Of a DNA stretch of 64,000 nucleotides, positions 1-64,000 are shown in pieces. Origin of the DNA: Halodesulfovibrio spirochaetisodalis (lineage in GTDB: Bacteria > Desulfobacterota > Desulfovibrionia > Desulfovibrionales > Desulfovibrionaceae); NCBI RefSeq assembly GCF_001672295.1, contig NZ_JXMS01000004.1, positions 95,330 to 159,329 on the forward strand, in the 5' to 3' direction. The translations under genes were made by a program, and so were the position numbers. How positions within the stretch are numbered: position 1 is the first letter of the stretch; each line of letters opens with the position of its first letter. The notes beneath the pieces are model-generated. The model was given only the letters and a program-made list of their open reading frames with translations. It did not search any database and was not told the DNA's origin.

Positions 1-80
1 CTTGCAGGTCCGCTTCGCGCCACATGAACAACAGCATCTTTTTCGTTTTGAATTTTTCTGACAATTTCAGAAAACAGCAC
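1..80 (-). CDS. N-terminal fragment of unidentified protein (cut by window edge)
   Basis: An open frame begins at a GTG (positions 80-78, minus strand) and runs off the left edge without a stop. A GGAG Shine-Dalgarno sits 9 nt upstream. The 26 visible residues start MLFSEIVRKIQNEKDAVV. The frame follows the cheW terminator on the same strand. Only the fragment is visible, so no function is assigned. Confidence 0.4.
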   Translation of the reverse strand, partial: MLFSEIVRKIQNEKDAVVHVARSGPA

Positions 81-109
81 TCGTCACTGCTCCAGATTTA
101 TATAAACTA

Positions 110-145
110 AAAAAGCCGCCAGACCTAAAAGGCAGGCGGCTTTTG
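110..145 (-). terminator. Intrinsic terminator downstream of cheW
   Basis: The arms AAAAGCCGCC and GGCGGCTTTT enclose a short loop and are followed on the minus strand by a T-run. The hairpin lies about 60 nt past the cheW stop and should end its transcript. The AT tracts on both sides could let it act in both directions. Confidence 0.8.
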
Positions 146-205
146 CTTTTTACCAGAGGCAATCATTCTGAGGTGCCATATAGAAACACAACCTCATGAA
201 CAAAA

Positions 206-682
206 CTACATCTGTCCAAGCACATCAAGATCGTCATTAGAAAGCAGACGATCAAGGTCAAGTAAAATAAGCAGACGATCCTGCAGCTTACCAACACCAC
301 TGATGTACTCAGATTCCATACCTGCAACAACAGCCGGAGGCGGTTCCACCGTGCTAGCTGGAATACGCAGCACTTCTGACACGGAATCAACCACAAACCC
401 GACGATCATGTTGTTAATCTCGATTACAATGATTCGGGTGTGTTTGTCATGCTCTTTGGAGCTAAGCCCAAAACGTCTTCTGAGGTCAATGATAGGAATA
501 ACTTTACCGCGCAGGTTAATTACCCCTTCCACAAAATTCGGAGCTTTCGGCACTTTAGTGATTTCCATAGTACGGATAATTTCCTGTACCTTAAGAATAT
601 CAACACCAAATTCTTCTTCACCTATACTAAAGGTGACAAGTTGCATCAGCTCGTCATCCTGCTTCTTCTGAGGTTCATTCAT
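206..682 (-). CDS. cheW: Chemotaxis coupling protein CheW
   Basis: A 158-residue single-domain CheW adaptor, which links methyl-accepting chemoreceptors to the CheA kinase in the cytoplasmic array. The body is a typical CheW fold: LVTFSIGEEEFGVDILKVQEI at the start, then a region with GVINLRGKVIPIIDLR, then a conserved V-DSVSEVLRI stretch. The ATG at 682 is chosen because an AGGAG lies 9 nt upstream; the TTG at 691 would overlap that site. No other chemotaxis gene is visible, so this looks like a stand-alone cheW, as often seen in Desulfovibrio. Confidence 0.95.
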   Translation of the reverse strand: MNEPQKKQDDELMQLVTFSIGEEEFGVDILKVQEIIRTMEITKVPKAPNFVEGVINLRGKVIPIIDLRRRFGLSSKEHDKHTRIIVIEINNMIVGFVVDSVSEVLRIPASTVEPPPAVVAGMESEYISGVGKLQDRLLILLDLDRLLSNDDLDVLGQM

Positions 683-883
683 ACAGAACAACTCCTTGCT
701 TCCCGTGCAGCGCTATGCGGGAAAAATTTAGTAAATCGACATATACCTGTTCTCACAATCCAAAGCAACTACGGGGTGATACCTACAGCTATAAAAGCGG
801 TTGTAAAAACACAGAGTGTTGGATAGTATAACCTCGCTCAAAAGCAATTGTATGCAACGCTATCCGCGAGGAGTACCAAATTG

Positions 884-1111
884 ATGGCGAACATCTTACC
901 TTTCCCTGAAGAAACGCCGCTTGCCACGCAGATTAAATCGCTTGGCGACGAGGAACTTCTTGATTTCTGGGAAGAAACACAATTTCTTGAGCGCTTTCTT
1001 AAAGAAGGCGCCCCTGTGCCGAATCAAAACTCCATGCAATATGAAAAATTGATTCTACAGGAACTTCAGCTGAGATCATGCAGGCGCTGTGCTGCTACTG
1101 CTCAACCATAA
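884..1111 (+). CDS. Small conserved-looking protein of unknown function
   Basis: A 75-residue acidic, probably helical protein beginning MANILPFPEETPLATQIK and ending in a short Cys/Arg-rich tail (RSCRRC). The ATG at 884 has a GAGGAG 10 nt upstream; the TTG at 848 has no ribosome site. It is divergent from cheW and ends just before a strong terminator, so it is a complete transcription unit. I do not recognise the family. The two cysteines could bind metal, but nothing else supports that. Confidence 0.7.
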   Translation: MANILPFPEETPLATQIKSLGDEELLDFWEETQFLERFLKEGAPVPNQNSMQYEKLILQELQLRSCRRCAATAQP

Positions 1112-1130
1112 AAGATTTTTCCTGAAGAAA

Positions 1131-1166
1131 AACCCTGCCGTTGAATGCTCATCGGCAGGGTTTTTC
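1131..1166. terminator. Bidirectional intrinsic terminator
   Basis: The perfect arms AACCCTGCCG and CGGCAGGGTT have T-runs on both strands. The hairpin sits between the convergent small gene at 884-1111 and ugd, and probably serves both. Confidence 0.85.
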
Positions 1167-1223
1167 TTTTCTTAAGGCATAATGACAACGGCATTATAAA
1201 TGCCGCCATGTTGCAAGGTGTTA

Positions 1224-2555
1224 TTAAGATTTGCGACCAACGCAGAAGTAGGCAAAGCCTTTTTCTGCCATAGCTGCAGCATTGTACAGGTTGCGGCCGT
1301 CAAAGAGGATAGGAGCTGTAAGCGACTCTTTTACACGATCAAAGTCCGGTGTGCGGAACTGGTGCCACTCAGTGACAACCATCAGAGCCTGGGCACCTTC
1401 CAGTGCTTCATACTGCTCGTCCACAATTTCCACCAGATCGTTGTCTGCAAATCGATCTTTTACTTTTTCACCTGCAACAGGGTCAAACGCACGTACGCGC
1501 ATACCCTTTGAGGTGAGCTCTTCAATGATGGTCAGCGCTGCTGCTTCACGGGTATCATCTGTGTTTGCTTTAAACGCAATACCCCATAACGCCAGAGTCT
1601 TTCCTTCTACACCGCCCTGAGGCTCAAAGTACTCTACAAGGCGCTCTGCCATACGTTTTTTCTGGCGCTTGTTCACATTATCGACCGCTTCAAGCAACTC
1701 AGGAGTATATTCATACTGATGTGCTGTGTGGATGAGTGCTTTTACGTCTTTAGGGAAGCAGGAGCCACCGTAGCCAACGCCCGGATAGATAAACTCATAT
1801 CCGATACGATGGTCAGAGCCAATGCCTGTGCGTACATCACGTACATCAGCACCAACGCGCTCACAAATGTTCGCCACTTCGTTGATAAAGGAAATTTTAG
1901 TAGCGAGCATGCAGTTTGCTGCATATTTGGTCATCTCTGCACTACGCACACCCATGACAATCAGCTTTTCACGGCTGCGGGCAAACGGTGCATACAATTC
2001 GCCAAGAACTGCTGCTGCATTTTCATCTTCAGTGCCGACAATAACGCGGTCAGGCTTCATAAAGTCATTTACCGCATCACCCTCTTTCAAAAATTCCGGG
2101 TTGGAAACAACTGTGAAGTCAATAGATACACCGCGTTTATCAAGCTCTTCCTGAACAAGAGAAGTAACAAAATCTGCAGTTCCTACAGGTACTGTAGATT
2201 TATCAACAATAATTTTCGGGGTAGTCATCACGGCACCGATTTCACGGGCAACCTGCTCAACATAACAAAGGTCACATGAGCCATCATCGCTGGAAGGAGT
2301 ACCAACGGTGATGAAAACCACATCGCATTTTTCAATGCCTTCTTTCAGGCTGGTTGTGAAAGTAAGACGCTTTTCTGCGTAGTTGCGCTGAACAAGCTCT
2401 TCAAGACCAGGTTCCCAAATGTGAACCTGTCCGTTGGAAAGCATTTCAACAACTGCAGGATTAACATCAACACAAGTAATTGCGTTTCCCATTTCTGCGA
2501 AACATGCAGCGCTTACCAAGCCAACATAGCCAGTACCAACAATACAAACGTTCAT
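1224..2555 (-). CDS. ugd: UDP-glucose 6-dehydrogenase
   Basis: A 443-residue NAD-dependent enzyme that oxidises UDP-glucose twice to UDP-glucuronate, a precursor for surface polysaccharides. The N-terminal Rossmann motif GTGYVGL is at residues 7-13. The catalytic-cysteine motif GYGGSCFPKD is near residue 267, followed by the central helix and the UDP-binding C-terminal domain (LWGIAFKANTDDTRE). The ATG at 2555 is preferred because GGAG lies 7 nt upstream and the family starts right before the Rossmann strand; the longer frame to 2573 lacks support. It is monocistronic and convergent with the small gene at 884. Confidence 0.96.
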   Translation of the reverse strand: MNVCIVGTGYVGLVSAACFAEMGNAITCVDVNPAVVEMLSNGQVHIWEPGLEELVQRNYAEKRLTFTTSLKEGIEKCDVVFITVGTPSSDDGSCDLCYVEQVAREIGAVMTTPKIIVDKSTVPVGTADFVTSLVQEELDKRGVSIDFTVVSNPEFLKEGDAVNDFMKPDRVIVGTEDENAAAVLGELYAPFARSREKLIVMGVRSAEMTKYAANCMLATKISFINEVANICERVGADVRDVRTGIGSDHRIGYEFIYPGVGYGGSCFPKDVKALIHTAHQYEYTPELLEAVDNVNKRQKKRMAERLVEYFEPQGGVEGKTLALWGIAFKANTDDTREAAALTIIEELTSKGMRVRAFDPVAGEKVKDRFADNDLVEIVDEQYEALEGAQALMVVTEWHQFRTPDFDRVKESLTAPILFDGRNLYNAAAMAEKGFAYFCVGRKS

Positions 2556-2925
2556 AAACGAACTCCAGTTCATCTCGTATAGAGATGTCAGATTTCATGT
2601 AAATATGGACACCCTCTTTACTGAGTTGTACCTGAACAGTCAATTATGTGCAGGAAAGAATTATACTGCATATACTTCTAAGTAGTTGCTTACGCTGCAC
2701 TCAAGGGGGTCTTATCAACTTAAAAGCCCTGCATCACACGACTGCGTTGACTTTTATATTGTACGCTTTCACAAGTTTTCAATCGGTTCACGTACACTTT
2801 GTGCATGAAATTTATTGTAAAAGAGTGTATAAAGCCTGTAGTGCCGGAAAAACTATGTTTTCTTTGCCCACGACTTTCTATAAAGTGACCAGACACATAT
2901 GGGTTTACTGACTTGAGGAGAATAT
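2556..2925. other. Divergent intergenic region between ugd and pdxJ
   Basis: This 370-bp AT-rich stretch holds the divergent start regions of ugd (minus) and the pdxJ operon (plus). A TTGACT near 2747 is a possible -35, but no matching -10 stands out. The 87-codon frame at 2648-2911 has no ribosome site and no protein-like composition. I see no RNA gene or repeat. Confidence 0.5.
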
Positions 2926-3651
2926 ATGCCCGTTTTAGTAGTTAATGTTGATCACGTTGCCACACTCAGACAGCAACGATTTGGTATTGAGCCGGAACCG
3001 ATTACTGCTGCACACATGGCAGAACTTGCCGGAGCCCGTGGCATTATCATGCATCTTCGTGAAGACCGCCGTCACATTCAGGATCGCGATGTCGAGCTGG
3101 TATCACAGTGCCTGAACACCCGCTTCCACTTTGAAATGGCTGCAACTGAAGAGATGAAAGAAATTGCGCTTCGTATAAATCCGTACATGATCTGTCTTGT
3201 ACCGGAAAAACGTGAAGAGCTCACAACAGAAGGCGGCCTTGCAGTTGCCGGTCGTGAAGACGTTCTGCGTGAATACCTTGCACCGTTCCACGCAGCAGGC
3301 ATCAAATCAAGCCTCTTTATTGAAGCTGATGAAAAGCAGATTGACGCTTCCCATGCCTGTGGCGCTGAATACATCGAACTGCACACCGGACACTTTGCAG
3401 ACGCAAAAACTCCGGAAAAAATGCAGCTTGAGCGTGACAAAATTATCAAAGGTGTAGCATACGCTAAACGCCTCGGCCTTAAGGTTAACCTTGGCCACGG
3501 CCTGAACTACACCAACGTATACGAATTTGCGAACGTGCCGGGTATCTCTGAGTACTCCATCGGCCATTCCATCGTATCCCGCGCTGTGCTTGTCGGTATG
3601 GATCGCGCAGTACGTGAAATGAAAGACATCATCAGCACCTTTGCTGAGTAA
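2926..3651 (+). CDS. pdxJ: Pyridoxine 5'-phosphate synthase
   Basis: A 241-residue TIM-barrel enzyme that condenses 3-amino-2-oxopropyl phosphate with 1-deoxyxylulose 5-phosphate to give pyridoxine 5'-phosphate, the ring-closing step of DXP-dependent vitamin B6 synthesis. Family hallmarks are the start [13 protein letters not shown], the [13 protein letters not shown] segment, ELHTG, and the C-terminal GHGLNY and [10 protein letters not shown]. The ATG has a GAGGAG 6 nt upstream. It is the first gene of a plus-strand operon running to cimA at 9493. Confidence 0.97.
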
Positions 3652-3672
3652 TATACTTTGCGGAGCAGTCAG

Positions 3673-4047
3673 GTGATTGTCGGACTTGGTATTGATACAA
3701 CCGAACTGGATCGCATCCAGAAATCGTTTGAACGACACGGAGAGCGGTTCACATCGCGCATTTTGCATCCTAATGAACAAAGTACATTGCCCAAGCACCC
3801 TGTGGCATACCTTGCAGCCCGTTTCGCTGCCAAGGAAGCTGCGGTTAAAGCGCTTGGTACTGGATTTACTCAGGGCATTCAGTTTCAGGATATTGAAATC
3901 CGCTCTGAGCCTTCAGGAAAACCTGTGCTTATACTGCATAACAAAGCAGCTGAGGCTGCCGATGCATTATCCGCGACACAATACCACGTCAGCTTAACCC
4001 ACGGCAGAGATACTGCTTCTGCTGTTGTTATACTGGAGTCGTTATAG
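3673..4047 (+). CDS. acpS: Holo-[acyl-carrier-protein] synthase
   Basis: A 124-residue 4'-phosphopantetheinyl transferase that moves phosphopantetheine from CoA to the serine of acyl carrier protein. It has the AcpS signatures [14 protein letters not shown] at the start, with the metal-binding Asp, and [14 protein letters not shown] in the middle. The GTG at 3673 gives the canonical N-terminus and has CGGAG 7 nt upstream; the TTG at 3658 would add five atypical residues. It follows pdxJ by 21 nt and nnr starts 25 nt after it, so it is part of the same operon. Confidence 0.94.
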
Positions 4048-4072
4048 TCACTATCGCGAAAGCGGAGGCTCA

Positions 4073-5638
4073 ATGGCATACATTCCCCTGCCCACACCGG
4101 CAGAGATGAACAGCTGGGATACTCAGGCAATCACTACCTTCGGTATCCGCGAAGAAATTCTTATGGAAAACGCCAGCCGGGAAGCATTACATGTGCTTCT
4201 CCGGCTGACGGGTTCTGTTGCAGGCAAACGAGTGCTCGCGTTTATGGGCAGCGGTAACAATGGTGGAGATGCCGCAGCTGTGGCAAGACACCTGCATAAT
4301 CTTGGAGCCAAGGTTCTTCTTCTCCATACCAAGCCTGTGCGGGAGTACCGCAAGACAACCGGCTACCACTTCAAGCTCGCCAGAACCATGGGGACGCCTC
4401 ACACACGACTTACCGCAGAGAATGCTGCACGCCTTTTACAAGGAGAGCAGCCGGACATCATCATCGATGGCCTTCTCGGTACTGGCATGCGCGGTACCCT
4501 TTCTTCCGACAAAGCAACTCTTATTGAACACATCAATAGGCTGGGAAAAACTGCTTTTGTCTTTGCTCTGGATATCCCTTCCGGCCTGCACGGACGCCTT
4601 GGAACAGCTGACCCCATAGCGGTCCAGGCAGACGCCACCGTTACATTTGAAGCCGCAAAGTGCGGCCTTATGATGCCTGAAGCTTCAACATGGACAGGCG
4701 ATCTGCACGTACGTCCCATCGGCATACCTGCACAAGTACGTGATTCACACCCCTCATCATGCGTAGGTATTACAGAGCATATACTTGAACTGCGCAGCCC
4801 GTCTTTCAGTACCATGCATAAGGGCTCTGCAGGGAAAATTCTCATTATCGGCGGTTCAAAGGGCCTCACAGGCGCACCGCATCTTGCATCTCTTGGAGCC
4901 ATGCGTTCCGGCGCAGGATATACAACGGTTGCTTCCCCTGCGCTACTGACGCAAGAAATCAAAGCAGGACAACCGGAAATATTAACGGTTGCTCTCGGTG
5001 ACGCAGACACATGGCCTACCAAGATTCCGAATTCGCTTAAAGACGCTATCCACCATGCAGACAGCCTCGTTATCGGCCCCGGAATGGGACGCTCAGCTGA
5101 AGCTGCATCACTTCTGCACAAACTAATAGAACTGCATCGTCCACCTACAGTATTTGACGCTGATGCTCTCTATCATCTTGCTGAAGATAAAAATCTTTTA
5201 CAATTACTCTCCGACAGTGACATTCTCACCCCGCATCCGGGTGAAATGGCCAGACTCTGTCAAACAACAATCAGTGAAATTCAGGCAGACAGACTCTCTT
5301 CCGCCGGATTGCTTGCTGACACATTTGCAGGTGTTCTCATTCTTAAAGGTGCCGCAAGTTGCATCGCACAGAAAGGTTACGCAACAGCCATATCCCCTTT
5401 CTGCACCCCTGCACTTGCCGTTGCCGGTTCCGGAGATGTACTTTCCGGAATTTTAGGAACCCACCTAGCACATGGAATTCCGGCACGAGACGCAGCCTGC
5501 CTTGGAGTTTATGAACACGGGCTTGCCGGCGAATTTTTAGAACGGGAATATCCCGCCAGAGGCAACCTGCCTCAAGAAATCGCCCATGCTTTGCCAAAAG
5601 CCGTAAGGGAGTATCTATGCTCAACGCCTACGATCTGA
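4073..5638 (+). CDS. nnr: Bifunctional NAD(P)H-hydrate epimerase / ADP-dependent dehydratase
   Basis: A 521-residue repair enzyme for hydrated NADH and NADPH. The N-terminal YjeF-type half (about residues 1-215) epimerises R- to S-NAD(P)HX and carries GSGNNGGDAAAVARHL. The C-terminal ribokinase-like half (about 240-515) dehydrates S-NAD(P)HX and carries GGSKGLTGAPHLA, DADAL, LTPHPGEMARL and the catalytic GSGDVLSG. The ATG at 4073 has GGAGG a few nt upstream; the frame open from 4025 overlaps acpS and has no ribosome site. The 3' end overlaps the next gene by 22 nt. Confidence 0.95.
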   Translation: MAYIPLPTPAEMNSWDTQAITTFGIREEILMENASREALHVLLRLTGSVAGKRVLAFMGSGNNGGDAAAVARHLHNLGAKVLLLHTKPVREYRKTTGYHFKLARTMGTPHTRLTAENAARLLQGEQPDIIIDGLLGTGMRGTLSSDKATLIEHINRLGKTAFVFALDIPSGLHGRLGTADPIAVQADATVTFEAAKCGLMMPEASTWTGDLHVRPIGIPAQVRDSHPSSCVGITEHILELRSPSFSTMHKGSAGKILIIGGSKGLTGAPHLASLGAMRSGAGYTTVASPALLTQEIKAGQPEILTVALGDADTWPTKIPNSLKDAIHHADSLVIGPGMGRSAEAASLLHKLIELHRPPTVFDADALYHLAEDKNLLQLLSDSDILTPHPGEMARLCQTTISEIQADRLSSAGLLADTFAGVLILKGAASCIAQKGYATAISPFCTPALAVAGSGDVLSGILGTHLAHGIPARDAACLGVYEHGLAGEFLEREYPARGNLPQEIAHALPKAVREYLCSTPTI

Positions 5639-6084
5639 TGACAAAGACCCCAGAGACTATTGCACCGGACGACGACATTGTAACCGCAGCACGCATAATG
5701 CTCGACAAGCGTTACAACGGGCTACCGGTAGTTGAATCTGACGGTACGCTGGTCGGCATAATTTGCCAGAGCGACCTCATTAATCAGCATAAACGACTCA
5801 ATATTCCATCATTATTTACGGTGCTGGATGGCATTATCCCGCTGCGTTCCGGCTCAGACATGGATGCAGAAATGCGAAAAATTTCTGCAAGTAAAGTTGC
5901 AGAGGCAATGACTCCGGCTCCCACGTCGGTAACTGAGGAAACCCCTATTGACGAAATTGCCACCCTTATGGTGGATAACAAGTACCACTCACTGCCAGTT
6001 GTCAAAAATGGCAAATTAGTGGGAATTGTAGGCAAAGAGGATATATTACGCACACTCCTGCCAAAGGAAGAACCCAAAGAGTAA
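5617..6084 (+). CDS. Tandem CBS-domain protein
   Basis: A 155-residue protein made almost entirely of two CBS repeats (about residues 1-60 and 90-150). Each has the pattern of a conserved T-P-E/T start, a GLPVV or SLPVV strand and a LVGII-x-DL/DIL end. Such stand-alone pairs bind adenine nucleotides and act as energy sensors, as in AcuB-like proteins; the ligand here is unknown. It starts inside the end of nnr with its own GGGAG site, so the two are translationally coupled. The nnr neighbour is suggestive but does not prove an NAD(P)-related role. Confidence 0.85.
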   Translation: MLNAYDLMTKTPETIAPDDDIVTAARIMLDKRYNGLPVVESDGTLVGIICQSDLINQHKRLNIPSLFTVLDGIIPLRSGSDMDAEMRKISASKVAEAMTPAPTSVTEETPIDEIATLMVDNKYHSLPVVKNGKLVGIVGKEDILRTLLPKEEPKE

Positions 6085-6092
6085 CTAAAACT

Positions 6093-6584
6093 GTGCTTCT
6101 TTATTTAAAAAACGCAGAAGAGACAGAACTTCTCGGAAAATATATTGCACAGGCTCTCGTATCTACAGAACCTGTGCAAACTTTATTGTTTAAAGGTACA
6201 CTTGGCTCCGGCAAGACAACTCTTGTCCGCTCGCTCGTACAGCACCTCCCCGGTGGTGATGAGGCTGAAGTAAGCAGTCCAAGTTTTAACGTATACAACC
6301 TGTACCCGACCACACCGGAAACCGCCCATTACGACCTCTACAGGCTGGCTGGCGGTGGCGTTGATGAGTCCTTCCATGAACTGCTTGATGAAGAGCAGAC
6401 CCTCATGCTTGTTGAGTGGGCTGAAAATCTTCCTGAGCACGAATACCCGAAAGAATGGTTGCAATTCAGTTGGATTCCATGCGAAGAAGGACGACAAATT
6501 GACATTTTGGTAAAAGGGGCAGGAGCTACCCGAGTATTCGAGGCATTAAAACCACTTGTGACCTCGATGCTAGTAGCACCATAG
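6093..6584 (+). CDS. tsaE: tRNA threonylcarbamoyladenosine biosynthesis ATPase TsaE
   Basis: A 163-residue P-loop ATPase that works with TsaB, TsaC and TsaD to make t6A37 in ANN-decoding tRNAs. It shows Walker A GTLGSGKTTLVRSL at about residues 36-49, SSPSFNVYNLYP, HYDLYRL, and a Walker B-like LMLVEWAENL. The start is taken as GTG at 6093, 8 nt after the CBS gene; its ribosome site is weak, which fits coupling to the upstream gene. Length matches the family (150-165). Confidence 0.92.
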   Translation: MLLYLKNAEETELLGKYIAQALVSTEPVQTLLFKGTLGSGKTTLVRSLVQHLPGGDEAEVSSPSFNVYNLYPTTPETAHYDLYRLAGGGVDESFHELLDEEQTLMLVEWAENLPEHEYPKEWLQFSWIPCEEGRQIDILVKGAGATRVFEALKPLVTSMLVAP

Positions 6585-6642
6585 TTATTACGTAGATTCA
6601 ATCTACCATTCTCATTCTCTTTCTAACGACAAAGGAATCAGT

Positions 6643-7857
6643 ATGCGTATTCTGGTTCAGAAGTTCGGCGGAACTTCGGTTGCCAATTTAGAGTGCATGA
6701 AAAAAGTACGTGAAAAAGTTCTTGCCGCTCGTGCCAAGGGATTCAAAGTAGTGGTTGTACTTTCTGCAATGTCAGGAGAAACCAACCGCCTGCTTGGCCT
6801 TGCCAAAGAATGGTCCACGTCTCCGGATCCGGCTGAAATTGATGTTCTTGTTTCAACCGGTGAACAGGTTTCCGTGGCTCTCTTTTCCATGCTTATGAAA
6901 GATGCCGGAGTAAATTCTCGTTCTCTGCTTGGGTATCAGGTTCCTGTGAGCACAGATTGTGATCACGGTAACGCACGTATTCTCGGAATCAATCAGGACA
7001 AACTTCAAGCATTGCTTGAAGAACATGATGTTCTTGCAGTTGCCGGCTTCCAGGGCTGCACTGATGAAGCTCGTGTAACAACACTCGGCCGCGGCGGCTC
7101 AGATACTTCCGCTGTGGCATTTGCTGCCGCACTAGGCTGCGAGTGCGAGATATATACAGATGTTGAAGGCGTTTATACGACAGACCCGAACATTGTAAGC
7201 ACTGCTCGTAAAATGGACCGCGTTTCCTATGATGAAATGCTGGAGATGGCTTCCATGGGAGCCAAAGTTCTGCAGATTCGCTCTGTCGAATTTGCAAAAA
7301 AGTATAAAGTACCAGTTCTGGTCCGTTCAACATTTTCAGACGCCCCAGGCACGTTAGTAACTCAGGAGGATTCACGCATGGAAGCCGTTTTAGTTTCAGG
7401 TATCGCATATGACAAGGATCAGGCGCGCGTAACGCTGCGTGATGTTCCGGACGTGCCGGGTATCGCTTCCAAATTGTTCGGTCCGCTTGCTGCAGGCGGC
7501 GTTGTTGTTGATATGATTGTCCAGAACCCGAGCCGCGAAAATAAGACAGACATGACCTTTACGGTTCCACGCGGCGATCTGGATAAAACTCTTGAGCTGA
7601 TGGCAGAAATTCAAAAAGAGACAAACGCTGCGGAAGTTCTGCACGATTTACATGTTTGTAAAGTGTCTGCAATCGGCGTTGGTATGCGTAACCATTCCGG
7701 TGTTGCTGCACAGGCTTTTGATGCCCTGCGCAGAGAGAACATTAATATTTTAATGATTAGCACCTCAGAAATTAAAATTACCTGCCTTATCGAGGAGAAG
7801 TACACGGAGCTCGCAGTAAGAACACTGCACGATGCCTTCGGGCTCGGCAAAGAATAA
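6643..7857 (+). CDS. lysC: Aspartate kinase, alpha subunit
   Basis: A 404-residue kinase phosphorylating L-aspartate, the first step to lysine, threonine and methionine. The catalytic domain starts with KFGGTSVA (residues 7-14) and includes GRGGSDTSAVAFAAAL. Two ACT regulatory domains follow residue 260 or so. Length and layout match class alpha2-beta2 aspartokinases such as Bacillus aspartokinase II and Corynebacterium LysC, which are feedback-inhibited through the ACT domains. The ATG has an AAAGGA site. It lies between tsaE and cimA in the same operon. Confidence 0.97.
   Translation: MRILVQKFGGTSVANLECMKKVREKVLAARAKGFKVVVVLSAMSGETNRLLGLAKEWSTSPDPAEIDVLVSTGEQVSVALFSMLMKDAGVNSRSLLGYQVPVSTDCDHGNARILGINQDKLQALLEEHDVLAVAGFQGCTDEARVTTLGRGGSDTSAVAFAAALGCECEIYTDVEGVYTTDPNIVSTARKMDRVSYDEMLEMASMGAKVLQIRSVEFAKKYKVPVLVRSTFSDAPGTLVTQEDSRMEAVLVSGIAYDKDQARVTLRDVPDVPGIASKLFGPLAAGGVVVDMIVQNPSRENKTDMTFTVPRGDLDKTLELMAEIQKETNAAEVLHDLHVCKVSAIGVGMRNHSGVAAQAFDALRRENINILMISTSEIKITCLIEEKYTELAVRTLHDAFGLGKE
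7378..7857 (+). CDS. Aspartate kinase beta subunit from internal start in lysC
   Basis: Inside lysC, an ATG at codon 246 is preceded by AGGAGG (7364-7369) with an 8-nt spacer, the strongest ribosome site in the operon. Starting there in frame gives a 159-residue protein containing only the two ACT domains. Bacillus subtilis lysC is known to produce a beta subunit in just this way, from the same codon number as I recall it. The site is seen in the sequence; production of beta is inferred. Confidence 0.6.
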   Translation: MEAVLVSGIAYDKDQARVTLRDVPDVPGIASKLFGPLAAGGVVVDMIVQNPSRENKTDMTFTVPRGDLDKTLELMAEIQKETNAAEVLHDLHVCKVSAIGVGMRNHSGVAAQAFDALRRENINILMISTSEIKITCLIEEKYTELAVRTLHDAFGLGKE

Positions 7858-7873
7858 AAAAGTTGAAAGGGCC

Positions 7874-9493
7874 ATGAAAAAAATTCAGATCTACGACACA
7901 AGTTTGCGTGATGGAACTCAATCAGAAGATATCAGCCTTACCAATGACGACAAGCTGAAGATTGCTCATAAGCTTGACGAACTTGGGATAGACTTTATCG
8001 AAGGCGGCTGGCCGGGTTCCAACCCGGTTGATATGGCGTTCTTTGATGATATGAAACGCACAACCCTTAAGCATGCAAAAATTGCTGCTTTCGGGAGCAC
8101 CCATCACCCGGGCTTTACAGCGGAAAACGACCCCAACCTACGTAACCTGCTTAGTTCCGGGGCTGATGTGTGTACAATATTCGGCAAAACGTGGGACATT
8201 CACGCCACCGAAGCGCTACGAATTCCGCTCGAGCAAAACCTGAAAATTATTCATGACTCTGTTGCGTTCCTTCGATCAATGGGAAGCGATGTTGTTTTTG
8301 ATGCCGAACATTTCTTCGACGGTTTCAAGACAAATCGCGAATACGCCCTTGCCGCTATCACCGCTGCGCATGAAGCAGGAGCCCAGACACTCACGCTGTG
8401 TGACACCAATGGCGGAACACTGCCGCACGAAGTTACTCAAATTGTGCAGGCTGTAGCAAAGGCACTTCCTGAAGCGCGTATCGGAATCCATGCTCACAAT
8501 GACTGTGAGCTGGCAGTGGCAAACTCTCTTGCTGCGGTTCGTGCAGGCGCAACCCATATTCAGGGAACCATTAACGGCATCGGTGAACGATGCGGTAATG
8601 CGAACCTCTGCTCTATCATCCCGACCCTTGAGTTGAAATTCGACAACGAATACACCACTCTTGGCAGGGATAAGTTGGCACTGTTAACGAGCACATCAGC
8701 TTTTGTAACAGATGTCGCCAACATAATGCCATTTGACCGCCAGCCGTTTGTCGGCAGGTCAGCATTTGCGCATAAAGGTGGTGTTCATGCGAGTGCGGTT
8801 AACCGAAACTCAGCGCTGTATGAGCATATTGATCCAGAAATTGTAGGCAACAGACAGCGAGTTCTGCTCACAGAACTTGCAGGACGGGCTAACATTGTCA
8901 ATATGGCTAAAAAATTCGGATTCCATCTGGATAAAGATGAGCCTGTTGTCAAAGGTCTGCTCAATGAATTAAAAAAACGTTCCAGTATGGGCTATGATTA
9001 CGCAGCAGCAGAGGCATCAGTCGAACTGCTCCTGCTTAAAAAACTGGGACGCCGCGGAGTGCGGGAATTCTTCACGCTCAAACAGTTCCGCGTACTGGAG
9101 CTCAAAGAAGCGCAAGATAAAGACCCAATCTCCGAAGCCTCTGTCATTGTTGAAGTTGAAGGAATCACAGAGCATACAGCAGCAACCGGTCGCGGTCCTG
9201 TTAACTCTCTGGATAATGCGCTACGTAAAGCGCTCTGCAATTTCTACCCTCGACTTTCTGAAATGAAGCTGCTTGATTTCAAAGTACGAGTGATGACAGC
9301 AGAGTCTCCGGAAGGAGGCGGCACAGCATCGTTTGTACGTGTACTTGTTGAATCGGGTGACCACTTGTCGCGCTGGGTGACTGTAGGTGTTTCCTACAAC
9401 ATCATAGAGGCAAGCTGGCAGGCGGTAGCCGACTCCATTACATACAAGCTCTACAAAGATGAACACGAACAGCGTGCTCAGCTGGAGAAATAA
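7874..9493 (+). CDS. cimA: (R)-citramalate synthase
   Basis: A 539-residue acyl-CoA-condensing enzyme of the LeuA/CimA family that joins acetyl-CoA and pyruvate to (R)-citramalate, giving 2-oxobutyrate for isoleucine without threonine. The HMGL-like barrel starts with IYDTSLRDGTQSEDISL, has HAHNDCELAVANS and GNANLCSIIPTL; the C-terminal LeuA-type dimer domain likely binds isoleucine. Length and the IYDTSLRDGTQ opening favour CimA over 2-isopropylmalate synthase. The ATG at 7874 follows an AAAGG; the frame open from 7832 overlaps lysC and lacks support. It is the last gene of the operon. Confidence 0.93.
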   Translation: MKKIQIYDTSLRDGTQSEDISLTNDDKLKIAHKLDELGIDFIEGGWPGSNPVDMAFFDDMKRTTLKHAKIAAFGSTHHPGFTAENDPNLRNLLSSGADVCTIFGKTWDIHATEALRIPLEQNLKIIHDSVAFLRSMGSDVVFDAEHFFDGFKTNREYALAAITAAHEAGAQTLTLCDTNGGTLPHEVTQIVQAVAKALPEARIGIHAHNDCELAVANSLAAVRAGATHIQGTINGIGERCGNANLCSIIPTLELKFDNEYTTLGRDKLALLTSTSAFVTDVANIMPFDRQPFVGRSAFAHKGGVHASAVNRNSALYEHIDPEIVGNRQRVLLTELAGRANIVNMAKKFGFHLDKDEPVVKGLLNELKKRSSMGYDYAAAEASVELLLLKKLGRRGVREFFTLKQFRVLELKEAQDKDPISEASVIVEVEGITEHTAATGRGPVNSLDNALRKALCNFYPRLSEMKLLDFKVRVMTAESPEGGGTASFVRVLVESGDHLSRWVTVGVSYNIIEASWQAVADSITYKLYKDEHEQRAQLEK

Positions 9494-9496
9494 AAA

Positions 9497-9525
9497 AAAG
9501 ACCGGACGAAAGTCCGGTCTTTAAC
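9497..9525. terminator. Intrinsic terminator between cimA and ribB
   Basis: The 11-bp stem AAAGACCGGAC/GTCCGGTCTTT has a GAAA tetraloop and A/T tracts on both sides. It ends the pdxJ-cimA operon and probably ribB from the other side. Confidence 0.88.
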
Positions 9526-9553
9526 GTTGTGTTGCAGGGTGTAGCGCTACGCC

Positions 9554-10198
9554 CTAAATTTTCTTTTCGGTTCTGTAAGCAACGAGATCTTCGATGGTAA
9601 GCATTGGCATCTCGTATTTTTTTGAAATCTCAACCAGTTCCGGCATGCGTGCCATTGTTCCGTCGGCATTTGTTACTTCACAAAGCACACCACAGGAACC
9701 AAGACCGGCAAGACGCATAAGGTCTACGGTAGCTTCTGTATGACCACGACGCTCTAATACGCCGCCCTCACGGGCGCGGAGTGGAAATACATGTCCCGGG
9801 CTATTGATGTCAGATGAGCTTGCACAGTTACAGGAAGCTGCTTTTACTGTACGTACACGGTCAGCAGCAGATACGCCGGTTGTTACACCTTCAGCAGCTT
9901 CAATGGAAACAGTAAACGCTGTCTGGTACTGGCTGTTGTTTTCATCCACCATCATAGGCAGATCAAGCTGCTTCACCTTATCATCTGTCATACAAAGACA
10001 GACAATACCGCTACATTCGCGGATAAGCAAAGCCATCTGTGCAGGGGTGAGGTGCTCAGATGAAAAGATCATATCACCTTCGTTTTCACGATCTTCATCA
10101 TCTGTCACAATAACGCCAGCTCCCTGCTGCAATGCAGCAAGAGCCTTTTCTACACGTTCTTCCGGGGTACCAAACTGATCAAGTAAAGACTGATTCAT
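9554..10198 (-). CDS. ribB: 3,4-dihydroxy-2-butanone 4-phosphate synthase
   Basis: A 214-residue enzyme converting ribulose 5-phosphate to 3,4-dihydroxy-2-butanone 4-phosphate plus formate, the four-carbon precursor of riboflavin. Motifs are [17 protein letters not shown] (metal and substrate acids), [30 protein letters not shown] and [13 protein letters not shown]. It lacks the C-terminal RibA domain, so it is RibB alone. The ATG at 10198 has GGAG 6 nt upstream; the longer frame to 10228 does not. An FMN riboswitch lies directly upstream, so expression should fall when FMN is plentiful. Confidence 0.96.
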
Positions 10199-10284
10199 GG
10201 AATTCTCCAAAAAGTTTAAGAATCGCAAGAATCAGGGCAAGTAAAAAGCAGTGCAAAAGAATAGAGCAGCATATACACGCTGCC

Positions 10285-10307
10285 AAAAAGAAATGCAGGC
10301 TGCATTT
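10285..10307 (-). terminator. Possible riboswitch terminator hairpin upstream of ribB
   Basis: On the minus strand AAATGCA-GCC-TGCATTT is followed by CTTTTT, directly after the FMN aptamer. This is the expected place for a transcription attenuator controlled by FMN. The stem is short and AT-rich, so a translational switch is also possible. A second palindrome (GCAGC...GCTGC, 10267-10282) lies next to it. Confidence 0.45.
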
Positions 10308-10440
10308 ACTCTCTTCCATCCGGACTGTCACCGTCGGCTCTGGAATTACACCAGATCTGCTGACCTTCAAAATGAAGCGCTCGCGGGCTTTCCTAAAGAG
10401 GATTTACCGCCGGTAGGGAATTACACCCTGCCCTGAGAAT
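10308..10440 (-). promoter_or_regulatory. FMN riboswitch (RFN element)
   Basis: Reading the minus strand from 10440, the conserved RFN blocks appear in order: GGCAGGGTG, ATTCCCTACCGGCGGT, CCCGCGAGCG, CAGCAGATCTGGTG, AATTCCAGAGCCGACGGT and AGTCCGGATGGAAGAGA. This is the complete six-helix aptamer. It lies about 110 nt upstream of ribB and is expected to bind FMN and switch ribB off. Confidence 0.95.
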
Positions 10441-10453
10441 AAATTCGCGTTAC

Positions 10454-10498
10454 AAAAATGGCTATACGGTTCCGCGTGTTCTGTCAACAGAACCGTAT
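10454..10498 (-). terminator. Putative terminator after the GGDEF gene, overlapping a possible ribB promoter
   Basis: The minus strand has ATACGGTTC...GAACCGTAT (9-bp stem) followed shortly by TTTTT, placed 16 nt after the GGDEF stop. A TTGACA (10487-10482) lies in the loop and a TATAGC (10466-10461) 15 nt further on; this could be the ribB/riboswitch promoter, although the spacer is short. Confidence 0.5.
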
Positions 10499-10513
10499 GC
10501 ATTTCGATAAATT

Positions 10514-11596
10514 TTACGCAACTCCCCCACCTGTTATGACAGAGAAACCGCAGTCATCGTCTTTTTGCGAATACTGAACTATCATATTCCTTCCACGCCC
10601 TTTCGCTTCATAGAGCGCCGAATCAGCAGCATCCAGCAACGCTTCTGCTTTGTTTGCACACTCAATATCCGCCGCATATGCAAAACCGCAGGAAACGGTC
10701 ATTTTAACATCTCGACGCACAATCCGCCCTTTCGGATCTCTAATAACAAACTCATATGTTTTAAGTCTGGAAAGAATGGACTGAGCTATCGCCACAACAT
10801 CTGCAACTGCATCACCAAGCAGCAATATGGCAAACTCATCACCGCCAAAACGACAGCAGCGAATTTCAGCATCTTTATGGTGCCTATGTGCCACATCCTG
10901 CATTATCTGAGAAAATGTCTGAAGCGCCTGATCACCAATACGATGCCCGAACTGATCATTAAAATCTTTCAGATTATCGATATCGAGCAATAACAAACAA
11001 AGCGGTGTTGAACTGCACTGCCATGCTGCAACACCGGAAGCGAGATTCTCATCAAAGGCACGCCTGTTAAACAGCCCAGTCAGACTGTCAGTCTTGCAAA
11101 TCAAGTCAAGACGTTCTGCATCTTCTTTCAAAACCGCGATGACTTCCTCAAAAGTGCTTCGTAACTGAGCAATGACTTCTTCGGGGTCAGCGCCACTGCG
11201 AACAGCAGCTACGCTTTTCTCCTTAAGCCCCTCTACTGCCCCCTTATGAGCGTAGACACTGTTGCGAAAGTCAGTTGCGAGATCAACAGACTCTTTCAAA
11301 GCCTCTTCAAGCCTCTTCGCATATGAGCTTGCCAGAATCCCCTGATACTTACGCAACACGACTGTATATCGTTCTTCAGTAAAACAGGCTGATTCCAGTG
11401 TGGTGCGAAATAAATCCGCAATGGCTTTTTTTTGATCCTGAGAATAATACGAATATTTCTGGGTGCTTCGTAAACATGAGAGCAATGAGCGCCACCTATC
11501 ATCACGTGGAACGCCCAACCGTTCAAAAAGATCACAGTATTTATGACCTGCTTCAAAATAACAAATTCTTTCTGAAGTGTTGTTAGACTGCAACAT
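10514..11596 (-). CDS. Diguanylate cyclase (GGDEF domain) with helical N-terminal region
   Basis: About 360 residues. The C-terminal GGDEF domain starts near DSLTGLFNRRAFDE and has an intact active site RFGGDEFAILL at about residue 250, so it should make cyclic di-GMP from two GTP. The usual inhibitory RxxD site before GGDEF is absent (DAEI there), suggesting weak product inhibition. The N-terminal 160 residues are helical with no membrane segment and no domain I recognise. The start is uncertain: ATG at 11596 follows an AAGGGG a few nt upstream; another ATG at 11611 is possible. Confidence 0.9.
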   Translation of the reverse strand: MLQSNNTSERICYFEAGHKYCDLFERLGVPRDDRWRSLLSCLRSTQKYSYYSQDQKKAIADLFRTTLESACFTEERYTVVLRKYQGILASSYAKRLEEALKESVDLATDFRNSVYAHKGAVEGLKEKSVAAVRSGADPEEVIAQLRSTFEEVIAVLKEDAERLDLICKTDSLTGLFNRRAFDENLASGVAAWQCSSTPLCLLLLDIDNLKDFNDQFGHRIGDQALQTFSQIMQDVAHRHHKDAEIRCCRFGGDEFAILLLGDAVADVVAIAQSILSRLKTYEFVIRDPKGRIVRRDVKMTVSCGFAYAADIECANKAEALLDAADSALYEAKGRGRNMIVQYSQKDDDCGFSVITGGGVA

Positions 11597-11664
11597 TGCC
11601 CCCTTATACATACCTTATTCTGTGATGCATCTAAGATTAAATCTATATGCATCTCCCTCGGCTG

Positions 11665-12333
11665 TTATTCTAAGAGAATATCAGTAGTATTCGGCCACAG
11701 CTTACAAACACGAGCAGGGGCATATCCATTATAAAATGCCTCAACAGCCGAATCAAAATAAACCCTGTTTCTTTTTGCAATTGATTGTGCATTGCTACAC
11801 GTTATTGCAAAGGATCGCTTGCTTCTACGGTTCCCGATTACCTTCCCCGCAGATTTAAAATAAGTAATAGCTCTTTTCCACATGCCAACTTTACTTTGCA
11901 TTGCATCTTTCTGCAATTGTAGCAAACCAGCAATATAGAACTTATCTCTTTTACCATGAGGATAAACAAAAGCAGCACCTTTTTGCACTAGAAAAGAGCC
12001 AAGATCGAGATTATTACGATAATTTACAATTGCGACAACTCTACCATACCTATCCTGAGAGATTATTTTTTGAAGAACAACCTCTTTATGGAGGACTACC
12101 TCTGTCAAAAACATTTTTGCATCAGTCGCGAAGTACTGTTCTTTTCGTTTATCAGATTTTATTTCTGGAGTATCTACATATGCCAGACGTACTCTTTGCC
12201 CATTAGTAAGGACAAACGTATCGCCATCTACAATCTTGGCAACCTGATATACTTCTGCTGCAAAAGAATATCCCGCTAACAACATCACAATAACGAACGA
12301 ACACCATATACGGGTCACTGCTTTTGCAACCAT
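11665..12333 (-). CDS. Secreted thermonuclease-like (SNase) protein
   Basis: About 222 residues, with a signal peptide (hydrophobic IWCSFVIVMLLAGYSFA, cleavage near AEVYQ) and a staphylococcal-nuclease domain. Catalytic motifs are visible: VRLAYVDTPE (Arg, Asp and Glu) and QDRYGR (second Arg). It should be an exported Ca-dependent nuclease. The C-terminal 50 residues (IGNRRSK, NRVYFDS, EAFYNGYAPARVCKLWP) resemble the small Ada-like metal-binding module found at the end of some SNase and ComEA-type proteins, with only some cysteines kept. The ATG at 12333 is preferred for its upstream GAGGTGGG; ATG at 12345 is possible. Confidence 0.88.
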   Translation of the reverse strand: MVAKAVTRIWCSFVIVMLLAGYSFAAEVYQVAKIVDGDTFVLTNGQRVRLAYVDTPEIKSDKRKEQYFATDAKMFLTEVVLHKEVVLQKIISQDRYGRVVAIVNYRNNLDLGSFLVQKGAAFVYPHGKRDKFYIAGLLQLQKDAMQSKVGMWKRAITYFKSAGKVIGNRRSKRSFAITCSNAQSIAKRNRVYFDSAVEAFYNGYAPARVCKLWPNTTDILLE

Positions 12334-12353
12334 TACCCACCTCATCGTACATA

Positions 12354-12386
12354 TAAAAAAAGGCGGCTTCAAATGAAGCCGCCTTG
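12354..12386 (-). terminator. Intrinsic terminator of the rpsU-rpoD operon
   Basis: The perfect 11-bp stem AAGGCGGCTTC/GAAGCCGCCTT is followed on the minus strand by six T. It lies just after the rpoD stop and overlaps the start region of the nuclease gene. Confidence 0.88.
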
Positions 12387-12391
12387 AATGT

Positions 12392-14164
12392 TTAGTTCTC
12401 GTAGTAAGACTTTAATGTCTGACTTCGAACCGGATGGCGCAGTTTTCGAAGCGCTTTTGCTTCGATCTGTCGAATACGTTCACGAGTAACGTTAAACAGT
12501 TTGCCAACCTCTTCGAGCGTATGGTCGGATTTTTCACCGATACCGAAACGCTTACGCAGAACCTGCTCCTCACGAGGAGTAAGGTCTGCAAGTACACCGG
12601 CAATCTGCTCGCCAAGTTTAGTGTTGACCACTTCCTCAGCTGGAGCAACTGCTTTTTTATCTTCAATGAAATCACCGAGGCTGGAGTCCTCTTCGTCACC
12701 AATCGGTGTTTCAAGAGAGATAGGCTCTTTTGCAATTTTCAGGACTTTCTTAACCTTATCGATCGGGTAGTCCATGCGTTCTGCAATCTCTTCAGGTGTC
12801 GGATCACGTCCGAGCTCCTGAACGAGGTAACGGGAAGTCCTGATCAACTTATTGATAGTCTCAATCATATGCACAGGAATACGGATTGTACGAGCCTGAT
12901 CCGCGATAGCGCGAGTAATAGCCTGACGAATCCACCATGTTGCGTAGGTTGAGAACTTGTAACCACGCTGATATTCGAACTTATCAACGGCCTTCATAAG
13001 ACCGATGTTCCCTTCCTGAATCAGATCAAGGAACTGCAAGCCACGGTTTGTGTACTTTTTAGCAATACTTACAACAAGGCGCAGGTTGGAACGGATAAGT
13101 TCCTGTTTCGCACGCATTGCAGCAGTATTACCGTACTTGATACGCCACAGAACTTCTTCAAGGTCTGTAACGTTGTGACAACATTTTTCCTGCAGACGAT
13201 GCAGGATCTCGATCTTACCGAGAATCATTTCCTTAAAGGAGAACAATTCGTCAACAGTAAGGCCAAGCTCATCAGCTGCCACTACCGGATTCACCTCACG
13301 GTCATCAAGCTGCTTGAACAGAACCTGAATCTCGGACTGAGTTTTACCAGTAGAAAGAATATATGCAGAAAGGTCACGCTGGCAGTTATGCATCTGACGA
13401 ACGTAATCTTCAACAGTCTCGATAACTCGGTCGATGAGAGTTTTTTCCAGTTTGATATCACGAAGACGAATTACAACATCTTCTTTGAACTGGATAATTT
13501 CTTTCTGAAGACCGTACACTCTGCGATCAAGCGTACAGCAGTCATCAAGCTTGTCGTAGATCTTTCTTTTCTTTTTGTAGATGTTGCGAATTTCATCAAG
13601 AAGCTTGATAACGCGCTCACGCTGGTTCAGTTCGTCTTCGCTCGGATCATCCTCTTCGATGGTCTTAACGACGTCCTTCAACTTAACGCGGTTTTCTCTC
13701 AGGTCTTCACCAACACTTACAAGCTCTTCAACAGCCACAGGCACTTCTACGAGTGCATATAATACATCCTGCTCGCCAATTTCGATCTTCTTAGCGATGA
13801 CAACCTCACCGTCACGGTCAAGCAACGGCACTGCGCCCATTTCACGCAAGTACATACGCACTGGGTCTGTACTACGTGACGCATAATCGGTAGTCTCTTC
13901 TTCTTCGTTAAATTCAATAACGTCATCAGAAGACAGGTCTTCGTCACTATCAGCATCAGCAACAGGAACTTCTTCATTCATCTTGTTGCTGTCAACAATA
14001 GCAATATTCAACTGGTCAAAAATCCCGATGATCTCTTCAACCTGTTCGGGAGTATTCACTTCAGCCGGTAACGCTTTGTTGACCTCATCAAAAGTCAGGA
14101 ACCCGTTGACTTTGCCCTTCGCAATCAAGGACTTAATTTGCTGGATGTCCTTAATATTCCCCAT
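12392..14164 (-). CDS. rpoD: RNA polymerase primary sigma factor (sigma-70, RpoD)
   Basis: A 590-residue housekeeping sigma factor. Region 1.1 is at the N-terminus, with an acidic linker ([19 protein letters not shown]), then region 1.2 ([16 protein letters not shown]), a long non-conserved insert, and region 2 with [22 protein letters not shown] and [17 protein letters not shown] for -10 recognition and melting. Region 4.2 with [20 protein letters not shown] binds -35. The ATG has a GGGGAGG site inside the end of dnaG, with which it overlaps by 14 nt. Last gene of the macromolecular-synthesis operon. Confidence 0.98.
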
Positions 14165-15974
14165 TGGACCTCCCCAAGGATTCTTTTAAGGCCAGAAGAA
14201 AATCCATTTCTGCATCCTGTTCGCCCCCCTCTGTTATGTGCCGCATTGCGGCTACTAGGGATTGCCCTTGCTGTTGGCGGCGAGTTCTTTCCAGGAACAT
14301 ACAGACGTCGTTCAATTCTTCCTGTTCTTTTTGCATTGCAGCCGTATCAACAGTACGGTGCTTAATCCAAAATACTTTTTCTTTACCTTCAAGGTACTCA
14401 GCGGCATCATTGCCGTAAGCAGAAATTTTGTTCCAGAGCGATTCAGCCCAAGAGGACTGCAACAGCTCTATTCCACCATACTGCTCCAGTGTAAGCACAT
14501 GGTGAGGATAGCGCACAACAAACTGCAGCACTCGCTCTTCCAATGATGCAGCCAAAACAGGACGCGGGGCTGTTCCCTGCGCAGTGCCCTGCTTTTTATT
14601 CCAGTTGCCGGACGCATCACGATTTTTCCGCTGGGAATAGGAAGCACGTGGAGCCGCCTGTGCAACTTTTTTTGGAGCAACAAGTCCGCGTAGCTCTGAT
14701 TCATCCAACCCAAGTCCTGAGGCCACACGGGACACATAGAATGAACACAGCTCCGGCTGTTCCATGCTGCTCAAAAAACGGGTAGTCCAGTCCATGACAT
14801 CGCGCGGAGCGTACATACTCACGGTCGCAGTGCAAAAGGACAGCCCGTCAGGAGATTTTTCCAGCAGTTGCTGAAATGCTTCTACGCCCTGCTCGTGTAA
14901 GAAGCTGTCGATGTCTTCGCCATCCGGCAACAAAACAACACGACACTTCATTCCCTTAGCCAGAATCATTTCGCAGCTCTTTAAAGCAGCCTTTCGCCCT
15001 GCTTCATCGCCATCAAAGATGAGATCAACAGAAGAACAAAAGCCGCCAAGCCGCTTCACCTGATCCGGCGTCAGAGCCGTACCGAGCACACCGCAGGCAT
15101 TTTCAAAACCAAACTGGTGCAAAGTGAGCACATCCATATACCCTTCTGTAAGAAAGGCACTTTTGGTTGCAGAAATCGCCCTACGAGCCTGAAAAAGCCC
15201 GTAAAGATGCTCACCTTTTTTGTAGATCGCTGAATCGCTACTGTTGATATACTTTGCCTGATCACTTTTTCCAATGATTCTACCGCCAAAAGCGATAACC
15301 TGACCGGAAAGATTCTTGATCGGGAAAATAAATCGGCCACGGAACCGGTCATACATACGCCCGCGTTCATTGCGTGACAAAAGACCGGCCTCAGCTGCCT
15401 GTTTTTGCGTCATCCCCTGTGCAACCAGTGCGTCAGAAAGGGATTGCCATGTATCAGGAGCCCAGCCCAGTTCAAAACGTTCGACAATCTCGGGCGAAAG
15501 TTTACGCCCCTTTATGTAATTACGGCATTCCCGTGCATCGTGCTTGGATAAATTTTGACGAAAGTGATTTTTTGCAAGTTCATACATGGTATAACATTGC
15601 TTTTTAAAATCACGTTCCTCTTTAGCACGCGGGTCAGCCTTATATTCAGTTAGTTGAACTCCGGTTTCTTCAGCTAACTGCTGAAGACCTTCTCGGAACT
15701 CCAACCCATTTACTTTACAGAAAAAGTCAATAACATCGCCAGCCGCCTGACAGCCAAAGCAGTAGTAAAACCCTTCTTCTTCGTTAATAGAGAAAGAAGG
15801 TGTCTTCTCCTGATGAAAAGGGCAAAGTCCCATCCATCTGCCACCGGCATGACGCAACTCCATGTAGCGCCTGGCCACGTCAGCAATATTAAGACGGGCT
15901 TTAATTTCTCTTACAGCAGAAAAACCGCTATGTGTCATGGCTGATCCAGAATCGTTACGATACCCAGAAGACAT
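14151..15974 (-). CDS. dnaG: DNA primase
   Basis: A 607-residue primase making RNA primers for replication. The CHC2-type zinc finger is at residues 51-75 (C51, H54, C72, C75). The catalytic core follows, with Toprim acids in [12 protein letters not shown] and [14 protein letters not shown]. The C-terminal region should bind the DnaB helicase. The start ATG overlaps the mutS2 stop in a TAATG junction, which supports coupled translation; an internal ATG at codon 13 is an alternative. It overlaps rpoD at the 3' end. Confidence 0.97.
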
Positions 15975-18274
15975 TATCGCAATTCAACAATTGTCATCCC
16001 GTCACCACCAAGATCGGCAGGTGCAATACGGAATGAAGCAACGGCCGGGGAATTTTTGAGATGCATATGAATCTCACGGCGCAACGCACCAGTCCCTTTA
16101 CCGTGCACAACTTCAAGCTCTTCAATATTGCTGAGCAGCGCCCGGTCAATAAAGGCCTCAAGTTCACTTATAGCTACATCAGCACGCTTTCCCCGTAAGT
16201 CAACCCTAAAAGAAGTTTTACGCTCAACTTTTACTGTAGTACGAGGTTGTTGAACAGTTTTATTTCCTTCATCTGCAAAAGAAACATCCTGTAAATTTAC
16301 CCACATGGCCACACCGGAAAGATTAATCTTAACCTTTCCTCGTTTATCATCAATTTCTTCAACAACCCCTGATTTTTTCCAAGGGTTATATTTCAATGTA
16401 AGGCCGGGTTTAATTTCCTGCGGCTGCAGCGCCTGTGCTTTAGGTTGCTCAGCTTTATCTGCATCAGCAAGCTTCTGACGAGTTTTAGCCAGCTCTTTCA
16501 GCGCCTGCTTATGTGTAATCTTCTGTGTTTTTAAATCACTCAGAACACTTTGTGCTTCTTTCTGAATATCACCGAAAAGCTTGTCGCGTTCACGCTCGTA
16601 ACGTGTGTTCAACTTTTTCCGGCGCTCTTCAAGGCGCGTACGCTCGCTATCGAGCTTGGCTACCTCACGCTCACGTTCAACAGCTAATGTGTTGAGTCGT
16701 TCAATAAGACTGGAAGTATCTTCACCATCCATAAGCAAATACTGCTCAGCACGGCGAAGCACGTAATCAGGCATGCCGTGTTCACGGGCAACATCAAGCG
16801 CCTGAGATGCACCAACCTGATCGTACGCAAGACGGTACAACGGTTTTTTGGTGCTCGGGTCGAACAATACTGATGCAGCACGAACTTTCTCATTGGAAAG
16901 CGCATACGCCTTCAGTGCAGGAAAGTGCGTTGCAGCACAAATGTATGCCCCGCGTTCCAGCAATTCGTCGATAACAGCCTGTGCCAGTGCCGCACCCTGT
17001 GCCGGGTCAGTACCTGCACCAAACTCGTCAAGAATAACAAGCGTGCTGTCATCAGCAGTATCCCAAATACCACTTAAATTAGTGATCTGAGCGGTGAATG
17101 TAGATACATTTTCTTCGAGACTTTGTTCGTCACCGATGAACGCAAAAATATTTTTCCAGAACGGAATAGAGCTGCCTTCTTTAACAGGCACAGGCAAACC
17201 GCTCATTGCCATAATGGCGATAAGCCCCACTGTTTTAAGACAAACAGTTTTACCGCCCGCGTTACCACCACTGATAAGCAACGCGAACTGCTCTTTTTTA
17301 AGTTCAAGCGTTACCGGAAGAGCACCGCCATCAGACAATGCAAGTAACGGATGGAGCGCATCCATAAGATGCAATTTGTTTTCATCACTGAATTCCAGCG
17401 CTACACCACCGAACTTGGAGGCAAGAGTACACTTGGCAAGCAGCACATCCACATGCACCATCAAGCTGTACACGCCGTGCAACGCACCGTAGTTAGCGCG
17501 TGCAAGGCCTGTGAGGAATTCAAGAACCTTATGCTCTTCCTCACGTTCCTGCTTCTTCAGTTCCGCCAGTTCGTTGTTGAGGTCAACAAGGAACATCGGC
17601 TCAAAGTAGCAGGTCTCACCAGTCTGGGAATAGTCGTGGATGATCCCCTGCACACGTCCCTTAAAATTACTTTTAAGCGGCAGCACATACCGATCATTTG
17701 CCAGTGTGATGTATTCGTCCTGAAGGTATTGAAGGATGCCGTGTGAATTAACAAAATCCTTCACTTTACGGGTACACGTCTGATGGATTCTACGAATCTC
17801 CTGACGCACCAGTAAAAGTTCCGGAGAACTGTTGTCACGGATAAGACCATCATCCCCAACACAACGGGAAAGACCCGAAGCACATTGCTCCGGCCATGGA
17901 AATTTATCTACCATTGCCAGCAAAAGCGGCCATGGAGAGTCTTCTGTGCTTACACGAATAGAAGCACGCAGATCGCAAGCCTGAACGAGCACCTGACGCA
18001 GTGCCCACAAATCATCAAGATCGAGCACAGCCGTCGGCGAATCAATAAAGCCAAACATACCTGCAAGGTCGGGAAAAGAAGAAAGCGTTACTGTAACAGT
18101 ACGCGCCCACTCCTGCCCCTGTCTGAACAATTGCGCATCTTGCTGCGCATCTTCACGACTGGCTGCAGGAGCAATAGACAAACACGCACTGGCGCCTGCC
18201 TCCGAAACAGCAAAGTCCGCAAGGCGCTCAAGCACCTTACGGAACTCTAAATTGTGTATGGTACGCTGCTCCAT
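15974..18274 (-). CDS. mutS2: Endonuclease/ribosome-rescue ATPase MutS2
   Basis: 766 residues with the MutS core and ATPase (Walker A SGGNAGGKTVCLKTVG, Walker B TLVILDEFGAGTDPAQGAAL), a coiled-coil region (about 510-610), a KOW-like segment and a C-terminal Smr domain with DLRGKRADVA and VVHGKGTGALRREIH. It lacks MutS mismatch-recognition domains. MutS2 proteins have been tied to recombination control and, in Bacillus, to splitting collided ribosomes. It lies between yqeY and dnaG. Confidence 0.95.
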   Translation of the reverse strand: MEQRTIHNLEFRKVLERLADFAVSEAGASACLSIAPAASREDAQQDAQLFRQGQEWARTVTVTLSSFPDLAGMFGFIDSPTAVLDLDDLWALRQVLVQACDLRASIRVSTEDSPWPLLLAMVDKFPWPEQCASGLSRCVGDDGLIRDNSSPELLLVRQEIRRIHQTCTRKVKDFVNSHGILQYLQDEYITLANDRYVLPLKSNFKGRVQGIIHDYSQTGETCYFEPMFLVDLNNELAELKKQEREEEHKVLEFLTGLARANYGALHGVYSLMVHVDVLLAKCTLASKFGGVALEFSDENKLHLMDALHPLLALSDGGALPVTLELKKEQFALLISGGNAGGKTVCLKTVGLIAIMAMSGLPVPVKEGSSIPFWKNIFAFIGDEQSLEENVSTFTAQITNLSGIWDTADDSTLVILDEFGAGTDPAQGAALAQAVIDELLERGAYICAATHFPALKAYALSNEKVRAASVLFDPSTKKPLYRLAYDQVGASQALDVAREHGMPDYVLRRAEQYLLMDGEDTSSLIERLNTLAVEREREVAKLDSERTRLEERRKKLNTRYERERDKLFGDIQKEAQSVLSDLKTQKITHKQALKELAKTRQKLADADKAEQPKAQALQPQEIKPGLTLKYNPWKKSGVVEEIDDKRGKVKINLSGVAMWVNLQDVSFADEGNKTVQQPRTTVKVERKTSFRVDLRGKRADVAISELEAFIDRALLSNIEELEVVHGKGTGALRREIHMHLKNSPAVASFRIAPADLGGDGMTIVELR

Positions 18275-18278
18275 AAAA

Positions 18279-18722
18279 CTATGCGAGCTTTGCGCGAACT
18301 GATGCGCTCAGTTTCTTACCGTCTACGCGACCTTTGTATTCTGCCATAATGGCATTCATTACCTTACCCATATCCTGCATACCGGAAGCACCGGTTTCAG
18401 CTACGGTTTTGGTAACGAGCTCTTCAAGCTCTTCATCGGAAAGCTGGCTTGGCAGGTATGTCTGCAAAACTTCAAGCTCTGCAACTTCTTTTTCTGCAAG
18501 GTCTTCACGATTTGCCGCGCGGAACTGTTCAATAGAGTCCTGACGCTGCTTCGCCTGCTTCATCACAACATCAAGCATTTCTTCTTCAGTAAGTTCACGC
18601 TTGAGGTCAATCTGCATATTTTTCGCAGCAGTTTTCAGATGACGCAGTACACCAAGTGCAACTTGCTCCTTGGCTTTGTAGGCAGTAATGTAATCTTTAT
18701 CGATCTGCTGAATAAGGCTCAT
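18279..18722 (-). CDS. GatB/YqeY domain protein
   Basis: A 147-residue YqeY-type protein, homologous to the C-terminal tRNA-binding tail domain of the amidotransferase GatB. It spans the full family length, with LGVLRHLKTAAKNMQID at the start, KQAKQRQDSIEQFRAANR in the middle and the C-terminal GKVMNAIMAEYKGRVDGKKL. Stand-alone YqeY proteins commonly sit beside rpsU and dnaG; their precise role is unsettled. The next gene starts 4 nt downstream. Confidence 0.93.
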   Translation of the reverse strand: MSLIQQIDKDYITAYKAKEQVALGVLRHLKTAAKNMQIDLKRELTEEEMLDVVMKQAKQRQDSIEQFRAANREDLAEKEVAELEVLQTYLPSQLSDEELEELVTKTVAETGASGMQDMGKVMNAIMAEYKGRVDGKKLSASVRAKLA

Positions 18723-18829
18723 GCTGTCACTCTTATCTAATTAAAGCATAGAATAATGCGGGGATTCGATAACGAACCCCCGCTAAGAAGCATCTATTCG
18801 ATGCACCCGCCGTAGCGGAGAACACAGTA

Positions 18830-19033
18830 CTAGTACTGGTTCATCTTTCTCATCTTCTTAAGAAGACGTTTACGGGCGGCTGCTTTCTTCTTCTTACGCA
18901 TTACGCTAGGTTTTTCGAAATGCTGACGTTTTTTCATTTCTGAAAGAATGCCTGCCTTTTCTACCTGCTTCTTAAAGCGGCGAAGCGCGATGTCGAAGTT
19001 GTAGTCGCTATCATCAAGATATACGCCTGGCAT
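18830..19033 (-). CDS. rpsU: 30S ribosomal protein S21
   Basis: A 67-residue, very basic S21. The conserved [20 protein letters not shown] leads into [22 protein letters not shown] in overlapping register. S21 helps mRNA binding on the small subunit. The ATG follows AAGGTGGTG. It is the first gene of the macromolecular-synthesis operon. A GC-rich inverted repeat (near 18760-18785) lies between rpsU and yqeY and may lower readthrough or be an RNA-processing site. Confidence 0.97.
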
Positions 19034-19094
19034 GAAATATCACCACCTTCTTTACTTACTATCTCAAGCAAAATCACGCTCAAGACAAGAGCAC

Positions 19095-19123
19095 AATCTA
19101 CGGGCGTATTTATTTTTTTGCAA
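19095..19123 (-). promoter_or_regulatory. Likely sigma-70 promoter of rpsU operon
   Basis: On the minus strand TTGCAA (19123-19118), a 17-nt spacer and TAGATT (19100-19095) lie about 62 nt upstream of the rpsU ATG. The -35 matches the one used at tRNA-Pro copies 2 and 3. Predicted by eye. Confidence 0.55.
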
Positions 19124-19146
19124 GTTATTTTTTATTACTTACACAT

Positions 19147-19182
19147 AAAAAAAAGCCTGCTTAAACTAGCAGGCTTTTTTTA
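19147..19182 (-). terminator. Intrinsic terminator of hup operon
   Basis: The stem AAAAAAGCCTGCT/AGCAGGCTTTTTT has a 6-nt loop and T-runs both ways. It lies just past the small membrane-protein gene. Confidence 0.88.
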
Positions 19183-19192
19183 ACAAACAAAA

Positions 19193-19375
19193 CTAATGAC
19201 TGTGTCCGTGATTATCATGCTTAGCATGAAGAATGGACTTAAGAATTACGTAACCGAGTCCACCAAGAATTACGAACAGAACAGCATAAAATGCTCCGAA
19301 GAATACAAAGTGGTCAGGCATCCACCAAGGGATATCCTGAGGCAATGCGCTATGCAAAGTTTCACCGTGCAGCAT
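19193..19375 (-). CDS. Small single-pass membrane protein with histidine-rich tail
   Basis: 60 residues: a short polar start, one membrane segment (about residues 22-46, VFFGAFYAVLFVILGGLGYV) and the tail HAKHDNHGHSH. An AGGAGG lies 7 nt before the ATG, so it is well translated. It starts 17 nt after HU and shares its transcript. I do not recognise the family. The His-rich tail could bind a metal or just be a charged cytoplasmic end; no enzyme motif is present. Confidence 0.8.
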   Translation of the reverse strand: MLHGETLHSALPQDIPWWMPDHFVFFGAFYAVLFVILGGLGYVILKSILHAKHDNHGHSH

Positions 19376-19392
19376 AATAAAGCCTCCTGCTA

Positions 19393-19665
19393 CTACTTAA
19401 CAGCTTCTTTGAGCAGCTTTCCTGGGCGGAATTTTACTACTTTAGTTTCTGGAATGATAATTGGCTCACCGCTCTGCGGGTTGCGTCCCAAGCGCTCTTT
19501 GCGCTCTTCAACAACAAAAGTACCAAAACCTGTTAAAGTCAGTTTACCTTCAGCCACAAGAACTTCCTGTACAGATTCGAGAAATGCGTTCAGGGAGCGT
19601 TCTGCATTCGCTTTGGTAAGGTTCGCCTTCTCAGCAATTCTTTCTACGAGTTCCGCTTTGGTCAC
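19393..19665 (-). CDS. hup: HU family DNA-binding protein
   Basis: A 90-residue histone-like protein that bends and compacts DNA. It has the full HU pattern: start [20 protein letters not shown], the [12 protein letters not shown] strand pair, and the [17 protein letters not shown] arm with the conserved proline. The start is GTG at 19665 because AGGAGG lies 8 nt upstream and this gives the canonical 90-residue length; the frame continues upstream to 19713 without support. Confidence 0.95.
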
Positions 19666-19769
19666 GGCCACGTCCTCCTCTCTGGGGTTGCAATAATTTT
19701 CGCCAAAGCGCACACACTCCAGCTACAAAAATATTACTGTTATTTGAGATATCAGCCCAAACTTGTTAG

Positions 19770-19798
19770 TCGATACCAGATGCATGCAGCATATGCAA
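19770..19798 (-). promoter_or_regulatory. Possible hup promoter
   Basis: On the minus strand TTGCAT (19798-19793), 17 nt, then TATCGA (19775-19770), about 105 nt upstream of the HU start. The -10 is a weak match. Confidence 0.35.
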
Positions 19799-19836
19799 CG
19801 GTTTATACGCTCTAACGCCTTGCAATTAGGGCTTTC

Positions 19837-20655
19837 CTACTTTTTAGGGCAACTTTTCAGTGCATCGGCAAGCAGTTGGAACTGACGTGTCGTTAATGTC
19901 TCAGGCCTTGCTGTCCCTACTACTCCGGCTTTCTCCAATGCATCGTCAATACCTGAAGCAATGCAACCCTTTAATATCTTCTGCAATTGTTTTCGGCGTT
20001 GCTGGAAGGTAACTTTAAGTAACCAGGAAAGCGCCGCAGGGTCAAAATCGCGTTCTTCAACAGGAATAGGTACAAAACTGAGTACAGCAGAATCAACTTT
20101 AGGACGCGGGATAAACACACCGGGAGGAACAATGAACTCGCGTTTAGGCTTACAAAAACTCTGCAGCCATACAGAAAGAGCCCCGTACTGTTTAGATGAA
20201 GGCGCAGCAACAATTCTGTCACCAACCTCTTTTTGAATCATAAAAACAGCACGCTTAAGACCTGTGGCTTTGCTCAAAATATCCCACATAAGCGGAGAAG
20301 CAACGTTGTACGGAAGGTTCCCGATGACTTTCCACGGCTTATCAGAGGTAAGATTTTCCCATGGAAACAGTAACGCATCAGTAAGGACAACCTGAAGTTC
20401 CGGATCGCCTGCAGGCGGCTGGCGCTTATGCTCATGCGCCCAGTGATTGTCTTTTTCAAGAATAGTGAACCATGCCGGCTTGCGGTCATGAATAAGATGT
20501 GTCAGCGCTCCAGGGCCGGGGCCGATTTCGATGACATGGTCATCGGCTTCAATCTTAAGCGCATCAACAATGCGGTTGGCTGTATTTTTGTCCTGCAGAA
20601 AGTTCTGCCCAAGACTTTTCTTCGCGCGTGGTCCTTGCTTAATATCCAGTGCCAT
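19837..20655 (-). CDS. rsmA: 16S rRNA (adenine1518/1519-N6)-dimethyltransferase
   Basis: A 272-residue SAM-dependent KsgA/RsmA enzyme that dimethylates two adjacent adenosines near the 16S 3' end. Motifs are KKSLGQNFLQDKNTANRIV, VIEIGPGPGALTHL (SAM binding), and the catalytic GNLPYNVASPLMW. It starts at ATG 20655, 23 nt after otsA; the longer frame overlapping otsA is rejected because the family starts right before the KKSLGQNF block. The ribosome site is poor, so coupling to otsA is likely. Confidence 0.95.
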   Translation of the reverse strand: MALDIKQGPRAKKSLGQNFLQDKNTANRIVDALKIEADDHVIEIGPGPGALTHLIHDRKPAWFTILEKDNHWAHEHKRQPPAGDPELQVVLTDALLFPWENLTSDKPWKVIGNLPYNVASPLMWDILSKATGLKRAVFMIQKEVGDRIVAAPSSKQYGALSVWLQSFCKPKREFIVPPGVFIPRPKVDSAVLSFVPIPVEERDFDPAALSWLLKVTFQQRRKQLQKILKGCIASGIDDALEKAGVVGTARPETLTTRQFQLLADALKSCPKK

Positions 20656-20678
20656 GTATGTATATCCAGACAGGTAGA

Positions 20679-22109
20679 CTATGGTGCAAACGCAGATGCA
20701 AAGAAGCTGTCTACCCATTTAAAAATGTCGTTTTTGCGGATTGATTCCCGCATTCTATCCATCCGTTTCCGCCGCTCACCTTCATCCATCATATATGCCT
20801 GATGGATAGCAGCAGCTACACCTTCTACATCAAAAGGATTCACCAGTATAGCCCCATTTCTGAGCTGTGCGGCGGCACCGGCAAACTCACTCAACACCAG
20901 CACGCCGTTACGTTCAACATTGGCAGCACAGTACTCTTTCGCCACCAGATTCATCCCGTCCCGAAGCGGTGTAACCAACGCAATATTGCTTGCGCGGTAA
21001 TACGCAAGCAGCTCTTCAAAATTGAGATTTTTGTACTGATAGTGGATTGCCACATAGCCGGGCTCAGAAAATTCACCATTTATCTGTCCAACAAGCCTTT
21101 CAATTTCCTTTTTCAGCTTCGCATACAACGGAATCGTCGCCCTGCTCGGCACAACTACTTGGAGCAGGCTTAATTTTCCCCGCAATTCCGGATAACGGGT
21201 AAACAATTTTTGCATGGCATGAAGTCGATGTGGAATACCTTTTGTATAATCAAGCCTGTCCACACCAAGAATGATCTTTCTATCCGGCAACGCACTGTGC
21301 ACATGCTGAGCCTGCTTGCGAACCACTGCAGAACGGGCTGTTCTGTAGAATTTTTTATAGTCAATGCTGATGGGAAATGCGCCTATCCTGATTGTTCTCC
21401 CGCCAACTTTCGCAGTCACCACCTGCCCGCGTCCGGTTACTTTCACATGAGGCGCCAGAATAGAAATTGCCTGAATAAAATTGCGGCGATCATGCAGCGT
21501 CTGAAAACCAATCTGGTCAAACTCAAGCAGCGCGTTCAATAATTCTGAACGCCACGGAAGACGCCTGAAGCTGTCCACAGCCGGAAACGGAATGTGCAGG
21601 AAAAACCCTGTCCGCCGATTGTCGCCAGCTTCACGCATATACTTTGCCACATGCATAAGATGATAATCATGCACCCATACATAATCATCTGCATTGCCGC
21701 TTTCTACCGTTTTACAAGCAAACAATGCGTTCACATCCAGATAGGTCTGCCAGTAATCAGGATTAAAATTACATTCAAACTGCGAATCATGGAAAAGAGG
21801 CCATATTATCTGGTTGGTAAACCCGAAATAAAAATTGGCTATCTGCTCATGGGTCAACCCCACCTGCTGTAACGTGTAGCCTGTTTCCTGTGAAAAAAGA
21901 CGCAGTGCTGCATCCACTCCCTCCACATCCGGAGCGCCGGACCAGCCTATCCATGTACCTTTATTTACAGTCAATACCGGAGTTAATGCTGTCACTAACC
22001 CACCAGAAACAGGGGAAGAATGACAGGTGCCACCTGCGCACTCTAACGAAACTGGCAATCTGTTTGAAACAACAATTACGCCCTGACCGGCTCCAGATGT
22101 CTTGGACAT
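20679..22109 (-). CDS. otsA: Trehalose-6-phosphate synthase
   Basis: A 476-residue GT20 enzyme joining UDP-glucose and glucose 6-phosphate to trehalose 6-phosphate. Signatures are [10 protein letters not shown] at the start, GWSG (phosphate contact), [29 protein letters not shown], and [15 protein letters not shown] with VLSEFAGAA near the C-terminus. The ATG follows AAAGGAG. With otsB it makes trehalose, most likely as an osmolyte. ugd at 1224 shares the UDP-glucose precursor. Confidence 0.96.
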
Positions 22110-22140
22110 GGGTACTCCTTTTACAGTTATTCAGCCTGTT

Positions 22141-22169
22141 AGAATACCCAGAGATGCGGATTGAAACAA
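22141..22169 (-). promoter_or_regulatory. Possible otsA-rsmA promoter
   Basis: On the minus strand TTGTTT (22169-22164), a 17-nt spacer and TATTCT (22146-22141), about 32 nt upstream of the otsA ATG. It lies after the otsB terminator, consistent with otsA having its own promoter. Confidence 0.4.
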
Positions 22170-22339
22170 TGAGAGTATATCCAGATTGACGACAAATCCG
22201 CACATTGCGACCCCATTACGACAACGTCAGACGGTCACGTCTGCCTTTCCATGCTTCGAAGCATACGATTTCTCAATACATAACAAACCGTTGCTCTAGC
22301 CAGACAGATAGGAGATTCGACAATAACCTCTATCTTCAA

Positions 22340-22377
22340 TAAAAAACCCCGCACTGTTTTTTCAGTACGGGGTAAAA
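22340..22377 (-). terminator. Intrinsic terminator after otsB
   Basis: The minus strand reads ACCCCGTACTG, a loop of A, CAGTGCGGGGT, then six T. There is one mismatch in the 11-bp stem. It separates otsB from otsA. Confidence 0.82.
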
Positions 22378-22392
22378 ATATATATAGCTAAA

Positions 22393-23205
22393 CTAGGACA
22401 AAGACGACGCAGCAGCATTGATAAAATCAATTATGTGTCGACCATCCGGTCTTTCAGGAAGCAGCCATTTTGCAGCTGAAACGCGCGGTTCACGGCCTAT
22501 AAGAATAGTATGTCCCTGCTCTCCCAGCGCGCGGAATGCATCTTCATCCGTCACGTCATCACCGATGTACGCTGTGACAGCATCCTTTGGCTCTTCTTCA
22601 AGAACAGAATAAATCGCACGGGACTTATTGATGCCGGGAACACGCATCTCAACGCCTTCGTGAAAATCCAGAAGCTCGAGTCCGAATTCTTCCGCGACCG
22701 GCTCCCACAATTCTTCCACATCTGTCAGGTATTGCGGAATAAGCTCAGCATTTATGCTGCTGACATGCGCAGCAACGCTGCTGGGCTTGCGCTCAATAGC
22801 ATGTGGAGCCAATAACGATGCGACCTTGGAGGCTGCAATCTGCAATCCCTCTTTGGCTTTTTCTGAGATGGCTACTTCTTCCAGCTTCCCTGACGGCCTG
22901 AGGTGCTCGCAACCATGGGAACCCCACGCTTCAAACGGCAGTCGACTTTGCAACAAAGGCTGAATCTCTAGGACCCTGCGCCCGCTCACAAGCACTGTAC
23001 GGCAATGCTTGACTACAAGAAGTCGTTCAAAAGCCTCCCGCACACCATCATACGGAAGGGCGTTGTCTCTGTCCGGCACAATTGGCGCCAGCGTACCGTC
23101 ATAATCAAAAAAGAGAACCGCCCTGCGACAGGCAGCCAGTTGTTGTCCGAAATCAGCCTGCTGTTCAGCTGTCCACACTTTTGTCATGGCTGTCATGGTC
23201 TCCAT
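22393..23205 (-). CDS. otsB: Trehalose-6-phosphate phosphatase
   Basis: A 270-residue HAD-family phosphatase that removes phosphate from trehalose 6-phosphate. Motif I is FFDYDGTLAPI; the substrate-cap segment is AWGSHGCEHLRP; motifs III and IV are in the GINKSRAI and YIGDDVTDEDAFRAL region. It overlaps the DUF2062 gene by 41 nt. The first ATG (23205) is used; ATGs at 23196 and 23187 are close alternatives with no clear winner. Confidence 0.94.
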   Translation of the reverse strand: METMTAMTKVWTAEQQADFGQQLAACRRAVLFFDYDGTLAPIVPDRDNALPYDGVREAFERLLVVKHCRTVLVSGRRVLEIQPLLQSRLPFEAWGSHGCEHLRPSGKLEEVAISEKAKEGLQIAASKVASLLAPHAIERKPSSVAAHVSSINAELIPQYLTDVEELWEPVAEEFGLELLDFHEGVEMRVPGINKSRAIYSVLEEEPKDAVTAYIGDDVTDEDAFRALGEQGHTILIGREPRVSAAKWLLPERPDGRHIIDFINAAASSLS

Positions 23206-23686
23206 GCTTACTCTTATACTGCTTGATAAGTCGGATCATGCGGCGCTGACGGAACCGTGTAACTGCCCTGAACGTAATAAAATAGGACAAAATAGAACAT
23301 GGCACTGCCATTATCAGCCCGCCTGTCATCATAACGATAACAATACCACCACCCTGCTCAAGCAGATCTTTAAGTTCCATATGATGCGGATCGAACGAAA
23401 CATCAATAGGAATAAGCCAGTTACCTATAATAAAACAGGCAGTATAAAATGGAACCCAGTTTAACGGGTTGGATATCCACGTACCTGCTGCCGCTGCAAT
23501 TTTGCTGCATCGTACCACAAACGCAAGTGCAACAGCCACCACTGTCTGAAACGGAAGAATAGGCAAGCAGCCGGAAAAAACCCCGACAGCCATACCCAAC
23601 GCAATAGAATGGGTTGAAACTTTCAACCGCATTACGCGGAGATAATTGTATTTAATCGCCCGCTTAAATGAGACCCAAAACCGCAC
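23165..23686 (-). CDS. DUF2062 membrane protein
   Basis: 173 residues with the DUF2062 pattern: a basic N-terminus, then ALGMAVGVFSGCLPILPFQT, the loop WISNPLNWVPFY, and a second membrane pair near residues 115-140. The family is small integral membrane proteins of unknown function. The start is GTG 23686, giving a GAGGAG with a 6-nt spacer; the TTG next to it is worse. It starts 23 nt after the EF-G gene and overlaps otsB. Confidence 0.88.
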   Translation of the reverse strand: MRFWVSFKRAIKYNYLRVMRLKVSTHSIALGMAVGVFSGCLPILPFQTVVAVALAFVVRCSKIAAAAGTWISNPLNWVPFYTACFIIGNWLIPIDVSFDPHHMELKDLLEQGGGIVIVMMTGGLIMAVPCSILSYFITFRAVTRFRQRRMIRLIKQYKSKHGDHDSHDKSVDS

Positions 23687-23709
23687 CAAAAACTCCTCGT
23701 TTCTGACCC

Positions 23710-25749
23710 TTACGACAGTGTATCAAATCGTAAGAATTGAATTACAAGCCCCGCACGCCCCTGTGTTACAGAGCGCAAATCGGTAGAAAACCCGAAAAGA
23801 CTGCACATTGGAGCCAACGCTTGCACCATCTTCAATCCTGCACGGTCAAAAAGGTTTTCAACTTTTGCGCCTTTCGCGCCAAGCAGGCTGATAGCATCCC
23901 CGACATTTTCATCCGGAACAGAAATCTCTACATCCATAATCGGCTCAAGCAATTCCGGCTTTGCATTTGCCAATGCAGCCTTCAATGCCATGCCCGCAGC
24001 CATACGATACCCTGGTTCTGAAGAGCTGTCAGTTCGCTTAATTTCCTGCACTGTGACCTCTACGTCCTGCACAGGATACCCCTTGATAACCCCGCATTGC
24101 AAGCCGTCCAGAACCCCCTGCTCCACAGCATCAACCCATGCTGTAGGCCACTCTGATGTATCAAACGCAAACCGGACAACATTACCTGAATCACGCTCAC
24201 GGGGTGCAACAGAAAGACTTGCGTACCCGTAGTGCTTTTTCTCACCGAGTTCGCGGTCAAATTCTTCCACAGCAGCACCGGTGCCACTGATTGTTTCCTG
24301 ATACACGACCTGCGGATTACCCACACGCGGAGCAACATGGTATTCTCTGCGCAGTCGATCTACCACAACCTCAAGGTGCAGCTCTCCCATACCTGAAATA
24401 ACCCGCTGCCCTGTTTCTGGACTCTGCTCATACTGCAATGTCGGGTCTTCAAGCAAAAGCTTTTCAAGGACCTCATCAAGTTTATCTGCTTCTTCAGAGT
24501 TTGAAGGCTCAAGCGCACGGGAAATTACAGGACGATAGCCGGAAATATTTTCGAGTACGTACGGCTGTGCTTCTGTTGCCAGAGAATCGCCTGTTCGGGC
24601 AAATTTCATTCCCGCCAGAGCAACAATTTCTCCGGCACGGGCTTCTTCCACCTGCTCCCTGTGGCTTGCATGCAGCATATAAAGACGAGCCGGTTTTTCT
24701 TTTTTCCCCTGAGTACTGTTATGCACATAGTCACCGGAGCGCAGTGTACCGGAGTAAATACGGGCAAGAACCATTTTTCGCCCTTCATCCATATACACTT
24801 TAAACGCAAGCGCAGCTAGCGGGCTGTCCGGTGCAATGACAAGCTCTTCAGTTGTTCCAAGATCAGGCCTGAGCGCTTTGGGTGCTGTTACATCAAGCGG
24901 GGACGGAAGATAATCAAACGCACCATCCAGTACGCACTGAACACCGCAATTCCGCAGTGCTGAACCACTGAAAACCGGCGTAATTTTCAACTCCAACGTA
25001 GCCTTGCGGATACATTCTTTTATCTTTTCAAGCGGTATTGTTTCACCCGAAAGATACATTTCCATAATGTCGTCGTCGAAATCAGCCACTGTTTCCAGCA
25101 GACGTTCGTGCCACTCCTCTGCAAATGCCAGTTCAGCACCTTCCAGCGGAGAGCGCGAGTATTCACGCCCTTCTGTTTCCTGATCAAAATCGAGACGTTC
25201 GAGCGTCAACACGTCTGCAAGACCGTAAAATTCATCGCCTTCACCAAGCGGTGCCACCAGCACCAGCGGGGAGGCATTCAAGCGCTCGCGCATGGATTCC
25301 AGCACAGACATAAAATCCGCACCGAGTCTGTCCATCTTGTTGATGAACGCAATTTTAGGGACAGAAAATTTTTCTGACTGACGCCAGACAGTTTCTGACT
25401 GCGGTTCAACACCACCCACAGCACAAAAAACACCGACCGCACCATCCAGCACACGCAAAGAACGTTCTACTTCAATGGTAAAGTCAACATGCCCCGGGGT
25501 ATCGATGATATTGATGACGCCGTTGTTCCATTCACATGACGTACATGCTGAAGCAATAGTAATTCCACGTTCCTGCTCTTCCGGCATAAAGTCCATGGTT
25601 GCAGTGCCTTCATGCACTTCGCCCATGCGATATATCTTGTCAGTATAATACAGAATACGTTCTGTAAGAGTGGTTTTTCCGGCATCAATGTGCGCAATAA
25701 TACCAATATTTCTCAAGCTGTTCAGATACGAAGTCGTGCTCTTGCCCAT
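23710..25749 (-). CDS. Elongation factor G paralogue (EF-G2 type)
   Basis: A 679-residue translational GTPase with all five EF-G domains: G1 AHIDAGKTTLTER, G2/switch I around MPEEQERGITI, G3 DTPGHVDFT, G4 NKMD, then domains II-V. It differs from canonical EF-G in the switch (ASACTSCEW), the domain IV loop (RTDSSSEPGYRMAAG) and the C-terminus. It is not next to rpsL, rpsG or tuf, so it is probably the second, non-str copy. Such paralogues may serve recycling or slow translocation; the role here is inferred. The ATG at 25749 follows AAGGTGG. Confidence 0.88.
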   Translation of the reverse strand: MGKSTTSYLNSLRNIGIIAHIDAGKTTLTERILYYTDKIYRMGEVHEGTATMDFMPEEQERGITIASACTSCEWNNGVINIIDTPGHVDFTIEVERSLRVLDGAVGVFCAVGGVEPQSETVWRQSEKFSVPKIAFINKMDRLGADFMSVLESMRERLNASPLVLVAPLGEGDEFYGLADVLTLERLDFDQETEGREYSRSPLEGAELAFAEEWHERLLETVADFDDDIMEMYLSGETIPLEKIKECIRKATLELKITPVFSGSALRNCGVQCVLDGAFDYLPSPLDVTAPKALRPDLGTTEELVIAPDSPLAALAFKVYMDEGRKMVLARIYSGTLRSGDYVHNSTQGKKEKPARLYMLHASHREQVEEARAGEIVALAGMKFARTGDSLATEAQPYVLENISGYRPVISRALEPSNSEEADKLDEVLEKLLLEDPTLQYEQSPETGQRVISGMGELHLEVVVDRLRREYHVAPRVGNPQVVYQETISGTGAAVEEFDRELGEKKHYGYASLSVAPRERDSGNVVRFAFDTSEWPTAWVDAVEQGVLDGLQCGVIKGYPVQDVEVTVQEIKRTDSSSEPGYRMAAGMALKAALANAKPELLEPIMDVEISVPDENVGDAISLLGAKGAKVENLFDRAGLKMVQALAPMCSLFGFSTDLRSVTQGRAGLVIQFLRFDTLS

Positions 25750-25776
25750 GCAATCCACCTTCACTCAAGTGAGAAA

Positions 25777-26601
25777 TTATACTTCGGAAAGAAGAGAAAA
25801 ACGTCGATGAATAAACCACTGTGGCACTAATTGCGGCCAAATCCAGCAGCCTTCCTGCCCTGCTCCTAATGAAACAGGTACGGTGTCCGGCACAGTATCC
25901 ACTACATCCGCCTCGCAACAAATAGCTGCAAGAGAAGAGACGGTTGCAAAATCATCCGCTGCCACATCCACAATGCTCAAATCAGGATGCGCCCATGAAA
26001 GCAAATCACGGTCAAAGGCACCACCGGAAACAATGCCGATAGACTTGTACTGCGGTTCAAACCAGACCTGTACTCCGCCTGACAATACACCTGCGTTATG
26101 AACAACCTGTCTTGCATCATCACCAAGCGCGAGAATTCTACCGCTCGCTCCTTCCACAGACAGCTCGTCCAATAACGTCGCAGTCTGTTCCTTGCTCACC
26201 TGCACGGCCATTTCTATGCCTGCCAGTTCAAGTGCAGCAAGACATTCCGCCGCAACAGGAGTTTCACCGGAGAACACCACGAGGATGTCTTCCACACCAC
26301 TGAGTAGTGGCATCATTGCAGCAGCCAGCAATCGAACACCGGACACATAGGAGGAGTCAACAATCACGGCTGTCCAGTCAACAGGACGGCTCTCTGCAAT
26401 AGAGATATGCCCCTGCCGCCAATGGTTCTCCTGCCTTCCCCATGTAACCTGAGGAGTGCCGTACAACACATGGAGCCTTGCAATGGTTGTTTTCAGCCAT
26501 GCGCGACGATTATCCGGCACGGCATCGTACGCAGAGCCGAACTGCTCATCATCGAGCGCAACGGACTCCAACCATTCAGGAAAAAAGCTATTATCAAACA
26601 T
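25777..26601 (-). CDS. Unrecognised protein, possibly Rossmann-like
   Basis: 274 residues starting MFDNSFFPEWLESVALDD. No motif was recognised with confidence. The middle has alternating strand-helix patterns (VRLLAAAMMPLLSGVEDIL, then a repeated Ala-rich strand-helix) resembling a nucleotide-binding fold, faintly like histidinol dehydrogenase, but that enzyme's active-site motifs are missing. No signal peptide or membrane segment. The ATG at 26601 has GGAG 6 nt upstream. It sits between lptG and the EF-G gene on the same strand with small gaps, so it is probably co-transcribed. Confidence 0.7.
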   Translation of the reverse strand: MFDNSFFPEWLESVALDDEQFGSAYDAVPDNRRAWLKTTIARLHVLYGTPQVTWGRQENHWRQGHISIAESRPVDWTAVIVDSSYVSGVRLLAAAMMPLLSGVEDILVVFSGETPVAAECLAALELAGIEMAVQVSKEQTATLLDELSVEGASGRILALGDDARQVVHNAGVLSGGVQVWFEPQYKSIGIVSGGAFDRDLLSWAHPDLSIVDVAADDFATVSSLAAICCEADVVDTVPDTVPVSLGAGQEGCWIWPQLVPQWFIHRRFSLLSEV

Positions 26602-26657
26602 ATATACTCCATACATGCATAGTCGCAAGTATGACAAATATTATTATATTTACGGAA

Positions 26658-27773
26658 TTACGAATTACTGCCGGAAAGGGTCATCGATGACGTCTTTTTC
26701 ACGCGGGAACGTGTGTACCAGAGAATTCGTCCAAGCGTTATGACAGCAAATAATATATTGGAGAACCATGCTCCGAATACCGGATTAATATATCCCCGCT
26801 CGCCAAGTGCCCCAAACCATGTAAAGAGCGCATAAAACGCAAAGGTAAGGATAAGGCCGACAGAGACATTGATATACAGGCTGTCTCTCCAAGTGAGCAG
26901 CATAAGCGCCACAAGCCCCATGATGACAACCGCAGCTGCATACGCAATTTTCTGATGATACGTTGTGCGTAACGCTTCCACGTTGGAACCGGACTGTTCA
27001 AGCCTCTCGATGGCAGCACCAAGCTCCCACAGCGCCAGACGGTTCAAGTCTGTATCTACAGATACCGTCCTGAAAACTGCAAGCTTTTGCTTTAACGGTA
27101 CGACAAGCTCCGGCGTATTAACAACAGCATAGCTGCCCGGTTCTGTCTGAATGACGGATGAAAGTACCCAGTCATTCGGGCGCACAACTGCACTTTTCGC
27201 TTTGATAACTTCCTGAATAGCATCGCCGCCGTCAGACATACGCATGATGGTCACCCAGTCGGCTCTACCTTCCTTCAGGTACGCTTTTTTCAGGTTCACG
27301 ACATAGTTGTCTTCAAGGAACCAAATATCAGAAGCGACAGTCTTTTCTGCGCTTTCACCGCGCACATCTTCCTTCCATATCCTTCTTGATTCCACGTCTC
27401 CCATTACCCCTAAGTACTGGGAGAACCCGAGCTGTACGACAGCCCAGAACAAACCTATGTAGAGAATGAACCTTGCGAGTGACACAAAAGAAACACCGCC
27501 AGCCTGCAGCGCGACAAGTTCCTTGTTACGGGACATTACACACAACTGCACTGTACAGGACAGCAAGAATACCGCTGGAAGAATCTGAGAGATAATCAGC
27601 GGCAGCTTACAGATAAAATACAGCGCAACAGTGTAAATACCGAGGCCAGCTTCAATAAAGTCATCCAGTTTTTCAAACAGGTCGGTCAGCAGGTAAATAG
27701 CTGTGCCGATCCCGAGAATAAGCAGCATTAAAAACAGATTCTGCTTCAACATATAGCGGGTTAACAGTGTCAT
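26658..27773 (-). CDS. lptG: LPS export ABC transporter permease LptG
   Basis: A 371-residue inner-membrane permease of the YjgP/YjgQ family. Three membrane segments precede and three follow a beta-rich periplasmic domain (about residues 110-260). N-terminal motifs are LTRYMLKQNLFLMLLIL and MSRNKELVALQAGGVSF, the coupling-helix region. With LptF and LptB it drives lipopolysaccharide extraction. Its ATG directly follows the lptF stop, and a GGGGG ribosome site lies 8 nt upstream. LptF/G assignment follows order and similarity; the pair could be swapped. Confidence 0.9.
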   Translation of the reverse strand: MTLLTRYMLKQNLFLMLLILGIGTAIYLLTDLFEKLDDFIEAGLGIYTVALYFICKLPLIISQILPAVFLLSCTVQLCVMSRNKELVALQAGGVSFVSLARFILYIGLFWAVVQLGFSQYLGVMGDVESRRIWKEDVRGESAEKTVASDIWFLEDNYVVNLKKAYLKEGRADWVTIMRMSDGGDAIQEVIKAKSAVVRPNDWVLSSVIQTEPGSYAVVNTPELVVPLKQKLAVFRTVSVDTDLNRLALWELGAAIERLEQSGSNVEALRTTYHQKIAYAAAVVIMGLVALMLLTWRDSLYINVSVGLILTFAFYALFTWFGALGERGYINPVFGAWFSNILFAVITLGRILWYTRSRVKKTSSMTLSGSNS

Positions 27774-28937
27774 TTACTGTCCCCCTTTACGCTTGCCAAA
27801 ACGCAGAATCACATGCGTAATCATGGCAGTCACGTTTATGGTTCGCTCTTTAGCGGTCAGGTACAGTCCAACCACAGCCAGCACAGCAAACAGCGCATTC
27901 GGAATCCACAGGCTGATGTCCGGTGGAAGCCCTCCTCCGCCTTCGCCGCTTTTCATACTGATGGAAAGCAGACTGTAGTACACAAGGAAGTTACCAAGAG
28001 CCATAACTACGCCCATCTGCTGGCGCATTCCCTCAAAGGCACAGGCCAGCGGCATGGCAAAAATACCAAGCACGATGCACGCGAACGGCATAGCCCAGCG
28101 TTTCGGGATTTCAACATCTGTCTTGCGGATAAAAGACTTACTTTCAGCAAGGGAAGGATCTTTCTTAATCGCCTGTAACTGCGCATACGACATGCCGGAA
28201 GGACGCAGCTTTCCTAAATGCACACCTTTTACAAGCTGTGACAAAGAAAGACGCACAACGTACTGGTTGAACCCGAGCACGCTGATCTGGTTTTTATCCT
28301 GACGATAAATTTTACCGTTATGGAGGACAAAGCGGATTTCGCCCTGCTTGGTATCAGAAATAATTTTGCCCTTTGGAGCAATGATCGTCACGCCGCCAGT
28401 ATCTTTACTGGTATCCTGAACAAGCACGTGTTCCAGATCGCCGGTGGCAAGACTGGAACTGCGTGAATAAATCATAAGTTTCGGGATAGAGTTATTAAAC
28501 ACACCCGGCTGTAAAACTACTTTTGCGCGGGTCTGGGCTAACTCAAGAATGGATGAACGGAAGTTGTCCATTCCCCATGCAATACCGAACATGGATACCC
28601 ACAGTGTAAGTACGGTACACAGGGAACCAAAAACTACAGGTGCCGGAAGAAGTTGATACAGGCTGACGCCGCCTGCTTTCAATGCCACAAGTTCCCTGTC
28701 GGAGCTCATACGCAAGAAGGTAAGAAACACGGACAGCATGGTGGCTATAGGAATAATCATAAGCAGAACAGCCGGAATCAGGTAGCCGAACAGCTTCAGC
28801 ATTTCAATCAACCCGATATCCAGCCCGAGAAACAGCTCTCTGAGCTGCAATACTTTTCCGATTACGATCAGGAAAACTAATGAAAACATGGACAGACAGA
28901 AAATGGAAACGTGTTCCTTAAAAATCTGTCTGTGCAC
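27774..28937 (-). CDS. lptF: LPS export ABC transporter permease LptF
   Basis: A 387-residue partner of LptG, with the same 3+3 membrane layout around a periplasmic jellyroll domain. The coupling region reads MSSDRELVALKAGGVSL. The C-terminal part has FACIVLGIFAMPLACAF and the last helices near IPNALFAVLAVVGLYL. The start is GTG 28937 with only a weak ribosome site. It follows a 61-residue gene by 27 nt. Confidence 0.9.
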   Translation of the reverse strand: MHRQIFKEHVSIFCLSMFSLVFLIVIGKVLQLRELFLGLDIGLIEMLKLFGYLIPAVLLMIIPIATMLSVFLTFLRMSSDRELVALKAGGVSLYQLLPAPVVFGSLCTVLTLWVSMFGIAWGMDNFRSSILELAQTRAKVVLQPGVFNNSIPKLMIYSRSSSLATGDLEHVLVQDTSKDTGGVTIIAPKGKIISDTKQGEIRFVLHNGKIYRQDKNQISVLGFNQYVVRLSLSQLVKGVHLGKLRPSGMSYAQLQAIKKDPSLAESKSFIRKTDVEIPKRWAMPFACIVLGIFAMPLACAFEGMRQQMGVVMALGNFLVYYSLLSISMKSGEGGGGLPPDISLWIPNALFAVLAVVGLYLTAKERTINVTAMITHVILRFGKRKGGQ

Positions 28938-28964
28938 TAAACTTACTCTAAACAGAACAGCCCC

Positions 28965-29150
28965 CTAATGGTCACTTTCTGATTGTTTAAAAAAATTATT
29001 AAGCATTTCTGCTTCCTTGGGGCTCAGATTGAAACGCATACCAGCCTGATCCAGCAACCGCCTCAAGTTAGCCGGATGCTCTTTCAAATGTTCCTGTACG
29101 TAGGCAACAGCTTTTCTTACAAGTTCACTCTTAGGCATTATCGTTGCCAT
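28965..29150 (-). CDS. Small helical protein upstream of lptF
   Basis: A 61-residue, mostly helical protein (SELVRKAVAYVQEHLKEH, LRRLLDQAGMRFNLSPKEA). The ATG has AGGAG 6 nt upstream. It is divergent from uppP and heads the lptF-lptG run. I do not recognise a named family; it looks conserved-hypothetical in style and could be a small DNA- or protein-binding helix bundle. Confidence 0.72.
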   Translation of the reverse strand: MATIMPKSELVRKAVAYVQEHLKEHPANLRRLLDQAGMRFNLSPKEAEMLNNFFKQSESDH

Positions 29151-29307
29151 TTTCAGCTCCTTGTTATTAGTGGTAGATACAACCTGAACCTTTCACTTGG
29201 AAAAACATGGCAATCTAACTTACTAACCCGCGCCTTGCAACTCACTCTACTATACTGTATTTTTCTAAGGTTGTTGCCATTAACACTAAACCATATACGA
29301 TTTATAT

Positions 29308-30117
29308 ATGACTGAACTTTATTCCGCTGTTATTCTTGGCATTATCGAAGGTTTGACAGAATTCCTTCCTGTATCTTCTTCCGGTCATCTCATCATCGCC
29401 GGACACCTTCTTGACTACACCGGCCCAAAAGCGGCTGTTTTTGAAGTGTTCATCCAGCTAGGCGCTATCCTTGCTGTTGTAGTCCTCTATCTTAACAGAT
29501 TTTTAGGATTACTGAAGAACACACCGGAAATCCCGTTCTCCGGCATTCGCGGGCTCTGGATGCTTTTTCTTACCTCACTGCCAGCCAGTATTTTAGGGCT
29601 TCTTCTGGCAGGGTACATTAAAACATACCTGTTCAACCCCATTACCGTATCCTTTGCTTTAGGCATTGGTGCGATATTTATTTTATGTGTTGAAAAGTAT
29701 GCGCCATCACACGATACCGATAAAGCAACCTTTCATTCTCTGGATGACATGACGCCAAAGCTTGCGCTCGGCATCGGCTGTTTTCAGTGTCTTGCCCTGT
29801 GGCCGGGTTTTTCCCGCTCCGCCGCAACAATAATGGGTGGTATGCTCTTAGGCGCGCGCCGCACTCTTGCCGCTGAATATTCATTTCTGGCAGCAGTACC
29901 TATCATGTTTGCAGCAACCGGATACGACATGCTGAAACATTATCAACTGTTTACTACTGCCGATCTTCCCTTTTTTACTGTAGGATTCGTAGTCTCATTC
30001 ATCTCCGCCCTTATTGCAGTAAAAACCTTTATCACTCTTGTGGGTAAGATGACGTTTAAACCATTCGCTTGGTACAGACTTATTGTTGCACCGTTAGTAT
30101 ACTTTTTCTGGACATAG
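29308..30117 (+). CDS. uppP: Undecaprenyl-diphosphatase
   Basis: A 269-residue BacA/UppP membrane phosphatase that recycles undecaprenyl pyrophosphate for peptidoglycan and O-antigen synthesis. It has eight or so membrane segments and both family signatures: GIIEGLTEFLPVSSSGHLII at residues 11-30 and WPGFSRSAATIMGGMLLG in the middle. The ATG at 29308 starts a standard N-terminus although the ribosome site is poor. It is transcribed toward the tRNA array. Confidence 0.96.
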   Translation: MTELYSAVILGIIEGLTEFLPVSSSGHLIIAGHLLDYTGPKAAVFEVFIQLGAILAVVVLYLNRFLGLLKNTPEIPFSGIRGLWMLFLTSLPASILGLLLAGYIKTYLFNPITVSFALGIGAIFILCVEKYAPSHDTDKATFHSLDDMTPKLALGIGCFQCLALWPGFSRSAATIMGGMLLGARRTLAAEYSFLAAVPIMFAATGYDMLKHYQLFTTADLPFFTVGFVVSFISALIAVKTFITLVGKMTFKPFAWYRLIVAPLVYFFWT

Positions 30118-30154
30118 TTTTTTGACGGTAAAACGACTTTTTTTCAAAAAACGC

Positions 30155-30183
30155 TTGCATTGTGCGTGAGATTTCCTTAAACA
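30155..30183 (+). promoter_or_regulatory. Promoter of the tRNA-Met array
   Basis: TTGCAT (30155-30160), exactly 17 nt, TAAACA (30178-30183), 37 nt before the first tRNA. The same arrangement with the same -10 precedes the first tRNA-Pro gene. Confidence 0.6.
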
Positions 30184-30219
30184 CTCTCCCGTCGCAACGA
30201 AGTGTGACGCACAAGAGAT

Positions 30220-30296
30220 GGCGAGGTAGCTCAGTTGGTTAGAGCATGCGGCTCATATCCGCAGTGTCGGGGGTTCAATTCCCTCCCTCGCTACCA
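30220..30296 (+). tRNA. tRNA-Met (CAT), copy 1
   Basis: A 77-nt cloverleaf with all stems and encoded CCA. The anticodon loop is CTCATAT (CAT). Elongator type, because it lacks the C1-A72 mismatch and the GGG/CCC anticodon stem of initiators and lacks the C4-G69/C5-G68 pairs of Ile2 tRNA. The 1-72 pair is G-U. First of six identical copies. Confidence 0.96.
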
Positions 30297-30332
30297 TCTT
30301 ATTACACACTTTAGGCCGACCACATACTTGAT

Positions 30333-30409
30333 GGCGAGGTAGCTCAGTTGGTTAGAGCATGCGGCTCATATCCGCAGTGTCGGGGGTTCAATTCCCTCCC
30401 TCGCTACCA
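30333..30409 (+). tRNA. tRNA-Met (CAT), copy 2
   Basis: Identical to copy 1. It lies 113 nt downstream of copy 1, separated by a 36-nt spacer that is repeated unchanged between all copies. Confidence 0.96.
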
Positions 30410-30445
30410 TCTTATTACACACTTTAGGCCGACCACATACTTGAT

Positions 30446-30522
30446 GGCGAGGTAGCTCAGTTGGTTAGAGCATGCGGCTCATATCCGCAGTGTCGGGGGT
30501 TCAATTCCCTCCCTCGCTACCA
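30446..30522 (+). tRNA. tRNA-Met (CAT), copy 3
   Basis: Identical 77-nt gene in the 113-bp tandem array; anticodon CAT, CCA encoded. Confidence 0.96.
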
Positions 30523-30558
30523 TCTTATTACACACTTTAGGCCGACCACATACTTGAT

Positions 30559-30635
30559 GGCGAGGTAGCTCAGTTGGTTAGAGCATGCGGCTCATATCCG
30601 CAGTGTCGGGGGTTCAATTCCCTCCCTCGCTACCA
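30559..30635 (+). tRNA. tRNA-Met (CAT), copy 4
   Basis: Identical 77-nt gene in the 113-bp tandem array; anticodon CAT, CCA encoded. Confidence 0.96.
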
Positions 30636-30671
30636 TCTTATTACACACTTTAGGCCGACCACATACTTGAT

Positions 30672-30748
30672 GGCGAGGTAGCTCAGTTGGTTAGAGCATG
30701 CGGCTCATATCCGCAGTGTCGGGGGTTCAATTCCCTCCCTCGCTACCA
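30672..30748 (+). tRNA. tRNA-Met (CAT), copy 5
   Basis: Identical 77-nt gene in the 113-bp tandem array; anticodon CAT, CCA encoded. Confidence 0.96.
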
Positions 30749-30784
30749 TCTTATTACACACTTTAGGCCGACCACATACTTGAT

Positions 30785-30861
30785 GGCGAGGTAGCTCAGT
30801 TGGTTAGAGCATGCGGCTCATATCCGCAGTGTCGGGGGTTCAATTCCCTCCCTCGCTACCA
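30785..30861 (+). tRNA. tRNA-Met (CAT), copy 6
   Basis: Last identical copy. Its 3' flank differs from the 36-nt spacer and leads to a terminator, so all six copies are probably one transcript cut by RNases. Confidence 0.96.
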
Positions 30862-30871
30862 ACGAAACAGT

Positions 30872-30907
30872 AAAGGCTCATAGATTTTATCTATGAGCCT
30901 TTTTATT
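30872..30907 (+). terminator. Terminator of the tRNA-Met operon
   Basis: The 13-bp stem AAAGGCTCATAGA/TCTATGAGCCTTT is followed by T-rich sequence, 10 nt after the last tRNA. Confidence 0.88.
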
Positions 30908-31139
30908 TTCAAAGCTGCTTATGCCTTTCCGAAACTAACTTCTCAGTAGTTTTCACATTGCCTATCGATTCTCCTCACACAAATTCAACGCAACTACATG
31001 TAAAGCACAAAGCTCCCTTCCTGCATGGCTCATAGCAACGACCAATTCTCGATTCTGCACTACAGTATAAATCAATAATCTAATTAACAGCATAAATGTG
31101 AACCTATATCGTGCATGAAATTTATTATAGGAGAGTACT

Positions 31140-32222
31140 ATGCAGTTAGACATGCACTACTATGGAACTTATGCAATGGCGCGTGCTGCAGGGCTAAAGC
31201 CAGAAGTAGCAACAACCATCGCGACTGCAGCACAATTTGTAGATGACAATGCTGCAGACAATGATGTTGATTTTAAGGATGGTGGCAAATTCTTAACCGA
31301 GGCAACAGCTCATCACCTAGCCTCCACTGAAAACTTTGATAACGATGACCAAAGACAAGTATGGGTTCCTTTTCACTTTTTACCAGGCGGTGAAGGTGAA
31401 AGCTATGGAGAAAAACTTCTTTGCCGCAAAGATAGTGCGAATGCACAATCAGTATTAAGTTTTGCACTCAGCTTAAGCGATAGAAACTATGCGCCCGAAT
31501 TAATCGGTGCAACAGCACATATCTATGCTGATACTTTTGCGCATTATGATTTCTCTGGAGTAAGCAGTCCGTGGAATTATATAGACAACAGCACGTTGAC
31601 TATTCTGAACGAAAACGATTTTGCTGAAGAATTAAAAGAATACAATAAGCAAAAAGAAAAAAGTTTTTTCGAAAACTTCACATGCCTACTACCAGATAGC
31701 CTCACAGGGGGGTGCGCTGAAACTCTCTCATGTGGATTAGGACATGGAGCTGCATGCACACACCCTGATCGCCCTTATCTTCACTGGAGTTTTGTCAGAG
31801 AGGAAACAGGGGATACCATTGAACATAACAATATCGAAACGTTTACTGAAGCTTCTGAAGCACTTCATACCTTTTTTACCGACTTCGCAAAACACAGACC
31901 AGACCTATGTGAGAATGACCCTATGGAGTTCTCTGAAATCAAGGCTGCTGTTCGTGAAGTGATAATGACTCCAGCTGATAAATCTGGACGTATTTCCGCT
32001 TGGCAACAAGCTTGTAAAGCAGGAAAAATTACCGGACATAGCGAAACCATCCCCGAATACAGCAGTGATGGTTGGAATGACGAAAGAAATATGCTGAACC
32101 ATACTGAGTTTTCGCCTGATGCCGTGCAGCATAGCGCTTATCGTTTCTACCAAGCTGCGGCTCTATTGAGAACTTACATCTTACGAGACTTGTTACCTTC
32201 TCAAGGGCTCATCGTTGCGTAG
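31140..32222 (+). CDS. DUF6765-like protein
   Basis: A 360-residue cytoplasmic protein (no signal peptide) starting MQLDMHYYGTYAMARAAG. The beginning (HYY-TY-A--AG with A-QFVDDN) and the mid-region GATAHIYADTFAHYDFSG recall the DUF6765 family and, more loosely, zinc-dependent phospholipase C-like folds with His/Asp clusters. A Cys-rich stretch (CAETLSCGLGHGAACTH) lies near residue 195. Function unknown. The ATG follows AGGAG. It is monocistronic, flanked by terminators, and more AT-rich than its neighbours by eye, so it may be an accessory gene. Confidence 0.82.
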   Translation: MQLDMHYYGTYAMARAAGLKPEVATTIATAAQFVDDNAADNDVDFKDGGKFLTEATAHHLASTENFDNDDQRQVWVPFHFLPGGEGESYGEKLLCRKDSANAQSVLSFALSLSDRNYAPELIGATAHIYADTFAHYDFSGVSSPWNYIDNSTLTILNENDFAEELKEYNKQKEKSFFENFTCLLPDSLTGGCAETLSCGLGHGAACTHPDRPYLHWSFVREETGDTIEHNNIETFTEASEALHTFFTDFAKHRPDLCENDPMEFSEIKAAVREVIMTPADKSGRISAWQQACKAGKITGHSETIPEYSSDGWNDERNMLNHTEFSPDAVQHSAYRFYQAAALLRTYILRDLLPSQGLIVA

Positions 32223-32231
32223 CTAATAACA

Positions 32232-32266
32232 AAAGGGCGGCTAGGAAAACTAACCGCCCTTTCCTT
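32232..32266 (+). terminator. Terminator after the DUF6765 gene
   Basis: The stem AAAGGGCGGCTAG/CTAACCGCCCTTT with one wobble and a 5-nt loop is followed by T-rich sequence. Confidence 0.85.
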
Positions 32267-32373
32267 TTCTTTCATTTTAACCAATTAACTCAGAGCTATT
32301 TCTTGCTCCCCTATCAATATAAGATTACAGAGTTCCTTATTCAATTAACTGTTTCTCCATAAAAGGCTTATAG

Positions 32374-32676
32374 ATGCACGACGAATTTAATTTTTTTTCC
32401 GATACTCAGCAGATGGAGCCAGTTACTACTAAAAATGAACCATGCATTGGCTGTGGCTGGTGCTGCCTGCGTGATCCCTGTTCCGAGTCCCACCAAAAGT
32501 ACGGGTATACAAAACGATGCCCAGACCTGCTTTGGGACGAAGAAACCACCCGCTATCTTTGCAAGTTGATGCTCGACCCCAAATATAGTGAAGAGGTACG
32601 AAAATCTCAGCACGAAGGGCAAGGCTGCTATGCGCCGCTTAATGAATGGCGGAAGGACGTTAAAAATAGAGGGTAA
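32374..32676 (+). CDS. YkgJ-type cysteine-cluster protein
   Basis: A 100-residue protein with CIGCGWCCLRDPC near residues 24-36 and later single cysteines (RCPDLL, YLCKLM, GCYAPL), the CxxCxxCC arrangement of YkgJ/Fli-B-like cysteine-cluster proteins that probably bind zinc or an Fe-S cluster. Function unknown. The ATG follows AAGG with a 7-nt spacer. It is convergent with cusA. It is shorter than usual YkgJ proteins but has an intact cluster. Confidence 0.78.
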   Translation: MHDEFNFFSDTQQMEPVTTKNEPCIGCGWCCLRDPCSESHQKYGYTKRCPDLLWDEETTRYLCKLMLDPKYSEEVRKSQHEGQGCYAPLNEWRKDVKNRG

Positions 32677-32697
32677 TATTCGCTTACCAACACATAA

Positions 32698-32742
32698 AAA
32701 AGCTGCATACCCGCCTTTATTAAAGCAGATATGCAGTTTTCT
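32698..32742. terminator. Weak terminator-like hairpin between convergent genes
   Basis: CTGCATA...TATGCAG arms with A- and T-rich flanks lie between the YkgJ-type gene and cusA. The loop is long, so this is tentative. Confidence 0.4.
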
Positions 32743-32804
32743 TACGCTCATATTTGTTGTTGATCGCACCTCATACAATCAACAGTTCTAAGATCTATCT
32801 AAAT

Positions 32805-35800
32805 CTACTCCTCAACGTCTCCCTGCCTTTTCAACTTCCGTTCCTCTACCCAGCAATACAGGACAGGAACAACAAATACTGTCAGCAGAGCAATGGACAT
32901 ACCGCCGAATGATGGAATTGCCATTGGCACCATAATATCTGCGCCTTTACCTGTTGAGGTTAGAATAGGCAGCAATGCAAGGATGGTCGTTGCTGAAGTC
33001 ATCAATGCTGGTCTGATGCGTTTTTTAGCACCTTCCACAACGAAGTTGCGAATTGCTTCAACATCCTTTTGCGTGCTTCCTCTTTTGGATTCATCAAGGA
33101 AGGTTGCCATAATGACACCGTCATCCGATGCAATACCGAACAAGGCAAGGAATCCGACCCAGATGGCGACTGACAGGTTGATGGGATGCACCTGAAACAA
33201 GTCGCGCATGTGCGTTCCCATTACAGAGAAGTTCAGGAACCAGTCCTGACCGTAGAGCCAGATCATAATAAAGCCGCCTGACCACGCCACGATGATACCG
33301 GAAAAGACCATAAGGGTTGTGGTAATGGCATTGAACTGCAAATACAGGATTATCACGATGACCAGCAATGCCAGCGGTAGAATGACAGAAAGTTTTTTCT
33401 GTGCGCGTATCTGGTTCTCGTAGCTTCCGGCAAATTCAAAAGACACTCCGGCAGGAACCACAAGTTCGCCGCTGGCAATTTTATCATCCAGAAACGCACG
33501 AGCCTGCTCTACTACATCCACCTCTGCATAGCCGGGTTGCTTATCGAAAAGGACATAGCCTAGGAGGAAGGTGTCTTCACTTTTAATTACCTGAGGGCCA
33601 CGCACATATTTAATGTCTGCCAGTTGTGACAGCGGCACTTGCTCTCCGGTGGCAGAGGCAACCAGAATAGACTCCAGCCCTTCCAGAGAATCTCGCAATT
33701 CGCGCTGGTAACGCACGCGGACAGGATACCGCTCTCTGCCCTCCACTGTTGTGGTAATAACACGCCCCCCAACAGCACTGTCGATGACATCCTGCACCTT
33801 GGCGATGCTTATCCCGTAACGGGCAATGGCATCCCGATCTATGATGATTTCTATATACGGCTTCCCGACAATTCTGTCCGCCGTCACTGCGGCAGGCATT
33901 ATCGACGGTATCTGCTTCAAGTATTGCTCCAACTGCAAACCGAACTCTTCAATAACCGGCAAGGTCGGGCCTTTTACTTTAATACCCATAGGAGCACGCA
34001 TGCCTGATTGCAGCATCACAATACGCGCTGCAATAGGCTGCAACTTTGGTGCACTTGTTACACCCGGCATATCTGCCGCTTTGACGATGGCATCCCAAAT
34101 ATCGTTGGATGACCGTATGCCACTCCACGCTTCCCTGTCCGGATTAATTTCAGGATCAAGCGCCATACGCCAGATTCTGAACGGTCTGCCATCCGGATCA
34201 GGAATAAGTCTGCCTGCGGCATCACGCTCATAATACCCTTGAACAAGGTACGGATAACCGTCTTCTGCCGGAAGCAGCTTGTTATCCACTGAACGCATGT
34301 AGTCTTTCTTTGCAGAAGTGAATTTGAAGCGCATGCGCTTACCACTTGCATCAAGCAAAAATTCCGGCTTGTAGTTAATCACAGTCTCGATCATGGAAAC
34401 CGGAGCCGGATCAAGCGGAGTTTCCGCACGCCCAAGCTTGCCTACAGCACTCTGCACCTCCGGTATTCTCTGGATAGCCATATCCTGCTTTGCCAGTACA
34501 TCCTGTACTTCGCCGATGGATGCGTGCGGCATAGTGGTAGGCATGTAGAGGAAAGAACCTTCATCAAGCGGAGGCATAAACTCTTTCCCAAGACCGGGGA
34601 ATGCATGCGTTAACGCAGCAACAGGTGTGGTTGCACGAATAGAATCCGGCAACCAACTTGTGAATGTGCCAAAACCGAGCCAGATAATCATTCCGAATGC
34701 AGCAATGCTAGTAGGAACGAGCATGAACGCGCCCTTATGGCGCAAAAATCTTCTGAGCAGGAACGGGTACATTTTCTGAAAACCATAGAAGAATGCCATC
34801 AATCCGCCAATTGTCCCCGCTACAAACAGCAGGTTGGCAACAGTACCCTTCTCCGGCCCAAGTGGCAGCCAATGCTGCGCAAGCACCACAGTCACAGCAA
34901 TAATGACCACCCAGTTTTCTACACGCTCTAGCGTGGAACCTAAAAATTCCGGTAAACGGTCACGGAGAATGCGACGTACACCCATGTACCCCACAACAAG
35001 CCCGAGCCACCATGTGACCATCGCACCCACTGCCACACCAGCGACGACAAATACAGCCGGTATCAGGTAAGACCTCAGGGTTCCAAACCGTACCTTTCTG
35101 CGTGCCTTGAATAATAAGTGCGTCAGTAACGGCAAAACAGTGAGGGAAAGTAAAATAGATGCACCAAGTGCAAATGTTTTGGTATACGCTAACGGTTTGA
35201 ACAGTTTACCTTCCGCACCGTCCATAACAAAGACTGGCAGAAAACTGATGATGGTTGTGGCAACAGCCGTCATAACGGCGCTACCCACTTCGGATACCCC
35301 TTCAAAAACAAGTTTGAAGGAGTCAGCACCGTCTGGAGCTTTTTCAAGCTTTTTTAAGATATTTTCGCATATGATAATCCCCATATCCACCATCGTCCCG
35401 ATAGCAATGGCAATACCAGACAAGGCAACGATATTGGCGTCCACACCGAGCGTCCTCATGGCAATAAAACACATGAGTACAGCCAACGGCAGTAAGGAGG
35501 AGATAACCAAAGAACTCTTGAAGTGCATCACAGCGATGAGCACAACAATGATGGTGATGAGAATTTCTTCAGTGAGCGCGTTATCCAGCGTGCCCAGCGT
35601 CTCCTGAATCAATCCGCTTCGGTCATAAAACGGAACAATAGTCAATTTTGAGACGGTTCCGTCTGCAAGCGTTTTACTAGGCAGACCTGCGCTGAGGGTT
35701 GCAATTTTGGATTTAAGATTTTTAATAACCGCGAGCGGGTTTTCACCATACCGCGCAACAACCACCCCGCCGACAACTTCAGCACCGTTTTTATCCAGTG

Positions 35801-36773
35801 CACCGCGTCGAGTGGCTGGGCCAAGTGTTACGGTGGCGACATCCTTAACGGTTATCGGGGTATTATCTTCAACCTTGATTACGGCTTTTTCGAGATCAGA
35901 AAGGTTTTTGACAAACCCGACACCACGAATAAGATATTCAACACTGTTAATCTCCATTGTCCGCGCGCCGACATCAAGGTTGGACTGCTTAACGGCTTTA
36001 ATAACCTGCTGCAGGGTAACGCCATAGGCTCGCATTGCAGCAGGGTTAACATCAATCTGATATTCTTTGACAAACCCGCCTACAGAAGCAACTTCTGATA
36101 CACCCTCGGCAGACAGCAGCCCATAGCGTACCAGCCAGTCCTGCACACTGCGCAGTTCATCAAGTCCCCAGCCACCAGTAGGATTTCCTTGGGGGTCGCG
36201 GCCTTCAATAGTGTACCAGAACACTTGCCCAAGGGCTGTGGCATCCGGGCCCAGTGTCGGCTGTACACCAGCCGGAAGCGTACCGGGGGGAAGACTGTTT
36301 AATTTTTCCAGCAACCGTGAGCGTGACCAGTAAAACTCAACATCTTCATTAAATATGACGTAAATGGTTGAGAAGCCGAACATGGAATAACTGCGGACTG
36401 TTTTTACCCCGGGAATCCCCAGTAAGGCTACCGTGAGCGGATAAGTAACCTGATCTTCCATATCCTGCGGGGAGCGTCCTGCCCACGCTGTAAAAACTAT
36501 CTGCTGGTTTTCCCCGATATCGGGAATAGCATCAACCGGAACAGGGTCACGCGGAATACCGCCGAGATCCCAGTCAAACGGCGCAACCATCGCCCCCCAC
36601 CCGATCATCAGAACGGTGAGCAGGATAACAACCAGCTTTTGTTTTAAGCAAAAATAGATAAGCTTTTCTGTAAAGGTGCGTGGAACAACAGTGCTTACTG
36701 ATTCAGCGTCAGGGGCTAGAACGCACTCTTGAGGAGTAGCCTTCTTTTCGGGTGTATTTTCCATATCACTCAC
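32805..36773 (-). CDS. cusA: CusA-type copper/silver RND efflux pump with internal insertion
   Basis: A 1322-residue inner-membrane transporter of the heavy-metal RND family. It shows DVAVDAIPDIGENQ-like start motifs (VPVDAIPDIGENQQIV), the porter domains, and the fourth-helix motif IGTMVDMGIIICENI with the proton-relay acid. It is about 270 residues longer than typical CusA (about 1050). The excess lies after TM6 (from about residue 550), where several extra hydrophobic segments and a soluble stretch are inserted before the second porter half (EFMPPLDEGSFLYMPTTMP). The start is GTG 36773 with a GGGGGAG site; ATG at 36764 is possible. Last gene of the cus operon. Confidence 0.92.
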   Translation of the reverse strand: MSDMENTPEKKATPQECVLAPDAESVSTVVPRTFTEKLIYFCLKQKLVVILLTVLMIGWGAMVAPFDWDLGGIPRDPVPVDAIPDIGENQQIVFTAWAGRSPQDMEDQVTYPLTVALLGIPGVKTVRSYSMFGFSTIYVIFNEDVEFYWSRSRLLEKLNSLPPGTLPAGVQPTLGPDATALGQVFWYTIEGRDPQGNPTGGWGLDELRSVQDWLVRYGLLSAEGVSEVASVGGFVKEYQIDVNPAAMRAYGVTLQQVIKAVKQSNLDVGARTMEINSVEYLIRGVGFVKNLSDLEKAVIKVEDNTPITVKDVATVTLGPATRRGALDKNGAEVVGGVVVARYGENPLAVIKNLKSKIATLSAGLPSKTLADGTVSKLTIVPFYDRSGLIQETLGTLDNALTEEILITIIVVLIAVMHFKSSLVISSLLPLAVLMCFIAMRTLGVDANIVALSGIAIAIGTMVDMGIIICENILKKLEKAPDGADSFKLVFEGVSEVGSAVMTAVATTIISFLPVFVMDGAEGKLFKPLAYTKTFALGASILLSLTVLPLLTHLLFKARRKVRFGTLRSYLIPAVFVVAGVAVGAMVTWWLGLVVGYMGVRRILRDRLPEFLGSTLERVENWVVIIAVTVVLAQHWLPLGPEKGTVANLLFVAGTIGGLMAFFYGFQKMYPFLLRRFLRHKGAFMLVPTSIAAFGMIIWLGFGTFTSWLPDSIRATTPVAALTHAFPGLGKEFMPPLDEGSFLYMPTTMPHASIGEVQDVLAKQDMAIQRIPEVQSAVGKLGRAETPLDPAPVSMIETVINYKPEFLLDASGKRMRFKFTSAKKDYMRSVDNKLLPAEDGYPYLVQGYYERDAAGRLIPDPDGRPFRIWRMALDPEINPDREAWSGIRSSNDIWDAIVKAADMPGVTSAPKLQPIAARIVMLQSGMRAPMGIKVKGPTLPVIEEFGLQLEQYLKQIPSIMPAAVTADRIVGKPYIEIIIDRDAIARYGISIAKVQDVIDSAVGGRVITTTVEGRERYPVRVRYQRELRDSLEGLESILVASATGEQVPLSQLADIKYVRGPQVIKSEDTFLLGYVLFDKQPGYAEVDVVEQARAFLDDKIASGELVVPAGVSFEFAGSYENQIRAQKKLSVILPLALLVIVIILYLQFNAITTTLMVFSGIIVAWSGGFIMIWLYGQDWFLNFSVMGTHMRDLFQVHPINLSVAIWVGFLALFGIASDDGVIMATFLDESKRGSTQKDVEAIRNFVVEGAKKRIRPALMTSATTILALLPILTSTGKGADIMVPMAIPSFGGMSIALLTVFVVPVLYCWVEERKLKRQGDVEE

Positions 36774-36782
36774 AGGCTCCCC

Positions 36783-38963
36783 CTAGTCCACAGCAAGCTG
36801 CTTTTTCACTTCGCCGCAATTGAACATTTTTGCCCCGAAATACGGATTACGAATGCTTTCATCCTGCTGCAACCAACTTGCACCTTTGTTGTCAAAGGCC
36901 ATTGGGCAATGCACCTCAAACACATCACCTTTCAATACAATGCCCATTTTCTTTGCCACATTGAGTAATCCGTTTGAGATAGTGAAAAAACCTTTACGCA
37001 TTGATTCGATATCGGATGCATTGCGCATTTCCGCAATACCGGTCGTCATCAAGCGTTTGTTGTCTGTCCAGAGTTTGGATGCCTGTTTTGATAAGCCGGA
37101 AGCGGACACTGCGTTCAATGACGCAGCAAAACCTTTCAGGGCAACACGCGCACCGTCTGGATTATCCTTACTTAACGCCTCGGAAACACCAATGTATGCG
37201 ACCAGTGCTGACCCGATCTGGGTTTTAAATTTTTCTGGAACCTGCACAACAGGTACAAGAGATTTCGCTGCGCTTTGCACACCGAATGCTTTTTTCAGTG
37301 CTGCATAGTGTGCCTGTGCCAACGCAAACAGTTCATGCTGGCGCTTAAAGGAATCTGCTTCAGCACCTAAAATGCAGTCATTTACCAGCAGCATGCCATG
37401 TTCTTTCCACGCGAGCATTGCTTCGCCTTCAAGCATCCATGTTTCTATTGAACGCAGCTTTGTGCCAATCTGCTCGAATAATGCTTTGGTGCGGGCTTCA
37501 TCTCTTTGCTGCAATGCCAGCTGTAATGCCTCAAAATCCTTATTCATAAAATAGAGCTTAGAAACAAGAATGGAAGGAGCGCCCAAATGGTCAGAACCGT
37601 GATCATGCCCTTCATGAGCACTATGATCGACAGAAATATGCCCACCTGCGGTGTCACTCATCATACTTGGTTTGGCTTTAATCTGAAGCGCACTGTCCAG
37701 CTTGAATGCCCCGTTGCTGACTACAAGCTCACCTTCTTCAAGGCCGCTTTTAACCACATATGTACCGTTAGACTTTGCGCCGAGTACGATCTCGCGTCCT
37801 TCGTATGTGCCTTCTTTTTCAGGATTCTGCACATAAACAATGGCGCGCTTACCCGTTATCAGCGCAGCAGAAACAGGAATCACCAGTGAAGAGTCATCAC
37901 TGTCTGCTGTCTTTTTCTGCACAGCCTGCACAAACATTCCCGGTTTAAGCTTTCCATTAGGGTTCGCTACCTCAATGCGCACCGCAACGGTACGGGTTTT
38001 CTGGTTTACAGCAGGATCAATATATACAATCCGCCCTGTAAACTGCTCACCAGGGAAGGCTTCAGCCGTAAAGGAAACGTTGTCCCCTTCTTTAATCCAC
38101 GGCAAATCGCTTTCATATGCATCCAGCACAACCCACACAGCAGAAAGGTCAGCAATAGAATACAGCGGTTGTCCCGCCTTTACATACGCGCCTTCCACAA
38201 CGTCTTTGCGAATAACAATACCCGCCTGCGGTGCATACACCGTAAGGTTTTTTGAAGGGGTGTCTTTTTTGGCAATGGCTGCTATCTGCCCTTCTGATAA
38301 ACCGAGAAGACGCAGCTTTTCTTTTGCAGCAGCAATATTGTTTTGCACTGATTTTCGTATAATTGAGGAACTTCGGGAGGTGACTTTTGCCATAGCGGCT
38401 TGAGCCTGAATCAGGTCAGCCTGAGCAGAATACAGTTCAGGGCTATAGATAACCGCCATAGGTTGCCCTTTGCGAACTGTGCTGCCTGTCTTGGCAATAA
38501 GCAGACGGTCGATACGTCCCGCTGTCCATGCACTGATTGTTTCCACGCGGGATTCATCATAATCGACCTTACCGACCATCCGTCGTCCGGCAACAACAGC
38601 CTTGCGGACAACCGGTGTTACTTCAACTTCTGCAAGCTTGCGGGCATTGCTATCAAGCTCAATCTGACGATAGCTTTCCGCCGCAGCTCTATTGGCGTCG
38701 ATTTCCAGTTTAATCAAATCCATGAAACACAGCGGGCACTTCCCCGGCTGAGGCAATTGAATTTGCGGGTGCATAGAACATGTCCAGACAACTTTGCCTT
38801 CTGCCTGTCCTTCTTCCGAACCTTGCTTGGCAGAATCCATATGAACAACATCTGTCAGCTCATCACCGGCAGGCATAAATATGCCGGATGCCCATATACC
38901 GCCAGCCAACGCAATGGCGGCTGCACCAAAAACAATTTTACCCATACCACGAGGTAACTGCAT
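36783..38963 (-). CDS. cusB: CusB-type periplasmic adaptor with HMBD and DUF3347-like domains
   Basis: A 726-residue membrane-fusion protein. After an N-terminal membrane anchor comes a heavy-metal-binding domain (about 58-85, CSMHPQIQLPQPGKCPLC), then the HlyD-type hairpin, lipoyl and beta-barrel domains (to about 470). A His-rich linker (HSAHEGHDHGSDH) leads to a C-terminal DUF3347-like region ending with HCPMAFDNKGASW and NPYFGAKMFNCG. The fused parts give several copper sites. The ATG at 38963 has GGAG 7 nt upstream; longer frames are unsupported. Confidence 0.92.
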   Translation of the reverse strand: MQLPRGMGKIVFGAAAIALAGGIWASGIFMPAGDELTDVVHMDSAKQGSEEGQAEGKVVWTCSMHPQIQLPQPGKCPLCFMDLIKLEIDANRAAAESYRQIELDSNARKLAEVEVTPVVRKAVVAGRRMVGKVDYDESRVETISAWTAGRIDRLLIAKTGSTVRKGQPMAVIYSPELYSAQADLIQAQAAMAKVTSRSSSIIRKSVQNNIAAAKEKLRLLGLSEGQIAAIAKKDTPSKNLTVYAPQAGIVIRKDVVEGAYVKAGQPLYSIADLSAVWVVLDAYESDLPWIKEGDNVSFTAEAFPGEQFTGRIVYIDPAVNQKTRTVAVRIEVANPNGKLKPGMFVQAVQKKTADSDDSSLVIPVSAALITGKRAIVYVQNPEKEGTYEGREIVLGAKSNGTYVVKSGLEEGELVVSNGAFKLDSALQIKAKPSMMSDTAGGHISVDHSAHEGHDHGSDHLGAPSILVSKLYFMNKDFEALQLALQQRDEARTKALFEQIGTKLRSIETWMLEGEAMLAWKEHGMLLVNDCILGAEADSFKRQHELFALAQAHYAALKKAFGVQSAAKSLVPVVQVPEKFKTQIGSALVAYIGVSEALSKDNPDGARVALKGFAASLNAVSASGLSKQASKLWTDNKRLMTTGIAEMRNASDIESMRKGFFTISNGLLNVAKKMGIVLKGDVFEVHCPMAFDNKGASWLQQDESIRNPYFGAKMFNCGEVKKQLAVD

Positions 38964-39026
38964 CTCATTTCTCCAAAACGCCACACGCGCTCCCAACATA
39001 CCGCGTTGGAAGCGCGTATGAACCAA

Positions 39027-39287
39027 TTATTTAACGACTTCTACTTCAACGCCCTGTTTTTCGAGCTTTTTAATGAAAAACGCAGGGTTCTTTTTAAACT
39101 TCGGCAGGCACATCTGGCAGCAGAAATAGACGCGCTTACCTTTATGGTCTGCATAGAGGTCTTTGGTAATTTCGTTGCCCATTACAGGACACTTAGTCTG
39201 CGGAGTGCCCGCAAAACCTGCTGTAGCCGGCAACACAAATGTGATGATAGCCAGTGCCAGCACAGTGATTTTTACAAGTGATTTCAT
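39027..39287 (-). CDS. Periplasmic YHS-domain metal-binding protein
   Basis: 86 residues with a signal peptide (MKSLVKITVLALAIITFV, cleavage near GFAG) and a YHS/TRASH-like domain: CPVMGNEITKDLYADHKGKR followed by VYFCCQMCLPKFKKNP. The Cys/Met set suggests a copper-binding chaperone or sensor for the pump. The ATG at 39287 is chosen because GAGGAG is then 6 nt upstream. It lies between cusC and cusB. Confidence 0.85.
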   Translation of the reverse strand: MKSLVKITVLALAIITFVLPATAGFAGTPQTKCPVMGNEITKDLYADHKGKRVYFCCQMCLPKFKKNPAFFIKKLEKQGVEVEVVK

Positions 39288-39307
39288 TCTCATCTCCTCG
39301 TTTTTTT

Positions 39308-40639
39308 CTAATTAATTCTTACATCAAGTTCAGGCGGTGGTAAGGGCAAGCCTTTCACTTTTGCTGTGTGCTTTTGCAAGACAGGCAACTCTTTCCCCAC
39401 CAGTTGTTCCAGTTGTGCAATGCGTTGTGCCTGATCTGTCAGGGCACGCGCCTGAGCAATGTACAGCTCAAAATATGTTTTTTCTGCGGCTATAACCTGT
39501 TGCAGATCAACCTTACCGCTCTGGTACGCTTCCAGCGTAACCTCAACAGACTGCTCTGCTTTCGGAATCAGGCTTTCATCATATAACGCAATCTGCCGCA
39601 CAGCATCGCGGTAGCGAAAAAGCTCCAGTTCCAGATCTGCCAGCAGCACATCCTTTCGGCCTTTCTTTGCCTGAATCGCTACCAGCCGCTTTTCCCTGCC
39701 TTCCTCAACAGCAGCATCCCTGCTGTCCTGCCATAACGGAATGTTCACACTTACACTTGCTATGACAGGATCATTCCCGTTCTGGGTAGGATTTCCTGAC
39801 CGAGCTTTATCAGTATATATGGATGTAATCCCCAGTGTGAAATCAGGATAATAGTTCTTCTCTGCCAATACGATTTGTGCATCTGCACTGGCTAACTGCT
39901 GATCAAAGCTCAGTAATTCAGGATTTGTCTTTTCCAGAAGTGCGATGAGTTCTTTGCCGTCAATCCCGAGTTCCAGTTCTGCAATATCGGAGAGGTAAAC
40001 CGGACACTCCACGTCACGCCCCATAGCAGCATTAAGACGTGCCTGTAGCGGGACAAGCATGTCTTCAAGAGAAGCCTTTCTGTTTCGGGTAGAATCAAGC
40101 TCGACTTGTGTACGAAGTACGTCTGAATATAAAACGTTTCCGGCAGTGTATCTGGCACGAATGGTTGCTTCTAAAAATTCCAGCAACTCGACCTGCTCAC
40201 CTGTCAGCTGAATAGCGCGCTGCAAATAGACAAGTTCGTAATAGGCAACCTTCACGTCACGATAAATTTTTGTTTTGATACTGTCGGCTCTGGCCTTCAG
40301 CACATCGGAATCGCGCAGGGCAATTTTCTCTTTGGTACTCAGTTTCCCAAGCCACGGAAATTTCTGCGTAAGCCCGTAGCTCATCCGTTGCGGACCGACA
40401 CGAGTTTCAACAGGAACGATGTACACACCAAAGGTTAATTGCGGATCCGGCAGTGTGGACACTTGCGGAGCCTTTTGCACAGCCGCCTTCCACTTACTGA
40501 ATGCTGCCAGCAGCTCCCCGTTGTTTTGCGCTGCCACCTTTAAATACGATGGTAACGGATTCGGCTGCTCCTCAGCTGCATATAAATCGCCCACAGCAAC
40601 AAGCAAGAGCCATACTATAACAAAAAGACGTGAAAACAT
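39308..40639 (-). CDS. cusC: CusC/TolC-family outer-membrane efflux protein
   Basis: A 443-residue outer-membrane channel with an N-terminal signal sequence (MFSRLFVIVWLLLVAVGDLYA) and two TolC repeats of long helices with the pattern of heptads. Typical phrases are NNGELLAAFSKWKAAVQ, SLPDPQLTFGVY-like LPDPQLTFG, and YYPDFTLGIT. No lipobox cysteine, unlike E. coli CusC. It completes the tripartite pump with cusB and cusA. The ATG at 40639 has GAGGGAG; the longer frame is rejected. Confidence 0.9.
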   Translation of the reverse strand: MFSRLFVIVWLLLVAVGDLYAAEEQPNPLPSYLKVAAQNNGELLAAFSKWKAAVQKAPQVSTLPDPQLTFGVYIVPVETRVGPQRMSYGLTQKFPWLGKLSTKEKIALRDSDVLKARADSIKTKIYRDVKVAYYELVYLQRAIQLTGEQVELLEFLEATIRARYTAGNVLYSDVLRTQVELDSTRNRKASLEDMLVPLQARLNAAMGRDVECPVYLSDIAELELGIDGKELIALLEKTNPELLSFDQQLASADAQIVLAEKNYYPDFTLGITSIYTDKARSGNPTQNGNDPVIASVSVNIPLWQDSRDAAVEEGREKRLVAIQAKKGRKDVLLADLELELFRYRDAVRQIALYDESLIPKAEQSVEVTLEAYQSGKVDLQQVIAAEKTYFELYIAQARALTDQAQRIAQLEQLVGKELPVLQKHTAKVKGLPLPPPELDVRIN

Positions 40640-41167
40640 ACTCCCTCTCTTACAGTTATGTCGCACAGGTATAAAACGTATATAATCAAGCAATTACAAT
40701 GGTAGTTATTATTTTCTGTAAAATATTGGAGTGTGCTTCCGCCCCATCCCTTTCAAATGAGAAGCAAAATCAATACCACACCACTCAATCCTTACTATTT
40801 CAGTCAGGTATGGCCACATCTTACTGAAACTGCAATTCTTTTTTTAATAAAAGTGTAGAATTTTTATACAGGTACATATTGAAAAAACAGCAACTGTCTA
40901 CTTTTTATACAGCCTGCCAGTAAGCCATCTTTGCTCGCACCCTTTAAAAAAACAGCTGCTCATACCTGCAATATGAAAAATAACAGATGACGCATGGCTA
41001 CTTGATCTACCAATATAAAAATGGCTACCTTGTGGGGATAGGGACACATAGCCCAAAACAAGCTCTCCCTGCTTGATGGCACCCGTAATTTCACTCAACA
41101 ACAGCAGATGAAAATTTTCAGGATACCCTGCATACACTTTTCTGCCCAACCGGATTACTTCATCGAT
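40640..41167. other. Divergent intergenic region cusC / ABC ATPase
   Basis: About 530 bp, AT-rich, holding the two divergent start regions. I see no clear CueR- or CusR-type operator, no RNA gene and no credible ORF. A TTG-started minus-strand frame (40898-41182) has no ribosome site. Confidence 0.5.
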
Positions 41168-42676
41168 ATGCCGATTCTTCAATTTGATACTGTAAGTGTA
41201 CGTAAAGGGCAGATTATGGCTCTTGCCAATGTCTCATGGGAACTGCTCGAAGGGCAAAACTGGGCTGTTATCGGTGGGAACGGTGCCGGAAAAAGCACCT
41301 TTCTTTCACTTGTTCGAGGAGATATATGGCCTACCCAGAATATGGGAGTGCGCCATTATTTCAATGACGATGGTAGCCGCTCCCTTTCGCCCATAGGATT
41401 CCGAGAACACACCACGACAATTTCTGCGGAGCTGATTGAACATTATCTGCATCTGGAACGGGGCATTACAGGTAAAACCCTGCTTATGAGCGGCCTGCAC
41501 AATACTCCACTGATATATACTCCACCGACACAAGATGAGTGGAACGAAGTATATGCTCTGGCAGAACGCATGGGTGTCACATCGCTGTTAGATAAACCGC
41601 TGACTGAATGTTCGACAGGTCAACTCAAACGGCTTTTTCTCGCCCGTGCATTAGCAAGTAAACCGCACATCCTTTTTCTTGATGAATATGCAGACGGTCT
41701 TGATCGCCAATCACGAAAAGAGATTATGGAACTCATCGACCGGCTGGCTGAATCAGGTGTACAAATCCTTTGTGCAACACACAGGGCAACTGAACTTCCT
41801 GCCTGTATAAACCGCATCCTGTTGCTGGAAAACGGAAGTATTGTTCATGCCGGAGCGCGGACAATCAGCGCCACTCAAGAACCAGCACCTGTGCTTACGT
41901 CCTCTGCTACCACGCCGGACAGCATTCGTCAGACAGCAAGCATGGACTTTTCTTTACTGCCACAACCTACACCTGCTGGCTCAGAACCAGTTATCTACAT
42001 GAACAACGCTACGGCAGGTATCGTACAACATGCCAGTCTTACTATTGAAGCTGGCGACCGATGGATGATTACAGGTGCCAACGGAGCAGGCAAATCAACG
42101 TTATTGCGGATGATCACAGGAGAGCTGCCTGCAGCTCTAGGAGGTACCGTCCGGTGGTTCGGTCAGGAGCGGATGCCGGAAAGTGACGAATACAAAAACT
42201 TCTGGGCAATAAAGCAACGCATGGGAATTGTCTCCCCTCTCCTGCAAACACTGCATAGAATGGACATTACGGTGCTGGATGTGGTGGTTTCCGGTTTCTG
42301 GCAACACATCGGAGTACATACGTTTCCTACTGCGGCTATGATCGAACAAGCTGAAAGCACATTGTCTGCCCTCGGCATACACAACCTTGCAGAACGCAGC
42401 GCAAACACGCTTTCGTATGGACAGTTGCGTAAGGCTATTATTGCACGCGCACTGGTAAACAGCCCCAGCCTGTTGATTTTGGATGAACCATTCAGCGGTC
42501 TGGATGCTCCATCACGTAATGACATGCGCACTATCCTCAACATGCTTGCTGAAAAAGGGCTGACTATGGTGCTTGCCACTCATCACCCTGCAGAGTCACA
42601 CGATTGGGCAACGCATGCTGCTACTATTGATAACGGAACCGTGACCATCTGCACTTCAACATCATGTGATACATAA
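41168..42676 (+). CDS. ModF-like tandem ABC ATPase
   Basis: About 502 residues with two complete ABC cassettes and no membrane part. First: Walker A GGNGAGKSTFL, signature variant CSTGQLKRLF, Walker B HILFLDEYADGLD. Second: GANGAGKSTLL, LSYGQLRKAIIARAL, LLILDEPFSGLDA. This matches ModF-like proteins, whose role is unclear; their closest relatives sit near molybdate genes, none of which are visible. The ATG at 41168 gives the family start (MPILQFDTVSV); an in-frame ATG at 41108 is possible; neither has a good ribosome site. Confidence 0.87.
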   Translation: MPILQFDTVSVRKGQIMALANVSWELLEGQNWAVIGGNGAGKSTFLSLVRGDIWPTQNMGVRHYFNDDGSRSLSPIGFREHTTTISAELIEHYLHLERGITGKTLLMSGLHNTPLIYTPPTQDEWNEVYALAERMGVTSLLDKPLTECSTGQLKRLFLARALASKPHILFLDEYADGLDRQSRKEIMELIDRLAESGVQILCATHRATELPACINRILLLENGSIVHAGARTISATQEPAPVLTSSATTPDSIRQTASMDFSLLPQPTPAGSEPVIYMNNATAGIVQHASLTIEAGDRWMITGANGAGKSTLLRMITGELPAALGGTVRWFGQERMPESDEYKNFWAIKQRMGIVSPLLQTLHRMDITVLDVVVSGFWQHIGVHTFPTAAMIEQAESTLSALGIHNLAERSANTLSYGQLRKAIIARALVNSPSLLILDEPFSGLDAPSRNDMRTILNMLAEKGLTMVLATHHPAESHDWATHAATIDNGTVTICTSTSCDT

Positions 42677-42809
42677 AGCAACTCTGCTTACATCTCGATG
42701 GCTTTCCCCATGTATGCATTTATCACAATACTGCATGTATCAATCTGGTATGATTCACCGATACCCAACAGCAGTCTGACTTGCTGCTTCAGCCCTATCG
42801 GAGAATCAT

Positions 42810-44495
42810 ATGAAAATAACCATATCCGAGTATCTCCTGCGGAGACTTAAAGAACGTGATGTGAACGTTCTTTTTGGTATTCCAGGCGACTATGTTCTGC
42901 CTTTTTTCAACAACTTGCTGGATGGCAACCACGGTGTACGGCATATCGGCACCTGTAATGAATTGAACGCAGCGTACTGTGCTGACGGCTACGCAAAGCT
43001 GTCCGGTTTTGGTGCAGCCGCAGTGACTTTCGGACCGGGGTCACTCAATACCAGCAATGCTGTCGCAGGGGCATATGCTGATGATACTCCCATCCTTATT
43101 ATTGCCGGAGCCCCTGCAGTTCAAATAATGCGTACACCGACACACAGGCTCCTTCATCACGCTATCGATACAAATTTCTCTGCCAACATCGATATCTTCT
43201 CCCCCATCACATGTGTTTCAAAGCAGTTACTGCACATAGACACTGCCCCTTCAGAAATCGATGACGTCATCCGCACCTGTTATCAGACAAAAAAACCGGC
43301 ATATCTGGAAATCCCATACGATTTGCAAACAGCGCTTGTTGATCCACCAACTGCCCCTATAGACCTCATGCTGTTTCAGTCATCAGAACAGGAGCTTACT
43401 GCAGCAGTAGAAAACACGCTGGAGCTTATCAACAATGCATCTTCACGCGCAGTCATAACAGGACACCTTCTCCGCAGAGAAAATTGCATTACTGAAGGCA
43501 TAGAAATCGTTGAAAATATCGGCGCAACAACTGCCACAACGTTTTGTGGAAAATTACCTGATTTTGAAGAACATCCCCATAGCGTGGGCGTCTACACAGG
43601 CGCAATGAGCCAGACATTCACAAAAGAAAAAATTGAAGGTGCGGATCTTCTTCTGAATCTGGGGCGGACAAATAATGAATTCGACACCGGCATTTTCACG
43701 ACCAAAACAGGCAAAGAACAAGATGTCATTCACGTTCACCATGACCACGTCATCATAAACGACCAGCATTTTGCCAATGTATATCTGCGTGATTTTATTC
43801 CTGCGCTGGCTGAAGAATCCCGTACAATAACGCCTGTTCCCGTTTCTGTCCCGTTTGATACCAAACGATTTGCATTTCAACGTAGTGAAGCCTTTGTCCC
43901 CACAGGTAATAATCTCACCATAGACAGGCTCTTTGTACAATTTGCCAATTTCCTGCAGGAGGGGGACATCGTATTTGGTGACACCGGAGGCTACATTAAT
44001 AGCTCACAAACCGAATTTCCTGCTAACAGTGAAGTCTTCGGATGTGGAAACTGGGCATCCCTCGGAAGTGGTTTTGGTATGTTTGTCGGTGGAACACTGG
44101 CTCCACAGGCACGATCCAGACGCCGGATATGCATTACCGGCGATGGTGGATTCCAAATGACCGCTCAGGAGCTATCCACACTGATTCGGGAGAAAACTGA
44201 CTCCATCATCATAGTTCTTGATAATGCAGGATATGGCGCTGAAAGAGCCATTTATCCAGACAAGTTCCGCTCTTATAACGACATTCAAGTCTGGAATTAC
44301 GAACTGCTTCCAGAGGCTTTTGGCGGAATAAAAGGTGTGGACTGCATGAGCTATGTTGCACGGACTGAAAAAGAACTAGCAGATGTTTTTAGCAACTTGG
44401 ATACGCCGAAAGGTGTTCATCTTATCCGTATTCACCTTGCGCCAAATGACTCAGCAACATTCAACTTACAATTCAGCCAATCATTACGGCATTAA
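42810..44495 (+). CDS. Thiamine-diphosphate 2-oxoacid decarboxylase (pyruvate/indolepyruvate type)
   Basis: A 561-residue ThDP enzyme of the pyruvate decarboxylase family. The N-terminal glutamate (CNELNAAYCADGYA), the paired histidines (LLHHAI), the ThDP-Mg motif GDGGFQMTAQELSTL and NAGYGAERAI with its catalytic Glu are present, so it should non-oxidatively decarboxylate a 2-oxoacid to an aldehyde. The substrate cannot be told from sequence; pyruvate, indolepyruvate and branched-chain oxoacids are all possible. GGAG lies 6 nt before the ATG. Monocistronic, downstream of the ABC gene. Confidence 0.9.
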   Translation: MKITISEYLLRRLKERDVNVLFGIPGDYVLPFFNNLLDGNHGVRHIGTCNELNAAYCADGYAKLSGFGAAAVTFGPGSLNTSNAVAGAYADDTPILIIAGAPAVQIMRTPTHRLLHHAIDTNFSANIDIFSPITCVSKQLLHIDTAPSEIDDVIRTCYQTKKPAYLEIPYDLQTALVDPPTAPIDLMLFQSSEQELTAAVENTLELINNASSRAVITGHLLRRENCITEGIEIVENIGATTATTFCGKLPDFEEHPHSVGVYTGAMSQTFTKEKIEGADLLLNLGRTNNEFDTGIFTTKTGKEQDVIHVHHDHVIINDQHFANVYLRDFIPALAEESRTITPVPVSVPFDTKRFAFQRSEAFVPTGNNLTIDRLFVQFANFLQEGDIVFGDTGGYINSSQTEFPANSEVFGCGNWASLGSGFGMFVGGTLAPQARSRRRICITGDGGFQMTAQELSTLIREKTDSIIIVLDNAGYGAERAIYPDKFRSYNDIQVWNYELLPEAFGGIKGVDCMSYVARTEKELADVFSNLDTPKGVHLIRIHLAPNDSATFNLQFSQSLRH

Positions 44496-44840
44496 AATAA
44501 GAAAAGCTTTCCTCGGCGCCTCTGTTTTCAGGGGCGTTGAGGCATCCAGCCTAACCATAATCTTTTCTTACCTCACCCCACAGACGTACTCTGATAAATC
44601 CACATCGAGTACGTTGCCCCTGCTGCATACAATGGCTTTTCACTATTGTATCTACCCGCTCCTCTCAGCGTTCTTTCGCACACCTCACCGTACAGGACAT
44701 TACTAGATAGTTTTTTACTGATTTTTTAATTTCAAGTGCTTTCTTTTTTCCAGTGCACTAGAGCGAGAAGCTATATTACGTAATTATAAATGAACAAAAA
44801 CAATTTAACACTTCAATATGCGACGCAACTTACTCCTAAA

Positions 44841-44885
44841 GAAACCGTTTACACAACATCATAACAACAATGTGTAAACGGTTTC
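44841..44885. repeat. Perfect 15-bp inverted repeat with LacI-type operator look
   Basis: GAAACCGTTTACACA and TGTGTAAACGGTTTC flank a 15-nt loop. The right arm plus two bases (TGTAAACGGTTTCG) fits the LacI/GalR-type operator pattern TGWNANCGNTNWCA at all but the last base. The element could be a pair of operators for glpT, or an intrinsic terminator, since GTTTTAAAA follows. Confidence 0.6.
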
Positions 44886-44955
44886 GTTTTAAAAAACCTT
44901 TATACCACTTATTAGCACTAATAAAAAAGAGTAGATGTATACGGTTACAATTCTA

Positions 44956-44985
44956 TTACAGTACCATAAGAACTATTGCTATATT
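44956..44985 (+). promoter_or_regulatory. Possible glpT promoter
   Basis: TTACAG (44956-44961), 18 nt, TATATT (44980-44985). Start would give a leader of about 140 nt. The -10 is good, the -35 moderate. Confidence 0.35.
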
Positions 44986-45131
44986 ACACAAAGTTGACAA
45001 AAGCGTTGCAACATCAGTTTTTTTCTAGTAGCTCAGCTTTTGCATTATTTTTAAAGATTAATGCACATTTTTAGTTGCTATTTTATCAATTGAACACTGC
45101 TTAATACCTTTAACCTATTTGGAGAGAGAGG

Positions 45132-46478
45132 ATGATTGGTATTTTCAAACCGGCACCGCACATTGCACGCGTGCCAGATGAGCAGGTAGATGCAGAATAC
45201 AAGAAAAACAAAATGAAAGTTTTTCTTGGTATTTTTATTGGCTACGCAGCCTACTACCTTGTACGAAAAAACTTTGCACTGGCAATTCCTGATATCCTTA
45301 AAGAGTATCCTGAATATTCCAAAGCAATGCTCGGTACTGCAATGACTGGCCTGTCTATTGCGTACGGTGTGTCTAAATTCATCATGGGTTCTATTTCAGA
45401 CAGAAGTAACCCTAAATACTTCCTGCCTTGCGGCCTGCTCCTTTCATGTGCCATTCTCGCCTTTACCGGCTTGAACAAATGGGTCTTTGAAAGCGTAACT
45501 CTGCTGGTTGTACTTATGACTCTGAACGGCTGGGTTCAGGGTATGGGTTGGCCTCCTTGTGGCAAAACCATGGTTCATTGGTACTCCACAAAAGAACGCG
45601 GCATGACAGTTGCTGTCTGGAACGTTGCACACAACATCGGTGGCGCTCTTGTTGCTAACCTTGCGTTTCTCGGTGTTATGATGTTCAACGACTGGGGTGC
45701 AAAATTTTACTTCAACGCAGCCATCGCAGCTGGCCTCGCGTTACTCGTATTCCTTCTCATGCGTGACACACCGCAGTCCTGCGGCCTGCCAAGTGTTGAG
45801 GAATACAGAAACGACTACCCTGAAGGTTACGACGCCAAGAAACATGAGAAGACCTTTACCTTTAAAGAAATCTTCTTTGAAAACATCCTTACAAACAAGT
45901 ACCTCTGGGCAATCGCTATCGCGAACGCATTCTGCTACTTTGTTCGTTACGGTGTAGTTGACTGGATTCCAACATACCTGCAGGAAGTTAAAGGCTACTC
46001 CTTTAAAGAATCTTCCATTGCATGGTCTCTGTTCGAATACGCTGCTATTCCGGGTACCATTGTCTGCGGCTGGATGTCTGACAAAATCTTCAAAGGCAAA
46101 CGTGCGCCAGCAACCATGCTCTTTATGGCACTCACACTCGTCTTTGTTGTTGTATACTGGTTCAACCTTAGCGGCCCTAAATGGATCGACTACGTAGCAC
46201 TTGTTGCTATCGGCTTCCTCGTATACGGCCCTATCATGATCATCGGCCTTCACGCTCTTGATCTCGTACCGAAAAAAGCAGCAGGTACAGCAGCAGGCTT
46301 TACCGGTTTCTTCGGATACGTATTCGGTTCCGCTATTGCCGGTTCCGGTGTTGGCTGGATTGCAGACAACTTTGAATGGCGCGGTGTATTCATCACTATG
46401 GTAGCATGTTGTGTGCTTACCATTCTGTTCAGCGCATTCACCCTTGGCCACAAAGCTGAATCCAACGGCGCAGAGTAA
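45132..46478 (+). CDS. glpT: Glycerol-3-phosphate transporter
   Basis: A 448-residue major-facilitator antiporter (12 membrane segments) exchanging glycerol 3-phosphate for phosphate. It reads as a close GlpT relative: IFKPAPHIARVPDEQVDAEY at the start, GYAAYYLVRKNFALAIPDIL, QGMGWPPCGKTMVHWYS, MRDTPQSCGLPSVEEYRNDY, and KKAAGTAAGFTGFFGYVFGS. The phosphate-binding arginines are in conserved places. No glpK or glpD is nearby. A GGAGAGAGAGG lies before the ATG. Ends at a strong terminator. Confidence 0.96.
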   Translation: MIGIFKPAPHIARVPDEQVDAEYKKNKMKVFLGIFIGYAAYYLVRKNFALAIPDILKEYPEYSKAMLGTAMTGLSIAYGVSKFIMGSISDRSNPKYFLPCGLLLSCAILAFTGLNKWVFESVTLLVVLMTLNGWVQGMGWPPCGKTMVHWYSTKERGMTVAVWNVAHNIGGALVANLAFLGVMMFNDWGAKFYFNAAIAAGLALLVFLLMRDTPQSCGLPSVEEYRNDYPEGYDAKKHEKTFTFKEIFFENILTNKYLWAIAIANAFCYFVRYGVVDWIPTYLQEVKGYSFKESSIAWSLFEYAAIPGTIVCGWMSDKIFKGKRAPATMLFMALTLVFVVVYWFNLSGPKWIDYVALVAIGFLVYGPIMIIGLHALDLVPKKAAGTAAGFTGFFGYVFGSAIAGSGVGWIADNFEWRGVFITMVACCVLTILFSAFTLGHKAESNGAE

Positions 46479-46532
46479 TCTGCAACGTAACAGCGTATTC
46501 TGATCCTTCAACGGTTCAGACACAACATACAT

Positions 46533-46567
46533 AAAAAAACCCGCTTCACATGAAGCGGGTTTTTTCT
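46533..46567. terminator. Bidirectional terminator between glpT and pyrR
   Basis: The stem AAAAAAACCCGCTTCA / TGAAGCGGGTTTTTT has a CA loop. Strong T-runs face both genes. Confidence 0.9.
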
Positions 46568-46598
46568 TTATCTGGATGTAAGAGGCAACGAAAAGCGG

Positions 46599-47138
46599 TT
46601 AGCCTGCATGCTGCAGCTGCACCTCATCCCTGCCATCTATCTCTTCTATTAAAACATCTACTTGCTCATTACGGGCTGTGGCAATCTGCTTACCCACGTA
46701 ATTTGCCTGAATAGGCAACTCCCGATGCCCGCGATCGACCAGAACCATCAGTTCAATGCGGCTAGGTCTGCCGTAATCAAGCACAGCTTCCAGAGCAGCA
46801 CGAATAGTGCGTCCTGTAAAAAGCACATCATCCACCAGCAGCAATGTTTTACCATCTACTCCAGAAGGAATATCTGTCTTATTAATCATCGGCTGCACGT
46901 CCAGAGTAGTCCAGTCATCACGGTACAAGTTAATATCCAGTGATCCGAACTCGATATCTCTTCCGAGACGTTCTTCCAGAACAGCCCGCACTCGAGCAGC
47001 TATATCCACTCCCCTTCTCTGGATTCCGACCAGAACAAGGCTGTCGCATTCACCATGATTCTCTATTACCTGAAATGCAAGGCGATCTACTGTGCGTCGC
47101 ACTTCATCTTCGGTCATAACAGTCTTAACGTTTCCCAT
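46599..47138 (-). CDS. pyrR: PyrR-type bifunctional pyrimidine regulator / uracil phosphoribosyltransferase
   Basis: A 179-residue type I phosphoribosyltransferase with the PRPP motif LLLVDDVLFTGRTIRAAL and the flanking LVGIQRRGVDIAAR and MVLVDRGHRELPIQANYVGK typical of PyrR. In Gram-positives PyrR binds pyr mRNA leaders as an attenuator and has uracil phosphoribosyltransferase activity; the regulatory role in Desulfovibrio is unproven. The ATG follows AAAGGA. No other pyr gene is visible. Confidence 0.93.
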   Translation of the reverse strand: MGNVKTVMTEDEVRRTVDRLAFQVIENHGECDSLVLVGIQRRGVDIAARVRAVLEERLGRDIEFGSLDINLYRDDWTTLDVQPMINKTDIPSGVDGKTLLLVDDVLFTGRTIRAALEAVLDYGRPSRIELMVLVDRGHRELPIQANYVGKQIATARNEQVDVLIEEIDGRDEVQLQHAG

Positions 47139-47605
47139 CTTTGTGTCCTTTGTTCTGCGTTATTCCACAAGGAACGAATGCTGAGTACAGTATCTTTTTT
47201 CTTTCATAAAATAAACTGCATCCGCGTGCCACATGTGACCTATGTCAATGGCTCCCGTTCAGGATTCAGTTATTTATGACCCGACCGATTGACTTTGCCA
47301 TTTCTATACTTATGTATTGTTATCCTTGGCATTTGCCTACTGGAACAGTACTCTTTCTATCATCAGCACATTAGCGGTTACTAAATGCCCCGTCTATGGT
47401 AGTATGAAAAACTGAAAAGGACTCTTTTCAGCGCACTGTAAAACACAGCCTTCAGGGAACACAGGCATGCACAGCAAATTCCCTGAGATGCCCGTAAAGA
47501 GCCTTTTCCGGCGCATCCAAAACCCTGATGCTGCGGTTCCATTTCTATTGACAAAGCCAATAACTGTCTTTACTTGATATGAACAACCTACGTGGAGGAA
47601 ATTCA
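47139..47605. other. Intergenic region pyrR / Sec-HesB, with a structured segment
   Basis: 467 bp between divergent genes. From 47415 to 47507 the sequence can fold into a three-way-junction-like structure: outer stem 47415-47427 with 47496-47507 (12 bp, one bulge), hairpin CTGT-ACAG (47436-47448) and hairpin CAGGGAA-TTCCCTG (47453-47485). Nothing conserved is recognised. A TTGACA at 47548-47553 could be a -35 for the HesB gene, with a poor -10 (TACTTG). Confidence 0.5.
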
Positions 47606-47923
47606 ATGTTTACATTGACTGAAAACGCCCACAAAGAACTTGCGGCGTATTTTGCAGATAAGGAAAAATCTCCTATCCGCATCTATCTGGCTCCGGGCGG
47701 CTGAAGCGGCCCAAGATTGGCATTGGCTCTGGATGAGCCAAACGACGACGACTCCGTATTTGAAGAGAAAGAATTTACTTTCTGCATCAATAAAGACCTC
47801 ATTGAAAAGTCTGGTAAAATTACCATCGACCTTTCTTACATGGGCTTTGTTGTAGAGTCCGAGAACCCTCTTGGCGGCGGCAGCTCATGTGGCGGTTGCT
47901 CCAGCGCAGGTTCTTGCGGCTAG
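47606..47923 (+). CDS. Selenocysteine-containing HesB/IscA-family protein
   Basis: A 105-residue A-type iron-sulfur carrier homologue, read through an in-frame TGA at codon 33 (47702-47704) as selenocysteine. The flanks LAPGG-U-SGPRLALALDEP align exactly with LAPGG-C-SGPHLGLAMDEP of the next gene, so Sec replaces the first cluster-ligand cysteine. The C-terminus has SSCGGCSSAGSCG, the other ligand region. A hairpin fitting a bacterial SECIS lies 18 nt after the TGA. HesB-like selenoproteins are an established prokaryotic family. GGAGG precedes the ATG. An ordinary annotation would stop at codon 32 or start late. Confidence 0.9.
47702..47741 (+). promoter_or_regulatory. UGA codon and bacterial SECIS element
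   Basis: After TGA (47702-47704) and an 18-nt gap, TTGGCTC-TGGAT-GAGCCAA (47723-47741) forms a perfect 7-bp stem with a 5-nt loop containing two G near its start. Distance and G-bearing loop fit the bacterial SECIS pattern bound by SelB. Confidence 0.82.
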
Positions 47924-47939
47924 ACCAGCTTAGCTTACT

Positions 47940-47972
47940 AAAGGCGGTTTCTTATGAAGCCGCCTTTTTTAT
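47940..47972 (+). terminator. Terminator after the Sec-HesB gene
   Basis: The stem AAAGGCGGTTTC/GAAGCCGCCTTT with a TTAT loop and one wobble is followed by six T. Confidence 0.87.
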
Positions 47973-48105
47973 TGTCTCTGGTATATAAAAAACCGATAGG
48001 TCTGCGTTCCATGCCCGTGCGTGAATCAATACCGGCAACAGCTGTTTGACTTTTTATTAATAGCGCACATAGTGGTTACCTATACCATAACTGGAGGAAC
48101 ACACT

Positions 48106-48417
48106 ATGTTCACTGTGACTAACGCAGCTCGTAACGCACTTGACCAGCACTTCGAAGATAAAGAACTTGGATCTATCCGTATATACCTTGCACCGGGCGG
48201 ATGCAGCGGCCCTCACCTCGGCCTCGCCATGGACGAACCGACAGATGACGATACTGTCCTGAATGCAGAACCGTATTCTTTTTGTATCAACAAGGAACTG
48301 CTCGACAAAACAGGCGACCTTACTGTAGACATCCGCTACGAAGGCTTTGTTATTGAAACAACAAACCCGCTTGGTGGTGGAGGCTGCTCCGGATGCGGAG
48401 GCGGTTGCCACGGATAA
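48106..48417 (+). CDS. HesB/IscA-family protein, cysteine paralogue
   Basis: A 103-residue paralogue of the gene 180 nt upstream, with an ordinary cysteine (GGCSG) where the first has Sec. The two share the same start pattern (MFT-T--A----L) and the middle CIN-(K/E)-L. It ends in GGGGCSGCGGGCHG, more cysteines than the CGCG of IscA. Likely role: iron-sulfur binding or transfer; not proven. GGAGG precedes the ATG. It has its own leader and terminator. Confidence 0.92.
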   Translation: MFTVTNAARNALDQHFEDKELGSIRIYLAPGGCSGPHLGLAMDEPTDDDTVLNAEPYSFCINKELLDKTGDLTVDIRYEGFVIETTNPLGGGGCSGCGGGCHG

Positions 48418-48430
48418 CTACCAATAAATC

Positions 48431-48464
48431 AAAAAAGCGGCTTCATGTTGAGGCCGCTTTTTTT
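48431..48464 (+). terminator. Terminator after the Cys-HesB gene
   Basis: The stem AAAAAGCGGCTTC/GAGGCCGCTTTTT has one wobble and is followed by T's. It overlaps the leader of the next small gene. Confidence 0.85.
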
Positions 48465-48483
48465 ATGCTCAGGAGATACTGCC

Positions 48484-48699
48484 GTGACGTTTAAAGAATC
48501 TGTCATGTACGGAATTAAAATTGCGCACAAAGAGAAAAAAGAATTTGTAGTGGGCAAAGAAGACGGACGCTGGGAAGTGCGCGAACTTGCAGACCCTAAA
48601 TCCGACCAGATGTCTCCAAGCATTATTGTCACCGGTAAAGGCATCAAGTATCCGGATGACGAATATCTTTACGCCCAGTTGATTGAGGAAGGGGCGTAA
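48484..48699 (+). CDS. Small protein of unknown function
   Basis: 71 residues starting at GTG 48484 (AGGAG with an 8-nt spacer), MTFKESVMYGIKIAHKEKKE onward, with a strand-rich middle (FVVGKEDGRWEVRELADP) and C-terminal DDEYLYAQLIEEGA. Composition is that of a real, soluble, acidic-basic mixed protein. I do not recognise a family. It directly follows the HesB pair but has the terminator in between, so co-expression is uncertain. Confidence 0.68.
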   Translation: MTFKESVMYGIKIAHKEKKEFVVGKEDGRWEVRELADPKSDQMSPSIIVTGKGIKYPDDEYLYAQLIEEGA

Positions 48700-48736
48700 T
48701 CTGTCAGCACATATCCCGCTGACAACGTGCCATTCT

Positions 48737-49399
48737 TCATCGTGGTGCTTTCAAAAGTTCCATCCACTCCGCACTGCTGCAGACACCGCATTCTATCTTT
48801 TTTAAATCTGCTTCGCCGGAAGAATGAATACCCGCAATAGCATCACGAAGGGCGACAACACGATAATCATACGCTGCCGCTTCATAAATTGTGGTGCGGA
48901 CACAATTGGCAAACCATGTGCCGGTAGTCACGACCGTTGTCACTCCCATAGCACGCAGCATTATATCCAGCTGCGTACGGAAAAAACATCCCCAGCGCGG
49001 TTTATAGAGAATCTGTTCCGTATCAGAAATCCGTTGCGGCTCTCCGGTACGCAGCAATTCACCATCAGCAACCACGCCTTCAGGAATAATTGCAGAAACC
49101 GGCTGCATCCCTTTCGTTCCTGAAATCACCAGATCAAGACCGCTCTGTACTGCCTCCCGTCTGCACACATCAACATTTTGCGCTGCCTCCTCACGGGAAT
49201 AGATTCGAACCACATGGATAATTGGCAGCCGAAGTTCTCTGTAGCATTGGGCTATCGTTGCCGTAACTGCTGCGGCTTTTGCGGCTCCTTCCCCTTCTGC
49301 CGGAGCACCGGGCAGCACAAAGTCGTTTTGCAGATCAATAGTTATCAACGCACTGTTTTGTGGTTCTGGACGGGTAAATTGGGAAAAATGGTCAAACAT
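48737..49399 (-). CDS. Isochorismatase-like cysteine hydrolase
   Basis: A 220-residue alpha/beta hydrolase of the isochorismatase/nicotinamidase superfamily. The catalytic triad is visible: Asp in LITIDLQNDF, Lys in YKPRWGCFF and Cys in GTWFANCVRTT. The cis-peptide segment before the Cys reads TGTWFAN. The substrate is unknown; members cleave isochorismate, nicotinamide, N-carbamoylsarcosine and others. The ATG at 49399 follows AAGGA; longer frames are unsupported. Convergent with the small gene upstream. Confidence 0.9.
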   Translation of the reverse strand: MFDHFSQFTRPEPQNSALITIDLQNDFVLPGAPAEGEGAAKAAAVTATIAQCYRELRLPIIHVVRIYSREEAAQNVDVCRREAVQSGLDLVISGTKGMQPVSAIIPEGVVADGELLRTGEPQRISDTEQILYKPRWGCFFRTQLDIMLRAMGVTTVVTTGTWFANCVRTTIYEAAAYDYRVVALRDAIAGIHSSGEADLKKIECGVCSSAEWMELLKAPR

Positions 49400-49450
49400 A
49401 GAACGTTCCTTTTTTATGGATGGAACGTAATCATTCCAGAAAATTAGACA

Positions 49451-49483
49451 AAAAAAAAGCCGCACAATGTGCGGCTTTTTTTA
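49451..49483. terminator. Terminator between ilvC and the isochorismatase-like gene
   Basis: AAAAAAAAGCCGCAC-AA-TGTGCGGCTTTTTTT, perfect GC core with T-runs both ways. It ends ilvC transcripts on the opposite side from the isochorismatase start. Confidence 0.88.
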
Positions 49484-49495
49484 TTGTAATACTGC

Positions 49496-50521
<1,026 letters not shown>

Positions 50522-50539
50522 TTAGGTTATCGATAGTAT

Positions 50540-50576
50540 AAAAAACCCCCGCCTGAGGGTAATCACAAGCGGGGGC
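50540..50576 (-). terminator. Terminator between ilvN and ilvC
   Basis: The minus strand pairs CCCCCGC with GCGGGGG around a 16-nt loop, then TTTTTT. It may let ilvC be expressed separately from ilvBN. Confidence 0.7.
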
Positions 50577-50594
50577 ATGCCAAGCAAATGATTC

Positions 50595-51083
50595 TTATTT
50601 CTCAGGTTGCATGGAACGTCGCAGTGCGACAGTACCAGTGCGTGCAATTTCTTTAATGCCAAAACGGTCTAGTAGTGCAATAACTGCTTCTACTTTACCA
50701 TGATCGCCGATGACTTCCAGTGTTAGTTCATCTAGGCTCACATCAACGACTTTGCATCTAAAAATATCTACAATACGTAGAATTTCTGCGCGGTTAGACT
50801 CGGTTGCATTAACCTTAATCAACGCCATTTCGCGCTCTACAGTTGTGCTGTGCTGCATATCAGTCACTTTAATGACTGTTACAAGCTTGCGCAGCTGCTT
50901 AACAATCTGCTCAATAATCTGCTGATCGCCACGGGTAACGATGGTCATCAAAGAGACGCCCTCTTCAAGAACCGGTGCTACATTCAGAGAATCGAGGTTG
51001 AAGCCGCGTCCGCTGAACAAACCGGAAATACGGGATAAAACGCCCGGTTCGTTTTCTACAAGTACGGATAACACGTGTCTCAT
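50595..51083 (-). CDS. ilvN: Acetolactate synthase small (regulatory) subunit
   Basis: A 162-residue subunit with an N-terminal ACT domain (HVLSVLVENEPGVLSRISGLFSGRGFN in part) and the ALS_ss C-terminal domain (RAEILRIVDIFRCKVVDVS). It activates the large subunit and confers branched-chain amino-acid feedback. It is 9 nt after ilvB. The ATG follows GGGGAAAG. Confidence 0.95.
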   Translation of the reverse strand: MRHVLSVLVENEPGVLSRISGLFSGRGFNLDSLNVAPVLEEGVSLMTIVTRGDQQIIEQIVKQLRKLVTVIKVTDMQHSTTVEREMALIKVNATESNRAEILRIVDIFRCKVVDVSLDELTLEVIGDHGKVEAVIALLDRFGIKEIARTGTVALRRSMQPEK

Positions 51084-51092
51084 ATCTTTCCC

Positions 51093-52784
51093 CTACACCA
51101 GCAACATTTCTTCAAGAGAGGCTCCCGCAGGAACCATCGGATACACATTCTCTTCTGTTTCAACGCGAACATCCACAATACATGGAAGCGGAGAAGCAAA
51201 AGCAGCCTTCAATGTTTCTTTCAGCTTGGAAGGTTCAGTAACTCTGTACCCTTCCGCACCGTATGCTTCAGCAAGTTTCACAAAATCCGGCTGTGCATCC
51301 ATACATGTTGAGCAGTAATTCCTGTCGTAGAACAGTTCCTGCCACTGGCGAACCATTCCGAGGAAGCAGTTGTTCAACACAACAATCTTAACCGGCAGCT
51401 TGTGACTTACAGCTGTCATAAGTTCCTGACTGTTCATCTGAATTGAACCGTCACCGGCAACATCAATCACCAGCTTGTCAGGAAATGCCATCTGTGCACC
51501 GATAGCTGCGGGGAAACCGTAGCCCATTGTGCCAAGACCGCCGGATGTCAGTAACGTACGCGGCTGACGGAACTTGTAGAACTGTGCAGTCCACATCTGG
51601 TTTTGCCCTACCTCAGTACTGATAATGGCATCACCTTTTGTCAGCTCAAAAATTGTTTCAACAACGTGCTGCGGTTTCAAAGATTCTTCTTTGTGGTAGC
51701 GCACAGGGTGCGTAACCGACCACTCTTTAATCTGCTCGTTCCACTCATCATACTGACCAGCCCAGTCAACATCGGCAAATTCAGTCTGCTGCACAGTAAC
51801 CAGTCCCTGCAATGCAAGCTTACAGTCGCCTACAATCGGAACTTCAACTTCAACATTCTTACGGATTGAAGTCGGATCAATATCAATATGAATGATCTTG
51901 GCTCCGGCTGCAAAAGACGAAAGTTTACCGGTCACGCGATCATCAAAGCGTGCTCCAACTGCCAGAATAACATCGGCATTGCTCACTGCTTTGTTTGCAG
52001 CATAGGTTCCGTGCATGCCAAGCATACCAAGCCATAACGGGTCATCCCCGGGGAATGCACCCAAGCCCATCAAGGAACCTGTTACCGGAATCTGCATGGA
52101 ACGGGCAAGCATTCCCAGATCTTCCGCTGAGTTTGAAGAAATAACACCGCCGCCTGCAAAAATTAACGGGCGCTTTGCTTCACTTAACAGTTCAATAGCG
52201 CGTCGTACCTGATTGTTATTCGGCTTATACGTCGGGTTATAACTGCGCATCTTAATACGTTCCGGATACTGGAACGCATACATCTGGTTCTGAACATCCT
52301 TTGGAATATCCACAAGCACCGGCCCCGGTCTGCCGGAACGAGCCACGTGGAATGCTTCCTTGATAGTCGCTGCAAGTTGACTCACGTCTTGCACCAAGTA
52401 GTTATGCTTGGTGCAAGGACGTGTTATACCTACAATATCAACTTCTTGGAACGCATCGTTTCCAATAAGAGGAGTTGGAACCTGACCTGTTAGAACAACT
52501 AGCGGAATAGAGTCTGAATATGCGGTGGCAATACCGGTAACGGTATTTGTTGCACCCGGCCCCGAAGTAACAAGACAGACACCGACTTTGCCGCTGGCTC
52601 TTGCATACCCGTCTGCTGCGTGAACTGCACCTTGTTCGTGGCGTACCAAAACGTGTTTTAAATCGTTGTGGTTAGACAATTCATGATAGATATCAAGAAC
52701 CGCTCCGCCCGGATACCCGAAGAGAACATCAACGTTCTCTTTCTTTAAACTCTCTAACAGGATTCTGGCTCCAGAATACTCCAT
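51093..52784 (-). CDS. ilvB: Acetolactate synthase large (catalytic) subunit
   Basis: A 563-residue ThDP- and FAD-dependent enzyme condensing two pyruvates, or pyruvate and 2-oxobutyrate. The catalytic Glu is in [19 protein letters not shown]; the FAD/ThDP middle has [11 protein letters not shown]; the ThDP motif is [16 protein letters not shown]. With cimA and ilvC it supplies isoleucine from pyruvate. Its ATG directly follows the DUF465 gene stop (TAAATG) with GGAG 6 nt upstream. Confidence 0.97.
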
Positions 52785-53015
52785 TTACATCTCCAATTCC
52801 CTGTACCGATCAAGCATTATTTGTATTTTGGTTTTACCGTCTAACTTTTGCTTCTTAATTTCCCGCAGGGAAAGTTCCTCCTGGGGGGTTAAGAATTGCT
52901 TGCTCTCAAGTTTATCTACCTGCTTTTCAAATAAGATGTGCTCATCCCAAAGCGCCTTGAGGTTCTCATCATGGGGCAAGTGTTTCTCGAGTAATTCAAC
53001 GTCACGTACTTCCAT
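52785..53015 (-). CDS. DUF465/YdcH-like small protein
   Basis: A 76-residue charged, coiled helical protein matching DUF465: HILFEKQVDKLESKQFLTPQEE then LREIKKQKLDGKTKIQIML (in short pieces). Members are common small proteins of unknown role. AAGGAG lies 8 nt before the ATG. It is next to ilvB with no gap, so it is certainly on the ilvBN transcript. Confidence 0.85.
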   Translation of the reverse strand: MEVRDVELLEKHLPHDENLKALWDEHILFEKQVDKLESKQFLTPQEELSLREIKKQKLDGKTKIQIMLDRYRELEM

Positions 53016-53038
53016 GATTTCTTCTCCTTTTTTGGAGG

Positions 53039-53146
53039 TTATCGGCGATCTTCTCGGTTAAAGACCACCCATAGGGAATCGAAGCCGTTACATTCACGAG
53101 TAACGGGATCGTATATAGCAAGAGTGTAAGACACTCTTTTCATCAT
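53039..53146 (-). CDS. Possible 35-residue protein coupled to the ORF upstream
   Basis: A frame from ATG 53146 (or the second ATG at 53143) to TAA at 53039: KRVSYTLAIYDPVTRE, then the rest with no low-complexity. Its start overlaps the stop of the 50-residue ORF (ATGA junction) and a GGAG is just upstream. It is followed 23 nt later by DUF465. The composition is protein-like; conservation is untested. Confidence 0.45.
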   Translation of the reverse strand: MMKRVSYTLAIYDPVTRECNGFDSLWVVFNREDRR

Positions 53147-53295
53147 TCTCCAAGCGTTACTTTTGAGCTTTTTATGTGCTTAATCAGTTTTAAGGTTAAT
53201 CTTTCTCTACTTTTCCAACTCTCCTGCTGCGAATATTCTTCAGTCTGTTTTCCTGCCGCTTCAACGGTAGCAAGCGTCTCCTCAGTGTTCACCAT
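53143..53295 (-). CDS. Possible 50-residue hydrophilic protein
   Basis: A frame from ATG 53295 to TGA (53145-53143), starting MVNTEETLATVEAAGKQTEE and ending in a basic stretch (LIKHIKSSKVTLGE). A GGCAGGG lies before the ATG. It overlaps the next small frame in the coupled ATGA form. It lies between yggT and DUF465 on their strand. Too short for routine ORF calling; unknown family. Confidence 0.42.
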   Translation of the reverse strand: MVNTEETLATVEAAGKQTEEYSQQESWKSRERLTLKLIKHIKSSKVTLGE

Positions 53296-53338
53296 GCCCT
53301 GCCAGGTGCATGGTTAGCTCTGACAGAGACTGCCAGTG

Positions 53339-53644
53339 CTAGTGAATAGCTCCGGCGAGTTGGTACAAGGAACGGATAACAAAAATCTGTGCAAATTGAA
53401 TTGCAAGCAGCAACACAACGGGAGATAGATCCAGCCCGTTGAAATACGTAAACGGCAACCACTTACGAATGCGGTAAAATGCCGGTTCTGTAAGATTTCT
53501 TAGTATGCGTACAATTGGGTTATACGGATCAGGATTGACCCATGAAAGAAGTGCAGAAATAATAACTACCCAAAAATATATGCTTAAGATTGCGTCGAGT
53601 ACCTGTGCAATCCCTACTACAAAATTCATCGCAAAAATCTCCAT
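53339..53644 (-). CDS. YggT family membrane protein
   Basis: 101 residues with two membrane segments (VLDAILSIYFWVVIISALLSW and VVLLLAIQFAQIFVI). The conserved SWVNPDPYNPIVRILRNLTEP between them is the YggT hallmark. The family is linked to osmotic shock tolerance and often lies near cell-division genes; none are visible. GGAGG precedes the ATG. Confidence 0.92.
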   Translation of the reverse strand: MEIFAMNFVVGIAQVLDAILSIYFWVVIISALLSWVNPDPYNPIVRILRNLTEPAFYRIRKWLPFTYFNGLDLSPVVLLLAIQFAQIFVIRSLYQLAGAIH

Positions 53645-53779
53645 TAAGCCTCCGGGTTACTCTCCCACGATTACCTACCGTCGGGAGCTCCACTAAGTTC
53701 TACTTAATCATCATGATGGATTACTTATCAAGTAAAAAATTACGAAATTGGCAATTTTTTTTATTTTTTTGTAAAGAGT

Positions 53780-54451
53780 CTATAATCCAGACTGCTTAAT
53801 CCACTCGATAAGTGTTTGCTTAACCTGAGCAAAATCATCAATATGAACACCGCGCAGCGTTGCGCTCTTATAAGCCCAAAAAGGAATGCCTGCCCGCTTG
53901 GCTGCTTCTTCGTCAACAATGCTGTCGCCGATAAAGACAACCCTCTCCGCAGGTTCATCCCATGCCTTCATAATTTCAAGTGCCCCTTCAGGGTGCGGCT
54001 TGCACTCAACTTTTGCAGCAGTCATAACAGGATGGAAAAAATCATCCATGTCATGCTGTTCAAGAACCATTTCCATAGTGTCAGAACGGTTCGTGAATAC
54101 CGCCAGCTTCATGCCAAGCCCCACAGCCGCTTCAAGTAACTCATACAACCCTTTTTCAGGAGTCATGAGCGGGAGCACAGTTTTTATATAGTTAACTTTT
54201 TTCTGCGCCGCAGGAATAAGGTAATGTTTCTCCTTCGGCACAATGGCTTCATAAAACCCCGTTACAGAGGAGTAATGCGCCACGTCTTCCTGCTCTTTTG
54301 TCAGGGGAGGCATTCCCAAAACTTCGAGCACCTGATTATAATATCCTATATTACAGGCACGTGTGTCAAACATCACCCCGTCACAATCGAATATAAGACC
54401 GCCAAGTCCGTTGGGGAACATGTCGTCCAGTAATTCAGGCGTAAACTTCAT
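53780..54451 (-). CDS. HAD-family phosphatase
   Basis: A 223-residue HAD hydrolase with motif I FDCDGVMFDT, motif II in LAVFTNRSDT, motif III Lys near KVECKPHPEG and motif IV GDSIVDEEAAKRAG. The small C1 cap and pattern place it with phosphoglycolate phosphatase/beta-phosphoglucomutase-like enzymes; the substrate is unknown. The ATG at 54451 is the first in frame; its ribosome site is weak. Confidence 0.9.
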   Translation of the reverse strand: MKFTPELLDDMFPNGLGGLIFDCDGVMFDTRACNIGYYNQVLEVLGMPPLTKEQEDVAHYSSVTGFYEAIVPKEKHYLIPAAQKKVNYIKTVLPLMTPEKGLYELLEAAVGLGMKLAVFTNRSDTMEMVLEQHDMDDFFHPVMTAAKVECKPHPEGALEIMKAWDEPAERVVFIGDSIVDEEAAKRAGIPFWAYKSATLRGVHIDDFAQVKQTLIEWIKQSGL

Positions 54452-54663
54452 TTTATATGTCCATTTTTCGAGTATGTGTCCCCTTGTGCGCCATGCCAAC
54501 CAGTTCAGCCAACATACCGACTGATAGCTATAAAAAATCTATAGGGTTAACAGAGACTACACAAAATCCTTTTAGAAATATGTGAGAAACTATTTGGCAC
54601 GTCATATAACACATCAGCAAAATGCCATAACCCCATCAAGGCTATTGTTGTGCTTGCAGGCAA

Positions 54664-55524
54664 TTATGCTGTGATGAAAATTTCCACTGCGCGACCAAGA
54701 TGTGCCTGACCTTCCGGTGCACGGCTATGCCCCAGTAAAGCATATGCAGGGATTGAATACAATCTCCAACCGCTTTGCTCCGGCAGAGAAAACCCGTATT
54801 CCTCAACAGCTACTGATTCAGGTGTAATATCCGTGCCTGCTTCAGTCAGCACGTCTACCAGCTCCTTCTTCACGGCAACAAAGCGGGCGTAATCAGGCGC
54901 AAACTCAATGATGGCATTCGCCACAGCACGCCACGGCACACCCAGATCTTCTTCAACATCACCTGCAAGTGTTGCTTTCGGCTCTAAACCAGGAAGTTCA
55001 TCCAGTTCGTCCTCGTCTGTAATACCGAGAATTGCATCCATATTGGCACTGGATGCAGAAAATTTGTCTTTCAGTGCTGCCAGTTCTGCTACACGACCTT
55101 CCATATCCCATGCCAACAGCAAGGTTTTCTGTGCTGCAATCCGTGCCTGTAAAGCAGGGTCCTGAACAGGCTCATCTTTCTCTTTCGGAATGAATTCACC
55201 AGTTGCTGCAAACGCATCAAGATCCGCAAATTCATCTGCTAACGGCTTTGATTTTTCGGTATCGGCAGTTTTTTCAGCCAGAACAGCACCGGACATATCG
55301 CGTGCACTGCGAAATGACATACCGTACTGAAGAAGTTCATGCAGCTGTCCGCGCGCCTCTGCCGGAGTGAAAGGAAGCTCCGGCGACACGTAAAACTGTG
55401 CGCCAGTAGCCTCGCGTAAGCCAGGAGAGCAGTACTGTATTCCTTCCGGCAACACTGTTTCCACATGCTGCGGCTGCACAGCCGGAATAACTAACGTAAG
55501 ATTTTTCAATTCAGATGCGCTCAT
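54664..55524 (-). CDS. Unrecognised acidic protein, third gene of unknown cluster
   Basis: 286 residues, acidic, no signal peptide or membrane segment. A linker-like acidic middle (DEDELDELPGLEP) separates an N-terminal part (LTLVIPAVQPQHVETVLPEG) and a C-terminal part (WRLYSIPAYALLGHSRAPEGQ). No family recognised. It starts 12 nt after the stop of the Cys-rich gene, so the two are co-transcribed. Confidence 0.75.
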   Translation of the reverse strand: MSASELKNLTLVIPAVQPQHVETVLPEGIQYCSPGLREATGAQFYVSPELPFTPAEARGQLHELLQYGMSFRSARDMSGAVLAEKTADTEKSKPLADEFADLDAFAATGEFIPKEKDEPVQDPALQARIAAQKTLLLAWDMEGRVAELAALKDKFSASSANMDAILGITDEDELDELPGLEPKATLAGDVEEDLGVPWRAVANAIIEFAPDYARFVAVKKELVDVLTEAGTDITPESVAVEEYGFSLPEQSGWRLYSIPAYALLGHSRAPEGQAHLGRAVEIFITA

Positions 55525-55536
55525 TAATTCATCCAA

Positions 55537-55965
55537 CTATTTTGAACAGCCTGCCGCTGTTCCAGCATTTTGAGAATGTTTGTACCGGCGGCAAACGCCG
55601 GCACAAACAGGTAGTTTTATAACACAAATCAGGTTCAATTCGTAATAACAGTCAGTCAAATTATCGTTGTCCGAACTCTGACCACATTCATCAGAACAGC
55701 AAACAGGATTGTAAGCAGAACACATGGCACCTGCCGGCGGCAGTTCATCCACATACCCTTCCCACAAACGCGTTGCCTTATCATCGTCCAGAGAAAAACG
55801 ATCAGCACGGTCAATAAACTCGTCATATTCACGCATAAACCGCGTAACTTCTGAGCACGCCCATTCGTCATTATCACCGGGATTCACATGTTCCTCATAC
55901 AGACAATGTCCCAGCCTGTAGAAAGCGCAATGAATACCGGGTAGTCTTTGAACCTGACCAGCCAC
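55537..55965 (-). CDS. Cys-rich protein of unknown function
   Basis: A 142-residue protein starting at GTG 55965, 3 nt after the stop of the oxidoreductase gene, with AGGG inside the end of that gene. It has many cysteines: HCAFYRLGHCLYEEHVNPG early, CSAYNPVCCSDECG mid-way, and PVCAGVCRRY near the end. The HC-x6-CLYEE-xNPG pattern looks like a conserved Desulfovibrio-type hypothetical. Likely metal or Fe-S binding, not proven. Confidence 0.72.
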   Translation of the reverse strand: MAGQVQRLPGIHCAFYRLGHCLYEEHVNPGDNDEWACSEVTRFMREYDEFIDRADRFSLDDDKATRLWEGYVDELPPAGAMCSAYNPVCCSDECGQSSDNDNLTDCYYELNLICVIKLPVCAGVCRRYKHSQNAGTAAGCSK

Positions 55966-55968
55966 ACG

Positions 55969-57594
55969 TTATCCCTGCACTACATCATACGGCCACATAT
56001 CCATGCCGCCATCAAGCACATACAGGCTCTTGGCTCCAAGGCCATAGAGGTAGCATGCTATGGAATACGGGATATCAGAATTGTGGCTTACAATGACCAG
56101 CGGGGTAAAGCGCGGAACTTCGTCCTGCAAACGTTTTTTAAGCTGCGTAAATGGAATATTGTACGCCTCTTCAATATGTCCCTCGCGCCATGCAATCTGG
56201 TCACGGAGATCAAGAATAAAGAACTTGGCGCCCGCTTCGCGTGAGGCAAGTAATTCATCCGGTGTGATGCCGAAAATACGTTCTTCCAGTTTGTTAGAAA
56301 GCATACAGGCCGCTTTGTTCAGCATCAAGCCGCCAGCGGTCATATCTACACACGCGAGAGTCTGCACGGTCATATTGCTTGTCAGAGCAACGGCTACACC
56401 GGCAGCTACGCCATCAAGCCAGCCTGCATTACGTCCGCCACATGCCTGAGCACCAAGGACAACACCTGTGGCTTTATCACACACAAGCTTTACAACTGCT
56501 GTCGCATCGATACCGGCAAGAACTGGTGCTGCATCAAAAACAACAAATTCTGGCTCGTATCCGGCTTCTACAGCTTCCTTCTGTGTCAGCCCAGTGCGGA
56601 ATGCTACACAATCTGCGGCCTGATAGCGGGAGGAAGCACAGCTTCCCTGCCATGTGACCGGCTGACCGAGCACAATGCTGCTCAATGCACGCCCCTGTGA
56701 AATAAGGGACTCCACAGAGCTTGCTTCAAACGGAGCATTGTATTTACCGGAAACTTCAGCACGTTTTACTGCTACTGCGGAACCAAAAAGATGCACATCT
56801 TCAAGTCCGCAGGAAAAATCATCCTTGACTGAAATAAAACCGGAAGGCTCAAGTTCCACGCCCTGCTCCGCAACAATCGGATGCACAGCTCGCGGAGTAT
56901 CCGCCCAGAAGAACACATCGCCTTCAACAACCTGTTCCCCGCAAGTCAACGCACGAACATCACCTTCAGCAGACAACTCCGGCAGTACAGCAGTCTCTGT
57001 CATAGGCACAACCCGCACAGAACCCTCTGTGCCAGCCTCTACTCTGTCAGTTACGGCATGCCAGAATTCAGGGTCAAACTCCGCACACTCAGAACGTGCC
57101 CATGTTACTGAAACACCGGCCTTCACGAGCGGGTCAATCAAGCCCATAGCATGAGCACCGCCGTATACAACTGCGGTTTGCGGTTTGTAGCTTTCCAGCC
57201 ACTCATCAACCAGACCAGCCTGCTCAAGCGGCCACGGAATCACATTCTGTGCTCCACGGACAGCGCGTGGCAATCTTGGGGCAGCGTCTATTTCCATGAT
57301 AAGCTTTGTGTAGCGGATAGGAATAGTGCCCTGCGGAGAAGAAGCGTGAACAGTTTTATTTTCAAAATCCAATTCCATTGAAGCAATCGGGAGCACGCTT
57401 ATCTGTTTAGCATCAAGCAAAACAGAAGATACGTGTGCCATCGGGTTACGTTTACCAAATACACCCTCTTTGGAACCTTCCTCAACTTCAATAGGAACAA
57501 CTAAATTAACTTCAGCAGACGGAGCCTGCCTTTTAATGCGCGCAGCGGTCTTGGCACCGGCAAGACCAGAACTTATAATAACAATACGTTCCAT
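55969..57594 (-). CDS. Degenerate FAD/NAD disulfide oxidoreductase fused to a rhodanese-like domain
   Basis: A 541-residue protein with the layout of CoA-disulfide reductase-rhodanese fusions: FAD/NAD domains (1-330), dimer domain (about 330-440, with CVAFRTGLTQKEAVEAGYEP) and a C-terminal rhodanese domain (about 450-535). Key residues are missing. The FAD glycine loop reads SSGLAGAKTAA instead of GxGxxG, the redox cysteine region (GVFGKRNPMAHV) has no Cys, and the rhodanese loop reads IVSHNSDIPYS with Ser in place of the catalytic Cys. It may bind cofactor without catalysis. First of a three-gene cluster. Confidence 0.85.
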   Translation of the reverse strand: MERIVIISSGLAGAKTAARIKRQAPSAEVNLVVPIEVEEGSKEGVFGKRNPMAHVSSVLLDAKQISVLPIASMELDFENKTVHASSPQGTIPIRYTKLIMEIDAAPRLPRAVRGAQNVIPWPLEQAGLVDEWLESYKPQTAVVYGGAHAMGLIDPLVKAGVSVTWARSECAEFDPEFWHAVTDRVEAGTEGSVRVVPMTETAVLPELSAEGDVRALTCGEQVVEGDVFFWADTPRAVHPIVAEQGVELEPSGFISVKDDFSCGLEDVHLFGSAVAVKRAEVSGKYNAPFEASSVESLISQGRALSSIVLGQPVTWQGSCASSRYQAADCVAFRTGLTQKEAVEAGYEPEFVVFDAAPVLAGIDATAVVKLVCDKATGVVLGAQACGGRNAGWLDGVAAGVAVALTSNMTVQTLACVDMTAGGLMLNKAACMLSNKLEERIFGITPDELLASREAGAKFFILDLRDQIAWREGHIEEAYNIPFTQLKKRLQDEVPRFTPLVIVSHNSDIPYSIACYLYGLGAKSLYVLDGGMDMWPYDVVQG

Positions 57595-57749
57595 TTTACA
57601 CTTCCTCTTTTCTTAAAAAACTTAACAAACGGAGTACTGCCTTTTTTCCGTTTGTTATTCGACATATTACGGGAAACAGCGCAAGAACAACCCCTTGACC
57701 TGTCTTCCCCCCGTGTGTATAGCGGCTTCATATCCTTTTGGAGGGAACT

Positions 57750-57938
57750 ATGTTCGGTATCGGTATTCCAGAATTATTAGTTATTCTTGTCCTTGTTCTG
57801 CTCGTTTTCGGAGCCAACAAGCTTCCAGAAATCGGCGGCGGGCTTGGCCGTGCCATTAAAAATTTCAAAAAGGCTACTACCGAGCCTGACGAAATTGATG
57901 TCACTCCAACTTCTGAAAAGAAGAAGGAAGAAGACTAG
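57750..57938 (+). CDS. tatA: Sec-independent protein translocase subunit TatA
   Basis: 62 residues: one N-terminal membrane helix ([20 protein letters not shown]), the conserved [21 protein letters not shown] amphipathic helix, and a charged tail. The tail is short, as in TatA/TatE. GGAGG precedes the ATG. It is monocistronic; tatB and tatC are not nearby, so TatC is probably elsewhere. Confidence 0.95.
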
Positions 57939-57956
57939 CAAGCTTTTTCAGCTTAC

Positions 57957-57992
57957 AAAAAATCCCGAAGTACATCGTACTTCGGGATTTTT
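57957..57992. terminator. Terminator after tatA
   Basis: AAAAAATCCCGAAGTAC-ATC-GTACTTCGGGATTTTTTT, a strong symmetrical hairpin between tatA and the convergent periplasmic gene. Confidence 0.9.
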
Positions 57993-58008
57993 TTATTCGT
58001 AATAAACG

Positions 58009-58938
58009 TTATTCGGAGGCTGGCTGAAACTCGTAAGTCAACCCGCGTCCATTTACATATTCAGACAACTTTGTCAGCACACGGTCAATGTTTTTGGATT
58101 TGATAACCCACCGTGCCACAACCGAGTCAGACTGGATGACGACGCCATCCAGACGTGCATCAGAAGCAGAACCAACCCATTCACGCAGCACTCTGTCAAA
58201 CGCTTCAACGCCATCAGGGAACAACCAGCCGCGTACCTGAAGCACGCCATGCTGTGTATTACCTGCAGGTTGCGGAGTTTTGCTCTGGGCAAAATACTCA
58301 CCCCACACCTGATACCACGCTTCATCGAGATCTTTTGACTGTGCGGAAATTGGCGTGCCAGCTCCCTGTAATGACAGCTCCCAAGTGCCATCAACGGTAT
58401 TCATTACCAGCACAAGAGGAGCATTGTAATCTGGGCGCAAGCCGTACAACTGATGCAAGCGACCAAGTTTGTCCCATGTTTCACTCTGCACACCGGAGTA
58501 TTGCGGATTATATGTTACAAGTTCCGCTCCGGTATTAAAGAATCCAAGCCGCTTGATGACAGATGTAAGAGAGGGACGGTTGACTGAAACCTCCACGGAC
58601 ATCTCATGTCCGTACCCGTCCGGCAGCTGTTTTGATCCGAGTTCACGATAGCTTGTCACGTATGCCTTTGCTCGCGGAGTAAGGAAGTTATGCAACTCTT
58701 CCTTACGCACGTCGGAAATATCATAATCAATAATTTCCAGTGCTTCATCATATACTGCATTGGCAAATGCAGCCTGAAGTGCGGCAGATTTACTGCGAAC
58801 AGAAAATCCCTCTTCGTCAGCACCATCCGGTATAGATTCATACCATACGGACTGTGCAACACGAGCCTGTGCAAGCGACCCCACCATGAGTACAGCAGCA
58901 AACGCTATACCTATAAGAAGTAGTTTTTGTTTCATCAT
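58009..58938 (-). CDS. Periplasmic protein, possibly DUF2066-like
   Basis: 309 residues with a signal peptide (LLLIGIAFAAVLMVGSLAQA). The part after it, AALQAAFANAVYDEALEIID onward to AKAYVTSYRELGSK, looks like the helix-plus-strand pattern of DUF2066 or LPP20/FlgT-like N-terminal domains. The second half is unrecognised. No enzyme motif. Start ATG 58938; a second ATG follows directly. Convergent with tatA. Confidence 0.75.
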   Translation of the reverse strand: MMKQKLLLIGIAFAAVLMVGSLAQARVAQSVWYESIPDGADEEGFSVRSKSAALQAAFANAVYDEALEIIDYDISDVRKEELHNFLTPRAKAYVTSYRELGSKQLPDGYGHEMSVEVSVNRPSLTSVIKRLGFFNTGAELVTYNPQYSGVQSETWDKLGRLHQLYGLRPDYNAPLVLVMNTVDGTWELSLQGAGTPISAQSKDLDEAWYQVWGEYFAQSKTPQPAGNTQHGVLQVRGWLFPDGVEAFDRVLREWVGSASDARLDGVVIQSDSVVARWVIKSKNIDRVLTKLSEYVNGRGLTYEFQPASE

Positions 58939-59022
58939 ATTTATTACTGTATGCCTTACAATTTCAGTTAGCCAAATGTACTGTATCACTCTGTAAAACA
59001 CCAGAGTTTTATAAATACGGAG

Positions 59023-59056
59023 AAAGGCCGGACACCCTTGGGAATCCGGCCTTTAT
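59023..59056 (-). terminator. Terminator after purM
   Basis: The stem AAAGGCCGGA/TCCGGCCTTT with a 12-nt loop, downstream of purM on the minus strand, has AT-rich flanks on both sides. Confidence 0.83.
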
Positions 59057-59081
59057 TATTATAACAACAGGTTGCAAAAGC

Positions 59082-60137
59082 TTATGCAAACACCACATCA
59101 ACCTGTTCGGCATCTTTACTTGAACGCTTTTCAATATTGCCAATGACCCATGCATCCTGATGCATGGCTTCAAGACGGGACATAATCTCATCTTTATCAT
59201 TCGCACTGACAATAAGTACGTATCCGATACCACAGTTAAAAATCTGCAGCATTTCCGGCCAGCTCAGATCACCCTGCTCCTTCAGCCATTTGAACACAGG
59301 AAGCACATCCCATGAACCGAAGGTGATGGACGCAGCAACCGAGGAAGGAAGTACGCGCGGAATGTTATCGTAAAATCCGCCACCAGTTACATGCACCATG
59401 CCTTTAATTGCAAAGTCACGCATGAGAACATTAACTGTTTCTGTATAAATCGCAGTAGGTTCAAGCAAAACTTCCGCTACAGGCTTATCTGTTCCCGGCA
59501 TAATATCATCACCGGAAAGCCCGCTCTTTTCAAAAAGCTTGCGAACAAGAGTGTATCCATTAGAATGAATACCTGTTGAACCAATACCGATAACAACATC
59601 GCCTACACGGATATTAGAACCGTCAACGATATTCGCATTATCCACCATGCCGACACAGAATCCGGCAAGATCATACTCGCCTTCTTCATACATATCCGCC
59701 ATTTCTGCGGTCTCACCGCCCAGCAGAGCCATTTTGGACTTACGACAGCCAGCAGCCACACCGGCTACTACCTGCTCTGCTTTATCTACATCAAGTTTAC
59801 CTGTGGCGAAATAATCAAGGAAAAAAAGTGGCTTTGCACCCTGAACCAGAATATCATTAACGCTCATGGCAACAAGGTCGATACCTACTGTATCATGCTT
59901 GTCGAACATGAAGGCTAATTTCAGCTTAGTTCCCACTCCGTCGGTTCCGGACACGAGCACAGGCTCTTCCATACCCGACAGATCCGGTTTGAATAAGCCA
60001 CCGAAGCCACCGATGTCCGAAAGCACACCTTTGGTATGGGTATCAGCTACAACGTGCTTAATTCTATCAACAAGGGCGTTTCCTGCATTAATATCAACAC
60101 CTGCTTCGGTATACGCTCTTGAACGATCTTCAGACAT
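59082..60137 (-). CDS. purM: Phosphoribosylformylglycinamidine cyclo-ligase
   Basis: A 351-residue AIR synthase making aminoimidazole ribonucleotide from FGAM with ATP. Conserved pieces are AYTEAGVDINAGN at the start, GVGTKLKLAF, AMSVNDILVQGAKPLFFLDY, GGETAEMADMY and HVTGGGFYDNIPRVLP. The ATG at 60137 has AGGAG 6 nt upstream; the frame to 60191 is rejected. Monocistronic here. Confidence 0.97.
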   Translation of the reverse strand: MSEDRSRAYTEAGVDINAGNALVDRIKHVVADTHTKGVLSDIGGFGGLFKPDLSGMEEPVLVSGTDGVGTKLKLAFMFDKHDTVGIDLVAMSVNDILVQGAKPLFFLDYFATGKLDVDKAEQVVAGVAAGCRKSKMALLGGETAEMADMYEEGEYDLAGFCVGMVDNANIVDGSNIRVGDVVIGIGSTGIHSNGYTLVRKLFEKSGLSGDDIMPGTDKPVAEVLLEPTAIYTETVNVLMRDFAIKGMVHVTGGGFYDNIPRVLPSSVAASITFGSWDVLPVFKWLKEQGDLSWPEMLQIFNCGIGYVLIVSANDKDEIMSRLEAMHQDAWVIGNIEKRSSKDAEQVDVVFA

Positions 60138-60226
60138 TATCTGCTCCTTGATACTAGTATGATAACAAGATCCTTCGGGAAGCCCGTACATAGGCTTTTA
60201 CGAAACAAAGAGCAAGGGAGAAACAC

Positions 60227-60553
60227 ATGCATCACATCTCAGTTACAAACAGATCATCATCCTTATCAAAACGCATGGCGGCTATACTTTGTGCAAGCGC
60301 ACTATGTACTGTCGTACTCATGCCTTCCCTTACTGTTGCCAAAAAAACACGTGCTGTTCCAAGAGAGGATACAGTTATAGGAACTGGCTCACCAGACATA
60401 AGCATAACAGAGGATCCAATGAACGGTGATAGAATTCTGCGAGCCACACCGCCTAAGCAAAAAGAGGAAGAGTGCAACAAATATACTAACGGTCAGTACC
60501 CCATTATTTTAGATTTGGATTTACGCCCCAACTTTCCAAAGCATAAAAAGTAG
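60227..60553 (+). CDS. Small secreted protein of unknown function
   Basis: 108 residues with an N-terminal export signal (basic start, hydrophobic AAILCASALCTVVLMPSLTV), then a hydrophilic, proline-containing mature part with one cysteine. AAGGGAG precedes the ATG. It is divergent from purM and directly upstream of amrS (6 nt), so probably co-transcribed. No family recognised. Confidence 0.75.
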   Translation: MHHISVTNRSSSLSKRMAAILCASALCTVVLMPSLTVAKKTRAVPREDTVIGTGSPDISITEDPMNGDRILRATPPKQKEEECNKYTNGQYPIILDLDLRPNFPKHKK

Positions 60554-60559
60554 GTGACT

Positions 60560-61600
60560 ATGCATCCTGCCAGATTATGGAGACCTTTAGAAAAAGCGGA
60601 TCACAGCGAATACGCTGACGTTAAATGCAGACTGTGCAGTCATTTTTGCACAATAGCACCGGAACATATCGGACTCTGCGGTGTCCGGAAAAACGTCAAC
60701 GGAAAGCTGTATACTCTTGTCTACGACAGAGTCGCGGCCGCCAACCTTGACCCTGTGGAAAAGAAACCGCTGTATCATTTTCTTCCGGGTACTAACACCT
60801 TCTCCTTTGGCACCGTTGGATGCAACCTTGCGTGCTCTTTTTGTCAGAACTATTCACTTTCAACAGCTCCGAGACTGACAGGGCAAATTACCGGACAGAT
60901 GACCAAGCCGGAGCAAATTGTTGCTCTGGCGCTTGAGTCCGGTGCAAAGTCAATTTCGTACACCTACTCCGAGCCAACCGTTTTTTTTGAACTGATGGCT
61001 GAAACCGCAGAAATTGCCATCCAGCATGGATTAAAAAACATTATCGTTTCCAATGGATACCAGTCTCCAGAATGCCTTGAAGAACTGAAAGACCTTATCC
61101 ATGCCTGTAATATTGACCTGAAAGCGGCAACTGAATCCTTCTATCATTCAATCTGTAAAGCCCATATCCGGCCGGTATTACGCAATCTTAAAACCATACG
61201 AGACATGGGCTGGTGGATGGAAGTCACCACCCTGCTTGTCCCGGGTGAAAATGACGACAAGGAAGAGATTGCAACCCTTGCCCGTTTTATTAACGATGAA
61301 CTGGGAAGCGATACTCCGTGGCATTTATCCAGATTCCATCCTACCTATAAAATGCAGGACCACATTGCCACACCACTGGAAGATCTTGAACGTGCTGCAG
61401 CTATTGGCAAAGATGCGGGGCTGCACTATGTATATGTCGGCAACGTTCACGGTCATGGCGGACGGGACACGCTTTGTCCTGCCTGCGGATGTACTGTGAT
61501 ACGGCGCAAAAGCTACACAGCTGCAAAAAACGACTATTCACACTGTCCAACCTGCAAAGCAGATATTGCAGGCATATGGAGTACCAATGATCCTCGTTAA
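60560..61600 (+). CDS. amrS: AmrS-type radical SAM protein
   Basis: A 346-residue radical SAM enzyme of the AmmeMemoRadiSam group. The iron-sulfur ligands are in GCNLACSFCQN; the upstream CRLCSHFCTIAPEHIGLCGVR and the C-terminal CPACGCTVIRR and HCPTCKA give further cysteine pairs. The family acts with AmrA and AmrB on an unknown reaction. The ATG at 60560 is preferred; GTG at 60554 is possible. It overlaps cobO by 14 nt. Confidence 0.92.
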   Translation: MHPARLWRPLEKADHSEYADVKCRLCSHFCTIAPEHIGLCGVRKNVNGKLYTLVYDRVAAANLDPVEKKPLYHFLPGTNTFSFGTVGCNLACSFCQNYSLSTAPRLTGQITGQMTKPEQIVALALESGAKSISYTYSEPTVFFELMAETAEIAIQHGLKNIIVSNGYQSPECLEELKDLIHACNIDLKAATESFYHSICKAHIRPVLRNLKTIRDMGWWMEVTTLLVPGENDDKEEIATLARFINDELGSDTPWHLSRFHPTYKMQDHIATPLEDLERAAAIGKDAGLHYVYVGNVHGHGGRDTLCPACGCTVIRRKSYTAAKNDYSHCPTCKADIAGIWSTNDPR

Positions 61601-62090
61601 CACAGGAAACGGTAAGGGAAAAACTACTGCATGCGTCGGTCAGGCCATACGGGCACTGGGACAGGAGCATTCAGTCGCCTTCGGACAATTTATGAAACGG
61701 GATAATCAGGCGGGCGAGCAATACATGCTGCGCAAGCTGCTTGGTGAATTCTTTTATGCACCGGGTGACGGTTTCCTTACAAAACCGGAACAGTACCCTG
61801 CCCACAGAGCAACGTCTGAAAAAGTTATCTGGTGGGCAAAAGAACGTATTCTTGACGTAGATATGCTTATTCTTGACGAAGCACTCTACGCCCTCTCCTC
61901 CGACCTCATAAAAAAAGAAGAGCTTGAGGAACTTATTGCACTTGCCCGCAACAACGATACACATCTGGTTCTATCCGGACGCGGAGCGCCGCAATGGCTC
62001 ATCGATGAAGCAGACCTTGTTACAGAGATGACCGAGATCAAGCATCATTATAAAGCAGGTATTCCGGCACAGAAAGGAATCGAATTTTAA
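61587..62090 (+). CDS. cobO: Cob(I)alamin adenosyltransferase, CobO/BtuR type
   Basis: A 167-residue P-loop enzyme that adenosylates corrinoids. It has GNGKGKTTACVGQAIRALG near residue 7 and DMLILDEALYALSSDLI as Walker B. Length is short but complete (usual 170-200). It starts inside the end of amrS with GGAG 5 nt before ATG 61587, so translation is coupled. Its product would serve B12-dependent enzymes. Confidence 0.93.
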   Translation: MILVNTGNGKGKTTACVGQAIRALGQEHSVAFGQFMKRDNQAGEQYMLRKLLGEFFYAPGDGFLTKPEQYPAHRATSEKVIWWAKERILDVDMLILDEALYALSSDLIKKEELEELIALARNNDTHLVLSGRGAPQWLIDEADLVTEMTEIKHHYKAGIPAQKGIEF

Positions 62091-62111
62091 CATTCATTTA
62101 TACAATTCCTC

Positions 62112-62140
62112 TTGCCAGTAAGGGTACTTTCCCTTAAACA
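62112..62140 (+). promoter_or_regulatory. Promoter of tRNA-Pro copy 1
   Basis: TTGCCA (62112-62117), 17 nt, TAAACA (62135-62140), 11 nt before the tRNA. Same spacing and -10 as the tRNA-Met array. Confidence 0.55.
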
Positions 62141-62151
62141 CTTCTTCGCGA

Positions 62152-62228
<77 letters not shown>

Positions 62229-62238
62229 CGATAATTTA

Positions 62239-62266
62239 GCTCACAGTACACACTGTGAGCTTTTTT
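62239..62266 (+). terminator. Terminator of tRNA-Pro copy 1
   Basis: The 9-bp stem GCTCACAGT/ACTGTGAGC is followed by six T. Confidence 0.88.
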
Positions 62267-62414
62267 CTTTGCTTTGAATGCAGACTGCACAATCCTGCAA
62301 CAAAATTTTGTATAGTTCACATACTGTTTTCAACGTATGACCACCTGAATATGCTGTTGTGCAATCAAAAACGTCTCTCGAAGAGATAAATTTGATTTTT
62401 TCTGCATTTTTTAC

Positions 62415-62443
62415 TTGCAAGTCATGCAAGTTTTCCTTAGTAC
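62415..62443 (+). promoter_or_regulatory. Promoter of tRNA-Pro copy 2
   Basis: TTGCAA (62415-62420), 17 nt, TAGTAC (62438-62443), 11 nt before the tRNA. Confidence 0.55.
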
Positions 62444-62454
62444 TTCTTTCGCGA

Positions 62455-62531
<77 letters not shown>

Positions 62532-62541
62532 CGATAATTTA

Positions 62542-62569
62542 GCTCACAGTACACACTGTGAGCTTTTTT
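62542..62569 (+). terminator. Terminator of tRNA-Pro copy 2
   Basis: Identical to the copy 1 terminator. Confidence 0.88.
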
Positions 62570-62717
62570 CTTTGCTTTGAATGCAGACTGCACAATCCTG
62601 CAACAAAATTTTGTATAGTTCACATACTGTTTTCAACGTATGACCACCTGAATATGCTGTTGTGCAATCAAAAACGTCTCTCGAAGAGATAAATTTGATT
62701 TTTTCTGCATTTTTTAC

Positions 62718-62746
62718 TTGCAAGTCATGCAAGTTTTCCTTAGTAC
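62718..62746 (+). promoter_or_regulatory. Promoter of tRNA-Pro copy 3
   Basis: TTGCAA, 17 nt, TAGTAC, identical to copy 2 promoter, 303 bp downstream. Confidence 0.55.
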
Positions 62747-62757
62747 TTCTTTCGCGA

Positions 62758-62834
<77 letters not shown>

Positions 62835-62844
62835 CGAAATTTAA

Positions 62845-62873
62845 GCTCACAGTACACACTGTGAGCTTTTTTT
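62845..62873 (+). terminator. Terminator of tRNA-Pro copy 3
   Basis: Same GCTCACAGT/ACTGTGAGC stem, followed by seven T. Confidence 0.88.
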
Positions 62874-63011
62874 ATTTTCCGACTGCCGACTGATGAAATC
62901 ATCAGCAGCATTCTTTTTATAGTGGCAGCCGCTGTAAGAGGAGAATATAGTCTCTTCTTACGCCAAAACGAGGTGACCCTGCATTAATTTTGCATTTTCT
63001 GCATTTTTTGC

Positions 63012-63040
63012 TTGCACCTCACGCAAGTTTTCCTTAGTAC
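63012..63040 (+). promoter_or_regulatory. Promoter of tRNA-Pro copy 4
   Basis: TTGCAC (63012-63017), 17 nt, TAGTAC (63035-63040), a diverged version of the copy 2 and 3 promoters. Confidence 0.55.
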
Positions 63041-63051
63041 TTCTTTCGCGA

Positions 63052-63128
<77 letters not shown>

Positions 63129-63138
63129 CGAAATTTAA

Positions 63139-63167
63139 GCTCACAGTTTATACTGTGAGCTTTTTTT
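63139..63167 (+). terminator. Terminator of tRNA-Pro copy 4
   Basis: Stem GCTCACAGT/ACTGTGAGC with a slightly different loop (TTAT), then seven T. It lies 106 nt before the DUF554 start. Confidence 0.88.
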
Positions 63168-63273
63168 GTATCCTTTTTTCCTTCAGAACATCACAACTAC
63201 CGCTTTATTTTATTCACAATACATCGTATCACTGCCTTCTGTTTACAAACTTGTCATTTTCGGAGTTTTTGTT

Positions 63274-63960
63274 GTGATTCTTCCAGTCGGCTCTCTTTTT
63301 AACGTGGCCTGCATCATAGCAGGCGGTGCATTCGGATTAGCCCTTGGCGGCAAACTGCCGGATCGGGTTCGTAACATCGTTTTTTCCGGTCTGGGACTAT
63401 GCGTCCTCATTATCGGAATTCAAATGGGCATGCAGAGTAAAAACCTGCTTGTGCTGGTATTCAGCGTCCTGCTCGGCTCAATTGCTGGCGAGCTGCTTAA
63501 TCTGGAAAAAGGACTCACGCTCGCAGCCGACAAGCTCAAAAGTATGGTTAAATCCAACAACTCAAAATTTACCGACGGATTTGTCTCCACTTCAGTGCTC
63601 TTCTGCATAGGCTCCATGGCAATCCTCGGTTCTTTTGAAGAGGGGTTACGTGGCGAGCACACAATTTTATTTGCCAAATCAATTCTTGATGGATTTGCAG
63701 CAATGGCCTTTGCAGCAACCTACGGAGCCGGAGTGCTGTTCTCCGCCCTGCCCGTATTCATCTATCAGGGAACATTAACTGAATTCGCCACATTCTTGCA
63801 GCCAATAATGACCGACAGCATGATGACCGAGCTCACTGCAACCGGTGGTGCACTCATCATCGGCATCGGCATCAACCTTCTTGAACTGCGCACAATCAGC
63901 CTGACTAATATGCTTCCGGCTCTTCTCTTTGCGCCTGTCTTGGCATACTTCTTCGGGTAA
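63274..63960 (+). CDS. DUF554 membrane protein
   Basis: A 228-residue integral membrane protein of the DUF554 (YdfK-like) family with about seven segments. Hallmarks are the start ILPVGSLFNVACIIAGGAFG, then GLGLCVLIIGIQMGM, LLGSIAGELLNLEKGL and FCIGSMAILGSFEEG. A cell-envelope transport-type role has been guessed for the family. The start is GTG 63274 (CGGAG 8 nt upstream), which gives the typical family N-terminus; the frame open from 63166 would run into the tRNA terminator. Confidence 0.9.
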   Translation: MILPVGSLFNVACIIAGGAFGLALGGKLPDRVRNIVFSGLGLCVLIIGIQMGMQSKNLLVLVFSVLLGSIAGELLNLEKGLTLAADKLKSMVKSNNSKFTDGFVSTSVLFCIGSMAILGSFEEGLRGEHTILFAKSILDGFAAMAFAATYGAGVLFSALPVFIYQGTLTEFATFLQPIMTDSMMTELTATGGALIIGIGINLLELRTISLTNMLPALLFAPVLAYFFG

Positions 63961-64000
63961 CCCGAATTTCTCTTAGCAATAATAACAAGGCGTGGATGCT

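Follow-up and report, generated by a model that had tools for sequence, protein, structure and literature searches.

Selenoproteins of the HesB-like kind were in print by 2006–2007, with Desulfovibrio vulgaris among their hosts (passages of PMC1794560 and PMC1914089), and this agrees with the sequence-only reading of the DNA studied here, in which such selenoproteins were taken as already known. Their motif is listed as UxGP in a passage of PMC13188914. Passages of PMC11097638 relate that mutagenesis and 75Se labelling led to the identification of a HesB-like selenoprotein in Methanococcus maripaludis and that disruption of its gene left nitrogen fixation unimpaired (an unpublished observation cited there); the function of HesB-like selenoproteins is called not clear in the same paper.

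What does the present locus add? Its first gene is a member of these already known selenoproteins. It lies in a stretch of 64,000 nucleotides (the window), whose host is likely a marine sulfate-reducing Halodesulfovibrio, and is followed by a paralogue with cysteine (Cys) in the place of selenocysteine (Sec). We consider it likely that the first gene encodes a HesB/IscA-type selenoprotein whose Sec would serve as the first Fe or Fe-S ligand of an A-type carrier, and that the paralogue arose as an in-place duplicate of the Sec gene in which the TGA became a Cys codon. In such a system, Sec33, the CxxC (C95/C98) and C104 of the tail would bind the metal or cluster. The Sec copy would be the main carrier in selenium-replete anaerobic cells, and the Cys copy, a derived partner, could act as a selenium-independent stand-in in some lineages and as something other than a stand-in in lineages without Cys33, with a presumed division of labour between the copies.

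The locus and its neighbourhood

With the TGA translated as Sec, the first gene yields 105 residues (MFTLTENAHKEL...APGG-U-SGPRLALALDEP...GGGSSCGGCSSAGSCG), with U at codon 33 in the context GG-U-SGP, and the paralogue yields 103 residues with GG-C-SGP at the same place (Table 1). Translation thereby confirms what the letters alone had suggested, an in-frame TGA at codon 33 opposite the paralogue's Cys, and this TGA falls at the U-x-G-P position of HesB-like selenoproteins. The tandem arrangement, proposed with a spacing of about 180 nt, holds as well (the gap is 182 nt), and the two proteins of the window share 58% identity. A gene caller that stops at TGA drops 37 codons from the start of the Sec gene; such shortening had been foreseen, and the plain list of open reading frames holds in this frame the 3′ part alone (47717–47923), starting at 47717 and not at 47606.

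Table 1. Features of the locus, in window coordinates
Feature	Position	Strand	Basis
pyrR, divergent neighbour, locus marker across much of the family	46599..47138	-	profile match
Promoter-like sequence 5′ of the Sec gene: TTGACA 47548-47553, 17 nt, TACTTG 47571-47576, GGAGG ribosome site	47540..47605	+	six-locus alignment; promoter role inferred
Sec gene, HesB/IscA-like, predicted Sec33, TAG stop 47921-47923	47606..47923	+	profile, SECIS, sister loci
In-frame TGA, predicted Sec33, opposite the first ligand Cys of IscA-type proteins	47702..47704	+	translation, alignment
Bacterial SECIS hairpin UUGGCUC UGGAU GAGCCAA	47723..47741	+	folding, conservation
Intrinsic-terminator-like hairpin and T run, between the genes, kept in the genus	47940..47967	+	scan
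Promoter-like sequence 5′ of the Cys gene: TTGACT 48046-48051, TAGTGG 48070-48075, GGAGG site	48046..48105	+	alignment, scan
Cys paralogue, HesB/IscA-like, GGCSGP	48106..48417	+	ORF, profile, alignment
Terminator-like hairpin 3′ of the Cys gene	48433..48461	+	by eye; absent from scan list

Both proteins exceed the 85-bit cut-off of NF038090 (IscA_HesB_Se), the Sec protein with 118.1 and the Cys protein with 99.6 bits, which upholds the assignment to HesB/IscA. Both stay below the 66.35 bits of TIGR01911 (HesB_rel_seleno; 45.1 and 35.7 bits, respectively) and below the equivalog cut-offs of IscA, ErpA and SufA (for the Sec protein, score/cut-off of 27.7/150.6, 25.4/117 and 17.9/136.2 bits), and PF01521 gives the Cys protein 25.1 bits, slightly under its cut-off of 26.3. 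3′ of the Cys gene is a small conserved open reading frame (48445–48699, its start likely lying later, near 48505), whose homologues are 82–90% identical within the genus and 41–58% identical at loci of g38, g9, g12 and g2 near hesB genes; nothing in Pfam or NCBIfam matched it over cut-off. Elsewhere, the window holds six tRNA-Met genes in tandem (30220–30861, 113-base spacing) and four tRNA-Pro(TGG) genes (62152–63128, about 300-base spacing).

The Sec and Cys genes probably form separate transcription units, since a terminator-like hairpin stands between them and each is preceded by promoter-like sequence. Between adjacent copies, such a hairpin was found in 70/97 cases versus 36/485 single-base shuffles of those intergenic sequences; in the stretch scanned here, the terminator scan returned 2 sites versus 1.4 in shuffles. 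We infer the promoters from conservation because the promoter scan gave sites no more frequent than chance: it lists TTGACT with CATAGT at 16 nt for the Cys gene (shuffles average 2.0 such sites) and leaves the Sec-gene site at 47540–47605 unlisted. Over six loci of the genus, 60 of the 66 columns just ahead of the Sec gene (47540–47605) are identical, and the TTGACT region of the Cys gene differs from this sequence and is less conserved within the genus. In L112–L116, an inverted repeat (GATAG...CTATC), seen by eye, precedes the promoter-like sequence of the Cys gene, and it is incomplete in the window; it is a possible candidate operator, for which we make no claim as a selenium-switch element since it is not whole in the window.

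How widespread is this arrangement? The side-by-side Sec/Cys pair picked out by the sequence-only reading is real, but it is not peculiar to this genome: both forms occur together, in any order and with or without a third copy, in 76 of the 124 family loci. Sec stands alone in 27 others, Cys without Sec in 17, and in 4 Sec has a neighbour with S, N or Q; these loci, drawn from 122 genomes and with the window (L055) counted once, were chosen by best score and by a choice of genera, and are a non-random sample. Outside the family, 24 of 29 loci carry Sec alone and 5 carry Sec and Cys. NF038090 matches 231 of 247 family genomes, in 221 of them over cut-off. The copies sometimes lie far apart in the genome (G015, G117, G164), so Sec alone at a locus does not imply a genome without a Cys copy. 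All ten genomes searched in the window's genus hold one Sec and one Cys copy, with Sec first in six and Cys first in four, and a protein at L173 (Halodesulfovibrio sp.) shows 97% identity. pyrR was found beside the locus in 89/124 family loci, divergent in 89/89, and in 0/29 loci outside the family; the loci are short, and a missing pyrR may mean that the locus end was reached. In genus g25, ten loci (L036, L038–L043, L045, L047 and L053) have a third tandem HesB-like copy after the Sec/Cys pair, with E, D or A at position 33.

Conservation and origin of the two copies

Within the pairs, the Sec copy is usually the better conserved, its partner drifting or losing the ligand. Among 264 within-genus genome pairs, the Sec copy is the more alike in 217, the copies are equal in 9 and the reverse holds in 38; by mean, it is the slower copy in 11/14 genera (Wilcoxon p 0.0085), the exceptions being g28, g40 and g41, where the Cys copy is more conserved, and g25 is level. 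In the window's own genus, mean identity amounts to 0.91 for the Sec and 0.67 for the Cys copy. Compared with L115, L113 and L114, the window's Sec protein is identical at 105/105, 104/105 and 103/105 positions and its Cys protein at 72/102, 79/103 and 77/103; the ungapped comparison with L112 and L116 gives 96/104 and 94/104 for Sec and 76/103 and 79/103 for Cys, and that with the Cys-first species L061 and L063 gives 77/105 and 76/105 for Sec and 45/103 and 46/103 for Cys. The pair had been put forward as a natural experiment on what Sec adds. The pair itself is real, but it is no clean swap, given the 58% identity of its members and the unequal conservation of the copies in the genus (0.91 versus 0.67). 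The Cys copies do not form one clade.

Might the Cys copy be purely a stand-in for selenium shortage, switched on when selenium is scarce, as in the Sec/Cys isoenzyme sets of M. maripaludis? We hold this to be possible, while leaning against it. Isoforms are switched under selenium control in that archaeon (a passage of PMC11097638); in the window's genus the partner retains Cys at the ligand position in all proteins read (8 and 2 more), and the terminator-like hairpin and distinct promoter-like sequences between the genes would suit separate control. Across the family, however, the ligand is not always kept: Cys33 has been lost from partners in g38 and g39, where S (L146/L147), N (L165) or Q (L166) takes its place, and from third copies, with L at one g5 locus (L120) and with E, D or A at ten g25 loci, and Cys motifs are altered in g25, g29 and g10. 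SelB was found over cut-off in 18/19 Sec-bearing versus 5/16 Cys-only family genomes (Fisher p 0.00016; 37 genomes, of which G001 and G026, both SelB-positive, were excluded as ambiguous owing to weak extra TGA matches); six Cys-only assemblies are 74–91% complete, and of the ten Cys-only genomes at 95% or more, three have SelB. The Cys form alone tends to go with loss of Sec decoding, and Cys can replace Sec even with decoding retained, because five Cys-only genomes hold SelB.

As for the origin of the Cys copies, a tree of 245 rows (L051 and identical masked rows dropped) does not separate the Sec from the Cys copies as two clades; it calls for 34 changes for Cys, at least 12 of them forced, with few columns and many weak forks. 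In a 53-row tree, 16 label changes were counted, 13 of them forced by starred branches, and 0/200 bootstrap trees need a single change. The approximately unbiased (AU) test rejects one Cys clade (p 0.00038; with family rows only, p 2.0e-5). This smaller set was picked by genus after the 245-row tree had been inspected (28 loci named) and omits L167_C1532 (long branch), rows lacking both U and C, and identical masked rows, the window's Sec protein being among the latter as identical to a sister's. Over the rows tested, the 53-row tree and the AU test thus reject a single ancient duplication into one Sec and one Cys lineage; within the window's own genus, the AU test does not reject a single origin for all Cys copies (p 0.31). 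In L161, L048, L067 and L167, the 53-row tree groups the Sec and Cys copies as strongly supported sisters. The Cys copy of L019 retains the full inner stem of the SECIS and that of L167 comes near it, and both look like remnants of Sec genes.

Because the AU test rejects one Cys clade, the pairs at the pyrR-side locus would have formed repeatedly or been homogenised by gene conversion. The simplest reading of the sequences is repeated tandem duplication with a Sec-to-Cys change, because 24/29 outside loci have Sec alone. That Sec is the ancestral state is likely but falls short of proof, because at least three genomes outside the family (G348, G361 and G376) have over-cut-off NF038090 matches solely without TGA. 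Gene conversion might instead have held the members of a single ancestral Sec/Cys pair similar within each genome, with no need for many duplications: the locus beside pyrR is constant (89/124 family loci), and concerted evolution would likewise produce the grouping of copies by genus that the 53-row tree shows. Yet gene order varies within the genus (6 Sec-first versus 4 Cys-first), the young pairs compared are similar along the whole gene, with no clearly spared block at codon 33, and some Cys copies keep SECIS remnants, all of which makes one conserved ancestral pair a rather doubtful alternative to repeated duplication.

Predicted fold, ligands and carrier role

A-type carriers have three ligand positions, one in a loop and two in the tail. 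The loop Cys aligned with Sec33 and the tail pair we take to be the metal ligands of A-type proteins. By alignment, all three positions are occupied here, with Sec33 or Cys33 in the loop and Cys in the tail: Sec33 aligns to the GGCSG Cys of 1nwb and C95/C98 to its C-x-C, the tail spacing being CxxC here versus CxC in A-type carriers, and 135/136 Sec copies have at least two tail Cys. An AlphaFold2 model of the Sec protein (25-row alignment; mean pLDDT 82.5, C-terminal tail under 50) matches E. coli IscA 1r94 (TM 0.62/0.66) and the [2Fe-2S] IscA 1x0g. Most likely, Sec33 replaces the first iron- or cluster-ligand Cys of an A-type carrier, the ligand chemistry being presumed from these likenesses.

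Sec33 could also be imagined as a redox centre that pairs with a tail Cys in a selenenylsulfide; the protein would then be a reductase or a thiol/selenol switch built on an A-type fold. Redox functions are ascribed to many selenoproteins (passages of PMC13188914), and the Cys-rich tail, with its two or more Cys in 135/136 Sec copies and modelled at low confidence, could reach residue 33. We judge this unlikely, given that Sec33 sits exactly at the conserved GGCSG Cys of IscA-type proteins, that the predicted fold is IscA-like and that UxxC or CxxU is absent around Sec33; a ligand role for Sec33 is the reading we prefer.

In the window's genome, NF038090 and TIGR00049 each find these two genes only, and further A-type-like genes were not detected. 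TIGR00049 reaches its cut-off in 0/26 genomes (the window's and 25 relatives) versus 8/14 control genomes. The whole-genome PF01521 search missed both genes, and the absence of further A-type genes rests on NF038090 and TIGR00049; over 119 family genomes, PF01521 matched 11, 7 of them over cut-off (best 34.1 bits), several at the HesB genes themselves. We venture a broader proposal with considerable reserve, as one that may well prove wrong: in Halodesulfovibrio, and perhaps in much of the family, the pair might be the only A-type-like carriers, the leading Fe-S carrier might be a selenoprotein that holds its cluster via Sec, and the Cys partner might have been rebuilt repeatedly beside the Sec copy. 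If true, this would tie iron-sulfur trafficking to selenium and provide a replicated evolutionary experiment comparing Sec with Cys at one metal-ligand position. For the question of why HesB-like proteins keep Sec, many replicated in-genome Sec/Cys comparisons are available family-wide, and such pairs could show whether a natural Sec ligates an Fe-S cluster in a carrier. A laboratory strain, D. vulgaris, also has a member of the protein family.

Predicted decoding of the TGA and comparison with known systems

Is the TGA read as Sec? Past it by 18 nt begins a hairpin of 7 bp with a 5-nt loop and G at loop positions 2 and 3, much as first described from the letters and now borne out by folding and by conservation in relatives; it is included in the minimum-energy fold of the Sec gene stretch. 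Dinucleotide shuffles folded as well in 7/200 cases for the Sec gene (z -1.86) and in 177/200 for the corresponding part of the Cys gene. In a control that re-codes the 15 codons after the TGA synonymously and keeps the protein, 0/200 draws folded as well as the Sec gene (z -3.98). Across the family, p 0.05 in this control was reached by 88/107 Sec genes versus 12/96 Cys genes and, outside the family, by 9/29 Sec and 1/5 Cys genes; of the genes with other residues, 0/15 reached it. With all genes pooled, Sec differs from Cys at p 8e-27. In the SECIS, the inner five pairs form in 98/98 distinct Sec regions of the family versus 1/95 Cys regions, outside it in 29/29 Sec versus 0/5 Cys regions, and in 0/15 regions with other residues; single pairs exchange across relatives (G-C/A-T, C-G/T-A and T-A/C-G). 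The synonymous control and the conservation of the inner pairs in Sec versus Cys genes give good grounds to conclude that recoding, and not the protein sequence alone, maintains the hairpin. Rfam gave no match reaching the gathering score over 47100–48800.

The machinery that the sequence-only reading had asked about is in place: the window's genome (G000; 59 contigs, 99% complete) encodes a tRNA-Sec with anticodon TCA (84.6 bits) together with selB (400.9 bits), selA (626.2 bits) and selD (351.9 bits). Its SelD is probably a selenoprotein too, because its gene (L017, G000:C1:128935–129858) contains one in-frame TGA. Nor do relatives show the plain stop or decayed frame that the same reading had named as a warning sign, the TGA and the downstream frame being intact in five same-order and four reverse-order genomes of the genus. 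Sec insertion at codon 33 is thus predicted from the genes. We reject, as having next to no chance, the reading of the TGA as a plain stop or sequencing error in a decaying pseudogene, for which the stop codon itself speaks and nothing more, on the grounds of SECIS conservation (127/127 distinct Sec regions) and intact frames in sister loci (105/105 and 104/105 residues identical to L115 and L113), and the sel machinery in the genome likewise tells against it.

Set against described systems, the Sec gene is of a known kind, while the wider pairing pattern is apparently new: in the literature searched (titles, abstract openings and passages), we found no description of recurring, lopsided Sec/Cys pairing. 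The window's Sec gene resembles the HesB-like selenoprotein family (NF038090, TIGR01911; including D. vulgaris DVU_1382) in its NF038090 score, its U-x-G-P and the SECIS after the TGA, and differs in staying under the TIGR01911 cut-off and in having a tandem Cys paralogue with promoter-like sequence of its own; the likeness to DVU_1382 is one at family level, taken from its printed listing. With the A-type Fe-S carriers IscA, ErpA and SufA, the window's proteins share the predicted fold, the position of the loop Cys and the tail Cys pair, but the Sec protein has Sec for Cys and CxxC for CxC and falls short of the equivalog cut-offs. Sec-to-Cys change with a remnant SECIS is on record for Desulfitobacterium hafniense, in its HesB-like protein (PMC1794560, Fig. 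4 legend), and here, too, Cys would derive from Sec with an occasional SECIS remnant; in contrast to that conversion, the Sec gene persists next to its Cys copy, an arrangement met repeatedly in different genera. Finally, the selenium-controlled Sec/Cys isoenzyme pairs of M. maripaludis (as described in passages of PMC11097638) have in common with the present pair that both forms reside in one genome, but they are other proteins, namely methanogenesis enzymes.
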